This document shows, one piece after another, positions 1 through 43,585 of a stretch of DNA of 43,585 bases; position 1 is the stretch's first letter; each line of letters begins with the position of its first letter. The notes under the pieces are model-generated. The model made no database searches and was not told where the DNA came from. It saw only the letters and a list, made by a program, of their open reading frames with translations. The stretch covers positions 1 through 43,585 of the forward strand of contig JABIGL010000180.1 of the NCBI GenBank assembly GCA_018650185.1, given 5' to 3'. This DNA is from Chloroflexota bacterium. Its GTDB lineage: Bacteria; Chloroflexota; Dehalococcoidia; Lucifugimonadales; Lucifugimonadaceae. A program made the position numbers and the translations under genes.

Positions 1-271
1 CCGGGCGTCGCCCGGCCAGTCAGTCAACACCCACCCTGAGGCTCTCGAAGGGTCCATATACCTGTCACCCTTCATCAGTGTCCTGGAACCTTCGAGATAC
101 CGGTAGTCACTGCTAGGACACCATTACTCGAAAGTAAGGTGTTGTGCGATGAATCGATTCCACCAGCACGAACGCGGGAGAATGGTTGAGGCCACACGTG
201 TCGCGGGCTGGTACCCGTTCTGAATCCACACTCATCGAGTAACTGGACCACACCGACATACCGTCGGAAGC
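1..271. other. Intergenic region with a palindromic repeat
   Basis: No gene is visible here. Bases 1-15 form a short perfect hairpin (CCGGGC-gtc-GCCCGG), without a T-run. Bases 32-53 hold a copy of the interspersed palindrome described in separate entries. The stretch lies downstream of the minus-strand mscS gene; no convincing terminator was found next to that gene's stop. Confidence 0.5.
32..53 (-). repeat. Interspersed extragenic palindrome, copy 1
   Basis: The arms ACCCT and AGGGT enclose the loop GAGGCTCTCGA. The same core in the opposite orientation is at 2390-2412 and 4094-4116, and an arm-changed version is at 40279-40299. It resembles the short CTTCGA...CTCAGG extragenic palindromes common in environmental bacterial genomes; no function is known to me. 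Confidence 0.7.
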
Positions 272-1918
272 TTATTCCTTGTCTCCTAGCCGACGGTGAT
301 GGTCGCTGTTTCCGTCCTTAGGGTCGTCCATTGGCGACATACGGCCAATGGAATCTGTCACCTTGGATTCGCCCTCATCTTGTCCGTTTTCTTCGTGTCG
401 ATCCTCTGCTTCATCTTCAAGGGCCTCGGTGAGCGTCGTGGGCTCGCCGGTTTTGTGATGCGAGATTACGAATTCAGTCGCGCGGGGTTCGATCTCCTCG
501 AATACTCGAGGTGCCTCATTTGGATCAAGAACAGATCCTCGTGGGTTCGCCACACCAGCGACACCAGGCCCCACAGGCCCTCCAACCACCTCATCCTCAG
601 GCTCGCCCTGTGCGACTTCTTCACGTTCTGTACGGATCGAATCCGCGGCAAGAGCTAGCTCGGCGAACTGTGCCTCACGTTGCTCTTGAGACGCGGTCTG
701 GGCCAACAAACTCTCGGCGGCATCAGTGGTGACGGACAAGTTGGCCCGGTTGCCAGGGGCTTCGCCCCAGTAGACCGTCTGGTGTGGGAACGGAATTTCG
801 ATGCCCTGTTCATCAAACCGGCGTTTGATCCTCCTCCTCAATTCACCCATGATTCCCCATTGGGTTAATGGACGACACACTCCGAGAACGCGAATCGTGA
901 TGCTTGAGTCGTCAAACGAATTAACACGCAGCACTTGGGGGGCTTCAGTCATCTGATCAGACCAATCAGGATCTTCAAAAACCTCTTGACCTACCTCATT
1001 CAATACTCGAATCGCGTGGTCCAAATCGGTGCGATAGGCGACGCCGACATCAAGCAATACTCTTGACCAATTTTTTGAGAAGTTCGTCGACACACTGATC
1101 TCGCCGTTAGGCACCACGTGAACACGTCCCTGCAAATCCCTGAGGACGGTTCTTCGGAGGCTGATCTCTTCAACTAGGCCCGCGATACTTGCGATTTCGA
1201 CTACATCACCGCGTCGATATTGGTTCTCACCGACAATGAAGAATCCAGCAATGAAATCCTTGACGAGAGATTGGGCGCCGAATCCCACAGCGATCCCCGC
1301 TATGCCAAAGCCAGCAAGCAGCGGGCCAACGGGCACACCGATCTCTGCGAGAACACTAAAGAGAGCGATAGCCCATATCAAAACCGCAACTGACCCTGCA
1401 AGGACGGACGCCAGCGTCGATGCTCGGGCTTGGGCTTCGTCGAGACCAGCGACTACGGTTCCGTCTGACTTCACGAATTGTCTGATCATTGGTGGTACAA
1501 ACCGCTGCAAAATTCGGGTACCGACGTAGGCGAGGAAAATGATCACGATGACCGGAAGCCCATGCGCCGCAAAAGAATCCCCGATTCTTTGGAGAGTCGC
1601 GACTAAGGCCTCGGTCGCTGGTCCTACATCCTTATCAAGAACTGCCATGATCCAAATGGTCGCTGGTGCGCCGATCAAGGCAATAAGAATTGGACCTTCG
1701 GCGGCGAATGCGACTATCGCCCTGCCACGCGATCCCACGACATCGAGCTCGACCTCATCCAAGGCCATCGCACCACGTTCGAGCACTTTGTGTAAATAGT
1801 GTCGGAGTAACAGCCACAAAACAACAGCGGAGACAGCTATCAACAGCGCCCAAATTCCGTCGTCAGCGAACCATGCAAGGAAGCTGCCATCTTCGGGGTG
1901 TCCAAACAGGGAACGCAT
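272..1918 (-). CDS. MscS-family mechanosensitive ion channel
   Basis: Small-conductance mechanosensitive channel of the inner membrane, releasing solutes during osmotic downshock. The 548-residue product has four or five predicted membrane segments: near residues 22-40, 70-93, 120-138 and a longer hydrophobic stretch around 168-215. The pore-lining helix and beta-domain entry show the family pattern (GFGIAGIAVGFGAQSLVKDF, then an RRGDVVEI segment and VVPNGEI). The region after about residue 385 is long, acidic and low in complexity, and is not part of the MscS fold; it may be a disordered cytoplasmic tail. The ATG at 1918 has only a weak AGGT upstream. The gene stands alone, divergent from the methyltransferase at 2463. 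The family call is firm; ion selectivity cannot be read from sequence. Confidence 0.93.
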   Translation of the reverse strand: MRSLFGHPEDGSFLAWFADDGIWALLIAVSAVVLWLLLRHYLHKVLERGAMALDEVELDVVGSRGRAIVAFAAEGPILIALIGAPATIWIMAVLDKDVGPATEALVATLQRIGDSFAAHGLPVIVIIFLAYVGTRILQRFVPPMIRQFVKSDGTVVAGLDEAQARASTLASVLAGSVAVLIWAIALFSVLAEIGVPVGPLLAGFGIAGIAVGFGAQSLVKDFIAGFFIVGENQYRRGDVVEIASIAGLVEEISLRRTVLRDLQGRVHVVPNGEISVSTNFSKNWSRVLLDVGVAYRTDLDHAIRVLNEVGQEVFEDPDWSDQMTEAPQVLRVNSFDDSSITIRVLGVCRPLTQWGIMGELRRRIKRRFDEQGIEIPFPHQTVYWGEAPGNRANLSVTTDAAESLLAQTASQEQREAQFAELALAADSIRTEREEVAQGEPEDEVVGGPVGPGVAGVANPRGSVLDPNEAPRVFEEIEPRATEFVISHHKTGEPTTLTEALEDEAEDRHEENGQDEGESKVTDSIGRMSPMDDPKDGNSDHHRRLGDKE

Positions 1919-2462
1919 GTATACCTATGTGACTCAACCATGTCGCTGCAATCGTGGGCGGGACGAGATGGTACTACATGGGAACGAACGAATATCAGCG
2001 ATGAGCTGGACGACTCCAAGTTCAGATTAGATCAGCTTGAGAGATTGGACCACTTTATCCCCGGGACCTGCTACGGCTCACGCTAGTGGCCTTTCTAAAA
2101 AGGGAACCCTTATTTGATCTGGTTTTCCTCCCCATTGCATACTTTATGCGTCGGGGGACAATCGACTCCCCTAATTTGATGTTGGGTGGAAACCTGTTGA
2201 GACAGTGGTCAGGCGCAAGTTACCCATTAAAGTGCGCGCCGGACAGATGGATGCCCGTCTGACGCGAAAAGAAGTAACCGGGCTCCTTCTACGACGTAAA
2301 GGTGGACCTTTCGGGAACCTCAACGTGGGTTGGGGTGAGGGGGCTACGGATCATCGATCCGCAGCCTTTCAGCGCGTGGTCGCACATCTCACCCTTCGAG
2401 AACCTCAGGGTGAGTTGTTTTGGGATAAGTTGAATTCGGTTCCACCCGGTTAAACTTCCCGG
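1919..2462. other. Divergent intergenic region with repeats
   Basis: This 544-bp gap separates mscS (-) from a methyltransferase (+). Open frames here are short and are explained by the repeats. It holds a small inverted repeat AAGGG-AA-CCCTT near 2100-2112, a weak promoter-like pair (TTGATC at 2114-2119 and CATACT at 2138-2143, 18-nt spacing), and the repeat cluster at 2327-2412. No RNA gene was recognised. Confidence 0.45.
2327..2412 (+). repeat. Composite repeat cluster upstream of methyltransferase pair
   Basis: Three units lie in a row: the 17-mer GGGTTGGGGTGAGGGGG at 2327-2343, a hairpin CGGATC-atc-GATCCG at 2347-2361, and the palindrome CCCTTCGAGAACCTCAGGG within 2390-2412. The identical 17-mer recurs at 4170-4186, again followed by a GATC-rich hairpin, and a near-identical palindrome is at 4094-4116. 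The two clusters frame the genes at 2463-4036. Confidence 0.75.
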
Positions 2463-3194
2463 ATGCACGACGACGGATACTTCAACGAATCCATAGCCGC
2501 GAAATACGACGATGACTCGGCCGAGAGGTTTGCGCCTGAGGTCGTCGAACCAGTCGTTGATTTCCTGGCTGAACTGGCGGGCGATGGTCGTGCGTTGGAG
2601 CTCGGCATCGGTACTGGACGCATCGCACTGCCACTGGCGCAACGTGGCGTATCAGTCCATGGCATCGAAATGTCGCAAGCAATGGTCGACCAGATGCGTG
2701 CAAAGCTCGGTGGCGAGGATATCGGCGTCACGATCGGTGACTTCGCTGCAACGCGCGTAGACGGCCAGTTCACCCTCGCCTACCTCGTGTTTAACACGAT
2801 CATGAACCTGACCACGCAGGAGGCCCAGACCGCCTGCTTCCGCAGCGTCTCAGCGCACCTCGAACCCGGGGGATGCTTCGTTATCGAGGTGATGACGCCA
2901 GAGATCCAGCAGCTCGCTCCCGGCGAGACCGTCCACAAGTTCAGGGAGGGCAATGAGCGGCAGGGTTTCGACGAATACGACATCGCAAACCAGGGCCTGA
3001 CATCCCACCACGTCACGCTTGTAGACGGGAATTGGGAGCGCCGCTCAATTCCCTTCCGGTACGTCTGGCCTGCAGAGCTAGACCTCATGGCGGAGCTGGC
3101 CGGAATGCAGTTTCGGGAGCGTTGGTCCGGGTGGAAACGGGAGCCCTTCACCAGCGATAGCAGACGCCTGGTCGCCGTATGGGAGAAGCTTTGA
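2463..3194 (+). CDS. Class I SAM-dependent methyltransferase
   Basis: A 243-residue Rossmann-fold methyltransferase; the substrate is unknown. The SAM site shows as ALELGIGTGRIALPLAQRG (motif I, about residues 44-62) followed by GIEMSQAMVDQMR (acidic motif II). A motif-IV-like FTLAYLVFNTIMNL replaces the usual D-V-V pattern, and EPGGCFVIEV follows. It starts at the ATG at 2463 with no strong ribosome site visible. A second, only distantly similar methyltransferase follows 92 bp later in the same direction, and the pair is framed by repeat clusters, which could mean that they moved as a unit. The methyltransferase call is strong; nothing in the context indicates the substrate. Confidence 0.88.
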   Translation: MHDDGYFNESIAAKYDDDSAERFAPEVVEPVVDFLAELAGDGRALELGIGTGRIALPLAQRGVSVHGIEMSQAMVDQMRAKLGGEDIGVTIGDFAATRVDGQFTLAYLVFNTIMNLTTQEAQTACFRSVSAHLEPGGCFVIEVMTPEIQQLAPGETVHKFREGNERQGFDEYDIANQGLTSHHVTLVDGNWERRSIPFRYVWPAELDLMAELAGMQFRERWSGWKREPFTSDSRRLVAVWEKL

Positions 3195-3286
3195 ACGCAT
3201 CAAACCAACGTTAAATCGCACATCGCCGTAATAAGCCGTTTCCACTCAAGCTAACTTCGGCAGAGAAAACTCAGGAGTAGATCCGG

Positions 3287-4036
3287 TTGCCTCAGAACAT
3301 TTACGACGATCCAACATTTTTCGCTGCGTACGACAGGATGCGGACACACGGAATCGCGCTCGCAGGGGCCTTAGAGGAACCGGCGATCCGCAGCCTGTTG
3401 CCAGACGTGACCGGTATGTCAGTCCTGGATCTTGGTTGCGGAACCGGAGTGATGTCACGGTGGCTGATCGAATCCGGCGCGGATCAAGTCACAGGCGTTG
3501 ACGTCTCAGAACTCATGCTTGCGAAGGCATCGGAACACCAAGATTCCCGGATCAGGTACATACATAAAGACGCCGAGAGTCTTGAGTTTCCGGAAGGCTC
3601 GTTTGACCTCGTGGTTAGCTCGCTGATGTTCCACTACATCGATGATTTGCAGCCTGTGCTGTCGAGTATTCGTCGCTGGCTGAAACCCGGCGGGCAACTC
3701 GTATTTTCAACCGAGCACCCGATTTATACGGCAGCGCAGGGCGTCCACGGTGATCAATGGGTCAAAGATGATTCCGGCAAGAACATGGCGTGGTTGGTAG
3801 ACGGGTACTCCAGCGAGGGAAAGCGTGTATCGACGTGGTGGGTGGACGGCGTAGTTCGTTATCACCGAACCGTCGCCACACTGGTCAACTGGCTCGTTGA
3901 ATCGGGATTCCATCTAACTCGAATGCTAGAACCGTATGCCACTGAAGAGGCAGAACGCGACCAGCCGCTTTTCCTCGATGAACGCAAGCGTCCCGTGTTC
4001 TTGTTCATCTCGGCATCTGCGGACGATGATTTGTAA
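3287..4036 (+). CDS. Class I SAM-dependent methyltransferase (UbiE/Methyltransf_11 type)
   Basis: A 249-residue methyltransferase of the small-molecule group. It begins at a TTG (3287) preceded by a good ribosome site, CAGGAG about 10 nt upstream. Motif I is VLDLGCGTGVMSRWL (residues 45-59), motif II is VTGVDVSELML, and the post-motifs are FDLVVSSLMFHYI and LKPGGQLVFSTEHP. The order H-Y-I-D-D and the late tryptophan-rich part (STWWVDGVVRYHRT) are typical of methyltransferases acting on small metabolites. The acceptor is not predictable. It follows the methyltransferase at 2463 and is followed by a repeat cluster and then a convergent aminotransferase. Confidence 0.9.
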   Translation: MPQNIYDDPTFFAAYDRMRTHGIALAGALEEPAIRSLLPDVTGMSVLDLGCGTGVMSRWLIESGADQVTGVDVSELMLAKASEHQDSRIRYIHKDAESLEFPEGSFDLVVSSLMFHYIDDLQPVLSSIRRWLKPGGQLVFSTEHPIYTAAQGVHGDQWVKDDSGKNMAWLVDGYSSEGKRVSTWWVDGVVRYHRTVATLVNWLVESGFHLTRMLEPYATEEAERDQPLFLDERKRPVFLFISASADDDL

Positions 4037-4093
4037 GTCTTGTTTGGGTTTGTCCGGGGAGAGACGAGGACCACGGGGCGTTTCTGCACGTCA

Positions 4094-4196
4094 CACCCTT
4101 CGAGAGCCTCAGGGTGGGTTCTTGCCTGACTGACGTGCCCGTTTTGCCCCCTCTCCCCTACGCGGGAGAGGGTTGGGGTGAGGGGGATCGTCGATC
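4094..4196 (+). repeat. Composite repeat cluster downstream of methyltransferase pair
   Basis: It contains the palindrome CCCTTCGAGAGCCTCAGGG (within 4094-4116), a strong 9-bp hairpin CCCTCTCCC/GGGAGAGGG (4149-4157 with 4164-4172, loop CTACGC), the 17-mer GGGTTGGGGTGAGGGGG (4170-4186) and a short GATCG-t-CGATC palindrome (4186-4196). The hairpin could also end transcription of either convergent neighbour, although it has no T-run. Confidence 0.75.
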
Positions 4197-4212
4197 GGCA
4201 GTCCGTCAGAGC

Positions 4213-5559
4213 TTACGCGTAACCCAGTCGACTGAGCACCGTTCGTACCGCACCAATCAGCCCGTCGATGTCCTCTTCCGTGTGTACTGAAGACACCGTT
4301 CCCTGGCAGCTTGGTGAGAGCAGGTAACCCTCATTCTGAAGGCCCAGGAACATCGCCCGGGTCATCGTCTTATCGTTGGTCATGGACGACCGATAATCGG
4401 TCACACGTTCCGGCGTGAACTGCAGGCACCACAGCGATTCCACACCCGTCACGCCCATCGGCGCTTCAACCTCGGCGATTAACGCGCGCAGCTTTTCGCG
4501 AATCACCCCGCCCATCCAACCGACGTACTCGTAAACCTCTGGGGTTGCCGCCTCAAGCGTTGCGACACCTGCCGCAGCGGTCATCGGGTTGCCGTTGAAG
4601 GTGCCTGCGTGCTGAACGCGTGGCGCACCGTTGCTGGGATCGTAGAGCGACATGATGTCGGCCCGACCGCCAAAGGCTCCGACCGGTAATCCGCCGCCGA
4701 TAACCTTGCCGAAAGTCGTTATATCTGGCGTCACGCCGTAGTGCTCCTGAGAGCCGCCGCGTGAGACCCGGAACGAGATCACCTCGTCAAAAATCAGGAC
4801 GATGCCAAGCTCGGCGGTTACGGCCCGTAACCCCTCAAGAAAACCCGGCTCGGCCGGAACGAAACCGTTGCGACCGTTAACCGGTTCCACGATCACGCAC
4901 GCCAGCTCTGACGCGTTTGCCCGGATGATCCGCTCGCAGTTCTCGATGTCGTTGATCGGCATCACCACAGCACCGTCCGTCACGTACGACGGGAGACCCT
5001 CGTAATCATCAAGTGCGTTCGGGTCGTTGGCGTCGCCCGCCAGATCAAGGTTGGGAGCGACGCTGACGGCAACCGAGTCATGCGTGCCGTGGTAGCCGCC
5101 CTCCATCTTGCCCAGCTTCTGGCGTCCGGTGAACGCACGAGCCGCCCGGATGGCGTTGAGAGTGGCCTCCGTGCCTGAGTTAACAAATCGAACCTGCTCG
5201 ACTGAGGGAACACGTTCAACGATGATCTCCGCCCAGCGGATCTGAGACGGTGACGGGCCCGGGTATGACCAGCCTTCAGACACCTGGTCCTGCATCGCCT
5301 TAACAACGTCTGGATTACGGTGCCCGACGATAAGGGTCGTCATGTTGTTGATGAAATCGGTCCGGACATTGCCGTCCGCGTCCGTGATGCTCACACCATC
5401 GCCGCCGACTATGTAGGCAGGATAGGGCGGCCAGTAGATCGAGTTCCGGGAGTCGCCGCCCGGGAGGTACTTTGATGCCTCAGCGTTGAGCGCCTGCGAC
5501 TTCGGATTTTTGGCGATGTAGGTGTCGATCTCGCGCTGAAGAGCGTCCTGCGTTGTCAT
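4213..5559 (-). CDS. Class III PLP aminotransferase, glutamate-1-semialdehyde aminomutase-like
   Basis: A 448-residue fold-type I PLP enzyme. It shows an N-terminal YLPGGDSRNS segment, the cofactor region VNSGTEATLNAIRAAR, VEPVNGRNGF, the IFDEVISFR aspartate, and the Schiff-base lysine in TFGKVIGGGLPVGAFGG. It aligns best with the HemL group, but the active-site surroundings and the absence of other haem genes make a catabolic or biosynthetic amine transaminase equally possible. The product would be cytosolic. The ATG at 5559 lies 105 bp after the sirtuin stop on the same strand, so recF, sirtuin and aminotransferase may be co-transcribed. The class is firm; the substrate is not known. Confidence 0.9.
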   Translation of the reverse strand: MTTQDALQREIDTYIAKNPKSQALNAEASKYLPGGDSRNSIYWPPYPAYIVGGDGVSITDADGNVRTDFINNMTTLIVGHRNPDVVKAMQDQVSEGWSYPGPSPSQIRWAEIIVERVPSVEQVRFVNSGTEATLNAIRAARAFTGRQKLGKMEGGYHGTHDSVAVSVAPNLDLAGDANDPNALDDYEGLPSYVTDGAVVMPINDIENCERIIRANASELACVIVEPVNGRNGFVPAEPGFLEGLRAVTAELGIVLIFDEVISFRVSRGGSQEHYGVTPDITTFGKVIGGGLPVGAFGGRADIMSLYDPSNGAPRVQHAGTFNGNPMTAAAGVATLEAATPEVYEYVGWMGGVIREKLRALIAEVEAPMGVTGVESLWCLQFTPERVTDYRSSMTNDKTMTRAMFLGLQNEGYLLSPSCQGTVSSVHTEEDIDGLIGAVRTVLSRLGYA

Positions 5560-5664
5560 GTACTGGACCCCGGAACTAAGCCCTGATGCGATCGCCGCTC
5601 GGCGCGCACGGGAATACTAACCCCAGCGGGGTCTCTTGCGTGGCCATTTTAGGAGATTCGTGGT

Positions 5665-6468
5665 CTAGTCCGGGTTCGAGTTCGGATGATGATCCATTAA
5701 CTGGGACAACAAGGCAGGCAGCGCGGTTCCCGCGGGTGCACGGATGACGACGTCACAGTCGGAACTCAGCCGCGTCTCAGAGGTGTTGATCTCGACCAAT
5801 TTAGCGCCGTTAGCTCGTGCGATTCTGGGCAGTCCACCTGCGGGCCTGACAGTGGATGAGCTTCCCACAACGAGGACGCAATCGGCCTTGTCCGTCTCGG
5901 CACGGGCATTAGCGAGCACTTTTGGCGGTATCGGTTCGCCAAACAGCACCGAGTCATATTTCACCGGACCGCCGCACAGTTCACATGGCGGGGCCGGTCG
6001 CCTGGCGAACAGATCAGGGCGTGGCGTGCGGTTCTCACACTCGACACACCTGAGGAAGCGTCTCGAACCGTGGATCTCTACGACGTTCTGCGTCCCGGCG
6101 TCGGAGTGAAGGCCGTCAATGTTCTGGGTGATGAGCGAACGCACAAATCCCGCGTGTTCCATCTCGACCAGTGCGATGTGGCCAGGATTTGGTTTCGCGT
6201 TTCGGACCGATTGGCGTAGCTCCGCCACCCACGGCTCAACGGTGCGTTCCATCTCACGCTTCCACCACCTATCGGGATCTTCCAGGAAGCTCTGGTATCC
6301 GTTTCCGGACGGTGTGCCGTGTTTGGTCCAGAGGCCCTCTGAACCCCGGAACGGTGGGATGCCGCTCTCGACTGAGACCCCGGCACCGGTCATAGCGACC
6401 ACGTACTCCGAAGACGAAATGAGACGTGCGGCGGCAACAAGGTCGGCGGAGATTTCAGCCTGAGTCAC
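5665..6468 (-). CDS. cobB: NAD-dependent protein deacylase, sirtuin (Sir2/CobB family)
   Basis: Removes acyl groups from protein lysines using NAD+. The 267-residue protein carries the full sirtuin set: GAGVSVESGIPPFRG (NAD-binding, residues about 28-42), TQNIDGLHSDAG, the catalytic histidine in VEIHGS, a zinc ribbon C-V-E-C ... C-E-L-C, then VLFGEPIP and VVGSSSTVRPAGGLP. It starts with GTG at 6468, preceded by AGGTGA. The gene begins inside the 3' end of recF (14-bp overlap), so the two are translationally linked. It is probably a regulator of metabolic enzymes such as acetyl-CoA synthetase; no such target lies nearby. Confidence 0.93.
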   Translation of the reverse strand: MTQAEISADLVAAARLISSSEYVVAMTGAGVSVESGIPPFRGSEGLWTKHGTPSGNGYQSFLEDPDRWWKREMERTVEPWVAELRQSVRNAKPNPGHIALVEMEHAGFVRSLITQNIDGLHSDAGTQNVVEIHGSRRFLRCVECENRTPRPDLFARRPAPPCELCGGPVKYDSVLFGEPIPPKVLANARAETDKADCVLVVGSSSTVRPAGGLPRIARANGAKLVEINTSETRLSSDCDVVIRAPAGTALPALLSQLMDHHPNSNPD

Positions 6469-7690
6469 GCGTCACCTGACCAGATTGAACGGTCATTCGT
6501 GTCGCACCGGACAAAAAGGAGTCCTCGACTCGGTCGAAATCGGTGGTCGTGATGAGGACCTGCTCGTAGGGGGCCACGTTCTCTAAAACGAGCCTGCGGC
6601 GTGATTCATCCAGTTCCGAGAGTACGTCGTCCAGTGCCAGGACGGGAGTCCGGCCCGTCGCTGAAGTGACAAACGCTCCTTCAGCGAGCCGTAGCGCCAG
6701 TGCGATGGTGCGGGCCTGTCCACGGGATGAGAACGTACCTGCGGGTTCGTCGTTCAGGCTCAGCGCAATCTCGTCTCGGTGCGGCCCGATCACGGTCTGG
6801 CCCTGGCCGACCTCACGCTGTCTCGCCGCGGTCAACGCCTCGCGCATTGTGGACATGAGGTCGATGGCGGATGCCGGGATCTCTTCGGGACCGTCCTCCG
6901 CCACCGCGGTAACTCGTGGCCGATAACGGACACCCAGCCTTTCGCGACCACCGGAAAGCGCCAGGTGCCGTGGAGCAGCCTCTTCAGCCAGACGCTCTAC
7001 TGCCCGTGTTCGCCGCTCGACAATCGCGGCGCCCTCGTTGACCAGCCTGTCGTCCCAGAACTCCAACTCGTCGGAGCCTACGCGCCCGTCACGCATCTGG
7101 CGGAGGAGGTGATTCCGTTGTGTCACTACACGCCCGTAACGCTGGATCATTTTTAGATACGCGGGATCGCTTTGCGAAATCAAGATATCGAGATAGCGCC
7201 TCCTTACGGATGGGCTACCGGTCACCAGTTCGATGTCCTCAGCGGAGAACGCAACCACGTTCACCGCTCCCACAAATTCGGACGCCGGTCGTTGGACGCC
7301 GTTGACCCGCAGTTCTTTCTTCACCGATGGGGCGGGTCTCGCGCCTCCGCTGCCGGGTTCCGGAGTACGGGGAATGACATCGAAATCGATCTGGGACTGA
7401 ACGGTCAGCTCCGCATCGCGCGCAATCCCGGCGATCTGCACGTGACCGCCGTTCTGCACAACGTCCCAGCCGAGAAGCTCACGATCGGACGAGGAGCGTG
7501 GTGACTTGGCGATGGCGACCATGTATATGGCCTCCATCAAGTTGCTCTTACCGTGCCCGTTTGGACCCTGGAACACCGTGATCCCGGGTTCTAGTTCGAG
7601 CGTGCATTCCGGGTAGTTCCGGAAGTTTGAAAGATTGAGTTTCGTGATGCGGATTTGGGAGGTCCCGGGTAGGAGCTGGTTTTTCTTCAT
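6455..7690 (-). CDS. recF: DNA replication and repair protein RecF
   Basis: An SMC-like ATPase that helps load RecA at single-strand gaps. Visible are the N-terminal KLNLSNFRNYPE segment, the Walker A GPNGHGKSN, the family signature GPHRDE, a FSSRGQART signature loop and Walker B LALDDVLSELDESRR. The reading frame is open up to 7762, but the extra 24 residues (cysteine- and serine-rich) do not look like RecF, so the ATG at 7690 (MKKNQLLPG) is preferred; AGGGA lies directly before it. Length from there is 411 residues, within or slightly above the family range. In many bacteria recF sits with dnaN and gyrB; here it heads a recF-sirtuin pair instead. Confidence 0.93.
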   Translation of the reverse strand: MKKNQLLPGTSQIRITKLNLSNFRNYPECTLELEPGITVFQGPNGHGKSNLMEAIYMVAIAKSPRSSSDRELLGWDVVQNGGHVQIAGIARDAELTVQSQIDFDVIPRTPEPGSGGARPAPSVKKELRVNGVQRPASEFVGAVNVVAFSAEDIELVTGSPSVRRRYLDILISQSDPAYLKMIQRYGRVVTQRNHLLRQMRDGRVGSDELEFWDDRLVNEGAAIVERRTRAVERLAEEAAPRHLALSGGRERLGVRYRPRVTAVAEDGPEEIPASAIDLMSTMREALTAARQREVGQGQTVIGPHRDEIALSLNDEPAGTFSSRGQARTIALALRLAEGAFVTSATGRTPVLALDDVLSELDESRRRLVLENVAPYEQVLITTTDFDRVEDSFLSGATRMTVQSGQVTRDSG

Positions 7691-7879
7691 TCCCTGCGGG
7701 GCGGATGAGCCCAGGTGAAGCGAGATGGACTCACACTCACACGGAGGCACGGATTTTAGCACCGGCGTCCCCGTATGAATCCACCAGCGTCACACAGGCA
7801 TCGCGAATCGATTCACCCACATCTAACCGAGCAGATCAATACAAAACGGCAACTCATCAGGGCGTAGCAAAGGAAGCGA

Positions 7880-8980
7880 TTGAGAATTCCGTGGTCATAT
7901 CTGTTCATGGGTCTGACAGCGGTCGGAATCCTTTTGTTCTTTGTTCTGGGTGGGCCGCAAGCGTTGCGCGTCGGATTGTTGAACAAGGAGACCATCGTCG
8001 TACCCCCTGATCCAGGCAACCCGTCGGCACAGGGACGGACCCTGGAGCTAGTGACGTTGTTACCGCCTGACGGCATCCAGGCCATCTTGAATCCGCAGTT
8101 CATCAGCCCTGCGGAGGCGACGCGTTACGTCGCAGATGAGCCTGTACTGGGCGTGACCATCAACGGCGACAGCAGGGCCTACTCCATTCCGTTTCTGAGC
8201 GGACGGGAGGTGGTGAACGATACCGTGGGAGGGATTCCTATCGCTGTCACCTGGTGACCGCTTTGCTTTACCGGCATCGGGTATGCCCGGACGATAGAGG
8301 GACAGGAACACACCTTTGGGGTGTCAGGAAAGCTGATCATGAATGCTCTGGTGATGTATGACCACCAGAGTGGCACGTTGTGGAGCCAGTTCCTTTCGCA
8401 GGGGGTCAAGGGTGAGTTGGCCGGGCGAAGGTTGGAAACGATTCCGCTGGTTCAGACGACGTTCGGACAGTGGGTATTGGAGCACCCGGATACTGCAATC
8501 CTGGACAAGGGGCGAAGCGGCTCGTCCGACAGGTACGGCGGTTACTACACCAACAACGATGCCGGAGTGATCGGCGAGTCAAACGGGGACGACCGTCTGG
8601 ACCGCAAGGACAAGGTGGTTGGAATTGGGTTCGATGAGGGGCCCAAGGCGTTCCCCCTCTCCGCGTTGGGCGACAGGCCGGTGGTGAACGACCATGTTGC
8701 CGGTGAGGATGTGGTGCTTTTCTTCCAGCCAAACACCGAGACCGCGCTTGTATTCAACCGGAAGTTGAACGGCGAGCGTCTCGAGTTCGAACAGGTGGTC
8801 GACGACGGTACGGCTTTGTTGCGAGATCGCAAGACAGGTTCGCTGTTCCTCCCGTTCACCGGGATGGGGATAGAGGGCGAGTACGTGGGACAACAGCTCG
8901 AACGAATCCATTCCGTTGTGTCGTTCTGGTTTGCGTGGTCAGATTTCTATCCCGAGACTGAGCTGTATACGAGGACGTGA
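7880..8980 (+). CDS. DUF3179 membrane-anchored selenoprotein (UxxC), in-frame TGA read as Sec
   Basis: Read through the TGA at 8255-8257, this is one 366-residue protein. It starts at a TTG (7880) with AAGGAAG just upstream, followed by an N-terminal membrane helix (about residues 6-25) and an extracytoplasmic DUF3179 domain. The domain signature VVNDTVGGIPIAVT is followed by U126-P-L-C129, where the family normally has C-P-L-C, then TFGVSGKL and YDHQSGTLWSQ. The second half (for example RPVVNDHVAGEDVVLF) continues the fold to 8980. Without readthrough the domain would be cut within its core. The U-x-x-C suggests a redox role, but the function of DUF3179 is not established. A hairpin at 8271-8290 fits a bacterial SECIS. 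The downstream GTG at 8321 is probably a false start. It is divergent from recF and followed by apt. Confidence 0.88.
8255..8290 (+). promoter_or_regulatory. Candidate bacterial SECIS element and Sec codon in DUF3179 gene
   Basis: The TGA is at 8255-8257. After a 13-nt spacer, CCGGCAT (8271-8277) pairs with ATGCCCGG (8283-8290) with one bulged C. The loop is CGGGT and has G as its second base. The distance from the TGA to the loop, 20 nt, lies in the range known for SelB-dependent bacterial SECIS elements. Structure was read by eye. Confidence 0.68.
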
Positions 8981-9050
8981 GCGCCACTTCATGACGCCCC
9001 GGTAGACTTCTATCTGGACCAAACTTGTTCAGTGAGCCGCACTATTTCAG

Positions 9051-9575
9051 ATGGAGCCGACCTTGGACCTGAAAAACTGGATCCGTGACATCCCGGACTA
9101 CCCGCAGCCGGGCATCCTGTTTCGTGATTTGACGCCGCTGTGGAAATCACCCGAGGCGTTCAACTACACAGTCGATAGTTTTGCGGAGCGCTTCGGTGGT
9201 TCGACCATCGATGCTGTAGCAGGGATCGAGTCACGCGGGTTCATGTTTGGCGTGCCGCTGGCGTTGAAGCTAGATCTGCCTTTTGTTCCCCTCCGCAAAG
9301 AGAACAAGCTTCCTCCGGAAGTCATCGGCGTGGATTTCGAACTCGAATACGGAACCGGCCGCATGGAGATGCGGGTAGATGCGCTTGAGCAAGGTGACAG
9401 CGTGCTGGTGGTGGATGACCTGCTGGCGACCGGCGGAACGGCGGAGGCGGCGGCGAAACTCATCGAACAGGTAGGCGGGCAGGTGCTTGCGATGGCTTTT
9501 GTGGTGGAGTTGGACGCATTAAACGGACGGGACGTCCTGGAAGGCCACGAGATCCACTCCCTGGTCACGTACTAG
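9051..9575 (+). CDS. apt: Adenine phosphoribosyltransferase
   Basis: Converts adenine and PRPP to AMP in purine salvage, in the cytosol. The 174-residue protein is full length for the family: DIPDYPQPGILFRDLTPL near the start, the IESRGFMFG loop, the flexible-loop region PLRKENKLPPE, and the PRPP-binding motif VLVVDDLLATGGTAEAA (about residues 121-137). The ATG at 9051 is accepted because the conserved N-terminus begins a few residues after it. It ends near a convergent small gene whose terminator may serve both. Confidence 0.96.
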   Translation: MEPTLDLKNWIRDIPDYPQPGILFRDLTPLWKSPEAFNYTVDSFAERFGGSTIDAVAGIESRGFMFGVPLALKLDLPFVPLRKENKLPPEVIGVDFELEYGTGRMEMRVDALEQGDSVLVVDDLLATGGTAEAAAKLIEQVGGQVLAMAFVVELDALNGRDVLEGHEIHSLVTY

Positions 9576-9610
9576 CAGGTCAGAAGCACCAGGGCAATTC
9601 AGGCCAAATA

Positions 9611-9637
9611 AAAAACGCCCCGTGATTCGGGACGTTT
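9611..9637 (-). terminator. Rho-independent terminator of the small minus-strand gene
   Basis: AAACG-CCCCG pairs with CGGGACGTTT (9613-9622 with 9628-9637, one mismatch, loop TGATT). On the minus strand it is followed by TTTTTTATTT. On the plus strand the tail is poor, so it mainly serves the gene ending at 9666. Confidence 0.75.
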
Positions 9638-9665
9638 ACGGGAAGTCGGCCAGTCTGGAGTCCAA

Positions 9666-9839
9666 TCAGGCGGCGACTTCGCTTCGGGATTCCCGGAAGC
9701 CGTCCAGAGCCGACATTACGCTACCGGTGAGCGCGTCGAGTTCGCCGGAGGATCGTTCTTCTTCCTGTGCGACCGCGAGTGCTCCCAGGGCCATTAGGAC
9801 TTCTGAGGCGCTTGTGTGACTCGGCATATTTCTCAACAT
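9666..9839 (-). CDS. Small protein of unknown function
   Basis: A short frame ending at 9666 and open upstream to 9893 (75 residues). I cannot recognise the family. The C-terminal part (VLMALGALAVAQEEERSSGE, then LTGSVMSALDGF) looks like two amphipathic helices separated by a charged turn. A good minus-strand terminator begins 29 bp after the stop, which supports a real transcript. The start is uncertain: ATG 9893, 9839 or 9827. I prefer 9839 or 9827 because a palindrome, AACGCTAGCGTT (9864-9875), would then lie upstream as a possible operator instead of inside the gene. It may be a false prediction despite the terminator. Confidence 0.5.
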   Translation of the reverse strand: MLRNMPSHTSASEVLMALGALAVAQEEERSSGELDALTGSVMSALDGFRESRSEVAA

Positions 9840-9893
9840 CCGTAAAGTAACTTTCCGGTAAGGAACGCTAGCGTTTCCCAAACGATAATTCAT

Positions 9894-10146
9894 GAGTCTT
9901 TTTACCTGCTAGCGGATTCAAAAACGCGATTTCATGATTCTGGCCCGAGTGCCTGGCAGCCTGATCGGTAATCACGATTGGCCAGTACGAGGTTTCGGGT
10001 CCCAACACTGCTCCGTGTATTCCGGTACCGGTAACCGGTAGCTAGCTTGTTTTTTCTAAAGAAGATCACAGGTTTACGGACCCTTATAGTGGGAAGTCTG
10101 TGGAAGAACCGGGTCCACTCCTCAGGTAGATGGGAGATCGATCACC
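9894..10146. other. Intergenic region between small gene and cupin
   Basis: No gene was recognised in these 253 bp. There is a repeated CCGGTA motif (three near-copies at about 10021-10040), a T-run at 10049-10055 and a TATAGT hexamer (10085-10090) that could be a -10 element for the cupin, without a good -35. Confidence 0.35.
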
Positions 10147-10536
10147 ATGTTCGAGTCGACACGACTCTCCAGGGAGCCGGACAGCATTGCGCCCGATGGC
10201 TCCGAGATTCGCCTTGTTAGTGTGGCCAGATCAGGAGCGAGCATGGTTCATTGCACGCTCCACCCCGGGCAAATCACGAGGGCCGTTCACCACCGGACCG
10301 TAGAGGAGGCCTGGCTCTGTATATCCGGAGCGGGTCGATTATGGCGATCTGACGGGGGACTCCAGGACACGCTGGACCTCATGCCCGGAACCGGCTCGAG
10401 CATCTCTACGGGTACTCGATTCCAGTTCAGAAATGATGGATCGACCCCGCTAGAGATAGTGATCGCTACCTTCCCGCCGTGGCCGGGCGAGGATGAGGCG
10501 GTTCTATGTGAAGGCGAGTGGACGCCAAGAATTTGA
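10147..10536 (+). CDS. Small cupin-domain protein
   Basis: A 129-residue single-domain cupin beta-barrel. The metal-site pattern is partly visible: CTLHPGQITRAVHHRTVEEA resembles motif 1 G(X)5HXH(X)3-4E, with histidines in A-V-H-H and a glutamate in V-E-E-A. The second motif, LMPGTGSSISTGTRFQFRND, lacks its usual histidine, so metal binding may be altered. It could be a sugar isomerase-like or sensor cupin; the substrate is unknown. The ATG at 10147 has GGGAGAT about 10 nt upstream. The methyltransferase gene follows 48 bp later in the same direction, so the two may be co-transcribed. Confidence 0.83.
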   Translation: MFESTRLSREPDSIAPDGSEIRLVSVARSGASMVHCTLHPGQITRAVHHRTVEEAWLCISGAGRLWRSDGGLQDTLDLMPGTGSSISTGTRFQFRNDGSTPLEIVIATFPPWPGEDEAVLCEGEWTPRI

Positions 10537-10584
10537 GTTCGCCAAACGCTGCTCTGATCGCTGATAGCCGGTAAAGTAGCCAGC

Positions 10585-11268
10585 ATGGCGAACAAGACTC
10601 AACGTCTCCAGCAGTGGTTTGAGGAACGCTCACGTCCGGATGCCGAGCCGTACGGGGAGTTTCAGCATGTTGGAGCTAACCAGACCCTGGTACGAATCCT
10701 CTTGAAGGATGTCGACATGGCTCCCGAGATGGTGGTGTTGGACGCTGCGTGCGGTATCGGCGGGAATGCCAGGTGGCTCGCCTCGCTCTATGGCTGCACG
10801 GTCTGGGGCTACGACATCGACGAAGAGGCGCTCCAGACTGCGGCAGAGCTGGCCGAGATCGAGGGCGTCTCCGACCTGTGCCACTTTGTACCGGACCGGG
10901 ACTCCGCCCTCAGCTTCGACGACCGGAAATTTGACGTCGTGCTGTCGACTGAGGGTTTTTACCACCCGCCAGAGATTACGCGTGTTCTCAAGCCCGGTGG
11001 CCTGTTTCTGCTAACTGACTACTTCGGGGCCAGTGATGTGACGGGGGAATCGATCTCCGAGCAGTACGGGATGGACCTCGAACTATCGCAGGATGTTACC
11101 GATCTGGCGCTGGGGTTCCTGAGGGCGAAGGAGATCGAGGCCAGTCTGCTTTCTGAGGCCGGTTTGATTGACGCCCGTCAGATGGTGGAAGTGATGAACT
11201 CCGGTATCAGGCGTTACTCAGCAAGCGGTGGCCGGCACATACTCGCCCGGATGCGTAAGCCCGGATAG
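10585..11268 (+). CDS. Class I SAM-dependent methyltransferase
   Basis: A 227-residue methyltransferase. Motif I is VVLDAACGIGGNARWLA (about residues 49-65), motif II is VWGYDIDEEAL, and later motifs are FDVVLSTEGFYH and LKPGGLFLLTDYFG. This last form (LLTDYF) is seen in methyltransferases acting on sterol-like or tocopherol-like lipids and other small molecules, but the match is not specific. It is probably in one transcript with the cupin upstream. The gene is the third of four unrelated-looking methyltransferases in the first 15 kb. Confidence 0.88.
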   Translation: MANKTQRLQQWFEERSRPDAEPYGEFQHVGANQTLVRILLKDVDMAPEMVVLDAACGIGGNARWLASLYGCTVWGYDIDEEALQTAAELAEIEGVSDLCHFVPDRDSALSFDDRKFDVVLSTEGFYHPPEITRVLKPGGLFLLTDYFGASDVTGESISEQYGMDLELSQDVTDLALGFLRAKEIEASLLSEAGLIDARQMVEVMNSGIRRYSASGGRHILARMRKPG

Positions 11269-11295
11269 TCGGTCTGGCCCTGGCCGGTAACAAAA

Positions 11296-11323
11296 GGAGC
11301 CAGCGACGTATCAGTGCTGGCTC
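11296..11323 (-). terminator. Terminator-like hairpin after the SDR operon
   Basis: GAGCCAGC (11297-11304) pairs perfectly with GCTGGCTC (11316-11323), loop of 11 nt. The minus-strand tail CCTTTTG is a weak T-run. It lies 136 bp after the SDR stop and just after the convergent methyltransferase, so it may act in both directions. Confidence 0.5.
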
Positions 11324-11458
11324 TCGGTCTGTGTGACGTTTGTAATCCTCCCGCCACATCTCGGGACCCGGGCATTTTCTCCCAGGTCCCGGACGGCCGC
11401 ACTCCGCCGCTCTCCCCAATACCGGCGCGATAACCGGATAACGGAACCGTGTAACTCG

Positions 11459-12190
11459 TTACCGTGTAAAGATTGTTCCTCTGACGTAGTCTGCGTCGTC
11501 GCTCGCTAAAAAGGCCATGACGGCCGCTACACCGGATGGGTCAGCGAGCGACGACATCGTCCGCTCGAAGTTATCGGAATCGCGGGTGATCTCGTAGGTT
11601 TCCCGGACCTGCGCCACCTTGAGCGGCGTGTCGATGTTACCGGGTGCGACATCATTGACGCGGATTCCCAGCGGGGCCAGCCGCTGCTCTAACACCATGG
11701 CGAGTCCGTGAACTCCGCCCTTGCTTGATCCGTATGCGAATGACGAACTGCCGCCCTTAACCCCGGCACCGGATGCCGTGAGCACCATCACGCCCTGCTT
11801 GTTCGGTTCCATGACGGCGGCGACGTGTTTTGCGACCAGGAACGAGCCTTTGAGATTGATGTCAATCACCCGATCCCACGTTTCTTCTGAGAACGCGGGA
11901 AGATTGATATTAGCCCCGTCAAGCACGCCGGCGACGTGGAGAAGGACGTCGATCCCGCCAAGCCATTCGGCGGCTTCACCGATTACCTCCTTGACCGCGG
12001 CTTCGTCTGCGACATTGGCGTGCCAGTAACGTGTTTGATCGCCGATAGCCTCGGCCAGCCGCTGCCCTTCATCGTCATTCACGTCCAGCATCGCAACACG
12101 CGCGCCTTCTGCGGCGACCCGGAGGGCGGTTGCTTTGCCAATGCCGCTGGCCGCACCGGTCAGGACGATTCGTTTTCCATCGAGAGGCAT
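11459..12190 (-). CDS. Short-chain dehydrogenase/reductase (SDR)
   Basis: NAD(P)-dependent oxidoreductase of the classical SDR type. It has the cofactor motif TGAASGIGKA near residue 12, LDVN (acidic residue suggests NAD+), VAGVLDGANI in place of NNAG, and the catalytic S...YGSSKGG (Y-x-x-x-K). The frame opens at a TTG (12205), but the ATG at 12190 is preferred because GAGGA lies 9 nt before it. The C-terminus ends at YVRGTIFTR and lacks the usual VDGG tail that closes the active site, which is unusual though the frame is intact. It is last in a four-gene operon, 26 bp after the isomerase-like gene. Confidence 0.92.
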   Translation of the reverse strand: MPLDGKRIVLTGAASGIGKATALRVAAEGARVAMLDVNDDEGQRLAEAIGDQTRYWHANVADEAAVKEVIGEAAEWLGGIDVLLHVAGVLDGANINLPAFSEETWDRVIDINLKGSFLVAKHVAAVMEPNKQGVMVLTASGAGVKGGSSSFAYGSSKGGVHGLAMVLEQRLAPLGIRVNDVAPGNIDTPLKVAQVRETYEITRDSDNFERTMSSLADPSGVAAVMAFLASDDADYVRGTIFTR

Positions 12191-12215
12191 AAATGTGGTC
12201 CTCAAGCAGTGAGAT

Positions 12216-13085
12216 TTATTCAGGCGGGTCGTCCCATTCGATCCCCGCTCGTGCGGCGGCGGCGTTCAGGCCTTCGCGGGCCGCGGGTATTAGCTCATCC
12301 GGCAGATGCTCAATCAAGACATGTGCGTCAGGTCGTGCGTAGCGCATCCGGGTCAGGAATGTTTCCTGGTCGAGAAGTCCCTGCCCGATAACCACTTCTT
12401 CGAAATGGGGCAGGAGGCCATCAACGACACCGAAGTCCTTGGCGTGCGCCGCTATGGTGACGTGGCCCAGCTGATCAAAGAGATCTTCTAGAAGGAACGT
12501 GGAGTCGTAAGCGGTCTCGATGTTTGCGATGTAGTTCACCGGGTCCATGTTGTAGCCCATAGACGGGGAGTCGACGGCGTCGAAGAACTCTCGCGTGCGT
12601 GAAGCAGAGAACAACGGGCATACAACTCCACCCTCAACTGCCAGCATCACGCCTTCGTTCGAGGCGGCCTGTGAGGCCTCACGCGCGGAGTCGACGAGTC
12701 GCTCGAAAACCGCATCTGACCGGTTGTCTGGATGTGGGTACCAGGCACCGTTAGGGTTCATAGATCCCGGCCTCAGGTACGTATTGGATCCTCCAATGAC
12801 GCGTGTGAAAGCCGTCATCTGCTTCAGCGCTTCTATAGCGTTGCGTCTTACCGAGTCGTCATCGCTCACGAGTCCACCGCCGTATTCGCCTACGGTCTGG
12901 CCAATGGTGAGTCCTGCGGATTTAAAGGCGTCCTGAACCCGAGTGACGGTGGCGGGATCAGGGTGGTGAGGATCTGAAACGCGTAGTTGCAGGGTCCGGA
13001 AACCGTGACCCATGACGACGCGGGTTACGTTTTCCGTGACCGTGGTCCAGTCACCCGGTGTGAGACCGGCCACTCCGAGCAGCAT
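12216..13085 (-). CDS. Sugar phosphate isomerase/epimerase-like TIM-barrel protein
   Basis: A 289-residue member of the xylose-isomerase-like (AP endonuclease 2 fold) superfamily. Metal-site residues appear in VEGG (residues about 151-154), DPVNYI, HAKDFGV and IEHLP, which match the usual E, D, H, E ligand series. It starts at the ATG 13085 with a strong GGGAGG. Relatives are isomerases, epimerases or dehydratases of sugars, inositols or keto acids; the exact substrate cannot be told. It sits between SRPBCC and SDR genes, which suggests a small catabolic pathway of an oxygenated compound. Confidence 0.88.
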   Translation of the reverse strand: MLLGVAGLTPGDWTTVTENVTRVVMGHGFRTLQLRVSDPHHPDPATVTRVQDAFKSAGLTIGQTVGEYGGGLVSDDDSVRRNAIEALKQMTAFTRVIGGSNTYLRPGSMNPNGAWYPHPDNRSDAVFERLVDSAREASQAASNEGVMLAVEGGVVCPLFSASRTREFFDAVDSPSMGYNMDPVNYIANIETAYDSTFLLEDLFDQLGHVTIAAHAKDFGVVDGLLPHFEEVVIGQGLLDQETFLTRMRYARPDAHVLIEHLPDELIPAAREGLNAAAARAGIEWDDPPE

Positions 13086-13130
13086 TGGGCGCCTCCCTGA
13101 TATTCGGGGTTGTCTGGTTGAATCTGGCTG

Positions 13131-13619
13131 TTACTGACCGGGCCTTGGGCGTCGTGTTCCGGGGAGGCGGATGCCGTTCTCTCGGGCAGATTCAATATTC
13201 GTCTTTATAGCGGCGAGCCATGTCTGACCGAATCGGTCCAGCGGACCACGCAGCCTGTCGGGCATCATGTCTGGCATTCGGCCTTCGTATGACGCCTCAC
13301 TGGTGAGGACCGTCTGTCGGTAGTCGCCATCTAACCGGAACACCTGTCTATGTCGGGAGAACAGGTGGCTGGCCTCCCAGCCTATGACCCGCGGTTCGTC
13401 ATAAATCCCAAGTTGCGCCCTGAACCTGAATAGCTTCACGCCGAACGAAAAACCACGTCTGTTCATTGGCTCATCATCGGTCCATTCGGCCCTCCCGATA
13501 TCCGGGTGCCAACCGGACCAGAACTCCACTTGCGCGAGTCGTTCCCACACCTGTTCCGGCGGCGCGAAAACGGATATCTCATGCCTGAGCACTATCGGGG
13601 CGTATCTGTTGATCTCCAT
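13131..13619 (-). CDS. SRPBCC-family protein
   Basis: A 162-residue protein of the START/Bet v1-like hydrophobic-cavity fold. The beginning VLRHEISVFAPPEQVWERLA and the W-H-P-D-I element after it are typical of the polyketide cyclase/dehydrase and toxin AbrB-like SRPBCC groups; later FRLDGDYRQTVLTSEASYEG forms the central strands. Such proteins bind or cyclise small lipophilic molecules. No catalytic residues can be assigned. It is 35 bp downstream of the hydrolase and 46 bp upstream of the isomerase-like gene. Confidence 0.85.
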   Translation of the reverse strand: MEINRYAPIVLRHEISVFAPPEQVWERLAQVEFWSGWHPDIGRAEWTDDEPMNRRGFSFGVKLFRFRAQLGIYDEPRVIGWEASHLFSRHRQVFRLDGDYRQTVLTSEASYEGRMPDMMPDRLRGPLDRFGQTWLAAIKTNIESARENGIRLPGTRRPRPGQ

Positions 13620-13653
13620 AAGCCTCGGGGATTTTAGCTGTCTTGTGACGGTT

Positions 13654-14442
13654 TCAGTGAGGGTGAGAATCTAGGAATTCTTGTATCGAACCCAGAACCG
13701 CCCGTGATGCGGCGAATCCGGCGTCGTGCGAGATACGCGGTACTGAGATGAAACTGGCGTTCGACATTTCGGATGCGGCCCGCTCTGCGCCATCGTGGAA
13801 CACCGTGTCTCCAGTGCCTGCGTACAGCAACGTCTGTGTCTCGATACGTGCAACTTGATCCGCTACTCCCCGCCATCCGGCCCATGCCTCTCCTGCGCTG
13901 GCCAGACCGTTTGCACTGGCGGCTAGCAGTCGGTTTCGCAACTTTGGGACTATCTTGCCGCCGAGGTCCTTTTCTCTCTCCTCTACGAACCCCTCCATAC
14001 CGCGTTCTCGGAGTTCAGATGTCGCCTTCGTGGGCCGAGGTTCACCATCAGTGGAGTTGCCGTACGGGTGCATTCCACCGGCGATGAACCGACTGATTAA
14101 ATGCGGCGAATTGACCACAAGCTCGAATCCAACCGCGGCTCCCATCGAATAACCCCAGTAAGTGACCGGACCTACCTCCACGACGTCTAGGACGGCCTCG
14201 GCATCGGCTACGAACACGTTTGGGGTGTAGTGCTCAGCGCCGTCCGGTGCGTCACTCAGTCCGTGGCCGCGGGCGTCGATCAGGATGATCTGGTACTTAT
14301 CGGCGAGCGCATCGATGTAACCGAAATCTCGCCACGCCTCGATATCTGAAGTCCAGCCGTGATGAAGCATGAGAGGCGGTGACGAAGGATTACCTTCGAT
14401 CTCATAGTGGATGGACAGGCCGTTTGGGTTAATGAATGGCAT
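13654..14442 (-). CDS. Alpha/beta-fold hydrolase
   Basis: A 262-residue serine-type hydrolase. The oxyanion region is LMLHHGWTSD (about residues 24-33), DARGHGLSD is the strand-4 marker, the nucleophile elbow is GYSMGA, the acid is probably in LLYAGTGDTVF and the histidine in RISHDAGF. It starts the four-gene operon at ATG 14442. It could be an esterase, lactonase or C-C hydrolase; its place before a ligand-binding protein, an isomerase-like enzyme and a dehydrogenase fits ring- or lactone-opening. Confidence 0.92.
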   Translation of the reverse strand: MPFINPNGLSIHYEIEGNPSSPPLMLHHGWTSDIEAWRDFGYIDALADKYQIILIDARGHGLSDAPDGAEHYTPNVFVADAEAVLDVVEVGPVTYWGYSMGAAVGFELVVNSPHLISRFIAGGMHPYGNSTDGEPRPTKATSELRERGMEGFVEEREKDLGGKIVPKLRNRLLAASANGLASAGEAWAGWRGVADQVARIETQTLLYAGTGDTVFHDGAERAASEMSNASFISVPRISHDAGFAASRAVLGSIQEFLDSHPH

Positions 14443-14518
14443 TGATGGGGTTTATCTTGGGGTCTAACAGAATGCTCAGATCGGTATAAACGTTGATACG
14501 TTGCAGCGGGAGTCCACT

Positions 14519-15361
14519 ATGCACATAACAGCGGCGGGGATTGAGGGTGCGCGTAAATGGGATGCGATGGTATATCGAGAGCATCAGCAAACCGACCGCT
14601 TCCGGGATCCGCCGCCGGACGCGGACCCATGGACCGGGCTGGCCTGGAATTTTTCACCTCCTGATCGTGACGAGAAGGACCTTGATCCGGCGGTCAACGT
14701 GGTTGAAACGTATCTTGATCCCGGTGACACCGTTATCGATGTCGGTGCCGGCGGGGGACGGTTGGCGATTCCGCTGGCACGGCGATGCGCCCGGGTGGTT
14801 GCGGTGGAGCCGTCTCCGGCGATGCGGGCGCGTATGGATGCGGCGATCTCTGAATTAGGCGTCGACAATGTCGAAGTGGTGCCGGAGAGGTGGCAGGATG
14901 CCGATGTTCCGGTTGGTGACCACGTGATCTGCTCCCACGTCATGTATGCCACCACGCCTGTGCTCCCATTCCTGGAGAAGCTCCATGATCATGCGAACAA
15001 ACGCGTAACGGTGATGTTGCGCGAACGTCCACCACAGGCCAACTTTCACGAACTGTTTGAGAGGCTATTCGGCGAGGAACGGATCGCCCTTCCGGCTATG
15101 CCAGAGTTCCGAAATCTGCTGGAATCGGTTGGAATCAAGTACGACCTGCATCGCCTGGAAGATAGGCCGCATGGCATGTTCCCAAACCCTGAGGCGGCGT
15201 TGCGGCGGTCAATCCAGCGTTTGTTCCTGAACCCGGGTTCGGCAAGCGCAAAGCGGCTTGCCGAGATACTTCCGGAATGTCTTGTTCCAGATGGTGAAGG
15301 GGTGCGGTTTAGCTGGGCCGAACCTCAGCGTGGCTGGCTCGTTAGCTGGTCCACGGAGTAA
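14519..15361 (+). CDS. Class I SAM-dependent methyltransferase
   Basis: A 280-residue methyltransferase. Motif I is VIDVGAGGGRLAIPLAR, motif II VVAVEPSPAMRARM, then VICSHVMYATTPVLPFLEKL. The reading frame opens at a TTG (14501), but the ATG at 14519 has GGGAG about 7 nt upstream and is preferred. The long C-terminal half (after about 170) has no recognised domain. It stands 150 bp upstream of the enolase-superfamily gene and is divergent from the hydrolase operon. The substrate is unknown. Confidence 0.87.
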   Translation: MHITAAGIEGARKWDAMVYREHQQTDRFRDPPPDADPWTGLAWNFSPPDRDEKDLDPAVNVVETYLDPGDTVIDVGAGGGRLAIPLARRCARVVAVEPSPAMRARMDAAISELGVDNVEVVPERWQDADVPVGDHVICSHVMYATTPVLPFLEKLHDHANKRVTVMLRERPPQANFHELFERLFGEERIALPAMPEFRNLLESVGIKYDLHRLEDRPHGMFPNPEAALRRSIQRLFLNPGSASAKRLAEILPECLVPDGEGVRFSWAEPQRGWLVSWSTE

Positions 15362-15510
15362 CGCTCCCGTCGAACGATGCTTCCGCGTGGGTGCGAAGGC
15401 GTGTAACCTGCGCCCGCGGGCATAAGGTCGACAGGCTTTGATCAAAAAAGCGTTTGGCCGTGTGCTCTCGCCGTAATCGACACGTACCAATTCAACTGGA
15501 GAGATACCGG

Positions 15511-16719
15511 ATGAAGATCACTGGAATTGACACCTTCGTCGTTGATGCCGGCTGGCGTCCATGGCAGTACATAGCGGTACGCACGGATGAAGGAATAACC
15601 GGATACGGCGAGTGCTCAGACGGCCGAAACCCTTACGGCGTGGTCGAGACGGCGAAAGAGTTCGAGGCGATCCTCATCGGGCAGGACCCGAGGCCGGTCG
15701 AAGCGCGTTACTGGGACATGTACCGGATGGGACGCCAGAGCCCGGGCGGTATCGCCGGAAAGGCGATCGCCGGGATCGACATGGCGCTCTGGGACATCAA
15801 GGCCAAGGCGCTCGGGATCCCGGTTTACGAACTGGCGGGAGGCCCGACACGGGAGCGCCAAAGGGTCTACTGGTCGCACTGCGGTAGCTCCCGGATGGGC
15901 AACGCAGAGTTGATCGGCGTTCCTCCCCTCAACAAGTGGAGCGACGTTACCGCCCTCGGAAAAGAGGTCGTTGAGCGGGGCTTCACGGCCCTCAAGACGA
16001 ATCCGTTGATCCCACATGAGGAGCCCAAGACGTGGGAGAGACTGGGTGGATTTGGTGGCGGTGGCGGGACGACCGACGGCAACGTTACTAATGCGTTCCT
16101 GGACGGTATTCGAACCCAGATTGGGACGCTCCGAGATGCCGTAGGTCCATACGTGGACATTGCTCTGGACCTGAACTTCAACTTCCGGGTCGAAGCGGCG
16201 AAGCGCATCGTTAAAGCGCTCGAAGAGTTCAGGATGATGTGGGTCGAGATCGACATTTATGAGCCGGACGGTCTTCGTGAAATCCGGGACTCTACGACGG
16301 TTCCGATCTGCTCGGGCGAAAACCTGATCACGTCTCGTGAGTACAGGCGCTACTTCGAAGCGCGGTCGATGGATGTCTGTATGGTGGACTTGCCGTGGAA
16401 CGGCTTTACACAGTCGAAGAAGGTAGCTGATATGGCTGAAACCTTCGACATCAACGTCGCTCCGCACAACTACTACAGCCACCTCTCGACGCTGCACTCG
16501 ATGGCGCTCTGCGCTTCGGTCGGAAATATCCGGATCTCAGAGATCGACATCGATGACGTGCCGTGGAAGGACGACCTTCTTACGGAGACACTCGAAATCG
16601 AGAACGGTGAAGTGGTCATCCCGAACCGACCGGGTTGGGGAGGCGACTTGAATGAGGAAGTCGCGTTGGAGCACGTGTGGGAGCGGGGTCGCCTACCGGG
16701 ATACGTACCGAGGCCCTAA
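15511..16719 (+). CDS. Mandelate racemase/muconate-lactonizing enzyme family protein (enolase superfamily)
   Basis: A 402-residue divalent-metal enzyme that probably dehydrates or epimerises a sugar acid. The N-terminal capping domain begins KITGIDTFVVDAGWRPWQY; GITGYGECSD and GIAGKAIAGIDMALWDIKAK are family marks. Metal ligands appear as D in ALDLNFNF, E in WVEIDIYE and E in CSGENL, and the catalytic histidine is likely in VAPHNYYS. The first-strand KxK is K-T-N (ALKTNPL), so only one of the two lysines is kept, which argues for a galactonate/gluconate dehydratase-like member over muconate cycloisomerase. The ATG at 15511 (GGAGAG upstream) is chosen over an open extension to 15454. Several paralogues of this superfamily are typical of SAR202-type genomes. 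Confidence 0.92.
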   Translation: MKITGIDTFVVDAGWRPWQYIAVRTDEGITGYGECSDGRNPYGVVETAKEFEAILIGQDPRPVEARYWDMYRMGRQSPGGIAGKAIAGIDMALWDIKAKALGIPVYELAGGPTRERQRVYWSHCGSSRMGNAELIGVPPLNKWSDVTALGKEVVERGFTALKTNPLIPHEEPKTWERLGGFGGGGGTTDGNVTNAFLDGIRTQIGTLRDAVGPYVDIALDLNFNFRVEAAKRIVKALEEFRMMWVEIDIYEPDGLREIRDSTTVPICSGENLITSREYRRYFEARSMDVCMVDLPWNGFTQSKKVADMAETFDINVAPHNYYSHLSTLHSMALCASVGNIRISEIDIDDVPWKDDLLTETLEIENGEVVIPNRPGWGGDLNEEVALEHVWERGRLPGYVPRP

Positions 16720-16877
16720 TCGAAACCTGAGAACTAACGCCGGATGTGGGTCGTAGTTCGGGTTGATGGTGGGGCACACTTGTTGTGCCGTACTCATCAC
16801 CGGGACAAACTGACCGCATCCGGCGTTTTGTTTACGGATCACTACGGATATCGGTTGAGGCTGCCAGGAGCGAATCG

Positions 16878-18512
16878 TTGAACAGATCGTCATCCCGGAG
16901 AGCGCTTGCCACACGACTCTGGCCGATCGTTGTGCTGTTGGTTATTGGTGCGGTTGCATGTGGCTCCGAATCTGGCTCGAAGCCGATCGATGAGACGCTG
17001 ACCGTTGCATTGCCATCGTTCTGGGCAGAAACGCTTGACCCTTCACTGGATGGCCAACCGGGGCTGCAGTACCACGGGCACCTGTACGACCACCTTGTTG
17101 GCGTGGGACCGGACGGTCGGTTCGACCAGAATTATGGATTGCTGGAGTCGTGGGATCCAGGTACCGACGCGTCCTCATACACGCTGACTTTGAAAAAGGG
17201 CCTCAAATGGCATGACGGCGAGGACGTTACGTCGGCCGATATTGCGTACTCGGTCGGGCACTACGCTCGTGCGGACGCTCGTTGCGCAGTTTGTCCGGTG
17301 TTGGCCGGTGTGCTGGAGAGCGTTGAGACGCCGGACGACCTAACCGCTGTACTAAATCTGAAATCGCCGCACGTTTCGATCATGCATGCGTTCGGACCGG
17401 TGGCCGGGGATATGCCACTGCTTCCGGCACACGGCACAAGCTCAGAGTCAGGCATCGGCACCGGCCCCTGGAAGCTAGCAGGACGAGTTGCCGGTGAATC
17501 GATCGAATTCGAGGCGAACACTGAATACTGGGATGAGTCGCGTGTTCCCGGGTTCGCCCGGTTAAAGCTGGTGCTGGCGGCCCAACCTGCAGCAAGGGCC
17601 GAGATGCTCAAGAACGGCGAAGTGGATATGACGGTGCTACGACCGTCCGGCAGACCGTGGTCGATTGATGAGCCACAGGGCGATGTGCCCTCCGTACGGG
17701 ACGCCGGGTTCCAAATTGACGGTCCGAAGTACGTGAACACGACCGTGATGCGGCTCTTCACGGCTTCCGAGTCGGACTCCCTCAACAACAACCTGGATTT
17801 CAGGAAAGCGCTGACTCTGGGCATCGACAGCCAGACAATCATCGATGTCGTGTACGAACCCGAGGTGGCAGAGATCGCTGCCGGATCGGCGTTATTTAGC
17901 CCGCTTTCCGATGGCTATGACCCCGAACTTCCCGCCTATCCGTACGACCCGGCGGCGGCTCGCGTTGCGCTGGAGGCGGCCGGGTACGACGGCGAGACCG
18001 TTTTTATTTTCTCCGCTCCTTCGTACGGCCTCACGGAGTTGATCCAGATCAACGAGATGATCGCCGATAACCTGAGCGATATCGGCATCAACGTCGATAT
18101 CCTTTCGTCCGGCTACACAGACATCCTGTCCCGACACTCACCGAGGCCACAGCAGTTCGACGACGTAATGCCAGCCCCGCTGTTCCACGGGGTCAACTAC
18201 CAGACGTGGCCAGACATCCTCGGCGGAATCAAGCGCTACCTGACTTCAGATGATTCAGCGCTTCTCACGTATCACGACCTTGGGCGTGGAGATCGGTTAT
18301 TCGAAGAGCTAAGCGCGATCGTGGACCCGGTCGAACGTGACACGCGTTTACGTGAACTCAATCGGGAAATGTACGAGGAGTACTGGGCCATCCCCGTCGT
18401 TTGGCGGCACGAGGTTTACGGGATGCGGTCTGATTTGAACGGATGGGCACCGACCAACGGGACCGCGTCTGATTTGCGGTTGGAGACCGTTAGGGGTGTG
18501 GCTACCGGCTAA
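16878..18512 (+). CDS. ABC transporter solute-binding lipoprotein, peptide/opine family 5
   Basis: A periplasmic-type binding protein of the SBP_bac_5 family, anchored by lipid. From the TTG at 16878 (AGGAG 7 nt upstream) it is 544 residues, with a signal peptide RLWPIVVLLVIGAVAC ending in a lipobox cysteine. Family marks are the N-terminal TLTVALPSFWAETLDPSLDG segment, LKKGLKWHDGEDVTSADIAY and, later, RKALTLGIDSQTIID. An open extension to 16785 is not needed. No permease or ATPase gene is next to it, so it is an orphan receptor here. Its stop codon interlocks with that of the convergent lipA (TAA at 18510-18512, lipA stop 18511-18509). Confidence 0.92.
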   Translation: MNRSSSRRALATRLWPIVVLLVIGAVACGSESGSKPIDETLTVALPSFWAETLDPSLDGQPGLQYHGHLYDHLVGVGPDGRFDQNYGLLESWDPGTDASSYTLTLKKGLKWHDGEDVTSADIAYSVGHYARADARCAVCPVLAGVLESVETPDDLTAVLNLKSPHVSIMHAFGPVAGDMPLLPAHGTSSESGIGTGPWKLAGRVAGESIEFEANTEYWDESRVPGFARLKLVLAAQPAARAEMLKNGEVDMTVLRPSGRPWSIDEPQGDVPSVRDAGFQIDGPKYVNTTVMRLFTASESDSLNNNLDFRKALTLGIDSQTIIDVVYEPEVAEIAAGSALFSPLSDGYDPELPAYPYDPAAARVALEAAGYDGETVFIFSAPSYGLTELIQINEMIADNLSDIGINVDILSSGYTDILSRHSPRPQQFDDVMPAPLFHGVNYQTWPDILGGIKRYLTSDDSALLTYHDLGRGDRLFEELSAIVDPVERDTRLRELNREMYEEYWAIPVVWRHEVYGMRSDLNGWAPTNGTASDLRLETVRGVATG

Positions 18513-19420
18513 TTGGCCGTAGTTGCTAACGAAGCCTCGTGTTGTTCGTCGGCGTGGTAGGAAGAACGGACCAGTGGGCCGGATGCGACGTGGTTGAAAC
18601 CCATCGCCTCGCCAGCCTCTTTGATTTTTTCGAACTCGTCCGGGTGGTAGAACTTGATGATGGGGTGGTGCCGCTTGGACGGGCGCAAATACTGGCCGAC
18701 CGTTAGCAGATTACAATCGTTCGCCCTGAGGTCCTCCATCGTCTGGAGCACCTCGTCCATCGTTTCACCCAGCCCGACCATCATGCCAGATTTGGTCACG
18801 CCGTCCGGGCGCATCTCTTTTGCCCGCTGCAACAACTCTAACGACAGGTCGTAATCGCCAAGCGGACGTACCTTCCGGAACACCCGGCGGACCGTCTCAA
18901 TGTTGTGATTCAACACCTCGGGTTTGGCATCCATCACGCGCTGCAGCGACTCGCGGTCGCCGCCGAAGTCCGGTATTAATACCTCGACCTTGCAACCGGG
19001 AGTCGACTTGTGGACCGCCTTGATGGTCATAGCGAAGATAGTGGAACCGGCATCTTCGAGGTCGTCACGGTCTACCGAGGTAATAACCGCGTACTTGAGT
19101 TCCATGCTCTTGACCGTCTGAGCGAGGCGGAACGGCTCGGCCCAGTCGGTCTCGGTCGGTCGCCCGGTCTTGACGTTGCAGTAGGAACAGGCACGTGTGC
19201 AGGTGTCGCCAAGGATCATAAAAGTGGCGGTGCGTCGATCCCAGCAGTCGCCGATGTTCGGGCAAGCGGCCTCTTCACAGACAGTGTGAAGGCTGGCCCC
19301 GCGCATCCGGTTTTTCAGGTCGGAGAAGTTTTCTCCGGCGGGCATCGGGACCTTGAACCACTCGGGAAGTCGGCGCTCGACCTTCTTTCCGGGTGCAACG
19401 GGATTTGGTTCAACTACCAA
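18509..19420 (-). CDS. lipA: Lipoyl synthase
   Basis: Radical-SAM enzyme inserting two sulfurs into the octanoyl group of lipoyl-dependent enzymes. Both clusters are complete: C48-x4-C53-x5-C59 for the auxiliary cluster and C74-x3-C78-x2-C81 for the SAM cluster. Further marks are VTSVDRDDLEDAGS, LNHNIETV and the C-terminal SGPLVRSSYHADEQ with its conserved serines. The length of 303 residues is normal. No lipB or lplA lies in the window. It ends convergently against the solute-binding protein with overlapping stop codons, leaving no space for separate terminators. Confidence 0.97.
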   Translation of the reverse strand: MVVEPNPVAPGKKVERRLPEWFKVPMPAGENFSDLKNRMRGASLHTVCEEAACPNIGDCWDRRTATFMILGDTCTRACSYCNVKTGRPTETDWAEPFRLAQTVKSMELKYAVITSVDRDDLEDAGSTIFAMTIKAVHKSTPGCKVEVLIPDFGGDRESLQRVMDAKPEVLNHNIETVRRVFRKVRPLGDYDLSLELLQRAKEMRPDGVTKSGMMVGLGETMDEVLQTMEDLRANDCNLLTVGQYLRPSKRHHPIIKFYHPDEFEKIKEAGEAMGFNHVASGPLVRSSYHADEQHEASLATTAN

Positions 19421-19585
19421 GTTTTGTCTCCAACGACGCTGCCTAGGTCGAGCGGGTCGCTAGCTTTACACCTGTTTCAGGTAAGAAGCATATCAAACGA
19501 AGCAATAGCAATCGAACTAATGAGCGGTAGCATAGTAAGTTCGGGCGCATCGCCCGATGGCCCTGTGTTCAAGATTTGAGTCGTA

Positions 19586-20866
19586 TTGACGTCCGCCGAG
19601 ACCAGTGAAAAGCCCGGAAAAAGGGGCGGCCGCTCCCGTGGCCGAGGTAGGTTCAAAGGCCCGTGGCCCACGGATGCGCTGGGCATCGATCGCGGCGATA
19701 CGTTCGACGTCGTGCTCGGCGATCTGAACCAGCGCGGTGAGCTGTGGGTGGAGCATGAAGCAATCCCGGTTCTGGTTGAGGGCGGTATTCCGGGCGAGTC
19801 TGTCAAAGTTGAGGTGTTGCGACGATTTCCGGAGCACCTGGGAGTACGCGTGGTGGACGTGGCCGAGGCGTCTGACGACCGCATCATCCCTGAATGCAGG
19901 TTTGCCGCCGAGTGCACCGGATGCCAGTGGCAACATGTCGGCTACGAACGGCAACTCGATTTCAAGCGAGACATGGTGATAGCTGCGTTGGCGACAGAGG
20001 AGACGGTAAAGGACGCCTATGTCCTGCCGACTTTGGCCGCGCCGCAACAGCTTGGTTATCGGAACCACGCCCGTTTCAGCGTAGGGCGCAAGTTGGGCGA
20101 AGTTGGCTACGTCAACGCCATCACCCGTTCGCTGGTGCCCGTAGACCGCTGCCTGCTGATGGACGATTCCATCAACGAGGTGCTCAAGGTCACGCAGAAG
20201 CGGGTAAAAGGCATGACCCAGTTCTCCGTGCGCGTCGGGATTGGTACCGGCGATCGACTAATCCAACCGGAGCTTAAGGGTGATCTTCCGGGTATCGAGT
20301 CAGGCGGACAGCATCTGCGGGAGTCGATGCTTGGTCGGGAGTTCCGCGTTGCAGGATCTTCGTTCTTCCAAGTGAACACACGGCAGGCTGAGCAGATGGT
20401 GGAGATGGTTCGGGACCGGCTTGAACTATCCGGGAGTGAGGTGCTGATCGACGCCTACGCAGGGGTCGGCGTTTTCGCCGTGTTGCTCGCGCCCTACGCA
20501 CGCAAGGTGTATGCGATCGAGGACTCTCCTTCGGCGGTGGCGGACGGGGAACGGAATGGAGAGGGTCTGGACAACGTGGAGATGGTGCTGGGGAGATCTG
20601 AAGAGGTGCTCGCGGAGTTCGACTCTCACGTGGATGCGGTAATCCTGGATCCGTCCCGGAAGGGTTGCCACCCGGACGTCATCGAGGCGGTAAGTCGTCT
20701 CGCTCCGGACCGTGTGGTCCTCGTATCGTGCGATGTGGAATCGATGGCCCGAGATCTTGCTGCCCTTGTTGCGGGGCCGTTTGTTCTGGAAGAGATCCAG
20801 CCTGTTGACATGTTTCCGCAGACCAGACACATCGAAAACGTGTCATTCCTTCGGTACAAGGCTTGA
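19586..20866 (+). CDS. rlmD: 23S rRNA (uracil-5-)-methyltransferase, RumA/RlmD-like (TrmA family)
   Basis: Makes 5-methyluridine in rRNA (or possibly tRNA). The 426-residue protein has a basic N-terminal tail (GKRGGRSRGRGRFKG), a TRAM-like domain, three cluster cysteines C104, C110 and C113 with a fourth near residue 190 (VDRCLLMDD), the SAM region LIDAYAGVGVFAVLLA, the catalytic cysteine in VSCDVESMARDL, and MFPQTRHIE at the end. It starts with TTG (19586). It leads into maf after 57 bp, then tatB and tatC, so all four may form an operon. The exact target nucleotide cannot be told from sequence. Confidence 0.92.
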   Translation: MTSAETSEKPGKRGGRSRGRGRFKGPWPTDALGIDRGDTFDVVLGDLNQRGELWVEHEAIPVLVEGGIPGESVKVEVLRRFPEHLGVRVVDVAEASDDRIIPECRFAAECTGCQWQHVGYERQLDFKRDMVIAALATEETVKDAYVLPTLAAPQQLGYRNHARFSVGRKLGEVGYVNAITRSLVPVDRCLLMDDSINEVLKVTQKRVKGMTQFSVRVGIGTGDRLIQPELKGDLPGIESGGQHLRESMLGREFRVAGSSFFQVNTRQAEQMVEMVRDRLELSGSEVLIDAYAGVGVFAVLLAPYARKVYAIEDSPSAVADGERNGEGLDNVEMVLGRSEEVLAEFDSHVDAVILDPSRKGCHPDVIEAVSRLAPDRVVLVSCDVESMARDLAALVAGPFVLEEIQPVDMFPQTRHIENVSFLRYKA

Positions 20867-20923
20867 TTTCATTGCGGAAACATCACGGCGAGGCCATGTG
20901 TGTGGGCGTATCATCGACGCACG

Positions 20924-21604
20924 ATGATTGAGCCCTCGACGACGCCTGATCACCTGTTTCAGGATGTTCAAGCCGTGAAATTGCCGCCACTGGTGCTGGC
21001 ATCTGGATCACCCCGCCGTGCCGAGATTTTGTCTTCGGCGGGTTTGTTGATGGATGTGCGACCTGCTGACATATCGGAACATCGACTCCCGGGAGACGAC
21101 ACTCCGGACGCCTGGGTAGTACGGCTGGCTGAAGAAAAAGCCGCCGCGGTGGCGGGTACCAATTCGGATGCCGTCACACTCGGTGCAGACACGATTGTCG
21201 TAATCGATGACGAGGTCTTGGGTAAGCCGTCCTCACGTGAAGAAGCTGTCGCTACGCTTCGGCGGTTGCGAAATCGGACCCATCATGTAATGACCGCCGT
21301 GGCGTTGAAATCCCGCAACGGCAAGTGGTCAGGTTATTCAAGGTCAGTCGTGAAGGTCCGAGATATGACCGATGTCGAGATAGACCAGTACGTGGAGTCT
21401 GGGCTTCCGCTGGATAAGGCCGGTAGTTACGGGATTCAGGACAAACTATTCAGCCCTGCGGAACGCGTGTCAGGCTGCTATCTGAACGTGGTGGGCCTTC
21501 CGGTATGTCTTACCGGCGATCTTTTGAGTATGGCCGGGTTCGACATCGATATTGACTGCGATGACTGTGACAAACCTCTCAATACTGTGAGCATGCAGTC
21601 GTGA
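20924..21604 (+). CDS. maf: Maf-family nucleotide pyrophosphatase
   Basis: House-cleaning nucleoside triphosphate pyrophosphatase, cytosolic. Marks are LASGSPRRAEIL near residue 25, GADTIVVIDDEVLGKP, and SGLPLDKAGSYGIQ. The 226-residue protein has an extra C-terminal segment rich in aspartate and cysteine (DIDCDDCDKP) that is not usual for Maf. The ATG at 20924 is chosen; a GTG/ATG extension of eight residues is not conserved-looking. The stop overlaps the tatB start by 4 bp (GTGA). Confidence 0.93.
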   Translation: MIEPSTTPDHLFQDVQAVKLPPLVLASGSPRRAEILSSAGLLMDVRPADISEHRLPGDDTPDAWVVRLAEEKAAAVAGTNSDAVTLGADTIVVIDDEVLGKPSSREEAVATLRRLRNRTHHVMTAVALKSRNGKWSGYSRSVVKVRDMTDVEIDQYVESGLPLDKAGSYGIQDKLFSPAERVSGCYLNVVGLPVCLTGDLLSMAGFDIDIDCDDCDKPLNTVSMQS

Positions 21605-21981
21605 ACTTCTTTGGCATCGGCGGTTTTGAGCTCATTGTCATCGCCGGGCTGGCGTTCTTCCTGCTTGGCCCGAAGAAGATGATCGAGACGAGCCGTGACG
21701 CCGGGAAAATTATTCGTGAGCTCAAGGCTGAGCGTGACAAGTTCACCAAGATGGTGATGGAGGAGTACGAAGCGGTCGATGATTCTGCATCTGCGGCAGA
21801 AGATTCGACTACGACCGGCGCGTCAGATGCGGGTCTCGATGTAGCGCCTGTAGGTGCGGTGAGTCGTCCAAGAGGTCGTGTGGAGACCGATTCAGCGGAC
21901 GAGGATCCAGATTCGGCGGCGGACTCTGATGACACCTCCACTGATGACGAAGAAACGCCGTCGGCCGGAGGGCCTGCGTGA
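21601..21981 (+). CDS. tatB: Sec-independent translocase subunit TatB (TatA/B family)
   Basis: A membrane protein of the twin-arginine translocon. The N-terminal helix is GIGGFELIVIAGLAFFLLGP (residues 5-24), followed by the P-K-K hinge, an amphipathic helix (to about 60) and an acidic low-complexity tail (residues 60-126). The E in GFELIVI is the polar helix residue typical of TatB. It starts with GTG at 21601 inside the maf stop and overlaps tatC by 4 bp, so translation is coupled. The linkage to tatC favours TatB over TatA. Confidence 0.9.
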   Translation: MNFFGIGGFELIVIAGLAFFLLGPKKMIETSRDAGKIIRELKAERDKFTKMVMEEYEAVDDSASAAEDSTTTGASDAGLDVAPVGAVSRPRGRVETDSADEDPDSAADSDDTSTDDEETPSAGGPA

Positions 21982-22736
21982 ACGACCTCCAGCAGCCGTT
22001 TTCGTATCACTTCAGGGAGCTAAAGCGGCGCGTAATCAGGATCGTCCTATTTTTTGTAGTCACCACAGCGGCCGCATTCGTTTTCCACCGCCAGATACTC
22101 CGTTGGCTACTTGAACCTGCCGAAGACCTGAACAAATTCACCGGTGGGCAGGCGATCTTCACGGACCTGACCGAGTTCTGGGGCACTGTGGCACGTGTCT
22201 CGATACTGGTTGGAATTGCGGCCACAACGCCATTCATGTTGTTCCAGATCGTCAGATTCGTGTCTCCGGGTCTGAAGTCGAATGAACGTAAATGGCTGTG
22301 GATTTTGATGCCGGCGAGCGTCATTTCATTTGGGCTGGGAGTCGCATTCGGCTACTACGTTCTACTTCCTCCGGCGATCAACTTCCTGCTGAACTTTGGT
22401 GGAGATATCGCAACGCCGTTAATCCGGATCAGTTCCTATGTGGAGTTGGTGACGCGATTACTGTTCTGGCTCGGGCTGATATTTGAGCTGCCGATCGTCA
22501 TCTTTTTCCTGGCAAAGATCGGTGTCGTTACACCGAAGTGGCTCGCGAGCAAGCGCAAGTGGGTGGTGGTGCTAGCGTTTGTGGCCGGGGCGATGATTAC
22601 GCCGACATTCGACCCGGTGAACCAGTCACTTGTGGCCGGCCCGATCATTGTTATGTACGAGATCGGATACTGGCTGGCGCGTATCGGCGCTAGACGTGTA
22701 AGCCGGAGCGAGGTCGAACCGGAAGCCGGTGACTAA
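21978..22736 (+). CDS. tatC: Twin-arginine translocase subunit TatC
   Basis: The signal-recognition core of the Tat translocon, a six-helix inner-membrane protein. It has HFRELKRRVIRI at the N-terminus (the cytosolic signal-peptide site), LTEFWGTVARVS, FVSPGLKSNERKW and a late FAVLL-like region with P-rich loops (TPTFDPVNQSL). Starts with GTG at 21978; 252 residues is typical. It is followed by a bidirectional terminator shared with the convergent tatA. Confidence 0.95.
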   Translation: MNDLQQPFSYHFRELKRRVIRIVLFFVVTTAAAFVFHRQILRWLLEPAEDLNKFTGGQAIFTDLTEFWGTVARVSILVGIAATTPFMLFQIVRFVSPGLKSNERKWLWILMPASVISFGLGVAFGYYVLLPPAINFLLNFGGDIATPLIRISSYVELVTRLLFWLGLIFELPIVIFFLAKIGVVTPKWLASKRKWVVVLAFVAGAMITPTFDPVNQSLVAGPIIVMYEIGYWLARIGARRVSRSEVEPEAGD

Positions 22737-22765
22737 CGTTCGTTCCCGGTTAAAAAAGCGCAAAC

Positions 22766-22795
22766 AAAAAGACCCGCCGGTTGAGGCGGGTCTTT
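22766..22795. terminator. Bidirectional rho-independent terminator between tatC and tatA
   Basis: GACCCGCC (22771-22778) pairs with GGCGGGTC (22785-22792), loop GGTTGA. AAAAA lies before and TTT after, so it can end transcripts from both sides. Confidence 0.9.
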
Positions 22796-22820
22796 AATTA
22801 TCAGAAATAGCAACGCCGGT

Positions 22821-23015
22821 CTAAGCTGCGCCGTTGTCGCTCTTGGTCTCGTCGGCGTCATCCGCAGGGTCGTCGTCCTTACCGGTTACTGACCGTCGGA
22901 ACTCTCGGATTCCTTTGCCCAGGCCTCCGCCAACCTCTGGGAGGCGACCTATGCCGAACACGATCACGACGATCAGAAGGATGATTATAAGTTCGGGTCC
23001 GCCGATGCTTGGCAT
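22821..23015 (-). CDS. tatA: Twin-arginine translocase subunit TatA
   Basis: A 64-residue TatA protein: [20 protein letters not shown] is the membrane helix, followed by the G-R-L-P hinge and an amphipathic helix with [11 protein letters not shown], then an acidic tail. The ATG at 23015 has GGGAG 9 nt upstream. It is transcribed towards tatC, separated from it by a bidirectional terminator, so the Tat genes here form two convergent units. It lies just downstream of lexA (132 bp) on the same strand. Confidence 0.95.
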
Positions 23016-23147
23016 CTTGCGCTACTCCCGGCAATTACGGATTTCTACGATGCACACAATCGCGGCCCGATTGCAGCTTTATGAGCGTCCGTGCCGACAG
23101 CAAGTATACGCCCGCGTGGGTATCGAGGCGCGTATTCCTTGTGAGTT

Positions 23148-23786
23148 TTAGCCAATGAAGCGCCAGACGGCTACAAGCCGGCTCAGTACTTCAACGTTCG
23201 TGGCGTCGCACATGATTGGGTCCATCGTGCTGTTCTCTGGCTGGAGCCTGACCTGTTCACCTTCACGATAGAACCGTTTGAGCGTCGTTTCGTCCTGGAG
23301 CTTCAAGCGAACCGCGGCGGTTTGTCCATTCTCGACCCTACTGGTTTGTTCCATGACCACAAGATCGCCATCGGCGATGAGTGCGTCGATCATTGATTCA
23401 CCCTTGACCCGCAGCGCGTAGAGGTTCTCTCCGGAGCCAGTAATGGACTGAGGCAGGTCTATCGTCTCAACGCCCTGTGCGTCGGCCGTGGGTAGCGGGA
23501 ATGGGTCACCGGCGGCGATGGTGCCGAGCAGAGGCACTGCGACGGTGTCTGGCAGCTCTTCATGCCTTCCTGTGCCCTGAACCAACTGAAGTCCCCGAGA
23601 CACCTCAGCATCACGGTTGATATAGCCCTTCTGAATTAGCGCCTTCAGGTTGTAATCAACCACAGAGGTGGAGCTGATTTCGCATCCGGACTGAATGTCA
23701 CGGACCGTCGGCGGGTAGCCATAGTCGGCCATGAATTCTTCGATGAAGCCGAGCATGTTCTGCTGTCGTTCGGAGAGCTCTCGCAT
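23148..23786 (-). CDS. lexA: SOS repressor LexA
   Basis: Transcriptional repressor of DNA-damage genes that cleaves itself when RecA is activated. The 212-residue protein has an N-terminal winged helix (LSERQQNMLGFIEEFMADYG, then PPTVRDIQ and SSTSVVDYNLKAL), the cleavage site A-A-G in LLGTIAAGDPFPL, the catalytic serine in KGESMIDALIADGD and the lysine in DETTLKRFYREG. A probable LexA box is 66-79 bp upstream (23852-23865), which suggests autoregulation. Confidence 0.96.
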   Translation of the reverse strand: MRELSERQQNMLGFIEEFMADYGYPPTVRDIQSGCEISSTSVVDYNLKALIQKGYINRDAEVSRGLQLVQGTGRHEELPDTVAVPLLGTIAAGDPFPLPTADAQGVETIDLPQSITGSGENLYALRVKGESMIDALIADGDLVVMEQTSRVENGQTAAVRLKLQDETTLKRFYREGEQVRLQPENSTMDPIMCDATNVEVLSRLVAVWRFIG

Positions 23787-23851
23787 CTGATTTATCGTCC
23801 GTGGTGGTCCGATGGCGAAGAGGCTTCCCCCGGCATTTGCCGAGCACTTTC

Positions 23852-23865
23852 CGCACTAATGTTCT
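23852..23865 (-). promoter_or_regulatory. lexA: Candidate LexA (SOS) box upstream of lexA
   Basis: On the minus strand the sequence AGAAC-ATTA-GTGCG matches the Gram-positive consensus CGAAC-N4-GTTCG at 8 of 10 positions, one mismatch per half. It lies 66-79 bp upstream of the lexA start, in the place expected for autoregulation. Confidence 0.5.
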
Positions 23866-23925
23866 GAAACGTAGCAATGCCCATCGGGTGTGTCAACGCG
23901 CCGGTGTCACGGCTTACGGAGTTGT

Positions 23926-24939
23926 CTAGCAGCCCGGCGGATAACTCTTGCTGCTGACCAGGCTGCCGGTCAGATCGAACAGTCCTGCCTCGTCTGGCGT
24001 GCTGTTGTTCCAGATGCTTGTGCCGCGTCCAAACGTGAGGCCCCCGGACTCCAGGTGGAACTCGTTGGTGTAGACGCGGACAGAGTCGCCCGGTGCGATG
24101 GAGATATTCGGAAACTGGAAGGTTGGCGTGCCATCAGCGATGTCTTTGAGTTGCCAGCCAGCGATATCCACCGTTCCACTTCCTGAATTGACGATTTCCA
24201 CGTACTCGTCTGACTCCGATGTCGGGACGACGCCGTCAAAAAAGATGCAAGCGATCCCCACGTTTACGGGTGGCGCGCTGGTCGGGGTTGGTACCGGCAG
24301 AGGTGTCGCCGTCGGCGATGGCGCGTGTGTTGCCGTGGGTGACGGTGGGATGGCCGTAGGTGCAGGTGTGGCGGTGTATGTCACGACGATCGTCGGGACC
24401 ATCGTCGGTGAGGGTGTAGGCGGCTCGACGGTTGAAGTAGGCGTGGCAGTGGGTTCTGGAGAAGTAGTCGCCGTTGGTTCAGGTTCAACTGTGGCGATAG
24501 ATGTTGGGGATGGTTCGGGGATGGGGCTAGGCGTTGGGGATGGGGTTTGAGTTGCGGTGGGTGAGGGGAGGGTATTAGGTGGTGCGACATACGGAGGAGA
24601 TGGTGGAACTGCAGACGGTGTGGCTGTAGGTGCAGGACTAATTTCGGATATCGACTCGGTGGCGTCCGGGTCGATTATCGAGGCAGGCGTAGCAGAACCG
24701 GGGGAGGTGAATGTTGCCGCCGGACCATCGGTCGGAGCCGATGCTGCGGGAGTCCCTGAACTACCGCAAGCAATCGTGACTACCGCTACCAGTGCTAGGG
24801 CGACCGAGAAGATTCCGGGGTGGAATAAGCGACGTTCGGGGTCCAGTAGATCCCGGAACGGCGGTCGAGACTCAGTGACCGGGGTGCGGATGTCCGGGAT
24901 TGTCGTGGCCGTGTCCGGAGTGATCGTGCCCGTGGTCAT
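23926..24939 (-). CDS. Lamin-tail-domain lipoprotein with long Pro/Thr/Ser linker
   Basis: An extracytoplasmic protein of about 337 residues. After a start that overlaps the upstream gene, a hydrophobic signal HPGIFSVALALVAVVTIAC ends in a lipobox-like cysteine. It is followed by about 170 residues of low-complexity P/T/S/A sequence (for example PTATQTPSPTPSPI), then a C-terminal lamin-tail (LTD) fold with the marks FFDGVVPTSESDEYVEIVN, GWQLKD and a tryptophan late in the domain. LTD domains bind surfaces or DNA and often occur on secreted bacterial proteins. The start is unresolved: the ATG at 24939 is the last in-frame one before the signal, overlapping the His-rich gene by 68 bp; the frame stays open to 25182. 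Confidence 0.82.
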   Translation of the reverse strand: MTTGTITPDTATTIPDIRTPVTESRPPFRDLLDPERRLFHPGIFSVALALVAVVTIACGSSGTPAASAPTDGPAATFTSPGSATPASIIDPDATESISEISPAPTATPSAVPPSPPYVAPPNTLPSPTATQTPSPTPSPIPEPSPTSIATVEPEPTATTSPEPTATPTSTVEPPTPSPTMVPTIVVTYTATPAPTAIPPSPTATHAPSPTATPLPVPTPTSAPPVNVGIACIFFDGVVPTSESDEYVEIVNSGSGTVDIAGWQLKDIADGTPTFQFPNISIAPGDSVRVYTNEFHLESGGLTFGRGTSIWNNSTPDEAGLFDLTGSLVSSKSYPPGC

Positions 24940-25483
24940 GTTCGTGGTCGTGACCGGAGTGATCGTGCTCGCCGTGGTCGTGACCGGCACTATCACCGTG
25001 GTCGTGTCCTGAATGGGCATCCGCCAGATTGTCGTGCGAATCTCCGAAAGAGATTCCCTCAAGTGAATCTGGCGGAAGAGTCGGGTTTTCGGCCTCACCG
25101 AACGACACGTAGTGCGGCGGTGGGTCGTTGAATACCAGATATGCGGAACGCGACGACGCTGATATCCGCTCGGTGGCGCCAAACCAGACCACGTCTGGAC
25201 CGTTTAGCAGTTGCGTCGGGCCGCCCTTCGTTTCTCCACGAAGGCGATCTCTGATTGGTGCTCCACCCGGTTCTCCCACGCCCCATGCAACCACTCCCTC
25301 ATAATCACTCGGCAGGACAAACCGCCAGTCCCGAGCGAACCCGAAATGCGGATGAACCTCTACTGCGACGTGCGTCTCCACGCCGTTGTAAGGGTGATGG
25401 ACACTCCATGCATAGTGAGTACGCACATCGCCCTGGTCCGGGCCGTGTGAATGTCCGGGATCATCGTGACCTGGATGAGTCAA
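24872..25483 (-). CDS. His-rich protein of unknown function
   Basis: A 203-residue protein starting with TTG at 25483 (AGGGG about 9 nt upstream). The middle (residues about 20-130) is a beta-rich domain that I cannot assign, containing WSVHHPYNGVETHVAVEVHP and ending at HYVSFGEAE. The last 55 residues are a His/Asp/Gly repeat (S-G-H-D-H-G-D-S-A-G-H-D-H-G-E), the type seen in metal-binding tails of urease, hydrogenase and nickel or zinc chaperones. No signal peptide is apparent, so cytosolic metal storage or delivery is one option. The repeat coding region overlaps the start of the lamin-tail gene. Confidence 0.72.
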   Translation of the reverse strand: MTHPGHDDPGHSHGPDQGDVRTHYAWSVHHPYNGVETHVAVEVHPHFGFARDWRFVLPSDYEGVVAWGVGEPGGAPIRDRLRGETKGGPTQLLNGPDVVWFGATERISASSRSAYLVFNDPPPHYVSFGEAENPTLPPDSLEGISFGDSHDNLADAHSGHDHGDSAGHDHGEHDHSGHDHEHDHGHDHSGHGHDNPGHPHPGH

Positions 25484-25500
25484 AGTGGCGAGACCCCTGT

Positions 25501-25770
25501 TTAGGAGTCCTGGTCGGCCTGTGACCGGTTCAGTAGCCGGGATAGGCGGGAGATTCGTCGAGCTGCATTGTTCTTGTGCACGACGCCCTTGCTTGCGGCG
25601 GTGGCGAGCGCGCTCTTGGCTGCTGCTACAGCTGCTACGGCCTCATCTGACGACGGGTCGTCCTCGATGGCCGCACGCGCTTCGGCGACCTTGTTCCGGG
25701 CAAGTGACCGAATAGGCCGGTTGCGTTCAGATTTACGTTCCGCGACCCGTCGGGCCTTCGCTGCGGGCAT
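25501..25770 (-). CDS. rpsT: 30S ribosomal protein S20
   Basis: An 89-residue basic protein with the S20 pattern: AAKARRVAERKSERNRP at the N-terminus, alternating helices, and KGVVHKNNAARRISRLSRLL at the C-terminus. The ATG at 25770 has GAGGAG 12 nt upstream. It lies just downstream of rel and its terminator, so it is probably transcribed from its own promoter or by readthrough. Confidence 0.96.
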   Translation of the reverse strand: MPAAKARRVAERKSERNRPIRSLARNKVAEARAAIEDDPSSDEAVAAVAAAKSALATAASKGVVHKNNAARRISRLSRLLNRSQADQDS

Positions 25771-25790
25771 TTTTCGTGCGTTCTCCTCAG

Positions 25791-25814
25791 AAAAAACCCG
25801 GCGCGATGCGCCGG
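25791..25814 (-). terminator. Rho-independent terminator after rel
   Basis: On the minus strand CCGGCGC-atc-GCGCCGG (25814-25798) is followed by GTTTTTT. It lies 61 bp after the rel stop and just before the S20 ribosome site. Confidence 0.88.
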
Positions 25815-25874
25815 ATGTATGACCGGGTTGCCAAACGGGCCGCCCGGTTCAACTGTCTTGCTGGCAGGTTCTGT

Positions 25875-28082
25875 CTAGCCAGCTCCCTGTCTCTGTACCG
25901 ATTGCACGCCCGGAACTGCATCCAGCCTCGCGCACAATCTGGTCAACTGGTCAACCCCACTAGTGTACACCGTGAGTTCCACGGTAGATCGACCGGCCAA
26001 CTGCTGCTCACTTGAGTGTATCCGGTGGATATTCGCCTTTTCACGAGACACAACCGCCGTAAGGTCCCGCAAAAGACCTACGCGGTCCCATGCGTCGATC
26101 TTGAGGCGTGAGGCGTAACGTTCTTCGAGATGGCCCCATGCGACTTCTACCGAGCGCTCCGGCTCGAGTCGTGCTCGCAGGTTTGGGCAGGTCTGGAGGT
26201 GGACCGTGACGCCGCGCTCGCGGGTCACATAGCCCGTGATGGCGTCGCCGTATACCGGTGAGCAGCATCGGGCGAGGCGTGTAACCGTGTCCGATGCTGA
26301 CTGATCAGAATGGAGAACGACGACGCCCTGATGAGATTGTTCACCTTCACGTTCCACCCGGACGAGGTCTGGCTCGCCCGCGATATCTACGAGGCCGCGA
26401 ACGACGTCTGCGGGTTGCAGCGTTCCGCTACCCAGGGCTTCCGCCAGATCATCTGCGGATTCAAATTTGAGAGCAGCTGCGATCTCTTCTTCGGGTGTCG
26501 ATGATCGGAGTTGTGACACCTGACGCCGGAGCAGCTCTCGTCCACGCTGGACGTTCTCTTCACGGCGTTGCCGCCTGAACCAGGTACGAACCTTTTCCCG
26601 TGCGCTCGCCGTGTAAAGGTATCCCAGGTCCGGGTTCAACCAGTCCGTTCGTGGTCCACGCACGCTACGCGATTTATCGATCTCGACGGTATCGCCGTTC
26701 TCGAGCACAGTATTCAGCGGCACGTGTTGGCCGTTCACGGATGCGGACACGGTGTGGTGACCGAGGTCCGTGTGGACGCGGTATGCGAAGTCGAGCGGCG
26801 TTGATCCGCCTGGCAACTCTTTGATCTCACCCATCGGTGTGTAGACGTAAACCTGGTCGCGTAGGATGTCGGTTCTTACGGTGTCCAGGTACTGGGAGTC
26901 TCCCTCGAGTTCGTTCTGCCAGTCGAGAAGTTGTCGTAGCCAGGACATTCGTTGTTCAAAGTTGTCGTCCGAGCTGGAATCGCCCTCTTCTTTGTAGGCC
27001 CAGTGCGACGCGACCCCGTTCTCCGCAAGGTCGTGCATGCGTCGTGTGCGGATCTGTATCTCAACGGGAGCGTTCTCTTCGCACATCACCGAGGTGTGGA
27101 TCGACTGGTACAGGTTCTCTTTGGGGCTGGCAATGTAGTCATCAAACTGACCCGGTACCGGTCGCCAGAGGCTGTGTGCAATCCAAAGGACGCGGTAGCA
27201 CTCTTCTTCTGACCCGACGAGAACACGTAGGGCCGTAAGATCCTGAATGTCGTTGAACTGGCGGCCCTGTTCGGCGTAGCGGTGCATCTTCTGGTAGATG
27301 CTGTACAGGTGCTTGGGTCGCCCGGTTACTTCGGCCTGAATGTCGTGTTCGTCCAGCTTTTCCTGGAGGATTTTCATCACGCGTTCCGTGTACTGCTCAC
27401 GCTCGGATCTCTTGCGCCTGATAAGCCGGTATACGGAACGATACTGCCGCGGTTGAAGGTGTCGGAACGCCTCGTCTTCGAGACGCCACTTGAGATCCCA
27501 AGCTCCGAGGCGGTGTGCAAGTGGAGCGTAGATCTCCAAGGTCTCTCGTGCGATCGATATCCGGCGATCCTGAGAGTGCGCATCGAGGGTGCGCATGTTG
27601 TGCAGCCGGTCGGCAAGTTTGATCAGAACAACCCGGACGTCTTCGGCCATAGCGACCAGCATCTTGCGCATGCTGGCGGCCTGGCGTGCGGTTCGATCAT
27701 CGTCCTGGTCTATGTTGCCGTTCAATGCGAACGACGCGTTCACCCGGTCACCGCGTGCCAGGATGTCGATCGAGTTCATCTTGGTGACGCCGTCGACCAG
27801 CTTTGCGACCTCGTCGCCGAATTTGTCTTCGATCTGTTCGCGCGAGATTTCGCAGTCTTCGATCACATCGTGAAGCAGGGCCGCAGCCAGCGTGGTTGCA
27901 TCCATGCGGCGCTCGGCGAGGAACTCCGCCGTGGCGATGGGGTGCTCTACGTAAGGCTCTCCGGAGAGTCGTGACTGTCCGGAGTGTGCGTCCGTCGCAA
28001 ATGCCAGAGCGTCACGAACGAACTCCGCCCGATCATCGGCGAGGTAGGTGTCTATCTTGCTCAGGAGGGAGATTGCTGGCAT
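25875..28082 (-). CDS. rel: Bifunctional (p)ppGpp synthetase/hydrolase, RelA/SpoT family
   Basis: Makes and degrades the stringent-response alarmone. The 735-residue protein has all expected domains in order: an HD hydrolase (EHPIATAEFL, LLHDVIED; residues about 20-180), a synthetase (SPKENLYQSIHTSV, GVASHWAYKE; to about 380), a TGS domain (VYVYTPMGEIKELPGGSTPL), a zinc-finger-like/helical part (LARCCSPVYGD) and a C-terminal ACT domain (WDRVGLLRDLTAVVS). The intact HD motif argues for a single bifunctional enzyme. It starts at ATG 28082 and ends before a strong terminator. Confidence 0.97.
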   Translation of the reverse strand: MPAISLLSKIDTYLADDRAEFVRDALAFATDAHSGQSRLSGEPYVEHPIATAEFLAERRMDATTLAAALLHDVIEDCEISREQIEDKFGDEVAKLVDGVTKMNSIDILARGDRVNASFALNGNIDQDDDRTARQAASMRKMLVAMAEDVRVVLIKLADRLHNMRTLDAHSQDRRISIARETLEIYAPLAHRLGAWDLKWRLEDEAFRHLQPRQYRSVYRLIRRKRSEREQYTERVMKILQEKLDEHDIQAEVTGRPKHLYSIYQKMHRYAEQGRQFNDIQDLTALRVLVGSEEECYRVLWIAHSLWRPVPGQFDDYIASPKENLYQSIHTSVMCEENAPVEIQIRTRRMHDLAENGVASHWAYKEEGDSSSDDNFEQRMSWLRQLLDWQNELEGDSQYLDTVRTDILRDQVYVYTPMGEIKELPGGSTPLDFAYRVHTDLGHHTVSASVNGQHVPLNTVLENGDTVEIDKSRSVRGPRTDWLNPDLGYLYTASAREKVRTWFRRQRREENVQRGRELLRRQVSQLRSSTPEEEIAAALKFESADDLAEALGSGTLQPADVVRGLVDIAGEPDLVRVEREGEQSHQGVVVLHSDQSASDTVTRLARCCSPVYGDAITGYVTRERGVTVHLQTCPNLRARLEPERSVEVAWGHLEERYASRLKIDAWDRVGLLRDLTAVVSREKANIHRIHSSEQQLAGRSTVELTVYTSGVDQLTRLCARLDAVPGVQSVQRQGAG

Positions 28083-28199
28083 ACAGATTCTCTTGGTCGG
28101 GAAAGCGACGGTTTTGTTGAGGCGCTCGTCTCTTGTGCCCGAATGGTTGACCTGATTTTACGATGTCTGGCGAGGTACACCAAGGGGGTCGCCACTCGT

Positions 28200-28238
28200 G
28201 AGATTGCAGGTCTAGGCTCCGAGGACCCTAGCAATCTC
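28200..28238. other. Large hairpin spanning the stop codon of the AIR-synthase-like gene
   Basis: GAGATTGC (28200-28207) and GCAATCTC (28231-28238) are perfect 8-bp arms; within them CTAGG (28212-28216) can pair with CCTAG (28227-28231). The minus-strand stop codon at 28214-28212 lies inside. There is no T-run, so it may affect RNA stability or act as a weak terminator. Confidence 0.5.
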
Positions 28239-29237
28239 GTCGCGTTCGAAGATGGGGAATGGGAGTTCCTGCCCGCCGGAGACGAGTTTTAAGCCGTCTT
28301 CTGCCGGTCGAACTTCGCCGATATCGACCGCCGGGGATCCGGTTCCCGTCACGGCGTCGATCACTCCGGCTGCGCTATCAGGTGCGGCGGTGATAAGCAG
28401 CGCGCCAGAGGCGATTAGTCCCCACGGGTCTACGCTGAGAGCGTCACATAGCTCTGCTGCTTCCGGAAGTATCGGGACGTTGTCCCGATTGATGAGCATG
28501 CCGGTATTCGAGGCCGCTGACACCTCCGACAGCGCCGTGGCGAGTCCGCCTTCGGTGGGATCGTGCATGGATGTTACGCCGCTTGCTGCGTGGGCTGCGC
28601 GGGCTTCCGGTACGACACTGATCCCCGGCTCGTACAGGTAGTCGGCCGCACGGTCCAGGACACTTGCCGACACTCCCGCTCTCTTCAGTTGCGGCCGCAT
28701 CTCGCGTGCCAGCAGAGACGTGCCTTCAATGGCGATGCCTTTGGTGAGGATCACGCGGTCACCAGGTCGTGCCCCGGCGGTCATCACTTCTTTACCCTTC
28801 TCAACTTCGCCCAGCATCGTGCCGGAGATGATCGGGCGGGGAAGGTCGAGGGTCATCTCGGTGTGGCCGCCGATCATGGTGATGCCCAGCGCGTCGCAGG
28901 CTTCTGCGATCTGGTCGAATATCAGTTCCACCTCATCCGGCGTGGTGCCCACGGGCAGCAGTGCGGTACCCAGGAACCACTTCGGTATAGCCCCGCAGCA
29001 GGCGACATCGTTGGCGTTTACCTGCACGGTGTACCACCCGGCGAGGTCGGTGGCGAAGGTGACGGGATCGCTTTTTGCCACGAGGAGGGTGTCGCCGAAG
29101 TCCAGAAATGCGGCGTCCTCGCCGACGCCCGGGCCGACAACCACGCGTGGGTCGTCACGTTGGATCTTGGACAACAGGCGTCCGAGTAACTCACCTGGCA
29201 GCTTGCCTGCAGGTAGACCCGGGTTAGTTGGGGGCAC
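28212..29237 (-). CDS. AIR synthase/HypE-related protein
   Basis: A 341-residue member of the PurM/HypE/ThiL/SelD ATP-grasp-like superfamily. It shows GPGVGEDAAFLDFGD, AKSDPVTFATD, QVNANDVACCGAIPKWFLG, MIGGHTEMT and the C-terminal MHDPTEGGLATALSEV, close to HypE and to archaeal AIR-synthase-like proteins. It lacks the HypE C-terminal P-R-I-C cysteine, so it probably does not serve hydrogenase cyanide formation, and it lacks the SelD N-terminal Cys/Sec. The true substrate is unknown. Starts at GTG 29237 with GAGGG upstream. Confidence 0.87.
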   Translation of the reverse strand: MPPTNPGLPAGKLPGELLGRLLSKIQRDDPRVVVGPGVGEDAAFLDFGDTLLVAKSDPVTFATDLAGWYTVQVNANDVACCGAIPKWFLGTALLPVGTTPDEVELIFDQIAEACDALGITMIGGHTEMTLDLPRPIISGTMLGEVEKGKEVMTAGARPGDRVILTKGIAIEGTSLLAREMRPQLKRAGVSASVLDRAADYLYEPGISVVPEARAAHAASGVTSMHDPTEGGLATALSEVSAASNTGMLINRDNVPILPEAAELCDALSVDPWGLIASGALLITAAPDSAAGVIDAVTGTGSPAVDIGEVRPAEDGLKLVSGGQELPFPIFERDEIARVLGA

Positions 29238-29375
29238 GTTCGATTCCCTCTCGGTATGTATTCGGCTGAGCCATCACGGCGGATTGTACGGGCTTATTTG
29301 TCGCTCCCCGCATAGCTCGTCGCCGTCCTACAATGCCGTCGGCTTCATATTTCACCAGCCAGAAAGACCACCTAA

Positions 29376-30995
29376 ATGCCCGAGATGACCGGCGCCGAAG
29401 CACTCCGAAGATCGTTAGAAGCGGAAGGCGTGGACACGGTGTTCGCACTCCCGGGAGTTCAGATCATGGCCGCGTTTGACGCGCTGCATGACAGCCAGGA
29501 AATTCGGCTCGTCAGTACGCGACATGAGCAGACGACGGCATACATGGCCGATGGATACGCCCGTGTGGCGCGGAAGCCCGGCGTGGCGCTTGTCGTTCCC
29601 GGGCCGGGAGCTCTTAACGCGGCGGCAGCGGTCGGGACGGCCTACGCCACCTCATCTCCGGTGTTGCTCATATCCGGCCAGATCCCGAGCGGATCTATCG
29701 GCAAAGGTGAAGGCCAGCTACACGAGGTCGAGGAGCAGCTCGACGTTTTCAAGCCCATCGTGAAATGGAACACCCGCGTGACGTCGGTTGCCGACATTCC
29801 CGGAGCCATCCACGAGGCATTCAAGCAGATGACGACAGGCCGCCCACGCCCGGTCGAGGTGGAAATTCCACCGGACATCCTTGCGGCGACGGGCGACGTG
29901 GACATCATCGAAGCCGAGCTTTACCCGGTCGAACAGCCATCGGACGATGCCGTGGCGAAGGCGGCCGAAGCGCTTGCCGGTGCCAGCAATCCGGCGATCG
30001 TGATCGGCGGAGGTACGCTTCGGGCGGAAGCGGGACCAGAGGTGGCGGCGATCGCTGAAATGCTGGACGCACCTATCGTCGGGACGCAACAGGCCAAGGG
30101 CGCGCTCCCGGCAAGCCATCCGCAATATGTAGGCGTCCACTACGCACAGGTCGGCGTCAGTGCCGAACTGCTTGGCGAATCCGACGTGATTCTGGTGGCC
30201 GGGACAAGGTTCCTGGTTCCGGGGTTCTCAGCAAAAGAAGGACAGACGATCATCAAGATCGATGTCGATCAACGAGAGCTGGATAAAGACCACGGCACGA
30301 CCATCGCCATCAAGGCCGATGCAAAAGCGGGCATCGGAAAAATCAACGCTGCGCTGCGCAGTCGTGGTGTGGATGGTGCGAAGGGAAGTGGCGAACGTGC
30401 TGCTCGGTACCGCGAGAAGCTACAGAAATTTATTGGCGATTCGGCTCCGGCTCAGACGGCGTGGGTTAACGCGGTACGTGAGGCGACCGATGATGACGCT
30501 GTACTTATCTCCGGGATGACCAACATCGGGTACTGGAGCCACGTGGCGTACGACGTCGAGGACGGTGGTGAGTACATCGGGACCGGCTATTTCGGCAACC
30601 TCGGTTTTGGATTCCCGACTGCGCTGGGAGCAAAGGTCGCCGCGGGGGATCGTGCCGTAGTGGCGTTGTGTGGAGACGGCGGCTTCATGTACAGCCCGCA
30701 GGAGCTGGCGACGATGAAGCAGCACGGGATCAACCTCGTCGCGGTGATATTCGACAATGGCGCGTTCGGAGCTTCGCGGTGGGACCAGGAGCACCGTTAC
30801 GGCGACCGCGAGATCGGCACGGAGTTCTTCAACCCTGACTGGGACACGCTGGCGGCAGCGTTCGGGATTCGGTCGCAGGGTGTGGACACGCCTGCAGACC
30901 TGACATCCGCCATCCGAGACGCGATAGCACTGGATGAGCCGTCCCTGATCCACGTCACTCTCCCGATCATGGCGCCACCCTTCCAACTGGCGTAG
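29376..30995 (+). CDS. Thiamine-diphosphate-dependent enzyme, acetolactate-synthase-like
   Basis: A 539-residue ThDP enzyme of the pyruvate-oxidase/decarboxylase fold. The pyrimidine-domain glutamate is E51 in STRHEQTTAYMADGYAR; the central domain is VIGGGTLRAEAGPEV; the cofactor site is CGDGGFMYSPQELATMKQHG ending in DNGAFG (about residues 431-461). The family includes acetolactate synthase, sulfoacetaldehyde acetyltransferase and oxalyl-CoA or benzoylformate decarboxylase; no residue here decides between them. No small regulatory subunit follows, so valine biosynthesis is unlikely. The ATG at 29376 precedes the conserved TGAEALRRSLEAEGV. Confidence 0.92.
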   Translation: MPEMTGAEALRRSLEAEGVDTVFALPGVQIMAAFDALHDSQEIRLVSTRHEQTTAYMADGYARVARKPGVALVVPGPGALNAAAAVGTAYATSSPVLLISGQIPSGSIGKGEGQLHEVEEQLDVFKPIVKWNTRVTSVADIPGAIHEAFKQMTTGRPRPVEVEIPPDILAATGDVDIIEAELYPVEQPSDDAVAKAAEALAGASNPAIVIGGGTLRAEAGPEVAAIAEMLDAPIVGTQQAKGALPASHPQYVGVHYAQVGVSAELLGESDVILVAGTRFLVPGFSAKEGQTIIKIDVDQRELDKDHGTTIAIKADAKAGIGKINAALRSRGVDGAKGSGERAARYREKLQKFIGDSAPAQTAWVNAVREATDDDAVLISGMTNIGYWSHVAYDVEDGGEYIGTGYFGNLGFGFPTALGAKVAAGDRAVVALCGDGGFMYSPQELATMKQHGINLVAVIFDNGAFGASRWDQEHRYGDREIGTEFFNPDWDTLAAAFGIRSQGVDTPADLTSAIRDAIALDEPSLIHVTLPIMAPPFQLA

Positions 30996-31399
30996 GCGTT
31001 TCCAGACGTTCCTAATTAAGTCCAGCCCTGACATCCGCTGACCACGTTTCGGTTAGAGAAACGCTTCGACGACGCGTATCAGGCGTGATCCAATGGCATA
31101 GCTCATGAATATGTATGCACGAACAAAATAATTCGTATGTACGAACATCGATGTAATCAGCTATGTATTGTTATGGATCGTGAGGGCTGCGTGAGGATCC
31201 AATCGTGTGGAATAATCGCAGTTGACTTCGCACGCACGAAGATTCAAAATCGTCTGTACACTGACTGAAACATGTGCACACAGGTCGGTCACATATCGAC
31301 ACCCTATGAGTTCCGTCACTGAACCGAACTCAACCCAACCGGGCCAGACACCCTCCTTGAAAGTGTCGCTGTCCGAGACGAAAGGTCCCTGAGCGAGGA
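30996..31399. promoter_or_regulatory. Regulatory region upstream of the iron ABC operon
   Basis: This 404-bp gap has no gene. It holds a small hairpin CGTTTC-ggttaga-GAAACG (31045-31063) and three related sites: TATGTATGCACGAA (31110-31123), the palindrome TTCGTA-TG-TACGAA (31132-31145) and TTCGCACGCACGAA (31227-31240). The third lies inside a candidate promoter, TTGACT at 31222-31227 and CAAAAT at 31245-31250 with a 17-nt spacer. The start codon at 31400 would leave a leader of roughly 140 nt. Confidence 0.6.
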
Positions 31400-32437
31400 A
31401 TGACAACCGAAATATCGAACCTACTAGGACGACGCCCGGTTTTGTTGGTGTTGGGTCTGGCAACGGTGCTATTTCTGGCCGTCGCATGTTCCTCAGATGG
31501 CGAGGATAGCGATGGCGAACTGGTGATCTACTCCGGTCGAAGCGAGTCGCTGATCGATCCGTTAATCAAGCGCTTCGAGGAGGCCACCGGAATAGACGCA
31601 AAGGTCAACTACGCCGGTACCGGTGCTCTGGCCGCAACACTCCTGGAAGAGGGAGACCGGTCACCGGCAGACGTGTTCTTTGCACAGGACCCGGGTGGAC
31701 TTGGCGCAATTATCGACATGGTCAAGCCGCTTGATGACGATTTGATCGTACGAGTACCGGACTGGGCAAGATCGCCTGACAACCTGTGGGTTGGCATATC
31801 CGGCCGTGCGCGCACCGTCGTTTACAACACCAATAAGCTGTCGCCGGAAGATCTTCCGGACACACTGGACGGATTCACAGACCCGTCATGGAAGGGCCGG
31901 ATCGGCTGGGCACCTACCAACGGCTCGTTCCAGGCGATGGTCACCGGTATGCGCCTAATCTGGGGCGAAGACCGTACACGGGATTGGCTGGAGGGCATCG
32001 TGGCGAACGAGCCCAGCGTCTACGCCAAGAACACCCCAACGGTAGCCGCGACAGGTTCGGGTGAGGTCGAAGTCGGATTCGTAAACCACTACTATCTGCA
32101 CCGCTTCCTCGCCGAAGAGGGTGAAGGATTCGCGGCGCGCAACTACTTCCTACCCGGAGGCGGACCCGGTTCGGCGGTGCTGGTTACCGGCGCGGCCATC
32201 TTGAAAACCGCCGACAACGAATCGCAGGCGGAGCGATTCCTGGACTACCTCCTGAGCGAGGATGCACAGAAGTATTTTTCTGAGCAGACGTTTGAATACC
32301 CGCTGATTGATGGCGTGGCTCACGAGGAGTTGCTGCCAAATCTGGACTCACTCAACACGCCCGATATCGATGTGTCTGATCTCGGCGACCTGGAAGCGAC
32401 CCAGAACCTTCTACGTGAGGTCGGCGCTTTGCCATGA
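31400..32437 (+). CDS. Fe(III) ABC transporter solute-binding lipoprotein
   Basis: A 345-residue iron-binding protein of the FbpA/SfuA/FutA type. The signal peptide LGLATVLFLAVAC ends in a lipobox cysteine, anchoring it outside the membrane. Then come VIYSGRSESLIDPLIKRFEE, YAGTGALAATLLEEG, ADVFFAQDPGGLG and, late, the tyrosine pair in VNHYYLHRF, the typical Fe ligands. The ATG at 31400 has GAGGA immediately upstream. It overlaps the permease gene by 4 bp (ATGA). Confidence 0.95.
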   Translation: MTTEISNLLGRRPVLLVLGLATVLFLAVACSSDGEDSDGELVIYSGRSESLIDPLIKRFEEATGIDAKVNYAGTGALAATLLEEGDRSPADVFFAQDPGGLGAIIDMVKPLDDDLIVRVPDWARSPDNLWVGISGRARTVVYNTNKLSPEDLPDTLDGFTDPSWKGRIGWAPTNGSFQAMVTGMRLIWGEDRTRDWLEGIVANEPSVYAKNTPTVAATGSGEVEVGFVNHYYLHRFLAEEGEGFAARNYFLPGGGPGSAVLVTGAAILKTADNESQAERFLDYLLSEDAQKYFSEQTFEYPLIDGVAHEELLPNLDSLNTPDIDVSDLGDLEATQNLLREVGALP

Positions 32438-34104
32438 ATCGGCCCCCAGGACTCCAAGGATTCCAGGTAATTGGAGAGCAGTTGCCTGCCGGAACGGGAC
32501 TTTCCTGGTCTCCCCGCAGGCTGCTACCGCTCTGGCTACGACGTGAACCTCTGTCGCTGTGGCTGGCCGCCATAGCTGTAGCGGGAGCCGCTGCGTTGCC
32601 CGCGCTTTACCTGGCGACCCGGGCTGCCGACTCCAGCGATACGGCGCTCGATGCGATCTTCGACCCGGACACGGCCGCCATCCTGTGGCGGTCTATCCAG
32701 TTGATTGTGCTGGTGACCCTGGGGTCGGTCTTGATTGCGGTCCCGCTTGCTTGGCTGACCGTTAGAACTGACCTTCCGTTCAAGCGTGCCTGGGCCGTTG
32801 CATCGGTCCTTCCGCTCGCCATCCCCAGTTACGTTGGAGCACTTGCGTTCATCTCAGCATTCGGTCCGAAGGGTCTTTTGCAGGGTTGGCTTGAGGCCCC
32901 ATTCGGAATAGAGCGGATTCCCGATCTGTACGGTTTGACGGGCGCAACCATCGTGCTGATTCTCCTGAGCTACCCGTACGTTTTTTTGACGGTGAGGGCG
33001 ACGCTGTGGCGACTTGAACCGGAGATGGAAGAGGCTTCCCGGTCGTTGGGTCGATCGCCGTGGCATACGTTCCGAAAGATCACGCTGCCCTTGCTGTACC
33101 CGGCAATCGGGGCAGGTGCGCTGCTGGTGGCGCTGTACACGCTGAGCGATTTTGGTGCGGTTGCGTTGCTGCAGTACGACACCTTTACCCGGGTCATCTT
33201 TAACGAATACAACAGCGCGTTTAACAGGGCGAGCGCTGCTGCGCTTTCGCTTGTACTGCTCGGAGTAGCGGTGAGCCTGATCCTGATCGAGGCAGGCGCT
33301 CGACGACGTGCCCGTTACTACGCAGGTGCGAACGCCGCACGGCGGGAGCGACGGATCGTTCAGCTCGGACGCTGGCGACTGCCTGCTTCAGTCTTTTCGG
33401 GCGTCGTGACGTTCCTAGCGCTCGGCGTTCCCGTATTTGTTCTGGTGTACTGGTTGGTGCGGGGTATCAACGCCGGGGAGTCTGAGCTATTCGACTTCAC
33501 AGCGCTCTACAACTCGGTACAGTTTTCGATCTATGCCGCCGTCGCCACCGTGATTGCGGCGGTTCCGATATCGGTCCTCTCCGTGCGTCGTCCGGGCCTG
33601 CTCTCCGCCGGGCTTGAGCGCTTCTCCTACGTCGGCTTCGCCATGCCGGGAATCGCGGTCGGCCTGGGACTTGTGTTCTTCGGGATCAGGTATGCCACCG
33701 CCATCTACCAGACCGTATTTCTGCTGGTATTCGCATACGTCGTTCTGTTCCTGCCTGTGGCGGTCGGTGCGATTCGTGCCTCTCTTCTACAGGTCAACCC
33801 GCGGATGGAGGAGGCGGCGATGAGTTTGGGTCGCTCGCGGATCAACGCCTTTCTGACCGTCACGGTCCCTGTTATCCGGCCCGGTCTGGCAGCGGCCGCA
33901 GTGATGGTGTTCCTTCTCACGATGAAAGAGTTACCTGCCACATTGATCCTCGGACCTATAGAATCACGGACCCTTGCGACATCCATCTGGACGGCTGCCG
34001 AAGAGGCGTTCTTCGCCCGAGCGGCCGCCCCATCACTGCTACTCGTCGTAGCGTCTGCTGCGCCCATGACATTCCTCGTCCTACGTGAGAGGTCATCCCG
34101 TTGA
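32434..34104 (+). CDS. Fe(III) ABC transporter permease
   Basis: A 556-residue inner-membrane permease with two fused permease halves, typical of FbpB/SfuB, about 12 helices. Each half carries its EAA coupling loop: EEASRSLGRSPWHTFRKITL (about residues 200-219) and EEAAMSLGRSRINAFLTVTV (about 460-479). The N-terminal 45 residues are hydrophilic. Starts inside the stop of the binding-protein gene (ATGA overlap) and overlaps the ATPase gene by 4 bp. Confidence 0.95.
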   Translation: MNRPPGLQGFQVIGEQLPAGTGLSWSPRRLLPLWLRREPLSLWLAAIAVAGAAALPALYLATRAADSSDTALDAIFDPDTAAILWRSIQLIVLVTLGSVLIAVPLAWLTVRTDLPFKRAWAVASVLPLAIPSYVGALAFISAFGPKGLLQGWLEAPFGIERIPDLYGLTGATIVLILLSYPYVFLTVRATLWRLEPEMEEASRSLGRSPWHTFRKITLPLLYPAIGAGALLVALYTLSDFGAVALLQYDTFTRVIFNEYNSAFNRASAAALSLVLLGVAVSLILIEAGARRRARYYAGANAARRERRIVQLGRWRLPASVFSGVVTFLALGVPVFVLVYWLVRGINAGESELFDFTALYNSVQFSIYAAVATVIAAVPISVLSVRRPGLLSAGLERFSYVGFAMPGIAVGLGLVFFGIRYATAIYQTVFLLVFAYVVLFLPVAVGAIRASLLQVNPRMEEAAMSLGRSRINAFLTVTVPVIRPGLAAAAVMVFLLTMKELPATLILGPIESRTLATSIWTAAEEAFFARAAAPSLLLVVASAAPMTFLVLRERSSR

Positions 34105-35222
34105 TCGGCCTACCCGGAATCAGGAAAAAGCGCGGAGAGAGCGTCCAGACCGATATCGCGTTGCGTTGTACCGGTGTCAGCAAGACGTTTGACGGGACGA
34201 TCGCAGTAGAAGAGTTCGATATCGAGGTCAAGCGCGGCCAGATACTGGCACTCGTTGGTCCCAGCGGATGTGGAAAGACGACCGTTCTACGAATGATCGC
34301 CGGGCTGGAAGCGCTGGACACGGGCCGCATCGAGATCGGCGGCGAGACCGTTGCCACTAGCGGCCGTCATACCGGCCCTGACAAACGAAGCGTCGGCATC
34401 GTGTTTCAGGATTACGCCCTTTTCCCGCACATGACGGTGAGCGCGAACGTTGGCTTCGGGCTCGACCGAAAAGGTCGGGATGAGCGGGTAGTAGAAGTGC
34501 TGGAGCTCGTGGGGTTGAGTGGCCTTGGCGAGCGGCTGCCGAGCGAGCTTTCGGGAGGGCAGCAACAGCGGGTAGCGCTGGCGCGAACCCTGGCTTCTAG
34601 GCCCGATGTACTACTACTCGATGAGCCCTTTTCCAACCTGGATGCCGGTCTACGTGAACGAGTTCGCGCCGAGATTCGGGAGATACTGAAGGCGGCCGGC
34701 ACCACGACGGTATTTGTGACGCATGATCAACAAGAAGCGCTCTTTATGGGCGACCTCGTCGGCGTGCAGGTGGGCGGTCGTATCGAGCAGGTGGATATCC
34801 CGGAACGGGTGTTCCACCGGCCTGCGACGAGCTTTGTGGCCCGGTTTATGGGCATGGCAGATTTCCTGCCGGTAAACGTTCTAGGCCCACGCCTCGTAAC
34901 CGAGGTCGGGCCAGCGAGGGCGATCCCCGGTTTCGAGCCGCCACAGGATGCGCCGTTACAGGTGATGGCGCGCCCGGATGATTTCGTGCTGGCTCCCTCG
35001 GATGAGGGACAGGGTGTGGTGATTGATCGTGTGTTTCAGGGCTGGGCTTACACCTATGAGGTGGAGCTCAATTCCGGCCTGCACATCCACTGCCAGATGC
35101 CGCATTTACTATCCATCGATGTCGGACAGCGTGTGCTGGTAAATCTACGTCGTGATCACCCGCAAATGTTTTTCAGTGATGGTGCAGCAGTCCCAACAGT
35201 CCCACGCTACGGCCAGACTTAG
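34101..35222 (+). CDS. Fe(III) ABC transporter ATP-binding protein
   Basis: A 373-residue ATPase of the FbpC/PotA group. Walker A GPSGCGKTT, Q-loop QDYALFPHMTV, signature LSGGQQQR, Walker B VLLLDEPFSNLD and the H-loop VTHDQQEALFMGD are all intact, followed by a TOBE-like C-terminal domain (IDRVFQGWAYTYEVELNSG). It starts at a TTG (34101) within the permease stop, so translation of all three genes is coupled. Confidence 0.95.
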   Translation: MIGLPGIRKKRGESVQTDIALRCTGVSKTFDGTIAVEEFDIEVKRGQILALVGPSGCGKTTVLRMIAGLEALDTGRIEIGGETVATSGRHTGPDKRSVGIVFQDYALFPHMTVSANVGFGLDRKGRDERVVEVLELVGLSGLGERLPSELSGGQQQRVALARTLASRPDVLLLDEPFSNLDAGLRERVRAEIREILKAAGTTTVFVTHDQQEALFMGDLVGVQVGGRIEQVDIPERVFHRPATSFVARFMGMADFLPVNVLGPRLVTEVGPARAIPGFEPPQDAPLQVMARPDDFVLAPSDEGQGVVIDRVFQGWAYTYEVELNSGLHIHCQMPHLLSIDVGQRVLVNLRRDHPQMFFSDGAAVPTVPRYGQT

Positions 35223-35293
35223 TCTGGACCTTATCGGCTGCGGCCGGGCAGGCGCGCGTCGGCAGTCTCTGGACGTAACTACGGACAGCGGTC

Positions 35294-36724
35294 CTAATCC
35301 AGAGGCTTTCCCGCTGCCTCTGCTTCAGCCGCCGCACGTAGGTCTGCCTCGTGTGCTGCGATACGGAATCTCGCCTTCACCCTGGATGGCTTTTCCAGCG
35401 TAAGCATCATCGGGCCGCTCGCCACCAGTACAACGATCAAGATCAGGAACGGTGTGCGATAGGTGTCGGTGACGTCGAACATCACGCCGACGAAGACCGG
35501 TCCGAATGCCCCTAGAACGGCGTTGACGGTGCTCATGATTCCCAGCATCGAGCCGTAAGTCTGTCGGCCGAAGTAGTCGCCTATCATCGCCATTCTGACC
35601 GGGATGCTCGATCCGAAACCCGCACCGAAGAACGCCGAGTAGAACACCAGGCCCCACTGGCCGAGGAACACGCCTCCAATGGTGGCGTTCAGGGACACAA
35701 GCCCGAGTACGCCAATGATCTGCATGTAGAACGCAGCGGCCATGATGTAACGCTTATCTACGTAATCACCGATTAGTCCCGATACCAACCGACCGACAAA
35801 GCTGCCAAGTCCGAACCCGAATACAGCGATACCTGCCGTGGTTCGGCTGATATCGAACGACTGCATCGCATCGATGTGTAGGAGGGTGGTGGAGCTGACC
35901 AGGTGGCCGAGACTGGTTCCGATGGAGAGTTGCCAGAAAAATCTTGTCCTCAACGCCGTAAAAATGGGGGTTCGGCGCTCGGTGTTAACGGGGAGAGACA
36001 TGTCCCCCGGTTTTCGTTTCGGAACCGGATCGCCGTCGGGTAGTAGACCAACATCTTCCGGTTGCCGGGTCATCACGATGATGGCCGGAATTCCGATGAT
36101 CCAGAAGCCGATGCCGACAGACAGCAAGGCATCCCGCCAGCCAAGCGTGTCTACAAACCACACAAGCAACGGCGCGGTCATGCCTCCAATAGCGGATGCC
36201 GACATCAGGAGGCCGATAGCGCGGCTTCGTTTTCTGACGAACCAGTTGCCTACGGTCGCGACGATCGGGATGAAGGTCCCGAAAGACATGCCGAACGTGA
36301 GCACTGCCATAACCACGTAGAAGTGCCACAGGTTCTGCATCTGGCTCATGCCGATGAAGCCAAGACCCGTAACAAATAGCCCGAAGGCCATTAGCTTTCG
36401 TGGCCCGTATTTATCGAGCAGGTAGCCAACGGCGATCGACATCCCGCCGGATTCGATACGGTTGAAGGAAAGGGCGAGCGCTGTCGCGCCGCGGCTCCAG
36501 CCAAAGGTATCTACGATCGGCGTGAAGAACGCACCAAACCCCTGCCAGAACACGCCGGATGCGTATCCCTGTACCAGGCCGCCTGCGCCGACGATCCACC
36601 AACCGTGGAAGAATCGTGGCTGGCGTTCAGTAGCTTCGGATGAAGTTTCTTCTTGAGCGTTTTCTGCTTTTTCTTGCTCGGTCGTATCCGTGGTGCGTGA
36701 CCTGCTGAAGAATGACGTAGCTAT
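35294..36724 (-). CDS. MFS transporter, monocarboxylate/OFA type, lacking a standard start codon
   Basis: A 12-helix major facilitator. Similarity to MFS proteins begins well upstream of the first usable start: the GTG at 36553 (V-F-W-Q) lies inside helix 1, whose beginning HGWWIVGAGGLVQGYASG is in the same open frame. That frame runs back to the stop codon TAG of the hydrolase gene (36739-36737) with no ATG, GTG or TTG. An SD-like GGGAG (36732-36728) precedes an ATA (36724-36722) and an ACG (36718-36716), either of which may be the real start. The coordinates use the ATA; the protein would be about 476 residues. Later marks GYLLDKYGPRK and FGTFIPIVATVGNWF are typical of carriers for carboxylates. 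The substrate is unknown. Confidence 0.85.
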   Translation of the reverse strand: MATSFFSRSRTTDTTEQEKAENAQEETSSEATERQPRFFHGWWIVGAGGLVQGYASGVFWQGFGAFFTPIVDTFGWSRGATALALSFNRIESGGMSIAVGYLLDKYGPRKLMAFGLFVTGLGFIGMSQMQNLWHFYVVMAVLTFGMSFGTFIPIVATVGNWFVRKRSRAIGLLMSASAIGGMTAPLLVWFVDTLGWRDALLSVGIGFWIIGIPAIIVMTRQPEDVGLLPDGDPVPKRKPGDMSLPVNTERRTPIFTALRTRFFWQLSIGTSLGHLVSSTTLLHIDAMQSFDISRTTAGIAVFGFGLGSFVGRLVSGLIGDYVDKRYIMAAAFYMQIIGVLGLVSLNATIGGVFLGQWGLVFYSAFFGAGFGSSIPVRMAMIGDYFGRQTYGSMLGIMSTVNAVLGAFGPVFVGVMFDVTDTYRTPFLILIVVLVASGPMMLTLEKPSRVKARFRIAAHEADLRAAAEAEAAGKPLD

Positions 36725-36736
36725 CGACTCCCAGAA

Positions 36737-37708
36737 CTAAGCGGACTTGAGAACAGAGTCGAGGAATGGCGACACAGCGGCGTGGAATCCGGCCGGGTTG
36801 TCACCAGCGACGAGATGACCGGCCTTCTCCACCGTTTCCGCTTTGCTGCCGGGAACCACCTCAAGCATGCGTTCAATGCTGGGAGGAGTGAGCATCTCAC
36901 TGTCGCCGCCGATCACGTAGAGCGTCGGGCGGGTAATTTTTGCCAGGGTCTCCCAGCGGGCATCTTCTGAGTCGTCCGGCCCGTTGACGGGTTGTCTGAT
37001 GTTTGGGTCGTACTTCCAGGACCATTTGCCGTTCGGGAACTGGCGTGTCGTGTGCACGAGGCTTCCACGTAGCTGTTCTATGGGGCGACCAGGGAGGTAG
37101 GAGTGGACACGCTCTACGAGATCCTCGTAGGTGTCGAACTGGGCCTGGCCGGCCATGAAATTTCGTACCCGAGCGCCACCGGGTTCTTCCATGCGCGGAC
37201 CGGCGTCGACGATGATCAGCGCTCGAACCTTGTCCTGATGCCCGGAGGTGTAGGTATAGGCATTTCGGCCGCCCATCGAGTGGCCGACCATGACGAAGTC
37301 CTGAAGTCCGAGAGTATCTACGAACGCCTCGACGTCCGGAACGTAGGTTGGCGCGCCGTACGTGCCGTTGGGGTCCCACTCGGAGTCGCCGTGGCCTCGC
37401 TGATCGAGCGCCATGCAGTGAAATCGGTCTCGAAGCGCGAGCGAGGCGAAGTCCCAGGAGTGGCCCTGCTGCGCAGTTCCGTGGAGGAAGAGCAGACCGG
37501 GAAGGTGATCGTTGCCCCAGTCAAGGTAGTGGAACTTGAGGCCGTTTAGCTCGACGGTTTTGTCCGTCGGCTCGTGGGCTTCCGAGACGTCCAGGCCGGA
37601 GCGTCGGGCGGCTTCAAGCAGGCTAAGCCCGGGAGTGGAACTACCTTCGGAAGATGCCAAGAGACTCCTGAACGAAGTGGGGTGTGATTTTTCTGCGCTG
37701 GCAATCAT
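36737..37708 (-). CDS. Alpha/beta-fold hydrolase
   Basis: A 323-residue hydrolase. Marks are LLFLHGTAQQGHSW (oxyanion region), LDQRGHGDSEWDP, the nucleophile elbow GHSMGG, a putative acid in YVIGGDSEML and the histidine in KAGHLVAGDNP. The first 45 residues are a nonconserved serine-rich extension. In the operon it is third, following the kinase-like gene by 45 bp and preceding the MFS gene, whose frame continues directly beyond this gene's TAG. Candidate activities are esterase, lactonase or haloalkane-type hydrolase; the sequence does not decide. Confidence 0.9.
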   Translation of the reverse strand: MIASAEKSHPTSFRSLLASSEGSSTPGLSLLEAARRSGLDVSEAHEPTDKTVELNGLKFHYLDWGNDHLPGLLFLHGTAQQGHSWDFASLALRDRFHCMALDQRGHGDSEWDPNGTYGAPTYVPDVEAFVDTLGLQDFVMVGHSMGGRNAYTYTSGHQDKVRALIIVDAGPRMEEPGGARVRNFMAGQAQFDTYEDLVERVHSYLPGRPIEQLRGSLVHTTRQFPNGKWSWKYDPNIRQPVNGPDDSEDARWETLAKITRPTLYVIGGDSEMLTPPSIERMLEVVPGSKAETVEKAGHLVAGDNPAGFHAAVSPFLDSVLKSA

Positions 37709-37753
37709 AGACCCGTCGAGCCTTATCAGGCATGTTTGGCTGAAAACCGATTT

Positions 37754-38878
37754 TCACGAACCGGGAATAAGCGCGCCACAGTCCCAATCAGCAATCCCGA
37801 TCATGCGGGCGCCTATCGTCTCGATCAGCTCCCGTGAATCGGGTGTTTCCATGTCCAGATTTGCCATCGACAGCACCGAAGGAACCAGGGTTCTGAGAAC
37901 GCCGCGTCGGTAGTCATCGATCAGCTGATCCCGTGAATATCCGGTCACGCCGTTCCTGTACAGGGTGGTCAGGTACTCGTCCAGCAACTCTTGTTCGTGA
38001 GTGCGTCTCGTTTCGATCTGAAGGCTGCCCTGGATGAAGTAGGCGATGTCCAATGCGGGACTGGTCACCATGACGTTCTGCCAGTCGACAAGGACGACCT
38101 CAGGGTCGCGGAAGAACATGTTCCCTAGATGGGTGTCACCGTGGTTTAGCGTCTGGTGTCCTGTTGTTGCCGCTTGCAGGACCACCGCGAGGTTGGGGCC
38201 GAGCCGTTCGGCGATGTTGAATGTGTCGGGCGGGTAGATCCGCGCGAATGTGTCTGACGTTTTGTCCCACGCCTCTACGTATAGATTCTGGAGTCTCATG
38301 CCGGTCATGGATGGCGATTCAGTCCCTGCCAGCCAGTCCAGCGATGCAGTTCTCCCATCGTTCCACCATGCGGCGTGCAATTGGGCGAGGTTGCGTACAA
38401 CGTTCATCGCATCTTCCACCGAGCAACCGGCAACCTCATCGCCCTCCCTCATGTCGCCCAGATCTTCGAGCAAGAGAACGAATCCACCCGTTTTGGAATC
38501 CAGGTCCGCGTAGTAGCACTTCGGGACTGGGATACCAGAATCTTTCGCCAGATCCTGGTAGAAACGCGTCTCACGGCGGTACATACCGTCATCGATGGCG
38601 TACTTGCGGATGTCCGGGTCTACCGATGGCAATTTGGCGATCAGGGTTGATGGAGTGTCACACTCATCGGCGTAGATGACTGTGAGCCGCCCGAGAACAC
38701 CGGCATACCCGTTTCCAGTAGGTTTGACGCTCAGCGACTCCACAACCGGATCATTCAAGTTGGCGTTCGCGCGCAGGGCGCCCGTTAGCCACTCTGGTGT
38801 GATGTCGTCCAGTGTTCTGGGAATCGCCAGGGGTCTAATTCTCCATAAAACAGTTTGATCAGACTCGGTTTGCGTCAC
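37754..38878 (-). CDS. Ecdysteroid-kinase-like / aminoglycoside phosphotransferase-fold protein
   Basis: A 374-residue protein kinase-like fold enzyme phosphorylating a small molecule. The nucleotide lysine is probably in STLIAKLPS (about residues 80-90), then FVLLLEDLGD, the catalytic LNHGDTHLGNMFF and the metal-binding LVDWQN. The combination is typical of the EcKL/CHK-kinase group, frequent near acyl-CoA and steroid-type catabolism in bacteria. It starts at GTG 38878. It sits between an OPA-type MFS (22 bp) and a hydrolase. Confidence 0.87.
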   Translation of the reverse strand: MTQTESDQTVLWRIRPLAIPRTLDDITPEWLTGALRANANLNDPVVESLSVKPTGNGYAGVLGRLTVIYADECDTPSTLIAKLPSVDPDIRKYAIDDGMYRRETRFYQDLAKDSGIPVPKCYYADLDSKTGGFVLLLEDLGDMREGDEVAGCSVEDAMNVVRNLAQLHAAWWNDGRTASLDWLAGTESPSMTGMRLQNLYVEAWDKTSDTFARIYPPDTFNIAERLGPNLAVVLQAATTGHQTLNHGDTHLGNMFFRDPEVVLVDWQNVMVTSPALDIAYFIQGSLQIETRRTHEQELLDEYLTTLYRNGVTGYSRDQLIDDYRRGVLRTLVPSVLSMANLDMETPDSRELIETIGARMIGIADWDCGALIPGS

Positions 38879-38900
38879 GTCCGCGCAGTCTACAGCGGTC

Positions 38901-40199
38901 CTAAATACGCACCCGCCAGATGATCCCGGCTGATAAGAGTCGGACCCCGGCCATCGAGATGAACACGATCTCCCACGGGCTTCCGCTGGCGTCGAGGATG
39001 ACGCTGAAGATTAGCGCCTGTGCACCGGCGTACAGGTATCCGTGGGCATCAAGCACACCGCTCGCCGTCGCCGCCATGTGACGTCCACCGATGTCCACCG
39101 CGGTGGCTGCTATGAGCGTCAGGCTCATGGCGAAACCACCAATGAGAAGCAGAAATGCGCCCAGGAACTCGTTGTCGGCCGGCGCGAACGCGATGACCAC
39201 CAGAATCGCAGCGCTGATAAACGCAGACGCCAGGGTCATAGGACGACGTCGGCTACCAAGGAATTTGTCGGATATATAGCCGGAAACGAGTGGAGCGGTC
39301 AGGTATCCAACGGGCAGCGCCACGGTCACCAGCACCGTGGATTCGATAGAGAGTCCGCCTTCTTCGAAGTAGTAGAGCGGCACCCAGGTCGTGAGGCCGT
39401 AGCGGACGACGTTCTCAAGACCTTTAACGTGGGAGGCGGCGACGAAACGCCAGTTGGTCATGAGCAGCTTGTACGGGCCGAAGCCCTTGAGCTGTTCGGC
39501 AGACACGGCCTCGGCCCGGCCCGTGTAGGAATCCGGGTCCTCTTCGTAAGGCTCCAGCCCGACGTCAGCCGGTCGATCTCTAACCACCAGGAAGTAAACG
39601 ATACCGGCGACCGCAATCAGTAGAGGCGGATAACGGAACGCCGCACGCCAACCCCACTCGGAAGCGACCCACCCGGTGACAAGCCACATGGTTAACATCG
39701 CCCCGCCCGCCGCCAACCCCGTTACGCCCATAGCCCGGCCTCGTTGTGTGCGCGGCCACCACTGGGTGATCAACGATATCCCGGGGGCCCATGCGCTGGC
39801 GTTTACGAAACCGGCCAGCCCCCATGGGATGGCGAAGGTCCAGATGTCGGTGGCGAAGCTCGTAATGAAGGCGAATACGCTGGTAGATATTGCGCCGAGC
39901 ATCACCCAAAGGCGCAAGCCGTAGGCCTCAGCCATCCGACCGTGTACGAGATCGCCCAAACCGAAGCCCCAGAGTAGGGAGGCGTTGATGATCCCGATCT
40001 CGACGTGAGTGAAGCCGAGGTCTTCCCGGATGACTGGTGCGGCGGGCCAAAGGGCGAATCTGCCCATGTAGACGAACAGGTAGAACCCGGCGAACCCGAG
40101 CAGTGCGCGCAGTTTCCACTGGTCGTATGAGACCGTAGTGGGGGGGCCGAGGGGACTCTTACCGCCGACGGGCGAGGTGTGAGATTGTTCTGTTGACAT
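38901..40199 (-). CDS. MFS transporter, organophosphate:phosphate antiporter-like
   Basis: A 432-residue, 12-helix carrier. The first half (YMGRFALWPAAPVIREDLGF, then IGIINASLLWGFGLGDLVHG and GRMAEAYGLR) resembles GlpT/UhpT-like carriers; GWRAAFRYPP follows. The N-terminal 25 residues are polar and cytosolic. It is the first gene of a four-gene operon (carrier, kinase, hydrolase, carrier), suggesting import and processing of an organic substrate. ATG at 40199. The substrate is unknown. Confidence 0.9.
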   Translation of the reverse strand: MSTEQSHTSPVGGKSPLGPPTTVSYDQWKLRALLGFAGFYLFVYMGRFALWPAAPVIREDLGFTHVEIGIINASLLWGFGLGDLVHGRMAEAYGLRLWVMLGAISTSVFAFITSFATDIWTFAIPWGLAGFVNASAWAPGISLITQWWPRTQRGRAMGVTGLAAGGAMLTMWLVTGWVASEWGWRAAFRYPPLLIAVAGIVYFLVVRDRPADVGLEPYEEDPDSYTGRAEAVSAEQLKGFGPYKLLMTNWRFVAASHVKGLENVVRYGLTTWVPLYYFEEGGLSIESTVLVTVALPVGYLTAPLVSGYISDKFLGSRRRPMTLASAFISAAILVVIAFAPADNEFLGAFLLLIGGFAMSLTLIAATAVDIGGRHMAATASGVLDAHGYLYAGAQALIFSVILDASGSPWEIVFISMAGVRLLSAGIIWRVRI

Positions 40200-40278
40200 T
40201 TACATGGGCCATCCTAGCCGGGGCCTGTAGAAATAGAGCATGTATTCGGGCCGCGAATCAGAACTTCTTCCCGAACCC

Positions 40279-40299
40279 ATGCTGAGGCTCTCGAAGCAT
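40279..40299 (-). repeat. Interspersed extragenic palindrome, arm-changed copy
   Basis: ATGCT-GAGGCTCTCGA-AGCAT shares the loop of the other copies exactly, but has arms ATGCT/AGCAT in place of ACCCT/AGGGT. Both arms changed together and pairing is kept. Confidence 0.7.
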
Positions 40300-40395
40300 C
40301 CATCCGGCAAACAGCGCGTTTCCAGTTGACGCACGGAGGCTCCGGGACTAGCTTCGAGACGCTGCCATTACGCAAACCAGCCAGAGAGGCTATCG

Positions 40396-42081
40396 ATGGC
40401 CCACACGCTCACAGTCATGCACCCGGTCGCCGCGCTTGAAGGTGCGGGGATAGAGACCGAGATCGCCCCAAGACCTACCACGCTGGACGGGTTGAGGGTC
40501 GGTCTGATCTGGAATCGGAAACGAGGTGGCGACGCCATTCTCGAACAGGTCGGAACCATGCTGACCAATCGGTTCTCCGATGTGAAGTTGAACATCTACC
40601 AGGGCAGCATCCCGACGCCCTCCGACATGCTGGATCAGGCTGCGGAGGAGTGTGACGTCGTCGTCGGCTCCTCCTCCGACTGAGGGCAGTGCACGTCGTG
40701 GCTTGTCCACGACATGATTTACCTGGAGCGCAAAGGCGTTCCGACCGTCTCGGTTGCTTCAGCTGGGTTTGAGAAGGACACCGTCGCCAGCGCTCGCGCT
40801 TTCGGGATGCCACGAGCTCCGTTTGCCGTTGTACCGGACGTAATCACGAGCGTCCCTCCCGAACGTTCAAAGGCGAGCATCGCCGAGCGTATAGACGTGG
40901 TGGTGCGGGGTCTGACCGACCCAGAGGCACTACCGGAATTAGAAGAGACGGGCCCGCTGACTGAACGGTTGCCCGGCGAGCCGCTGGACTTTAACGGCGC
41001 AGATCAACTGGACGCGCTCGCACAGTTCAACGAGACATTTCTGGAGTACGGCTGGGGTGATGGGTTGCCGCTGCTTCCGCCAACTCCAGAAAGCGTTGAC
41101 CGGATGCTCACTGGTACAGCACTCTCGCCGGAATACGTCGTAGGGCTGTTGCCTCCGGGGATGGGTATAGCGACCGTTCAGAAGATCGCCGTGTCTGCCG
41201 CGATGGCGGGATGCGAGCCGTCACATCTGCCGGTACTGATCGCCGCGTGTGAGGCTGTGATCAAGATGGGTTCACGTGCCCGGCAATGGCTTATGTCCAC
41301 CAGCCCCGATGCTCCGATTTTGCTGCTGAACGGGCCGATAGTGGACGAGCTTGGATTGAATACCGGCAAGGCGTCTCTAGGACCAGGCAAACAGTCGAAG
41401 GTCAACATTGTTCTGGGTCGAGCGTTCCGGTTGGTGCTGATGAACGTCGGTCATAACTATCCGACCGAAATGGATATGGACACGATAGGCGCTCCGGCCA
41501 AGTTCTCGTTGTGCGCTGCTGAGCCGGTGAAGGGTGGCCCATGGGAAGGGCTGCATGAGGAGCGCGGGTTCCTGAAAAATGCATCTACGGTGACGGTTGC
41601 CGGTGTGCGAAATCTTATCGACGCGGCGGATCTGAACAACTTCACGCCGGAGCGCGTCCTTAACACCGTCGCTGGTGGTATTAGAGGTGGCGGTGGATAC
41701 GTTGGAATCCGGTGGTCAGATCCGGATCCTTATGACCCCGAGGGTGGAGGCGGCACGCTGGTTATTCTGTGCCCGGATCACGCACGAGTCTGTACCGATG
41801 CCGGATGGTCCAAGGACATGGTGCGCGACTACCTGTGGGCCAAAACCCGGATTACCGCAGCCGGGTTGCAGGGCAGCTTCAAAGAGAACCCGGACTGGCT
41901 GCTCCCACCGTGGCGCTGGATCATGGATCTTTCGCCCGAAGAGGCGGCCCGCACGAGTTTCCCGGCATTTAATCGGCCTGAGCGGATCGAGATCGTTTCG
42001 TTTGGCGGTCCCGCCGGGAAGAGCATGACGATGATGACGAATGGGCCGTCGCAGACGGTAGAAGTTCAGAATCGGACATAG
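40396..42081 (+). CDS. UGSC-family selenoprotein, in-frame TGA read as Sec
   Basis: Read through the TGA at 40681-40683, this is one 561-residue protein from ATG 40396 (GAGAGG 6 nt upstream). The N-terminal domain (residues about 20-180) has GLRVGLIWNRKRGGDAILEQ and CDVVVGSSSD-U96-G-Q-C99-TSWLVHD, exactly where UGSC proteins carry the redox U/C-G-S-C motif. The following PTVSVASAGFEKD and GMPRAPFAVVP continue the domain. The C-terminal domain (about 200-561) includes WGDGLPLLPPTPESVDRML and GMGIATVQKIAVSAAMAG; its function is unknown to me. Splitting the gene at TGA would remove the motif; the ATG at 40714 is probably a false start. A perfect hairpin follows the TGA. Confidence 0.9.
40681..40713 (+). 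promoter_or_regulatory. Candidate bacterial SECIS element and Sec codon in UGSC gene
   Basis: TGA at 40681-40683; after 11 nt, GTCGTGG (40695-40701) pairs perfectly with CCACGAC (40707-40713), loop CTTGT. If the closing G-C opens, the loop starts with G as SelB prefers. The distance from TGA to loop is 18 nt. Structure was read by eye. Confidence 0.68.
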
Positions 42082-42116
42082 GTACGAGGGAGGGGCTCGA
42101 TAAGGCCATCACAGAG

Positions 42117-42398
42117 ATGGTGGGTCTCCGAACGTGCGGTTTGGTCATCTCCAAGTGTGGCGATGACGACTGGGACCGGTCCATGAGCGAAGACGCGTGG
42201 ATCGATCGTTATGACGTGGGTCGTGCGTGCCTTGGCGCGCTTCCTCCGGCAGCGGATTCCGACGCGAGGTATCGGAAATACCACCTCGTCGGTGCACCGG
42301 GGGCGCGGAAGGTGTTTGACGTGGAGCGCACCGAGGCCGAACTGGGCGTCCGGTTCACTACGGAATTTGACCGCAGGCCCGGAGGGAGGCGCGACTAA
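42117..42398 (+). pseudogene. Probable remnant of an NAD-dependent epimerase/dehydratase (C-terminal part)
   Basis: A 93-residue frame beginning 36 bp after the selenoprotein. It has no nucleotide-binding region. The segments LRTCGLVISKCGDD, DAWIDRYDVGRACLGAL and KYHLVGAPGARKVFDVERTE resemble the last third of extended SDR epimerases (substrate domain, D-V-x-R-A helix, and the tail F-D-x-x-x-T-x-x-x-L-G). It may be a decayed gene or a small independent protein; a GAGGGAGGGG about 25 bp upstream is too far to be its ribosome site. The frame is also open upstream to the end of the UGSC gene, but without an N-terminal domain. Confidence 0.5.
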
Positions 42399-42630
42399 CC
42401 ACGTATTCGGGGGAGTGGCCGCCGCGAATCTCGTGATCCTGATGATGGATCGGGGATTGGCACCTCGTTTCGGTTTCGGTGCGCGGTGACGCGTCACCCG
42501 GGTTAACCACCGGCACAGGCCAGCCTTCAAGACCAACGGCGATCGCACCGTGGATCAGCGCCACTTCATTCCGATCACCGATCAAGGTGTCGGAGATGGG
42601 GCGGCCACTCCCCACGGTGCGTTATACGTT

Positions 42631-43350
42631 CTAGTAGGCCGCGTTGTTCTCTCGGATTTTCGACTGTTCCGCGGCCGCGGCCGCGAGGGTGGCCGGAGTT
42701 GCGCCCGGGGCCTGCGCCGCCTTGATCATGGGAGCTTCGTACTTGGTCATGAGTTCGGCCAGCCTCGGGACGTCTCTGGCGACCTCGATTGGGATCTGGA
42801 TTGCGCCGTGCTTGTCGGCTGCGATCAAGTCGCCCGGGCTGACTTTCATACCGGAGATTTCGACAGTAGTTCCTAGCGCTTCGGCGTGGACATAAGCGTG
42901 GGATACGCAGACATCCTTGGAAAGGAACTGAAAGCCCATTTCGCGTACTTCGTCCAGGTCTCGGACAGTGCCGTCTGTGACAACTCCAACAGCACCGAGC
43001 CCCTTGGCGACGCTTCCGTTGACTTCGCCCCAGAAGGAGCCAAGCGGTTTCTCGTCACGGTCGTGGATGACGATCATCCGCGGGTACGGCTGGGCGACGA
43101 TCGATTCCCAGTAGTCAGGTCGCGGGACGGACTTACGTCCGGGTACTGCGGACGCTATTTCGACGGTCACGGCGTAGCCGACAACGGTCTTGAATTCCGG
43201 GAATCGGCAGATGATCTCGGGCCGGGTGAAACCGTCTGTCCACGGTCGGAGTCCGTCGATCAACTCAAGAGCGTTTGAGATTGTCGGGGTGTCGAGCTGT
43301 CGGATTGCGTCCAATTCAGCTTCGGTGAGCGGGGCGGTCGGTTCGGCCAA
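42631..43350 (-). CDS. RraA-like family protein (HMG aldolase / dimethylmenaquinone methyltransferase fold)
   Basis: A 239-residue member of the RraA/HMG-aldolase fold. Marks are TISNALELIDGLRP, GYAVTVEIAS, GSFWGEVNGSVAKGLGAVGV and the substrate region VVTDGTVRDLDEVREMG (G-x-V-R-D), which in class II aldolases holds the Arg and metal Asp. Such proteins act as aldolases or oxaloacetate decarboxylases in catabolic loci; true RNase E control is unlikely here. It starts with TTG at 43350, preceded by AAGGAAAAG. The fabI-like gene lies upstream on the same strand. Confidence 0.92.
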   Translation of the reverse strand: MAEPTAPLTEAELDAIRQLDTPTISNALELIDGLRPWTDGFTRPEIICRFPEFKTVVGYAVTVEIASAVPGRKSVPRPDYWESIVAQPYPRMIVIHDRDEKPLGSFWGEVNGSVAKGLGAVGVVTDGTVRDLDEVREMGFQFLSKDVCVSHAYVHAEALGTTVEISGMKVSPGDLIAADKHGAIQIPIEVARDVPRLAELMTKYEAPMIKAAQAPGATPATLAAAAAEQSKIRENNAAY

Positions 43351-43394
43351 TTTCTTTTCCTTTTACTTGGGTTTTGTGACCCGATAATCGTTAT

Positions 43395-43413
43395 GGCCCG
43401 GTTCAACCGGGCC
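43395..43413. terminator. Hairpin between fabI-like and RraA-like genes
   Basis: GGCCCGG-ttcaa-CCGGGCC, a perfect 7-bp stem just after the fabI-like stop. The tail (ATAACGATT) is not a T-run, so termination is uncertain. Confidence 0.5.
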
Positions 43414-43425
43414 TGACAAGTCTGG

Positions 43426-43585
43426 CTAGATGCCCATGATCCCGTAGCCACCGTCGACCGGCAGTACGTGACCCGTGATTCCTGTTGCGAGATCGCTCAG
43501 CAAGAAGACTGATGCGTTTGCGACTTCTGTGTGGGTGATATTTCGGCCCAACGGCGCACGATCCGCATGTGCCCTGCGCATCTCG
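43426..43585 (-). CDS. Enoyl-ACP reductase-like SDR (FabI type), 3' end only
   Basis: The window ends inside this gene. Translating the minus strand from 43585 to the stop TAG (43428-43426) gives about 52 residues: RAPLGRNITHTEVANASVFL, LSDLATGITGHVLPVDGGYG and a final IMGI. The run A-P-L-G-R-N, V-A-N-A, LLSD and G-I-T-G-x-x-x-x-V-D-G-G-Y-x-I-M-G is typical of FabI-type enoyl-ACP reductases. The active site lies outside the window, so another SDR is possible. Confidence 0.78.
   Translation of the reverse strand, partial: EMRRAHADRAPLGRNITHTEVANASVFLLSDLATGITGHVLPVDGGYGIMGI

Follow-up and report, generated by a model that had tools for sequence, protein, structure and literature searches.

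This locus raises the question of whether the TGA at positions 8255-8257 ends a gene or is translated as selenocysteine (Sec). Judging from sequence comparisons, we consider it very probable that this UGA is read as Sec and that the product of the gene is a DUF3179-family selenoprotein. The window, by which we mean the whole stretch of 43,585 nucleotides analysed, is contig C132 of a fragmented metagenome assembly (3.08 Mb in 212 contigs), and its host is a marine SAR202-related member of the Dehalococcoidia (Chloroflexota).

Reading frame across the TGA

The initial annotation had described two contiguous frames in the same phase, split only by the TGA, and our translation reproduced them. 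A single plus-strand frame of 366 residues (7880-8980) runs from TTG at 7880 to TGA at 8978-8980, with TGA 8255-8257 as codon 126. Across that codon it reads AVTW-U-P-L-C-F-T, as had been proposed, and in the alignment the TGA falls where the CPLC motif has its first Cys. The partner residue, Cys129 (TGC, 8264-8266, plus strand), is invariant in the alignment. A likely ribosome-binding site, AAGGA (7870-7874, plus strand), lies 5 nt before the TTG. In a profile search, the match to PF11376 (DUF3179) extends over residues 64-360, spanning the internal TGA (E 2.6e-80; 270 bits against a gathering cut-off of 27), and takes in profile positions 2-292 of 292. NCBIfam contains no model that matches the protein. 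The hydrophobic N-terminal stretch of residues 7-25 (7898-7954, plus strand) is, by its composition, a likely membrane anchor or signal-anchor, and the earlier reading of a membrane-anchored U-x-x-C protein is consistent with both the sequence and the structure model described below. TGA is an ordinary stop for other genes within the window, and inspection of the frames there revealed no other convincing read-through gene.

Conservation of the TGA column

The host assembly contains eight DUF3179 copies, four of which have one in-frame TGA each. DUF3179 was found in 36 of 61 genomes of the same bacterial family, where copies with one TGA number dozens and a single genome may carry up to six TGA-bearing copies. 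When all retrieved copies were translated with TGA left open, 58 of the 62 in-frame TGAs fell in the U-x-x-C column and four fell elsewhere (95 DUF3179 domains of the bacterial family, 28,861 codons). Chance placement in this column is excluded. The column occurs in five motif classes: UPLCFT, UPICF/YT, UTLC, UILC and UPLCGS. Three of the four stray TGAs sit where relatives carry Gly or Trp, one base off, and these three may be mutations or errors.

One DUF3179 copy (L105, G012:C1:2387562-2388005) carries an additional in-frame TGA upstream of its UPIC motif, at a position where relatives have Gly. G012 is a single-contig genome, and the coordinates of this copy are identical in Candidatus Lucifugimonas marina JH1073. 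Its extra TGA may be a nonsense mutation, an error, or the mark of a protein with two Sec residues.

The initial annotation had proposed aligning the TGA column, and this alignment showed that many paralogues have TGA there and some have Cys. A divergent paralogue in the host genome (L007, C99:30142-31131) reads WSPFC, with Ser in the Sec/Cys position and the second Cys kept. The occurrence of Cys, or of Ser in this one paralogue, at the Sec site indicates that the fold can do without Sec. On a tree of 174 proteins, built with the Sec column left out, the state changed between Sec and Cys at least six times. Divergence from a Sec copy of the same genus at codon positions 1, 2 and 3 was 0.25, 0.14 and 0.52 before the TGA and 0.18, 0.16 and 0.52 after it; the two sides diverge in a similar way, so that the part downstream is still under selection as protein.

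A scan of 84,980 species genomes with a pattern made of the TGA, the following codons and the loop of the hairpin discussed below gave at least 117 matches, and every match listed lay within a DUF3179 frame. By record titles, the matches listed represent at least eight phyla: Chloroflexota, Zixiibacteriota, Fidelibacterota (Marinimicrobia), Methylomirabilota, Tectimicrobiota, Nitrospinota, Acidobacteriota and Verrucomicrobiota. Most come from metagenome bins, so that an isolated unexpected placement could stem from faulty binning. The matches listed include Candidatus Lucifugimonas marina JH1073, a SAR202 strain in culture with a single-contig genome (PMC10444878). Its matches share their coordinates with G012, which places it in the family of the window and indicates that it carries the window's orthologue with the TGA, located at G012:C1:283233-284123.

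These distributions bear on the suggestion that the TGA is a sequencing or assembly error of TGC or TGT, or that TGA is generally recoded to another residue in this organism. The fragmented metagenome source would favour an error, but the same TGA occurs in independent assemblies, including the single-contig genomes G001, G012 and G030. Against general recoding stand the other genes of the window, which end at TGA, and the concentration of in-frame TGAs in one column of DUF3179. We regard both explanations as extremely improbable.

The SECIS-type hairpin

A SECIS-type hairpin, CCGGCAU-CGGGU-AUGCCCGG (8271-8290, plus strand), begins 13 nt after the UGA. Its arms occupy 8271-8277 and 8283-8289 (8290 if a C is bulged), and its loop, CGGGU (8278-8282), starts at a distance of 20 nt from the UGA, with G as its second base. 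The stem of 7 bp has one mismatch or bulged C, with six of seven pairs in register. The published SECIS model calls for a loop of 3-9 nt with G in the first two loop positions, a distance of 16-37 nt from the UGA and a stem of 4-16 bp, and the window hairpin has this geometry. It is among the weaker hairpins of its relatives. In isolation it folds at -7.2 kcal/mol (z -0.63), where the published limit is -7.5 kcal/mol or lower; the same 24 nt give -6.8 to -9.6 kcal/mol in nearly all relatives. The 61-nt fold around it has a z of 0.07, and when the same codons are reshuffled synonymously, 21% of the shuffles pair equally well. Single-sequence folding, with neither z value significant, was therefore rejected as proof of a SECIS element, and comparison was needed.

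Among 19 close sequences, 98.5% of the cells of the seven-pair stem are paired, with compensatory changes, against 15-54% in slid registers, and none of 500 shuffles reached the observed covariation. The stem cells are 93.6% paired in 40 sequences from several phyla, with double changes at four pairs; here too none of 500 shuffles reached the covariation score, and slid registers were at most 54% paired. In the pattern that gathered this wider set, parts of the 5' arm and the loop were prescribed and the 3' arm was left free beyond its first base, so that the sequences were not chosen for pairing as such. Over the 12 codons that follow U, codon identity at invariant residues is 0.84, versus 0.55 elsewhere, and one Gly codon after U is GGG in all 19 close sequences. 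In one genome (G055; L071, G055:C25) the window's orthologue is present as a tandem pair, one copy with Sec and one with Cys, and each shares about 75% identity with the window protein. The hairpin is preserved in the Sec copy and lost from the copy with TGT, where only three of seven pairs remain. The hairpin that the initial annotation had marked just after the UGA is thus, as far as sequence can tell, beyond chance by comparison with relatives; its fold as a lone sequence is not.

The covarying hairpin also weighs against reading the TGA as a real stop, with the gene truncated or decaying and the second frame silent or restarted at GTG 8321. Gene callers would indeed give two ORFs here, as the initial annotation had anticipated in speaking of two truncated genes, and some copies in the family are broken by extra TGAs. 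Yet the TGA stands in the same column of dozens of intact copies and in at least eight phyla, with the downstream frame intact, and a product restarted at GTG 8321 would miss the first strands of the first repeat of the protein. A real stop is accordingly very improbable, and the reading as Sec is retained in what follows.

Selenocysteine machinery

The initial annotation had called for selA, selB, selC and selD in the same genome, and the host assembly contains selA (526 bits), selB (334 bits), selD (357 bits) and a tRNA-Sec (66.5 bits, anticodon TCA). The selD gene (L031, on contig C119) itself has one in-frame TGA, making the selenium-activating enzyme likely to be a selenoprotein as well. 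In the bacterial family, selA was found in 26 of the 31 genomes with TGA-bearing DUF3179 genes versus 14 of the 30 others (p 0.003). The five such genomes that lack selA are all less than 90% complete, and selA was also found in genomes without DUF3179. Among the at least 117 matches listed in the wider scan, selD shares an 8-kb stretch with the Sec-DUF3179 gene in eight loci (L137, L186, L148, L161, L219, L223, L226 and L243), two of which are from Marinimicrobia.

Protein architecture

The full structure model (pLDDT 89, pTM 0.86) shows two repeats. The first (residues 88-205; 8141-8494, plus strand) holds U126 and C129, and the second (residues 245-358; 8612-8953, plus strand) has no Cys/Sec pair. 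A profile comparison identified the two halves as repeats of each other (99.9%, E 2e-32). Structure comparison gave each a Rieske-like fold, ranking Rieske-fold proteins first with best Z scores of 9.4 and 8.3, and the best 50 VIA matches per half were all Rieske-domain proteins or NirD. For each repeat, the alignment to proteins such as the NirD small subunit and Rieske ferredoxins covers about 92-97 residues (Z 8-9). Unlike those proteins, the repeats lack the C-x-H and C-x-x-H ligands, which are absent among the conserved columns of the family alignment, and they have no profile-level similarity: profile comparison of the halves with Rieske proteins gave probabilities of 0.7% and 9.4%, with no convincing match, and Foldseek E-values were weak (best 0.015). 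A search for solved structures related by sequence found none. On the strength of the first ranks in structure comparison, tempered by the weak Foldseek and sequence-profile results, both modelled repeats probably have a Rieske-like fold without a cluster.

We also considered whether CPLC corresponds to the C-P-x-H of Rieske proteins. Neither the profile comparison nor the aligned ranges supported this; by those ranges, which are approximate, the Sec precedes the first Rieske ligand loop.

Pairs of the CxxC type are able to bind metals. The U/C pair might accordingly bind a soft metal ion or a cluster, in which case Sec would tune the site and the Rieske-like fold would be the remnant of a metalloprotein; the best matches of each repeat to Rieske-fold proteins would fit such an origin. 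The missing ligands, the presence of only two conserved cysteine columns in the alignment, the lack of a convincing profile match for either half and the position of the Sec all speak against metal binding, which we think unlikely.

Possible function

A selenol/thiol redox protein acting outside the cytoplasm is our preferred role, held with moderate confidence and suggested by the anchor helix together with the U-x-x-C pair. Following established knowledge of Sec insertion, SelB with Sec-tRNA(Sec) would bind the hairpin and place Sec at the UGA, giving the full protein. The N-terminal helix would hold the protein in the membrane, with the two-repeat beta domain outside. Less surely, U126 and C129 may form a selenenylsulfide or selenol-thiol pair. 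Outside the membrane this pair would transfer electrons or reduce a compound that is oxidised or electrophilic, and the second repeat may be structural or bind a partner. The presence of several Sec and Cys paralogues in one genome would fit with differing partners or substrates.

In many Dehalococcoidia the gene has the same neighbours, a recF-like gene diverging upstream (6455-7762, minus strand) and an adenine phosphoribosyltransferase-like (apt) gene downstream (9051-9575, plus strand). Comparison of gene neighbourhoods gave conserved synteny for recF, apt and sir2 and no functional clue, and the recF and apt flanks were set aside as a guide to function.

More speculatively, DUF3179 could have arisen by duplication of a Rieske-like domain, with loss of the Fe-S ligands and gain of a selenol-thiol redox pair in one repeat. 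It would then be a selenium-based electron carrier or reductase, whose paralogues multiplied in SAR202 to oxidise resistant dissolved organic matter or detoxify it. We offer this as a doubtful but conceivable history.

Relation to known selenoproteins

DUF3179 is listed as a predicted selenoprotein family, with the motif UxxC/T, in two catalogues (PMC9312934, PMC13188914), and this is therefore a known kind of selenoprotein and not a new family. Comparison thus supports the Sec-DUF3179 reading of the initial annotation, which had left open whether Sec forms of the family were already described; they had been catalogued. The entry is traced there to Zhang and Gladyshev 2007 and an Olavius symbiont (PMC9312934, PMC13188914). 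The catalogued family has the same Pfam entry, PF11376, and the same motif with Sec first, with one Sec per protein as here. Its host is a deltaproteobacterial symbiont of Olavius, whereas the present host is a SAR202-related member of the Dehalococcoidia with several Sec paralogues per genome. DUF3179 occupies one row in the catalogues, without structure, SECIS comparison or distribution. In the partial literature collection searched, we found no account of the expansion in SAR202, of the repeat architecture, or of the spread over phyla with several Sec paralogues per genome (four here and six in some relatives). No paper in that collection was found to mention SAR202 and selenoproteins together, though the word "selenocysteine" does turn up.

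With other UxxC selenoproteins, such as Sec thioredoxin and the Prx-like thiol:disulfide oxidoreductase, the window protein shares a Sec and a Cys separated by two residues and the existence of Cys homologues. Unlike them, it has by its model no thioredoxin fold and would be a membrane-anchored two-repeat beta domain.

Implications

Splitting of Sec-DUF3179 genes into two ORFs by gene callers means that up to about six Sec proteins per SAR202-related genome are likely to be misread. The Sec and Cys paralogues that occur side by side, including the tandem pair, provide a natural comparison of Sec and Cys at one site, and the orthologue in a cultured strain makes the prediction directly testable.
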